Assembly (NCBI GenBank): GCA_000990145.1
Contig: LBSW01000028.1
Coordinates: 1 to 12,211, forward strand
Source: Parcubacteria group bacterium GW2011_GWB1_37_13
Lineage (GTDB): Bacteria > Patescibacteriota > Minisyncoccia > Phycocordibacterales > UBA9973
DNA length: 12,211 nt
Reading direction: 5' to 3'
A program made the translations under genes and the position numbers. Each line of letters starts with the position of its first letter. Position 1 is the first letter of the stretch. Below the pieces are notes generated by a model. That model searched no databases and was not told the DNA's origin. It saw nothing but the letters and a program-made list of their open reading frames with translations. Below are positions 1 to 12,211 of the stretch, piece by piece.

Positions 1-1
1 G

Positions 2-232
2 CAATATCACAAAAACAGATCAGAATTTTGGCGGATTCTTTCTGGTCATCCGATTGTAACAATAGGAGAAAAAGAAATGAAAGCATTGCCCGGCGACGAA
101 TTCACAATCGCAAAGGAAGAATTACATCGCATTCGCGCCGAAGACGGTGCTACGCAATTTTTAGAAATTTCTTTTGGCAAATTTGATGAAAATGACATTA
201 TAAGACTAGAAGATAAATATGGTCGCGCTTAA
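2..232 (+). CDS. Cupin-type mannose-6-phosphate isomerase, C-terminal part (5' end outside window)
   Basis: An open frame enters from the left edge and ends at TAA 230-232, giving about 76 residues. It reads QYHKNRSEFWRILSG, then a GDEF strand, an LHRIRAEDG turn, FLEISFGKFDENDII and ends RLEDKYGR-A. That is the pattern of the small cupin mannose-6-phosphate isomerases, and of the isomerase half of bifunctional GDP-mannose pyrophosphorylases; the QYH and HRI histidines would be metal ligands. The family interconverts fructose-6-phosphate and mannose-6-phosphate in the cytoplasm. Its last four codons overlap the start of the following GH130 gene at 219, so the two are probably translated from one mRNA. 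Linking it to mannoside metabolism fits the GH130 neighbours, but that is inference. With only the C-terminus visible, I cannot tell a stand-alone isomerase from a bifunctional enzyme. Confidence 0.8.
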   Translation, partial: QYHKNRSEFWRILSGHPIVTIGEKEMKALPGDEFTIAKEELHRIRAEDGATQFLEISFGKFDENDIIRLEDKYGRA

Positions 233-1388
233 AAAGCTCCGACGCCCGAAGGGCTCGAGTTCCCGATCTAAAGCATCGGGAAAAAAAATAATAAAAAAGA
301 AAGTTTTAAGAAAGAAGACGGTAAAAAAAACCACCAAAAAAGTTTCCGTTCTTAATCTTAAAAGATCAAAAAAAAATCCCATTATTGAACCGAATAGCAA
401 TATGCATTGGGAGTCAAAAGCGACATTTAATCCCACCGCTTTTTTTCACGATGGGAAGGTGCATATTATTTATCGGGCCATTGGAGATAATGATATTTCA
501 GTATTAGGATATGCAAGAAGCGATGATGGTTACAATATTAATAAAGGATTAAAAGAAATAGCCTATTATAATAAAGATAGACCGGTAATTAAAAAAACAA
601 CAATGCCAAGAATTATTATATATAGTTCTGGTGGCGGCTGGGGCGGAGGATGTGAAGATCCGCGCATTACGCTTTTAAATGGGCAGGTATATATGATATA
701 CACATCCTTTGATGGGTGGGGATCCGTGCGAATGGCTTTGACATCCATCAGTCTTGCGGATTTTATATCCAGGCGTTGGCACAATTGGAGGGAACCGGTG
801 TTAATTTCTCCTCCTGGAGAAATACACAAAAATTGGGCGCTTTTCCCGGGTAAAATATCTGGACCCGCCTCTGAAGGGAAAGGAAAGTACGCGATTCTTC
901 ATAGTATTTCTCCCCGCATAATGATAGATTATTTTGACAGTTTAGATGAACTTGACGGAGATAATTATATACACAGTATCCATCAAGGCAGCCCTCTTTG
1001 GGAATCCAGGGATAAACTTACACGGGGTGTTGGACCTGCGCCAATAAAAACAAAATATGGCTGGCTGGTTTTATATCATAAAATGGAAAAACACGATTCT
1101 CACAGATATAAATTATGGGCAATGATTTTAGATTTAAAAGATCCAGCTAAAATTCTTTTTAATTCAAGCCAGCCGATTCTAGAACCGGATGAATGGTATG
1201 AAAATGAGGGATACAAAGGAGGAGTGGTTTATTCCTGCGGAGCAATTGTTAAAGGCGGGGAATTATTTGTGTATTATGGCGGCGCGGATAAAGTTTCTTG
1301 CGTTGCGACAGCTAATTTGGATAAATTCTTGAAAGAACTTGTGCATTCTAATAAATCAGTATTGGAAAGCAGAAAAATTAAAGAGTAA
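219..1388 (+). CDS. GH130-family glycosidase/phosphorylase-like protein with lysine-rich N-terminal tail
   Basis: 389 residues. From about residue 47 the protein is a five-bladed propeller of the GH130 type (COG2152): KRSKKNPIIEP opening, FNPTAF, IIYRAIG, GCEDPRI at 144-149, HKNWALFP at 203-210, GWLVLYHK at 281-288 and YYGGAD at 352-357. Family members cleave beta-mannosides, usually by phosphorolysis giving mannose-1-phosphate; the Asp of the EDPR motif is regarded as the proton donor, and the Arg and His residues near YRA and YH as phosphate ligands. The exact substrate cannot be read from sequence. Residues 1-42 form a tail very rich in Lys and Arg, unlike the family. No ATG, GTG or TTG lies in frame between 219 and 402, so the tail belongs to the protein if 219 is the start. 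A glycine-rich loop (SSGGGWGGG) precedes the EDPR motif. The start overlaps the upstream isomerase by 14 bases. Confidence 0.85.
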   Translation: MVALKKLRRPKGSSSRSKASGKKIIKKKVLRKKTVKKTTKKVSVLNLKRSKKNPIIEPNSNMHWESKATFNPTAFFHDGKVHIIYRAIGDNDISVLGYARSDDGYNINKGLKEIAYYNKDRPVIKKTTMPRIIIYSSGGGWGGGCEDPRITLLNGQVYMIYTSFDGWGSVRMALTSISLADFISRRWHNWREPVLISPPGEIHKNWALFPGKISGPASEGKGKYAILHSISPRIMIDYFDSLDELDGDNYIHSIHQGSPLWESRDKLTRGVGPAPIKTKYGWLVLYHKMEKHDSHRYKLWAMILDLKDPAKILFNSSQPILEPDEWYENEGYKGGVVYSCGAIVKGGELFVYYGGADKVSCVATANLDKFLKELVHSNKSVLESRKIKE

Positions 1389-1392
1389 TTTT

Positions 1393-3348
1393 ATGTACGT
1401 CGTAAAAAGATCTCATCATAATCCAATTCTTCTTCCCGATAAAGACCATTACTGGGAGGCCTTTGCGACTTTCAATATGAGCGTCGTAAAAGCGGAAAGA
1501 ATGTTTTATGGCGTTTATCGCGCTATTTCTGCGATAGATAGATTGCGTACGTCGCAACAACTTTCAATAATAGGCATTGGCAAAAGCAAAGATGGCATAC
1601 ACTTCGAAGATCGCGCTCCGTTTATCACGCCTTTGGAAGAATGGGAAAAATATGGATGCGAAGATCCGCGCATAACTTATTTTGAGGGACAGTATTATAT
1701 ATTTTACACAGCGCTTTCTAAGTATCCATTTGAAGCCAACGGGATTAAAGTCGCTCTGGCTATTTCAAAAGATTTAAAAAAAATTAGAGAACGGCATTTA
1801 ATAACTCCATTTAACGCAAAGGCGATGACGCTTTTCGGAGAGCGCGTAAACGGCAAAATCACAGTGATTCTTTCAGTGAATACAGATATGCCTCCTGCTA
1901 AAATTGCTATAGCGCAGTTTGATAAAATAGAAGAACTATGGGACTCCAATTTTTGGGAAAAATGGTATAAAGATGTGGACAAGCATACTATTGATCTAAA
2001 AAAATCCCCCTACGACCACATTGAAGTCGGTGCTCCGCCCATTAAAACAAAAACAGGTTACCTTCTTGTATATTCTCACATCCAAAATTATTTTCCCTCT
2101 CCGCTTAATTTAGATCGCATATTCGGGATTGAGGCGATAATTCTGGATTTAAATAATCCACTCAAAGTTCTTGGGCGTACGCGCGGTCCCTTGCTTGCTC
2201 CTCGAGAAGCATATGAACTTTTAGGCTATGTTCCAAATGTAATTTTTCCAACCGGCGCAATTATAAAAAAAACTGCCGGCCAATTGGCAGGCGGGGATAA
2301 GCTTTTTATATATTACGGAGCGGCCGATATGACAGGTTGTGTCGCCTCTGTAAATTTGAACGATCTTATCGGAACTATGCTGAAAAAAGAAAATTCATGG
2401 TGGTGTTTCAAGCGCAGCTATAAAAATCCGATCATCACGCCTAATAAAAAACATTTTTGGGAATCTAAAGCAACCTTCAATCCGGCGGCGATTAGAATAC
2501 GAAACACAACGCACATATTATATAGAGCGTTTTCCGATGACAATATTTCTTGCATTGGATACGCATCAACTAAAGACGGCATTAACATTGACGAGCGGCT
2601 GCCAGAGCCCATTTATTTTCCAAGGGAAGATTTTGAATCAAAAAAAATTACCGGAGGAAATTCAGGATGCGAAGACCCGCGTCTGACAAAAATCGGTAAA
2701 AATATTTATATGTGCTATACCGCATTTGACGGCATTGGTCCGCCACGAGTCGCGATTACTTCCATAAAAGAGGGAGATTTTTTAAAGAAAAAATGGAAAT
2801 GGACAAAACCTATTTTAATCACTCCGGCTGGCCTAGATGACAAAGATACTTGCATCTTTCCTGAAAAAATTAAAGGCCAATATTTTTTCTTGCATCGCGT
2901 GGGGAATGAGATATGCGGAGATTATTTAAAGTCGCTGAATTTTGAAATAAATACTCTCAAAAGATGCATCAGGATTATAGGACCTAGAATAAATAGCTGG
3001 GATAGTTTAAAGGTGGGCATCTCCGCTCCTCCTTTGAAAACAAAAAACGGATGGCTACTTCTTTATCACGGCGTTTCAAAAAGCCATAATACCTACCGAA
3101 TTGGCGCAGTTTTGCTTGATCTAAATGATCCGGCAATAGTGCTTTCGCGCACCACTGACCATATATTTGAACCAGAGGAACCGTATGAAAAAGCCGGGAT
3201 AGTTAATAATGTCGTTTTTCCGTGCGGAATGATTCTCCAAGACGGTCTTTTATATATCTATTACGGCGGAGCGGATACGGTAATTGGGGTCGCAACAATA
3301 AAACTCGATGTTGTTTTAAAAGCTCTTACGAGGAACATTAAGAAATAA
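1393..3348 (+). CDS. Tandem GH130 fusion protein (two GH130 domains)
   Basis: 651 residues from ATG 1393, four bases after the previous stop. An in-frame ATG at 1339 is also open, but it lies in the upstream gene and adds residues that do not look like GH130. Domain 1 (about 1-332) and domain 2 (about 335-651) each start with a KRS..NPI motif and contain YRA, GCEDPR (88-93 and 425-430), APP-K-TK, a LDL-NP strand and YYG-AD. Domain 2 closely resembles the preceding gene (WESKATFNP, DDNIS-IGYA, GWLLLYHG). Domain 1 is more divergent: where the others have YH after the GWLLL strand it has YSHI, and where domain 2 has DKDTCIFPEK it has NAKAMTLFGE. Domain 1 may therefore bind a different ligand or have lost phosphorolysis; that is inference. 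Residues 295-300 (AGQLAG) are an extra loop encoded by a near-perfect palindrome. No signal peptide is visible, so it is probably cytoplasmic. Confidence 0.85.
   Translation: MYVVKRSHHNPILLPDKDHYWEAFATFNMSVVKAERMFYGVYRAISAIDRLRTSQQLSIIGIGKSKDGIHFEDRAPFITPLEEWEKYGCEDPRITYFEGQYYIFYTALSKYPFEANGIKVALAISKDLKKIRERHLITPFNAKAMTLFGERVNGKITVILSVNTDMPPAKIAIAQFDKIEELWDSNFWEKWYKDVDKHTIDLKKSPYDHIEVGAPPIKTKTGYLLVYSHIQNYFPSPLNLDRIFGIEAIILDLNNPLKVLGRTRGPLLAPREAYELLGYVPNVIFPTGAIIKKTAGQLAGGDKLFIYYGAADMTGCVASVNLNDLIGTMLKKENSWWCFKRSYKNPIITPNKKHFWESKATFNPAAIRIRNTTHILYRAFSDDNISCIGYASTKDGINIDERLPEPIYFPREDFESKKITGGNSGCEDPRLTKIGKNIYMCYTAFDGIGPPRVAITSIKEGDFLKKKWKWTKPILITPAGLDDKDTCIFPEKIKGQYFFLHRVGNEICGDYLKSLNFEINTLKRCIRIIGPRINSWDSLKVGISAPPLKTKNGWLLLYHGVSKSHNTYRIGAVLLDLNDPAIVLSRTTDHIFEPEEPYEKAGIVNNVVFPCGMILQDGLLYIYYGGADTVIGVATIKLDVVLKALTRNIKK
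2275..2292. repeat. 18-bp near-perfect palindrome inside GH130 fusion
   Basis: GCC-G-GCCAATTGGC-A-GGC: nine-base arms with a single mismatched pair. It falls exactly on codon boundaries and encodes residues 295-300 (AGQLAG) of the fusion protein. This loop is absent from the other two GH130 domains at the same place, just before the YYG-AD strand. Confidence 0.6.
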
Positions 3349-3367
3349 AAATATATTTATCTTTTAT

Positions 3368-3604
3368 TTATTTCCCAGAAGACATTTTCTCTAATTCTTC
3401 CTTTCCCCACAGAAGCATAAGTTTATTACCAATGACCGCTCTAAAATTTCCTCTGGAAACATTATCTGAATGATTAACACCTTCAGTGTATTTTTCAAGT
3501 TGAGCTTGCGTAATTAAACCTTTTGTGTAGTTATTAACATTATACCACATAACAGCATCTTCTTCAGTAAGGTCATCAGGATTTACATCAGTAAGTTCTA
3601 TCAT
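3368..3604 (-). CDS. Unknown small protein, probably the C-terminal part of a split gene
   Basis: 78 residues, no family recognised. The sequence starts MIELTDVNPDDLTEEDAVMW and contains several acidic stretches, a WYNVNNYTKG segment and ends WGKEELEKMSSGK; no membrane segment, signal peptide or cysteine pair. It begins two bases after the stop of the small ORF at 3607-3729 and has no ribosome binding site. Adding one A to the A9 tract at 3614-3622 (minus-strand sense) would join the two ORFs into one protein of about 120 residues running ERKKKYIDMIELTD, so this is more likely a fragment than an independent gene. It converges on the GH130 fusion with only 19 bases between them. Coding status is plausible but not proven. 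Confidence 0.5.
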   Translation of the reverse strand: MIELTDVNPDDLTEEDAVMWYNVNNYTKGLITQAQLEKYTEGVNHSDNVSRGNFRAVIGNKLMLLWGKEELEKMSSGK

Positions 3605-3606
3605 AT

Positions 3607-3729
3607 CTATATATTTTTTTTTCGTTCAGCAATGAGCATTGTCATATCGGCGCGAAAAGTCGCCATATCAAGTTTATTTTCAGTTTCTTTTTTAGGGGTT
3701 GGATTAGGTTGTTTATCTATCTGTGACAT
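3607..3729 (-). CDS. Small unknown ORF, probable N-terminal part of the same split gene
   Basis: 40 residues from ATG 3729 to TAG 3607-3609, starting MSQIDKQPNPTPKKETENK and ending MLIAERKKNI. It is hydrophilic, with a Pro/Lys-rich start followed by a likely helix. A TATAAT hexamer (minus strand, 3742-3737) lies seven bases before the ATG, which suggests its own promoter. The ORF ends within a few codons of an A9 tract, two bases before the next ORF, so the two small ORFs are probably pieces of one gene. It is divergent from the hibernation factor gene, with only 30 bases between the two start codons. Confidence 0.45.
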   Translation of the reverse strand: MSQIDKQPNPTPKKETENKLDMATFRADMTMLIAERKKNI

Positions 3730-3753
3730 AGATTTAATTATATATGATATAAT
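3723..3753 (+). promoter_or_regulatory. Promoter of hpf, leaderless type
   Basis: Extended -10 TGA-TATAAT at 3745-3753, followed by exactly six bases and ATG 3760. A -35-like GTGACA is at 3723-3728, a rather long spacing of 19. Transcription would start at or next to the A of the start codon. No Shine-Dalgarno sequence is present. The -35 lies inside the first codons of the divergent small ORF. Confidence 0.65.
3737..3742 (-). promoter_or_regulatory. -10 element of the small minus-strand gene
   Basis: Perfect TATAAT on the minus strand, seven bases before ATG 3729, predicting a leaderless or nearly leaderless transcript. It lacks the upstream TG seen at the five stronger promoters and lies in a very AT-rich stretch, so chance is possible. 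Confidence 0.4.
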
Positions 3754-3759
3754 AAATAT

Positions 3760-4086
3760 ATGCAAATAAATTTATTGGGGAAAAATATTGAGCTAACAGA
3801 AGCCATTAAAGACTATGTTTTAAAAAGAGTTACTAATTTAGAAAGATTGCTTTCTAATATAGAAAAAAGCGGAGGGGAAGTCAAAGTCGCTTTTGAAGTT
3901 GGGAAGAGTACTCATCATCATAAATCCGGCGAAGTTTTTCACGCGGATTGCTTGATTAAAATAAATGGAAAAGAGTTTTATTCAAGCGCCGACAAAGAGG
4001 ACTTATATCAGGCGATAGACGCTATCAAGGACAGTCTTTATAATGAAATAAATAGAAACAAAGACCGCAGTCAGACCCTTACTTAA
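3760..4086 (+). CDS. hpf: Ribosome hibernation promoting factor, short form (HPF/RaiA family)
   Basis: 108 residues covering one complete domain of the HPF/RaiA (YfiA) family: MQINLLGKNIELTEAIKDYV opening, a central strand KVAFEVGK, a His-rich loop (THHHKSGEVF), HADCLIKINGKEFYSS, and the DLYQAIDAIKDSLYNEI helix near the C-terminus. It lacks the C-terminal dimerisation domain of long HPF. The family binds the decoding region of the 30S subunit and silences ribosomes in stationary phase or starvation. The basic surface typical of the family is present (KKR-like patches and the THHHK loop). The start is fixed by the promoter six bases upstream. The next gene follows after five bases, so they probably share a transcript. 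Confidence 0.9.
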   Translation: MQINLLGKNIELTEAIKDYVLKRVTNLERLLSNIEKSGGEVKVAFEVGKSTHHHKSGEVFHADCLIKINGKEFYSSADKEDLYQAIDAIKDSLYNEINRNKDRSQTLT

Positions 4087-4091
4087 CTAAA

Positions 4092-4331
4092 GTGGAATAT
4101 AAATCACAAAATATGATATGTCAGAATTGTAAAGATAACTTCACGATAGGGTCAGAGGATTTTAATTTTTATGAAAAAATAAAAGTTCCTCCACCGACTT
4201 TTTGCCCAGAGTGTCAACGCACAAAACAGAAAAATGCGAAGTTAAATTTGAAACTTCTTATGCTCCGGACAGGCCGGAAATTGTTTATTGCGAAAAGTGC
4301 TATCAGCAGGAAGTATATTGATAGATATTGA
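4092..4331 (+). pseudogene. Zinc-ribbon protein, frameshifted
   Basis: The frame from GTG 4092 (or ATG 4113) encodes MICQNCKDNFTIGSEDFNFY, then KVPPPTFCPEC, a zinc ribbon with two CxxC knuckles of a type I associate with CPR genomes. After CPECQRTKQK the frame turns into residues that look meaningless and stops at 4331. In the -1 frame, from TGC 4235, the sequence reads KCEVKFETSYAPDRP, then EIVYCEKCYQQEVY and TGA at 4319-4321, a recognisable second zinc-ribbon end. One extra A in the A5 run at 4230-4234 would restore a single protein of 76 residues. Even then the second ribbon would have only one of its first two cysteines. Role unknown; such ribbons often bind nucleic acid or protein. Disrupted gene, slippage and sequence error are all possible. 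Confidence 0.6.
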
Positions 4332-4333
4332 TA
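4315..4333 (+). repeat. 9-bp direct repeat beside the palindrome
   Basis: ATATTGATA occurs twice, at 4315-4323 and 4325-4333, separated by one G. The second copy forms the outer end of the 38-bp palindrome that follows. It could be a trace of insertion or a pair of protein-binding sites; chance is possible in AT-rich sequence. Confidence 0.5.
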
Positions 4334-4362
4334 AATTACGCATATGCGTAATTTATCAATAT
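4325..4362. repeat. 38-bp perfect palindrome between convergent genes
   Basis: Two 19-base arms, starting ATATTGATAAATTACG and meeting at GCATATGC, are exactly complementary with no spacer. The palindrome lies between the zinc-ribbon gene (plus) and the end of fmt (minus). It could act as a two-way terminator for convergent transcripts, though no long T run follows on either strand, or as a binding site for a dimeric protein. Its position at the end of the lepB-hisS-def-fmt operon favours a 3'-end role. Confidence 0.75.
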
Positions 4363-4374
4363 TAAAAATTAAAA

Positions 4375-5241
4375 TTATGGGAATTTTTTAAGGAATTCCT
4401 CATACTTTATTTCTTTCCTTCCTTCCGGTAAAACTTTTTTGATTACGAATTGATTATTTTCCAAAATAGCATCAGTAATAATAATTCTTTTGCCGTTTTT
4501 AAAGAAGAAAGTTCTAGGCCAAGAGGCATAAGCTCTGAATTTGTTGTAATTTTTGACAGCACCGTCATTTAAATCTATAAGTCCATCCCCTTTTTTGATT
4601 TTTTTGCAGTAAGTTGCCTCTTGTTCATTTTGGGAGGTTGCCTTGATTTTATCAGCAATAAATTCAAGCAGAATTTTTACTAAAAGTTCTGTTCCAATTT
4701 TTATCAAACGTTTGCGCAAATCCGGCGTTTTTTCATCCGGCAGGATTACAATTTTTTCTTGGGCAATTATTCCCCCGGAATCCATTTCATATTCCATTTT
4801 TTGGATGCTGACCCCTGTTTCTATATCTCCATTTAATATGGCGGATTCAACAGGAGAAGCTCCACGGTATTTTGGAAGCAAAGAATAATGAATGTTTATG
4901 GAACCAAATTTTGGAGAATTTATAACATTTTCCGGAATTATTTTTCCGTAAGCGACCACAATGGATAAATCCCACTTGGTAGTCGGACTACCACTTGGTA
5001 GTCCGACTACCAAGTTAAAGTTTTTATCTAATTTTTCCGGTTTTAAACAACATATATTATTTTTCTCTGCAAAAATAGCTACGGGCGAGGCTTGCATTTG
5101 CAAGCCTCGCCCCCTTTTTGCATCTGGCGAAGTAACAATAAGTGATGGAATGTAGCCGTTTTGTTTTAGAATTTCTAAAGTCTCACTGGCCACGTCCGGT
5201 GTGCCAAAAAATGCAAAATTTATTTTTTGATTATTTTTCAT
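4375..5241 (-). CDS. fmt: Methionyl-tRNA formyltransferase
   Basis: 288 residues, a little shorter than typical Fmt. It transfers a formyl group from 10-formyl-tetrahydrofolate to initiator Met-tRNA in the cytoplasm. The N-terminal Rossmann-like domain begins INFAFFGTPDVASETLEIL; the catalytic segment is INIHYSLLPKYRGASP (Asn116, His118) and the third catalytic residue is Asp154 in MEYEMDSGGIIAQ. The C-terminal tRNA-binding domain follows, with YCKKIKKGDGLIDL and AYASWPRTFF. Two palindromes lie in its coding sequence: one encodes residues 44-53 within the conserved GRG-x5-SPV segment, the other residues 76-90 in the variable stretch before IVVAYG. Both keep the frame and the catalytic residues are intact, so the gene looks functional. 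The start is one base after the def stop; it is the last gene of the operon. Confidence 0.95.
   Translation of the reverse strand: MKNNQKINFAFFGTPDVASETLEILKQNGYIPSLIVTSPDAKRGRGLQMQASPVAIFAEKNNICCLKPEKLDKNFNLVVGLPSGSPTTKWDLSIVVAYGKIIPENVINSPKFGSINIHYSLLPKYRGASPVESAILNGDIETGVSIQKMEYEMDSGGIIAQEKIVILPDEKTPDLRKRLIKIGTELLVKILLEFIADKIKATSQNEQEATYCKKIKKGDGLIDLNDGAVKNYNKFRAYASWPRTFFFKNGKRIIITDAILENNQFVIKKVLPEGRKEIKYEEFLKKFP
4974..5015. repeat. 42-bp palindromic element within fmt
   Basis: Left arm 4974-4993 (ACTTGGTAGTCGGACTACCA) and right arm 4996-5015 are perfect 20-base complements with a CT spacer. Each arm is itself nearly palindromic around GTAGTC-G-GACTAC, so the element is nested and can fold as one long or two short hairpins. 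It is 42 bases, 14 codons, and keeps the fmt frame, encoding LVVGLPSGSPTTK. The opposite strand encodes a nearly identical peptide. Confidence 0.85.
5083..5112. repeat. 30-bp GC-rich palindromic element within fmt
   Basis: Left arm 5083-5096 (GGGCGAGGCTTGCA) and right arm 5099-5112 are perfect 14-base complements with a TT spacer. The element sits exactly on codons 44-53 of fmt and is much more GC-rich than its surroundings. It encodes GRGLQMQASP, at the place of the family's GRG-x5-SPV segment, without changing the expected length. Confidence 0.85.
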
Positions 5242-5242
5242 A

Positions 5243-5812
5243 TTACTTTTTTGGAATCTCCTTTCTTATATCTTTAGCATGATCAATAAAAAGTATCCCA
5301 TTCAAATGGTCTGTTTCATGTTGAAGAATTTGCGCCAATAATCCAGATGCGCCTCTGGTAAATTTTTTACCATTTTCATCATAGGCGGCAACAATAGCCT
5401 TTTTCGATCTAAAAGTTCTACCATAAAGAGGGCGAACAGAAAGACAACCCTCCGGCATCCATTCTTTTTCACGAGAAAGTTTAGAAATTTTTGGATTTAT
5501 AAAAACCAAGTCTTTTGCGACAGGATTTTCTTGCGCTGGATTGTCATCTACGAGTGTTTTTGTAGCATCTATTTTTAAACTGTCGCTTTGCGCAGGAAAT
5601 CCCGCCTTCAAAATTTTTCCAGATACCGTAAAAATGCGCAAAGAGTATCCTATTTGCGGCGCAGCTATGGCTACACCGTCATCTTGGCTTTGAAGCGTTT
5701 CAGACATCTCCTTCAAAATTCTTTTTATTTTTACCGTCTTAATATCTGATACAGGAATTTCTTGGGCTATTTGGCGTAAAATTTTTTCTTTTTTCTGAAG
5801 AATTTTTTTCAT
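5243..5812 (-). CDS. def: Peptide deformylase
   Basis: 189 residues. It removes the formyl group from the N-terminal Met of new proteins, using a metal ion bound by one Cys and two His. All three family motifs are present: DDGVAIAAPQIG (motif 1), EGCLSV (motif 2, Cys ligand) and QHETDHLNG (motif 3, both His ligands and the catalytic Glu). Between RIFTVSG and LVFINPKI there is an insertion of about 30 residues, roughly 67-97, rich in Ala, Asp and Gln, which is absent from E. coli Def; it should form a surface loop. The ATG directly follows the hisS stop codon with no gap, and fmt starts one base after its stop, so the formylation and deformylation genes are translated from one mRNA. No ribosome binding site is visible. 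Confidence 0.95.
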   Translation of the reverse strand: MKKILQKKEKILRQIAQEIPVSDIKTVKIKRILKEMSETLQSQDDGVAIAAPQIGYSLRIFTVSGKILKAGFPAQSDSLKIDATKTLVDDNPAQENPVAKDLVFINPKISKLSREKEWMPEGCLSVRPLYGRTFRSKKAIVAAYDENGKKFTRGASGLLAQILQHETDHLNGILFIDHAKDIRKEIPKK

Positions 5813-7120
5813 CTATTTAAGCTCTTTCAGGTATTCCAGAAGTTTATTTAATTTTACAGTATCTTGAGATCTATTTGACATATCTCGCACTATGACGGAA
5901 TTATCAAGCGCCTCTTTAACTCCAAAAATAAGGCTATAAGGTATGGCTAGTTTCTCTGCTATAGCCAATTGCGAACCCAAACTATCTTTAGAAAGCGATT
6001 GGGTTATAGGAATATGAGCCTTGCGCAGTGTTTCAATTATATTTAAACTTTTTAATTTTGCTTCAGAGCCAAGCTGGATAAAATAAATTTTTGGTTTCTT
6101 TAATATGCGGGGCGCGAGCTTTTTATACCAAGATGATGAGACTATTCTATCCACTCCTATGGAAATTCCTACAGCGGGTACATCTTTTTTGCTTCCTATT
6201 TGGCGAGCCAGATAATCATAACGTCCGCCGCCGGCGAGCGCTAAAGGCGAACCATCCTCCGCGCCGGCTTGTTCTATAATTTCAAAAACAGTGCGAGTAT
6301 AATAGGAAAGGCCACGCACTAAACTTTTATTTAAATTATATTGGATGTTCATCTCTTCCAGATATTCCAATACTTCTTTAAAATGTTTCTTGCAAGAAGG
6401 ACACAAGAAAGAAACCGAATCAGGAGCATTTTTGTTTATTTCTTTTGTTTTCTCTTCTTTTGAGTCCAGTATGCGAAGCGGATTTATCCTTAAGCGTTCC
6501 CGATCTACGCTTGGAAGTTCGCTTATATGTTTTTTATAATAACTTGTAAGTTCTCTGATGTATGCGCCTCGACACTCTTTATCGCCGATAGAATTTATGT
6601 CAATAGAAAGATTGTTCGCTCCAGCTTCCTCCAATATGCTTATGCAAGTTTTTATCACTATCGCATCCATAATACTTTTTTCGCTTCCAAGCGAATCAAA
6701 ATCAAATTGCCAAAATTGCCTATAACGTCCGCGCTGAGGTTTGTCATGTCTGAAGACTGGACCGGAATGATAAAGCATTACTGGTTGAGGCATATTTTGC
6801 ATTCCGTGTTGAATATAAGCGCGTATTAGCGGCGCGGTATGCTCTGGTCGAAGTGCCAAACGATCTCCGCCCTTAGTTTTTAGCGTATACATTTCTTTTT
6901 CTATGATGTCTGTTCCTTCACCTATGCCCAAAGTAAAAATCTCTTCATTTTCCAGCATCGGAGTTTCGATTGGCTTAAAACCGTAATATACCGCAATTTC
7001 TTGCGCTTTTTCAAAAAATCCTTGGAAAGAATAATATTCTTCATTCATCAGGTCTCTCATTCCCTTAGGGGAAGAAACGCTTAGCGTTTTACTTTTACTT
7101 GTGTGTGCTGTTTTTTTCAT
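5813..7120 (-). CDS. hisS: Histidyl-tRNA synthetase
   Basis: 435 residues, class II aminoacyl-tRNA synthetase charging tRNA-His in the cytoplasm. Visible landmarks: SPKGMRDLM near the start, motif 2 around GPVFRHDKPQRGRYRQFWQFD, the histidine-binding signature LVRGLSYYTRTVFEI, GGGRYDYL, motif 3 at AVGISIGVDRI, and a C-terminal anticodon-binding domain from about residue 340 (PKIYFIQLG to the end). In the usual signature RGLDYY the Asp is here Ser (RGLSYY), a change in the histidine A motif that deserves a check. The insertion region has a CPSC pair (FLCPSCKKHF). The start is 18 bases after the lepB stop, without a clear ribosome binding site or separate promoter, so it is probably co-transcribed with lepB. 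Confidence 0.95.
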   Translation of the reverse strand: MKKTAHTSKSKTLSVSSPKGMRDLMNEEYYSFQGFFEKAQEIAVYYGFKPIETPMLENEEIFTLGIGEGTDIIEKEMYTLKTKGGDRLALRPEHTAPLIRAYIQHGMQNMPQPVMLYHSGPVFRHDKPQRGRYRQFWQFDFDSLGSEKSIMDAIVIKTCISILEEAGANNLSIDINSIGDKECRGAYIRELTSYYKKHISELPSVDRERLRINPLRILDSKEEKTKEINKNAPDSVSFLCPSCKKHFKEVLEYLEEMNIQYNLNKSLVRGLSYYTRTVFEIIEQAGAEDGSPLALAGGGRYDYLARQIGSKKDVPAVGISIGVDRIVSSSWYKKLAPRILKKPKIYFIQLGSEAKLKSLNIIETLRKAHIPITQSLSKDSLGSQLAIAEKLAIPYSLIFGVKEALDNSVIVRDMSNRSQDTVKLNKLLEYLKELK

Positions 7121-7138
7121 CCCGTTAAAATTTTATAT

Positions 7139-7711
7139 TTATTGCTTATAATTGCCCGGCAATACGCTTATTTTATTTATTGGCAACAGACGCAGGAACG
7201 CTCTTCCAATGATAAATTCTTTTTTTACCGCTCCCCAAATTCTTGAATCAGAACTGCCGCTTCTATTGTCGCCCATTACGAAATATTCATCGCTCTTTAA
7301 TTCAAAATGCTTGTCATCATTTGATAAATTTTTTACATAAGGCTCATAAAGCTCAAATCCATTTTTGCGCTCTTCGTTTGTTACGGTCACAACACTGCCT
7401 TTTATTTCTATTGTTTCATTCGGAAGGCCTATTATTCTTTTGATAAAAAATTTTGTTTGATTATATGGATATCTAAAAATAACAACATCGTCTCTTTTTG
7501 GATTATTCAATTTGTAGGATATTTTATCTACTATTAAATAATTTGCGTCTTCAAAAGTAGGGACCATGGAACTTCCTGAAACAATAAATGGTTCTGCTAT
7601 GAAAACGCGAATTGGAACGACAATAATCAACGCCATTACGGCAAAACGCACCAATTCCCAGAATGATTGCTTTTTTGTTTTTACCGGTTCTGTTGGTTTT
7701 ATTGGTTCCAT
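7139..7711 (-). CDS. lepB: Signal peptidase I
   Basis: 190 residues from ATG 7711. The frame is open back to a TTG at 7753, but that start would place the promoter inside the gene; the ATG lies exactly six bases after an extended -10. The protein has a short cytoplasmic N-terminus (EPIKPTEPVKTKK), one membrane segment at about residues 18-40, the box B motif SGSSMVPT with catalytic Ser48, the general-base Lys91 in FIKRIIGLPNE, and FVMGDNRSGSSDSR (box D/E). It cleaves signal peptides from exported proteins on the outer face of the membrane. It is shorter than E. coli LepB and has a single visible transmembrane anchor, as in Gram-positive forms. It heads the lepB-hisS-def-fmt operon and is divergent from pth. 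Confidence 0.95.
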   Translation of the reverse strand: MEPIKPTEPVKTKKQSFWELVRFAVMALIIVVPIRVFIAEPFIVSGSSMVPTFEDANYLIVDKISYKLNNPKRDDVVIFRYPYNQTKFFIKRIIGLPNETIEIKGSVVTVTNEERKNGFELYEPYVKNLSNDDKHFELKSDEYFVMGDNRSGSSDSRIWGAVKKEFIIGRAFLRLLPINKISVLPGNYKQ

Positions 7712-7717
7712 TTTCAC

Positions 7718-7726
7718 AGTATAACA
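7718..7726 (-). promoter_or_regulatory. Promoter of the lepB-hisS-def-fmt operon, leaderless type
   Basis: Minus strand TGT-TATACT, then six bases (GTGAAA), then ATG 7711. The same GTGAAA spacer precedes dnaE. No good -35 is visible at normal spacing, as expected for an extended -10 promoter. It supports ATG 7711 as the lepB start. Confidence 0.65.
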
Positions 7727-7736
7727 CAAAAAATCC

Positions 7737-7767
7737 TTGACATTATATTGCAATTATATGTTATTAT
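7737..7767 (+). promoter_or_regulatory. Promoter of pth, leaderless type
   Basis: Perfect -35 TTGACA at 7737-7742 and extended -10 TGT-TATTAT at 7759-7767, spacing 19 between hexamers. Six bases (GTAGGA) separate the -10 from ATG 7774. The AGGA is too close to the start codon to work as a Shine-Dalgarno sequence. Confidence 0.7.
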
Positions 7768-7773
7768 GTAGGA

Positions 7774-8316
7774 ATGAAAATTGTTGTTGGCTTGGGGAAT
7801 CCTGGAAATGAATACAAAAATACCAGACATAATACTGGGCGGATTATAATTGGCATACTTGAGAAGAAATTCGGAGACAAAACAGGAAAGAATAAAATTA
7901 AATTTCTTGCGCCAGATACTTTTATGAATAATTCAGGTAAAGCTGTAGCTTCTTTAATAAAAACAAAAAAAGATTTAAAGAATCTTGTTGTCGTATATGA
8001 TGATATTGATTTACCGTTAGGGAAAATAAAAATTTCTTTTAATCGATCTTCGGGTGGACACAATGGCTTAAATTCTGTTATCAAAGCTCTAAAAAGCGAG
8101 GAATTTTTGCGTATTAGAATTGGTATTTCTCCTGCTACTCCAAAAGGCGTAATAAAAAAGCCGAAAGGGGAGAAAGCGGTGATAAATTTTATTTTAGGAG
8201 AGTTCAAAAAGCCCGAACTAGAAATCCTGAAAAAACTTTCTAAAAAAGTCGTAGAAATAGTAGAAACTATTTTCACCGGAAGCAAAGAAAAAGCGATGAG
8301 TTTGTATAACAATTAG
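7774..8316 (+). CDS. pth: Peptidyl-tRNA hydrolase
   Basis: 180 residues, bacterial Pth family. It releases peptides from peptidyl-tRNA that has dropped off the ribosome, recycling tRNA. Conserved residues are all visible: GLGNPG with Asn9, TRHNTG with the catalytic His19, TFMNNSG (Asn at 52-53), VYDDIDLPLG with Asp76, and GGHNGLNS with Asn97. The segment between TRHNTG and TFMNNSG is about a dozen residues shorter than in E. coli Pth, typical of reduced genomes. The start is fixed by the promoter. It is divergent from lepB across 62 bases and converges on the small gene at 8322 with a gap of five bases. The long open frame on the opposite strand is a shadow of this gene. Confidence 0.95.
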   Translation: MKIVVGLGNPGNEYKNTRHNTGRIIIGILEKKFGDKTGKNKIKFLAPDTFMNNSGKAVASLIKTKKDLKNLVVVYDDIDLPLGKIKISFNRSSGGHNGLNSVIKALKSEEFLRIRIGISPATPKGVIKKPKGEKAVINFILGEFKKPELEILKKLSKKVVEIVETIFTGSKEKAMSLYNN

Positions 8317-8321
8317 TGATT

Positions 8322-8519
8322 TTATCTTCTATATAAACTTGTCGTTTCTTCATGGTCTTCTTCCGCTTGTTTACGCACCAGCTCAGCCTCTTTTTCATCT
8401 AAGGGTAAATTCTTGCTTCTTTTTTTGCGGATACTTTCTACTAATTCTTCATCCGTTCTATAATCTAACTTATATTTTATAGATGGATGTTTGTTGCTAC
8501 TTTCTATTCTTGTTTTCAT
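8322..8519 (-). CDS. Small hypothetical protein
   Basis: 65 residues, no family recognised. It is highly charged: MKTRIESSNKHPSIKYKLDY, then TDEELVESIRKKRSKNLPLD, and an acidic helix-like end EKEAELVRKQAEEDHEETT. No hydrophobic segment or cysteine. It starts 29 bases after the end of the dnaE C-terminal fragment in the same direction, so it may be the last gene of the dnaE transcript. A TATTTT hexamer six bases before its ATG could be a weak promoter, but the stretch is so AT-rich that this carries little weight. Its coding status rests on a clean ATG-to-TAA frame between two known genes and ordinary composition. Confidence 0.55.
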   Translation of the reverse strand: MKTRIESSNKHPSIKYKLDYRTDEELVESIRKKRSKNLPLDEKEAELVRKQAEEDHEETTSLYRR

Positions 8520-8548
8520 TTTTGAAAAATAAAATTATTAATAAAAAT

Positions 8549-8830
8549 TTAAATTTCCTTTACTGCCTCTATTATAACGCTTTTTTCGCCATTACGCAAG
8601 GATACTTTTCCGGAAAACGCGATGCATTTTTCTGGGACTAATATATCAACAGATTCTTTGAATATAGAAGGAAAAGCAACAGCTTCTATAGAGCCAGTTA
8701 AATCCGATATTTTCAAAAATGCCATTCTTTCATTATTTTTTGTAATTACCTGTCTCGAAGTTTCTATTATTCCAGCGATAGTTATTTGTATGCCATTTCC
8801 TATTTCTTCTTTTATTTTTTTAATATTCAC
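8549..8830 (-). CDS. dnaE: DNA polymerase III alpha, C-terminal OB-fold part, in a shifted frame
   Basis: From GTG 8830 the frame gives 93 residues: NIKKIKEEIGNGIQITIAG, then IIETSRQVITKNNERMAFLK, ISDLTGSIEAVAFPSIF and a strand-rich end to VKEI. This is the OB-fold nucleic-acid-binding domain found near the C-terminus of bacterial DnaE. It is +1 relative to the polymerase frame, which stops at TAA 8820-8822 after WEKELLGLCEY. The frame is open up to ATG 8890, but residues before 8830 are an out-of-frame reading of the polymerase gene. The conserved linker that normally follows ELLGL (YVSGHPLD and about ten more residues) is missing. The GTG overlaps the polymerase stop by 11 bases, so coupled translation of a separate OB subunit is conceivable. 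Confidence 0.75.
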   Translation of the reverse strand: MNIKKIKEEIGNGIQITIAGIIETSRQVITKNNERMAFLKISDLTGSIEAVAFPSIFKESVDILVPEKCIAFSGKVSLRNGEKSVIIEAVKEI

Positions 8831-11597
8831 AAAGTCCCAATAATTCCTTTTCCCAAAGCAGTTTTTCAGCTTGTGTTGCAGTTGGCGCATCTTGAAGTTT
8901 GAAAGACAACGTGTCGGTTTTTAAGCCGCCAAAAAGGGAAACTTGATTTTCATTTTGTTTATTTTTTTCGTGATTATATTCCAGCATTCTTTCCAAATTT
9001 GCCAGCATTACTCCTCGGTCGCCCCAATCGTCCATACTCCCGGATTTGATCAATGCTTCCATAGATTTTTTGTTTAAATTTTTATGTTTAACTCTGTTTA
9101 AAAAGTCAGCAATTGATTTGAATTTACCATTTAATTTTCGTTCCCTTATTATACTATCGGAAATATCTGTACCCAGATTTTTAATCGTGTAGAATCCAAA
9201 TCTAATCTTTTCACTTTTATTTTTAGTGTTTATAGTTGTGTCCTGTTCTGCAGGCAGACAAGTAAACACCCCAAAACTTTCATTAATATTTGGTGGCAGA
9301 ATGGGAATATTCATATTTTTACATTCATTGATAATAACTGCAATCTTCTCCACATCGCCGGATTCGGCAGTAAGTATAGAAGCCATATATTCCACGGGAT
9401 AATGGGCTTTCATATAAGCTGTTTGGTAAGCGACTTTTCCATAAGATGCGGCGTGCGCTTTATTGAATCCGTAAGCTTGAAAAGGTTCAAAAAGTTTCCA
9501 AAGTTTCTCAGCGAATTCTAAAGTTTGTCCATTTGAAATAATGCCTTTAGTAAATTTTTCTCTCTGCGCCGCCATTTCTTTTGGAATTTTTTTCCCGACA
9601 GCTTTGCGAAATTTGTCTGCCTCTTCCCAGTTGTATCCGGCAAGTTCGATAGCGGAAAACAAAAGATCGTCTTGGTAAACAATCAGCCCATAAGATTCGC
9701 CCAAGAATTTTTTCATCCGGGGATCAAGGTATTTTACTAATTGCGGATTATGCTTGCGCTTTATGTATTCCGGTATTGATTCCATTGGTCCGGGACGATA
9801 CAAGGCGACCATAGCGTTAATGTCGTGTATAGAAGTAGGTTTTAATTCTTTCAAATATCTGGTCATACCGGAACCATTTAATTGAAATAGTCCTTCCGTT
9901 TGGCCATTTGCTAAAAGTTCAAAAGTTTTTTTATCATCGAGCGGAATATTCTCTATGTCTATGTTTATATTGTAAAATTTTTTAACCAAATATACGCTAT
10001 CAGCCAGGATGGATAAGTTTCTGATTCCAAGGAAATCAAATTTCAGAAGCCCTGCTTCCTCAATATTGTACATATCATATTGAGTGATTATTTTATTTTC
10101 TCCTTTCGGGTCATATTGAAGCGGAACATATTCCACGAGCGGCAGGGGAGAAATAACAACTCCAGCAGCGTGTACGGAAATATGTCTCACACATCCCTCT
10201 AGCTTTTTTGCCAGATCTATTATTTTTTTTGTGTCCCTTTCGTTTTTATACGCGTCTTTTAATTCCCCAACTATTTCCATCGCGTGATCTATTGTCATTG
10301 GTATGCCTTGCGAACCCATCGGAATCATTTTTGAAAGCCTGTCACCAATAATGTAAGGGTAACCGAGCGCTCGAGCAACATCTTTGATTGCGCCCCGCGC
10401 CATCATTGTTCCGAAAGTTCCAATTTGAGCCACTTTATCTTCACCATATTTATTTTTGACATACTCAATCATTTCGTCTCGTCTATTGTCGGCAAAGTCC
10501 ATATCGATATCAGGCGGCGATGGACGAAAAGGATTTAAAAATCTTTCAAAGGGTAATTTATATTCTATTGGGTTAACATTTGTAATGCCAAGCAGATATG
10601 TCGCCATTGATCCTGCAACCGAGCCTCTAATTGTTGTTAAAATTCCATTTTCTTTCGCATGACTCAAAAGGTCGCCGACCACGAGAAAGTATGGAGCATA
10701 TCCTTTGTCTTTAATTATTTTTAATTCATACTCTACGCGTCTTTTTATCTCTGATGTTTCTTTTAAATTTAATCTATCCAGTCCTTTATATGTAAGTTCG
10801 CGAAGTTTTTCATCATAATTTTTTTCGTCTTTAACTTTAAAGTCGGGAAAAACCCATTTGCCGAGTTTAAGTTCCAAATTGCACATATCGGCAATTTTTT
10901 TTGTATTTTCAATCGCTTCTGGAATATCTTTAAACACCTCCAGCGCTTTTTTTGTGTCAATGAAAGAAAAATCATCATTAGAGAACTCAAATTTTGTCCC
11001 ATCTTTTACATCACCTTGAGTATTTATCTGCAATAAAGTGTGGTGGGCGTCGTGGTCATCACTACAAGGATAATGTGAGTCTTGTGTAGCGACTATTTCA
11101 ACTTCATGTTTTTTTGCTAGTTTTATCAGCGATGCGCGCACAGCCGTATCGTTTTCAACTGACGGATGGCGCTGAATTTCTATAAAATAATTTTCTTTGC
11201 CGAAAATATCCTGATATTCGCGTACGAGCTCATCGGCTTTTGCTGTGTCACCTTTCATTACTGTTTGCGATAATTCTCCACCTAAACAGCCTGATAGAGC
11301 GATGATACCTTTAGAATATTTTCGAAGTATTTCTTTATCCATTCTCGGTTTGTAATAGTAACCCTCAAGGTTGGCGATAGTGACTAATTTAATTAAATTT
11401 TTATATCCCTCTAAATTTTTAGCAAGCAAGGTTAGATGGTAATAACGTTTTGTGCCTCCAGCTTCTGTCGTTCTATCTGTGCGATTTCCGGCGGTCATGT
11501 ATGCTTCTACTCCAATAATAGGTTTAATACCTTCTTTTTTAGCAAGTTTATAAAATTCAATCGCGCCGTACATATTGCCATGATCGGTGATGGCCAT
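8820..11597 (-). CDS. dnaE: DNA polymerase III alpha subunit, main part
   Basis: 925 codons, starting MAITDHGNMYGAIEFYKLAK within the PHP domain and ending ELLGLCEY. It is the replicative polymerase catalytic subunit. The PHP domain continues through GVEAYM, ALSGCLGGEL and ATQDSHYPCSDDHDAHH; the palm has RGSVAGSMATYLLGIT, PPDIDMDFADNRRDEM with two catalytic Asp (near 10500-10515) and LLKFDFLGIRNLSIL with the third (near 10030). Then come the thumb/fingers (FQLNGSGMTRYLKELKP, ALYRPGPMESIPEYIKRKH, FNKAHAASYG) and the helix-hairpin-helix region (FYTIKNLGTDISDSIIRERK). An insertion near 9240-9270 (CLPAEQD) is unusual. The true N-terminus lies upstream in another frame (11703), and the OB domain lies downstream in another. 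All catalytic residues are intact across an uninterrupted frame, arguing against an old pseudogene. Confidence 0.9.
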   Translation of the reverse strand: MAITDHGNMYGAIEFYKLAKKEGIKPIIGVEAYMTAGNRTDRTTEAGGTKRYYHLTLLAKNLEGYKNLIKLVTIANLEGYYYKPRMDKEILRKYSKGIIALSGCLGGELSQTVMKGDTAKADELVREYQDIFGKENYFIEIQRHPSVENDTAVRASLIKLAKKHEVEIVATQDSHYPCSDDHDAHHTLLQINTQGDVKDGTKFEFSNDDFSFIDTKKALEVFKDIPEAIENTKKIADMCNLELKLGKWVFPDFKVKDEKNYDEKLRELTYKGLDRLNLKETSEIKRRVEYELKIIKDKGYAPYFLVVGDLLSHAKENGILTTIRGSVAGSMATYLLGITNVNPIEYKLPFERFLNPFRPSPPDIDMDFADNRRDEMIEYVKNKYGEDKVAQIGTFGTMMARGAIKDVARALGYPYIIGDRLSKMIPMGSQGIPMTIDHAMEIVGELKDAYKNERDTKKIIDLAKKLEGCVRHISVHAAGVVISPLPLVEYVPLQYDPKGENKIITQYDMYNIEEAGLLKFDFLGIRNLSILADSVYLVKKFYNINIDIENIPLDDKKTFELLANGQTEGLFQLNGSGMTRYLKELKPTSIHDINAMVALYRPGPMESIPEYIKRKHNPQLVKYLDPRMKKFLGESYGLIVYQDDLLFSAIELAGYNWEEADKFRKAVGKKIPKEMAAQREKFTKGIISNGQTLEFAEKLWKLFEPFQAYGFNKAHAASYGKVAYQTAYMKAHYPVEYMASILTAESGDVEKIAVIINECKNMNIPILPPNINESFGVFTCLPAEQDTTINTKNKSEKIRFGFYTIKNLGTDISDSIIRERKLNGKFKSIADFLNRVKHKNLNKKSMEALIKSGSMDDWGDRGVMLANLERMLEYNHEKNKQNENQVSLFGGLKTDTLSFKLQDAPTATQAEKLLWEKELLGLCEY

Positions 11598-11703
11598 CGC
11601 TTTTTGCTAATGCCACTAAATCTTCAAGCTTTGAAAGCCCATCGAGTAGAGAATAATGACTGTGCGTGTGCAGATGTATAAATTGGGTATCTTGCGCTGG
11701 CAT
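11557..11703 (-). CDS. dnaE: DNA polymerase III alpha, N-terminal PHP start in a shifted frame
   Basis: ATG 11703 opens a frame of 48 codons reading MPAQDTQFIHLHTHSHYSLL and DGLSKLEDLVALAK, the expected start of bacterial DnaE with the metal-binding HTH of the PHP domain. After Lys34 the frame becomes nonsense (SDGHHRSW) and stops at 11557, while the polymerase frame takes over at +1 with KAMAITDHG. The switch is in an A5 run at 11605-11601. Four or five residues usual at this point (K-x-G-M after ALAK) are also missing, suggesting a deletion of 11 or 14 bases rather than one extra base. The promoter six bases upstream confirms this ATG as the original start. The polymerase frame has a stop just before the A5 run, so it cannot be extended upstream in its own frame. 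Confidence 0.8.
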   Translation of the reverse strand: MPAQDTQFIHLHTHSHYSLLDGLSKLEDLVALAKSDGHHRSWQYVRRD

Positions 11704-11709
11704 TTTCAC

Positions 11710-11718
11710 ATAATAACA
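11710..11718 (-). promoter_or_regulatory. Promoter of dnaE, leaderless type
   Basis: Minus strand TGT-TATTAT, then GTGAAA, then ATG 11703. Spacer and geometry are the same as at lepB. No convincing -35 is present. Confidence 0.65.
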
Positions 11719-11747
11719 TATTTTGCTTTGTTGTTTTATTTGTTTTT

Positions 11748-11756
11748 TGGTACAAT
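11748..11756 (+). promoter_or_regulatory. Promoter of the small membrane protein gene, leaderless type
   Basis: Extended -10 TGG-TACAAT, six bases, ATG 11763. A weak -35-like TTGTTG is at 11728-11733 with spacing 17. It is divergent from the dnaE promoter within 59 bases. Confidence 0.6.
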
Positions 11757-11762
11757 ATAGAT

Positions 11763-12074
11763 ATGCAAAAAAGATATTGGTTAAGAAGTGGTATTATGTT
11801 GGGTGCTATATTTTCTGTGTTGGGTTACTTTCTTGTTGTGTCTAATGTCTCAGTACCCAATCATCTCAGTTACCTAAAAGATTGGTTTCTGGGAATACCT
11901 TTTTTCTTAAGTATGCTAACTGGTCTAGGACACATTGATATCATGAATACAGGTAAGATTGATTTCCTTGCCCAGATATCTTTCTTGTCGATTACTTTTT
12001 TGCTGTATTTTATTATCGGTGCTTTTCTAGGTTGGCTCTACGGAAAAATTAAAAATAGGAATAAAAGTATTTAA
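11763..12074 (+). CDS. Small membrane protein of unknown function
   Basis: 103 residues, no family recognised. Three hydrophobic stretches are visible: about 10-30 (SGIMLGAIFSVLGYFLVV), 41-57 (WFLGIPFFLSMLTGLG, less certain) and 70-92 (ISFLSITFLLYFIIGAFLGW). Positive residues lie at both ends (MQKRYWLR and KIKNRNKSI), so both termini are probably cytoplasmic if two segments cross the membrane. There is no typical lipoprotein Cys. The start is supported by an extended -10 six bases upstream. It is divergent from dnaE, and a further gene starts 38 bases after its stop, apparently with its own -10. Confidence 0.7.
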   Translation: MQKRYWLRSGIMLGAIFSVLGYFLVVSNVSVPNHLSYLKDWFLGIPFFLSMLTGLGHIDIMNTGKIDFLAQISFLSITFLLYFIIGAFLGWLYGKIKNRNKSI

Positions 12075-12099
12075 TGTTGCGCCTGTCGTACTCATGGTG

Positions 12100-12105
12100 T
12101 ATTAT
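12100..12105 (+). promoter_or_regulatory. -10 element of the last gene
   Basis: TATTAT, then seven bases, then ATG 12113. TG directly adjoins the hexamer without the usual intervening base, so it fits the extended -10 pattern less well than the other five. Confidence 0.4.
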
Positions 12106-12112
12106 GTTTAGT

Positions 12113-12211
12113 ATGGATGCTTTAATGAAAAAAATAAATATTGGGACACTTAATCGAAAGCCAGTCGTTATTATTCCTACAGATGCTTGGGATAAAATGC
12201 GTGCTCGTTTT
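12113..12211 (+). CDS. Partial gene, unknown (possibly antitoxin-like), 3' end outside window
   Basis: 33 codons to the window edge: MDALMKKINIGTLNRKPVVI, then IPTDAWDKMRARF. An alternative start is ATG 12125 (MKKINIG). The short strand-turn-strand with PVVIIP followed by a helix resembles the N-terminus of Phd/YefM-like antitoxins, but this is a weak impression from few residues. If so, a toxin gene should lie just beyond the window. Confidence 0.4.
   Translation, partial: MDALMKKINIGTLNRKPVVIIPTDAWDKMRARF

Follow-up and report, generated by a model that had tools for sequence, protein, structure and literature searches.

How is translation started at genes whose ATG follows a promoter -10 box at a fixed distance of six bases? 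The question is raised by a 12,211-nt contig (C28; this whole stretch is called the window hereafter) of a genome, G000, that is assembled into 46 contigs (443 kb) and is 78% complete. The organism is a Nomurabacteria-like Patescibacterium (CPR); of 571 confirmed DnaE relatives, the 80 best come almost exclusively from Ca. Nomurabacteria and other Parcubacteria. The initial annotation had pointed out five sites, on both strands, with the arrangement TGn-TAnnnT-N6-ATG, and we found all five letter for letter. They are given below, together with two probable extra starts and the genes behind lepB.

3745..3762, plus strand: promoter and start of hpf; TGA, -10 TATAAT at 3748-3753, six bases, ATG at 3760-3762
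7709..7726, minus strand: promoter and start of lepB; TGT, -10 TATACT at 7723-7718, six bases, ATG at 7711-7709
7759..7776, plus strand: promoter and start of pth, divergent to lepB; TGT, -10 TATTAT at 7762-7767, six bases, ATG at 7774-7776
11701..11718, minus strand: promoter and start of dnaE; TGT, -10 TATTAT at 11715-11710, six bases, ATG at 11703-11701
11748..11765, plus strand: promoter and start of the 11763 gene, divergent to dnaE; TGG, -10 TACAAT at 11751-11756, six bases, ATG
3727..3742, minus strand: probable extra start with a 7-base spacer and no TGn; TATAAT at 3742-3737, TAAATCT, ATG at 3729-3727
12100..12115, plus strand: probable extra start with a 7-base spacer and no TGn; TATTAT at 12100-12105, GTTTAGT, ATG at 12113-12115
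4375..7120, minus strand: genes behind lepB; hisS 7120-5813, def 5812-5243, fmt 5241-4375

For hpf, pth, lepB and dnaE, the predicted start codon is credible, being backed by Pfam families or by relatives. The Pfam match begins at residue 3 for both hpf (Ribosomal_S30AE) and pth (Pept_tRNA_hydro) and at residue 18 for lepB (Peptidase_S26), which leads lepB-hisS-def-fmt, and the ATG of dnaE opens an N-terminus (..FIHLHTHSHYSLLDG..) common to its relatives. The 11763 gene (103 aa) has no Pfam match and its start is taken from the open reading frame only. Regarding the extra starts, the minus-strand ORF at 3729 is divergent to hpf, their -10 regions almost abutting, and a listing of promoter-like sites also includes one that ends at 3737; the ORF at 12113 extends past the window edge. 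The genes hisS, def and fmt begin 18, 0 and 1 bases past the preceding stop, respectively. As the initial annotation had stated, they lack the pattern at six bases; they also lack an SD motif, and are candidates for reinitiation through a presumed coupling to the preceding gene.

Extended to the whole genome, the scan proposed in the initial annotation displays a clear enrichment of a -10 box fixed 6-7 bases before ATG. We counted 80 matches to TGn-TAnnnT-N6-ATG, while the reversed pattern gave 10. To call genes in 31 of the 46 contigs (313 kb), we used a simple codon-score script, not a trained gene finder, and obtained 296 genes, 277 of them with their 5' end inside. With k the number of bases between box and ATG, and up to four in-frame ATG candidates per gene (952 candidates), TGNTANNNT, i.e. 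TGnTAnnnT, is present 35 times at k = 6, 12 times at k = 7 and at most 9 times at any other k between 0 and 25. GTG and TTG were rejected as start codons behind the box because the spacer peak is absent from their 1006 candidates (3 at k = 6). Upstream of 1137 ATGs lying deep within genes, no box occurs at k = 6 and three occur at k = 7. Counted by gene, TGNTANNNT is found at 6/7 in 43/265 genes of G000 (2 at the control spacers 13/14), in 25/185 of G382 from the same genus (control 2), in 11/167 of G397 from the same order (control 2), in 5/173 of G331 from the same class (control 0), in 6/101 of G062 from another family (control 1) and in 0/116 of E. coli (control 0).

We then counted lead genes by a strict box, having at least 5 of the 6 TATAAT letters. 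Among the 168 lead genes of G000 with an ATG, 29 carry it at k = 6, for a background of 1.4 per position (Poisson, 8e-28); the same count gives 22/105 in G382, 10/85 in G397 and 0/72 in E. coli. Over k = 6-11, 66 of the 168 have a strict box and 102 do not, and six control windows of equal width hold 18, 18, 20, 12, 10 and 9. The excess amounts to about 27-34% of lead genes by the strict criterion, which leaves weaker boxes uncounted. The surest lead genes are the 62 divergent ones: 18 of them show TGNTANNNT at 6/7 (control 0), and 27 show the looser TAnn[AC]T at 6/7 (control 4). These counts establish a large minority of lead genes with a box placed for a leaderless start, a majority being possible; the initial annotation had spoken of the lead gene of most units, which goes beyond what strict boxes give. 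Its statement that the operon-internal genes hisS, def and fmt lack the pattern stands; genome-wide, 7 of 84 genes classed as operon-internal carry the box, versus 2 at the control spacer.

The spacing was also compared among relatives. In 75 of the 80 dnaE loci, taking the nearest ATG, TAnnnT lies at 5-9 bases in 60 versus 12 at 20-24, TGnTAnnnT in 42 versus 1, and an SD tetramer is present in 1/75. For pth, found in the dnaE loci of 29 relatives, TAnnnT is at 5-9 in 27/29 versus 6/29 at 20-24. These distributions bear on a reading in which the promoters are real and transcription in many genes starts 1-5 bases upstream of the ATG, making the mRNAs near-leaderless instead of strictly leaderless. 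Such starts would fit the box excess that persists in G000 at k = 7 (12/168) and k = 8-11 (33/168), above the per-position background, and the dnaE spacing, which in relatives is 7 as often as 6 (24/75 and 23/75). However, the peak is sharpest at 6, and pth keeps exactly 6 in 26 of the 29 relatives; we consider such near-leaderless mRNAs as the general case rather unlikely, and retain transcripts beginning with AUG as the preferred reading.

Is the box a promoter element at all? We assembled 73 boxed lead starts from G000 and G382, picked by the box only. A TG is present at -15/-14 in 39 of them, against 10/204 unboxed starts and 1/13 internal boxed ATGs. A weak -35 is also observed: TTG occurs at -35 in 10/73 boxed starts, for a mean of 1.8 (range 0-6) at 20 other offsets, and this position leaves the canonical 17 bp between the -35 hexamer and the -10. 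The box follows the sigma-70 extended -10 grammar, with TGn, the TATAAT consensus and a weak -35. Since the usual distance from the -10 to +1 is about seven bases, a six-base spacer would place +1 on the A of ATG. That the mRNA starts at or next to this A, as first proposed from the window, would thus follow naturally from spacing, TGn, -35 and conservation in relatives. A T at -1 was considered as a start-site signature and rejected, being found in 45/73 boxed and 135/204 unboxed starts; it is also common in G331, which keeps CCUCC. Note that the box might instead be an AT-rich ribosome-binding signal similar to the A-rich leaders of Bacteroidota: some other signal is required when SD and anti-SD are both missing (see below), and there is indeed A-rich sequence ahead of unboxed and internal starts. 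This is very unlikely, as the box shows the sigma-70 grammar and its distance to the ATG is fixed.

The SD tetramer was sought 4-9 bases before the start. In the genomes without CCUCC, it precedes 5/265 genes in G000 (12 at control positions), 4/185 in G382 (8) and 3/167 in G397 (5). In genomes with CCUCC, the corresponding numbers are 18/173 in G331 (8), 47/101 in G062, a Patescibacterium (5), and 48/116 in E. coli (4). The losses of the 16S tail and of the SD motif go together. Before the unboxed lead genes of G000, the SD family occurs 11 times for 20.7 expected, and the 5-mers enriched there correspond to A-rich sequence, which lies just upstream of both unboxed lead starts and internal starts. 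A phylum-wide SD measure based on AGGAGN{4,9}ATG, ungated and not anchored to genes, was rejected as too noisy: its ratio to the reversed control is 1.40, not zero, in 17 same-order genomes, 1.55 in six class genomes without CCUCC and 1.97 in three with it.

The 16S 3' end of G000 maps to contig C43 (7618-7668, minus strand), with a tail, GGAATAATTCAATTTG, that lacks CCTCC; none occurs in the 300 bases past the helix-45 match. Only the last ~95 bases of the 16S gene are on a contig of this assembly, which explains why an Rfam 16S search in G000 gave no match. In relatives, a 16S search was positive in 18 of 31 genomes, with 16 loci covering the 3' part; 15 of these are readable past helix 45 (L153 is unreadable there) and 0/15 have CCTCC. 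We also searched 379 genomes of the phylum with a helix-45 pattern followed by a free tail, obtaining 232 matching genomes, with the full canonical tail in 127 of the 379. Of the 17 genomes from the family and order, 15 match, G000 being one of them, and CCTCC is missing from each of the 15 tails. The class contributes 15 further genomes, of which nine match, six without CCTCC (G043, G089, G118, G273, G298, G348) and three with it (G075, G281, G331). Beyond the class, among the matches listed, tails mostly keep CCTCC, with a few variants in G226, G284, G046, G242, G008, G198 and G334. Lastly, 38 of 50 named genomes drawn from the 80 DnaE loci, a set overlapping that of the order, match the pattern and CCTCC is absent from 38/38; these are Nomurabacteria, plus one each of Yonath-, Lloyd-, Taylor-, Zambryski- and Vogelbacteria, among others.

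The anti-SD CCUCC is lost in G000 and in every near relative with a readable 16S 3' end. This differs from the Bacteroidota type of SD-independent initiation, in which the anti-SD is present in the ribosome and sequestered; it is covered there and absent from the rRNA gene here. If true, the mature 16S rRNA tail would end AAUAAUUCAA.. without CCUCC. Regarding a possible new pairing partner of the replaced tail, the 5-mers complementary to it number 58 before boxed starts (47.7 expected), 77 before unboxed lead starts (85.3) and 105 before internal starts (73.3), tail and upstream regions both being AT-rich. Alternatively, the tail could stem from a faulty assembly or from an additional, decayed 16S gene, a normal 16S being present elsewhere; this would agree with the short 16S fragment of G000 and with second matches, this time with CCTCC, in G185 and G525 (Vogelbacteria). 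We regard it as highly improbable, because independently assembled genomes of the same-order and named sets have the altered tail as well, many letter-identical, and genes lack SD motifs too. Both second matches have a different helix 45 and sit on other contigs, like contamination, which that of G185 probably is.

Three protein factors were also surveyed. Era binds the anti-SD region (PMC10582724). It has 0 matches over the cut-off in 55/55 genomes of the class, with weak GTPase matches in all 55; as those keeping CCUCC are included, loss of Era does not explain loss of the anti-SD and was rejected as its cause. Protein bS21 is still recognisable in 33/55 class genomes (8 over the cut-off), and IF3 is kept in 39/41 genomes of the order, G000 among them (37 over the cut-off).

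Turning back to the window, TGNTANNNT-N6-ATG is present seven times; 200 dinucleotide shuffles average 0.55 matches, and none of them reaches 7 (largest count 4). Two of these matches (4329-4346 and 4341-4358) are both strands of one perfect palindrome (4325-4362, 19+19 bp) and not gene starts; the five named starts are all that is left once this pair is removed. Without the TG, TAnnnT-N6-ATG is not enriched in the window (14 for 10.5 expected, reached in 32/200 shuffles). Over the 31 contigs, 64 matches to the full pattern comprise 34 at called starts and 10 that end in GCATATG like the window palindrome, the rest after this palindrome family lying elsewhere. Chance, i.e. TA-rich hexamers preceding many ATGs anyway in AT-rich DNA, agrees with the background level of the pattern without TG and with a G+C content of only 36%, but was rejected as next to negligible given the shuffles with TG, the sharp peak confined to 6-7 bases and to ATG, the empty k = 6 before in-gene ATGs, the E. 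coli control and the conservation in relatives.

Overall, we propose, with a probability of about 0.87, that SD-guided initiation has given way to AUG-first transcripts together with reinitiation; where transcription starts, that ribosomes initiate at the 5' end and that genes are coupled are deductions from the DNA sequence. A sigma-70-type RNA polymerase would recognise the weak TTG -35 and the extended -10 (TGnTATAAT), and transcription would start about seven bases past the -10, a position that the spacing equates with the A of the start codon. Such an mRNA would begin with AUG, or have at most a few bases before it, and a ribosome without an anti-SD would have to initiate at the 5'-terminal AUG, a step in which formyl-Met-tRNA and IF2 would presumably take part. 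Downstream operon genes, such as hisS, def and fmt, would most likely be started by ribosomes just finishing the preceding gene; alternatively, initiation could take place on A-rich unstructured sequence. In G000, 84 of 203 same-strand neighbours are within 25 bases of each other or overlap, nine of them by four bases.

Parts of this picture are already known, namely leaderless genes in bacteria and the loss of CCUCC in single Parcubacteria genomes (PMC10783764). In a survey of 953 bacterial genomes, leaderless genes appear widespread and not dominant (Zheng et al, 2011; PMC3160421), and they are predicted in 21.6% of bacterial species (PMC9581028). The TA-led leaderless genes of Zheng et al carry a -10-like signal some 10 bp ahead of the start, preceded by TG in low-G+C genomes such as Lactococcus (PMC3160421). 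Those of G000 are alike in that a -10-like box is fixed ~10 bp before the start, above background, and differ in that the SD signal is undetectable and the anti-SD gone; no Patescibacteria are named in the available portion of that article. In Deinococcus-Thermus, TANNNT is located about 6-7 bp upstream of the ORF, and D. radiodurans has such a -10 motif in nearly a third of its genes (Zhong et al, 2025; PMC12340547). Here, in contrast, a TATAAT-like box is combined with TGn and a weak -35, and the GGAG ribosome-binding motif that D. radiodurans also has upstream of ORFs is not seen in G000.

Loss of CCUCC has been catalogued in 128 taxids, mainly Bacteroidetes, Mycoplasma and Carsonella (PMC6107228). 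A 2024 study defines class iv, 'SD-scarce' organisms whose 16S lacks CCUCC and in which few genes have an SD; its list contains one Ca. Campbellbacteria and one Ca. Wolfebacteria genome, as well as Absconditabacteria and Peribacter, and in the portion available leaderless transcription is proposed for Nanoarchaeia and not for these bacteria (PMC10783764). Compared with these single genomes, as described there, the loss of CCUCC here spans a whole order and accompanies leaderless promoters. Among published articles, to which our literature search was confined rather than preprints, we found none that joins leaderless use with CCUCC loss for Patescibacteria or shows an order-wide CCUCC loss, and the consulted portion of a 2024 review of Patescibacteria makes no mention of promoter or leader.

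The relation between the two features can be examined in more distant Patescibacteria. Family f33 has a strong excess of the pattern (e.g. 154 vs 12 in G286 and 143 vs 20 in G109) and keeps GGATTACCTCC in 14/14 genomes asked, so leaderless promoters are widespread in Patescibacteria and the anti-SD disappeared within a single class. Other families show no excess (G099, 28 vs 27; G114, 45 vs 50; G222, 55 vs 55). Leaderless use does not require anti-SD loss. As leaderless promoters are also common where CCUCC is kept, leaderless transcription may have come first and made the anti-SD dispensable. In the fullest form of this proposal, to which we would give slightly less than even odds, the whole order has abandoned SD/anti-SD pairing: CCUCC would be lost, transcription of essentially every unit would begin on its AUG or no more than a few bases away, internal genes would be translated only via reinitiation or unstructured A-rich sequence, and the intermediates would still be visible in the class.

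If true, the textbook rule for finding gene starts would fail across an order, and not in single degenerate symbionts, and gene-start annotation would change for a large group of uncultured genomes. The proposal would also predict which promoters and leaders suit genetic tools for Patescibacteria, where an SD leader should not help. Finally, the class would offer a natural series, with CCUCC kept, decaying and gone, in which the order of events could be tested.

The window has several further features:

219-3348, plus strand: two genes with three consecutive GH130 (mannooligosaccharide phosphorylase-like) domains
3368-3729, minus strand: 41-aa ORF from 3729 and 78-aa ORF from 3604, with a run of A at the apparent break
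4325-4362: perfect 19+19-bp palindrome, ATATTGATAAATTACGCAT/ATGCGTAATTTATCAATAT
4974-5015 and 5083-5112: the fmt reading frame contains a strong GC-rich hairpin at each of these positions
8549-11703, minus strand: dnaE in three separate frames (N-terminus from 11703; main ORF 11597-8820; C-terminal piece 8890-8549)

Comparison with relatives indicates that a few codons are absent at each dnaE break, and these breaks may represent either true decay or assembly error. The ORFs from 3729 and 3604 look like a single gene interrupted at the A run, a break that may be a further sign of assembly indels, or of decay. The fmt hairpins resemble repeat elements inserted in frame. Further palindromes of a similar TGRTAAWTT..GCATATG type occur on other contigs of the same genome (C3:6511-6540, C4:4243-4272, C6:3184-3201 and C19:13289-13318), and these palindromes, the one in the window included, are perhaps bidirectional terminators.

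Among the DnaE relatives, the locus on JAMPXW010000003.1 (L073) is titled Burkholderiales. Its DnaE is 80% identical to that of the window's genome, the 16S tail of its own genome (G490) is of the Nomurabacteria type, and the record is probably mislabelled.

Elsewhere in the phylum, the greatest excess of the leaderless pattern (TGn-TAnnnT, six bases, ATG) noticed in the phylum-wide table belongs to one family, f33 (G109, G286 and others), which retains the anti-SD, as GGATTACCTCC. Decaying 16S tails, for example GGATCACTTCTTATCT and GGATCATTTCTTTTTT, are found in G043, G089, G118, G273, G298 and G348, genomes that belong to the same class as the window's genome but lie outside its order; these tails possibly represent intermediate steps in the loss of the anti-SD.
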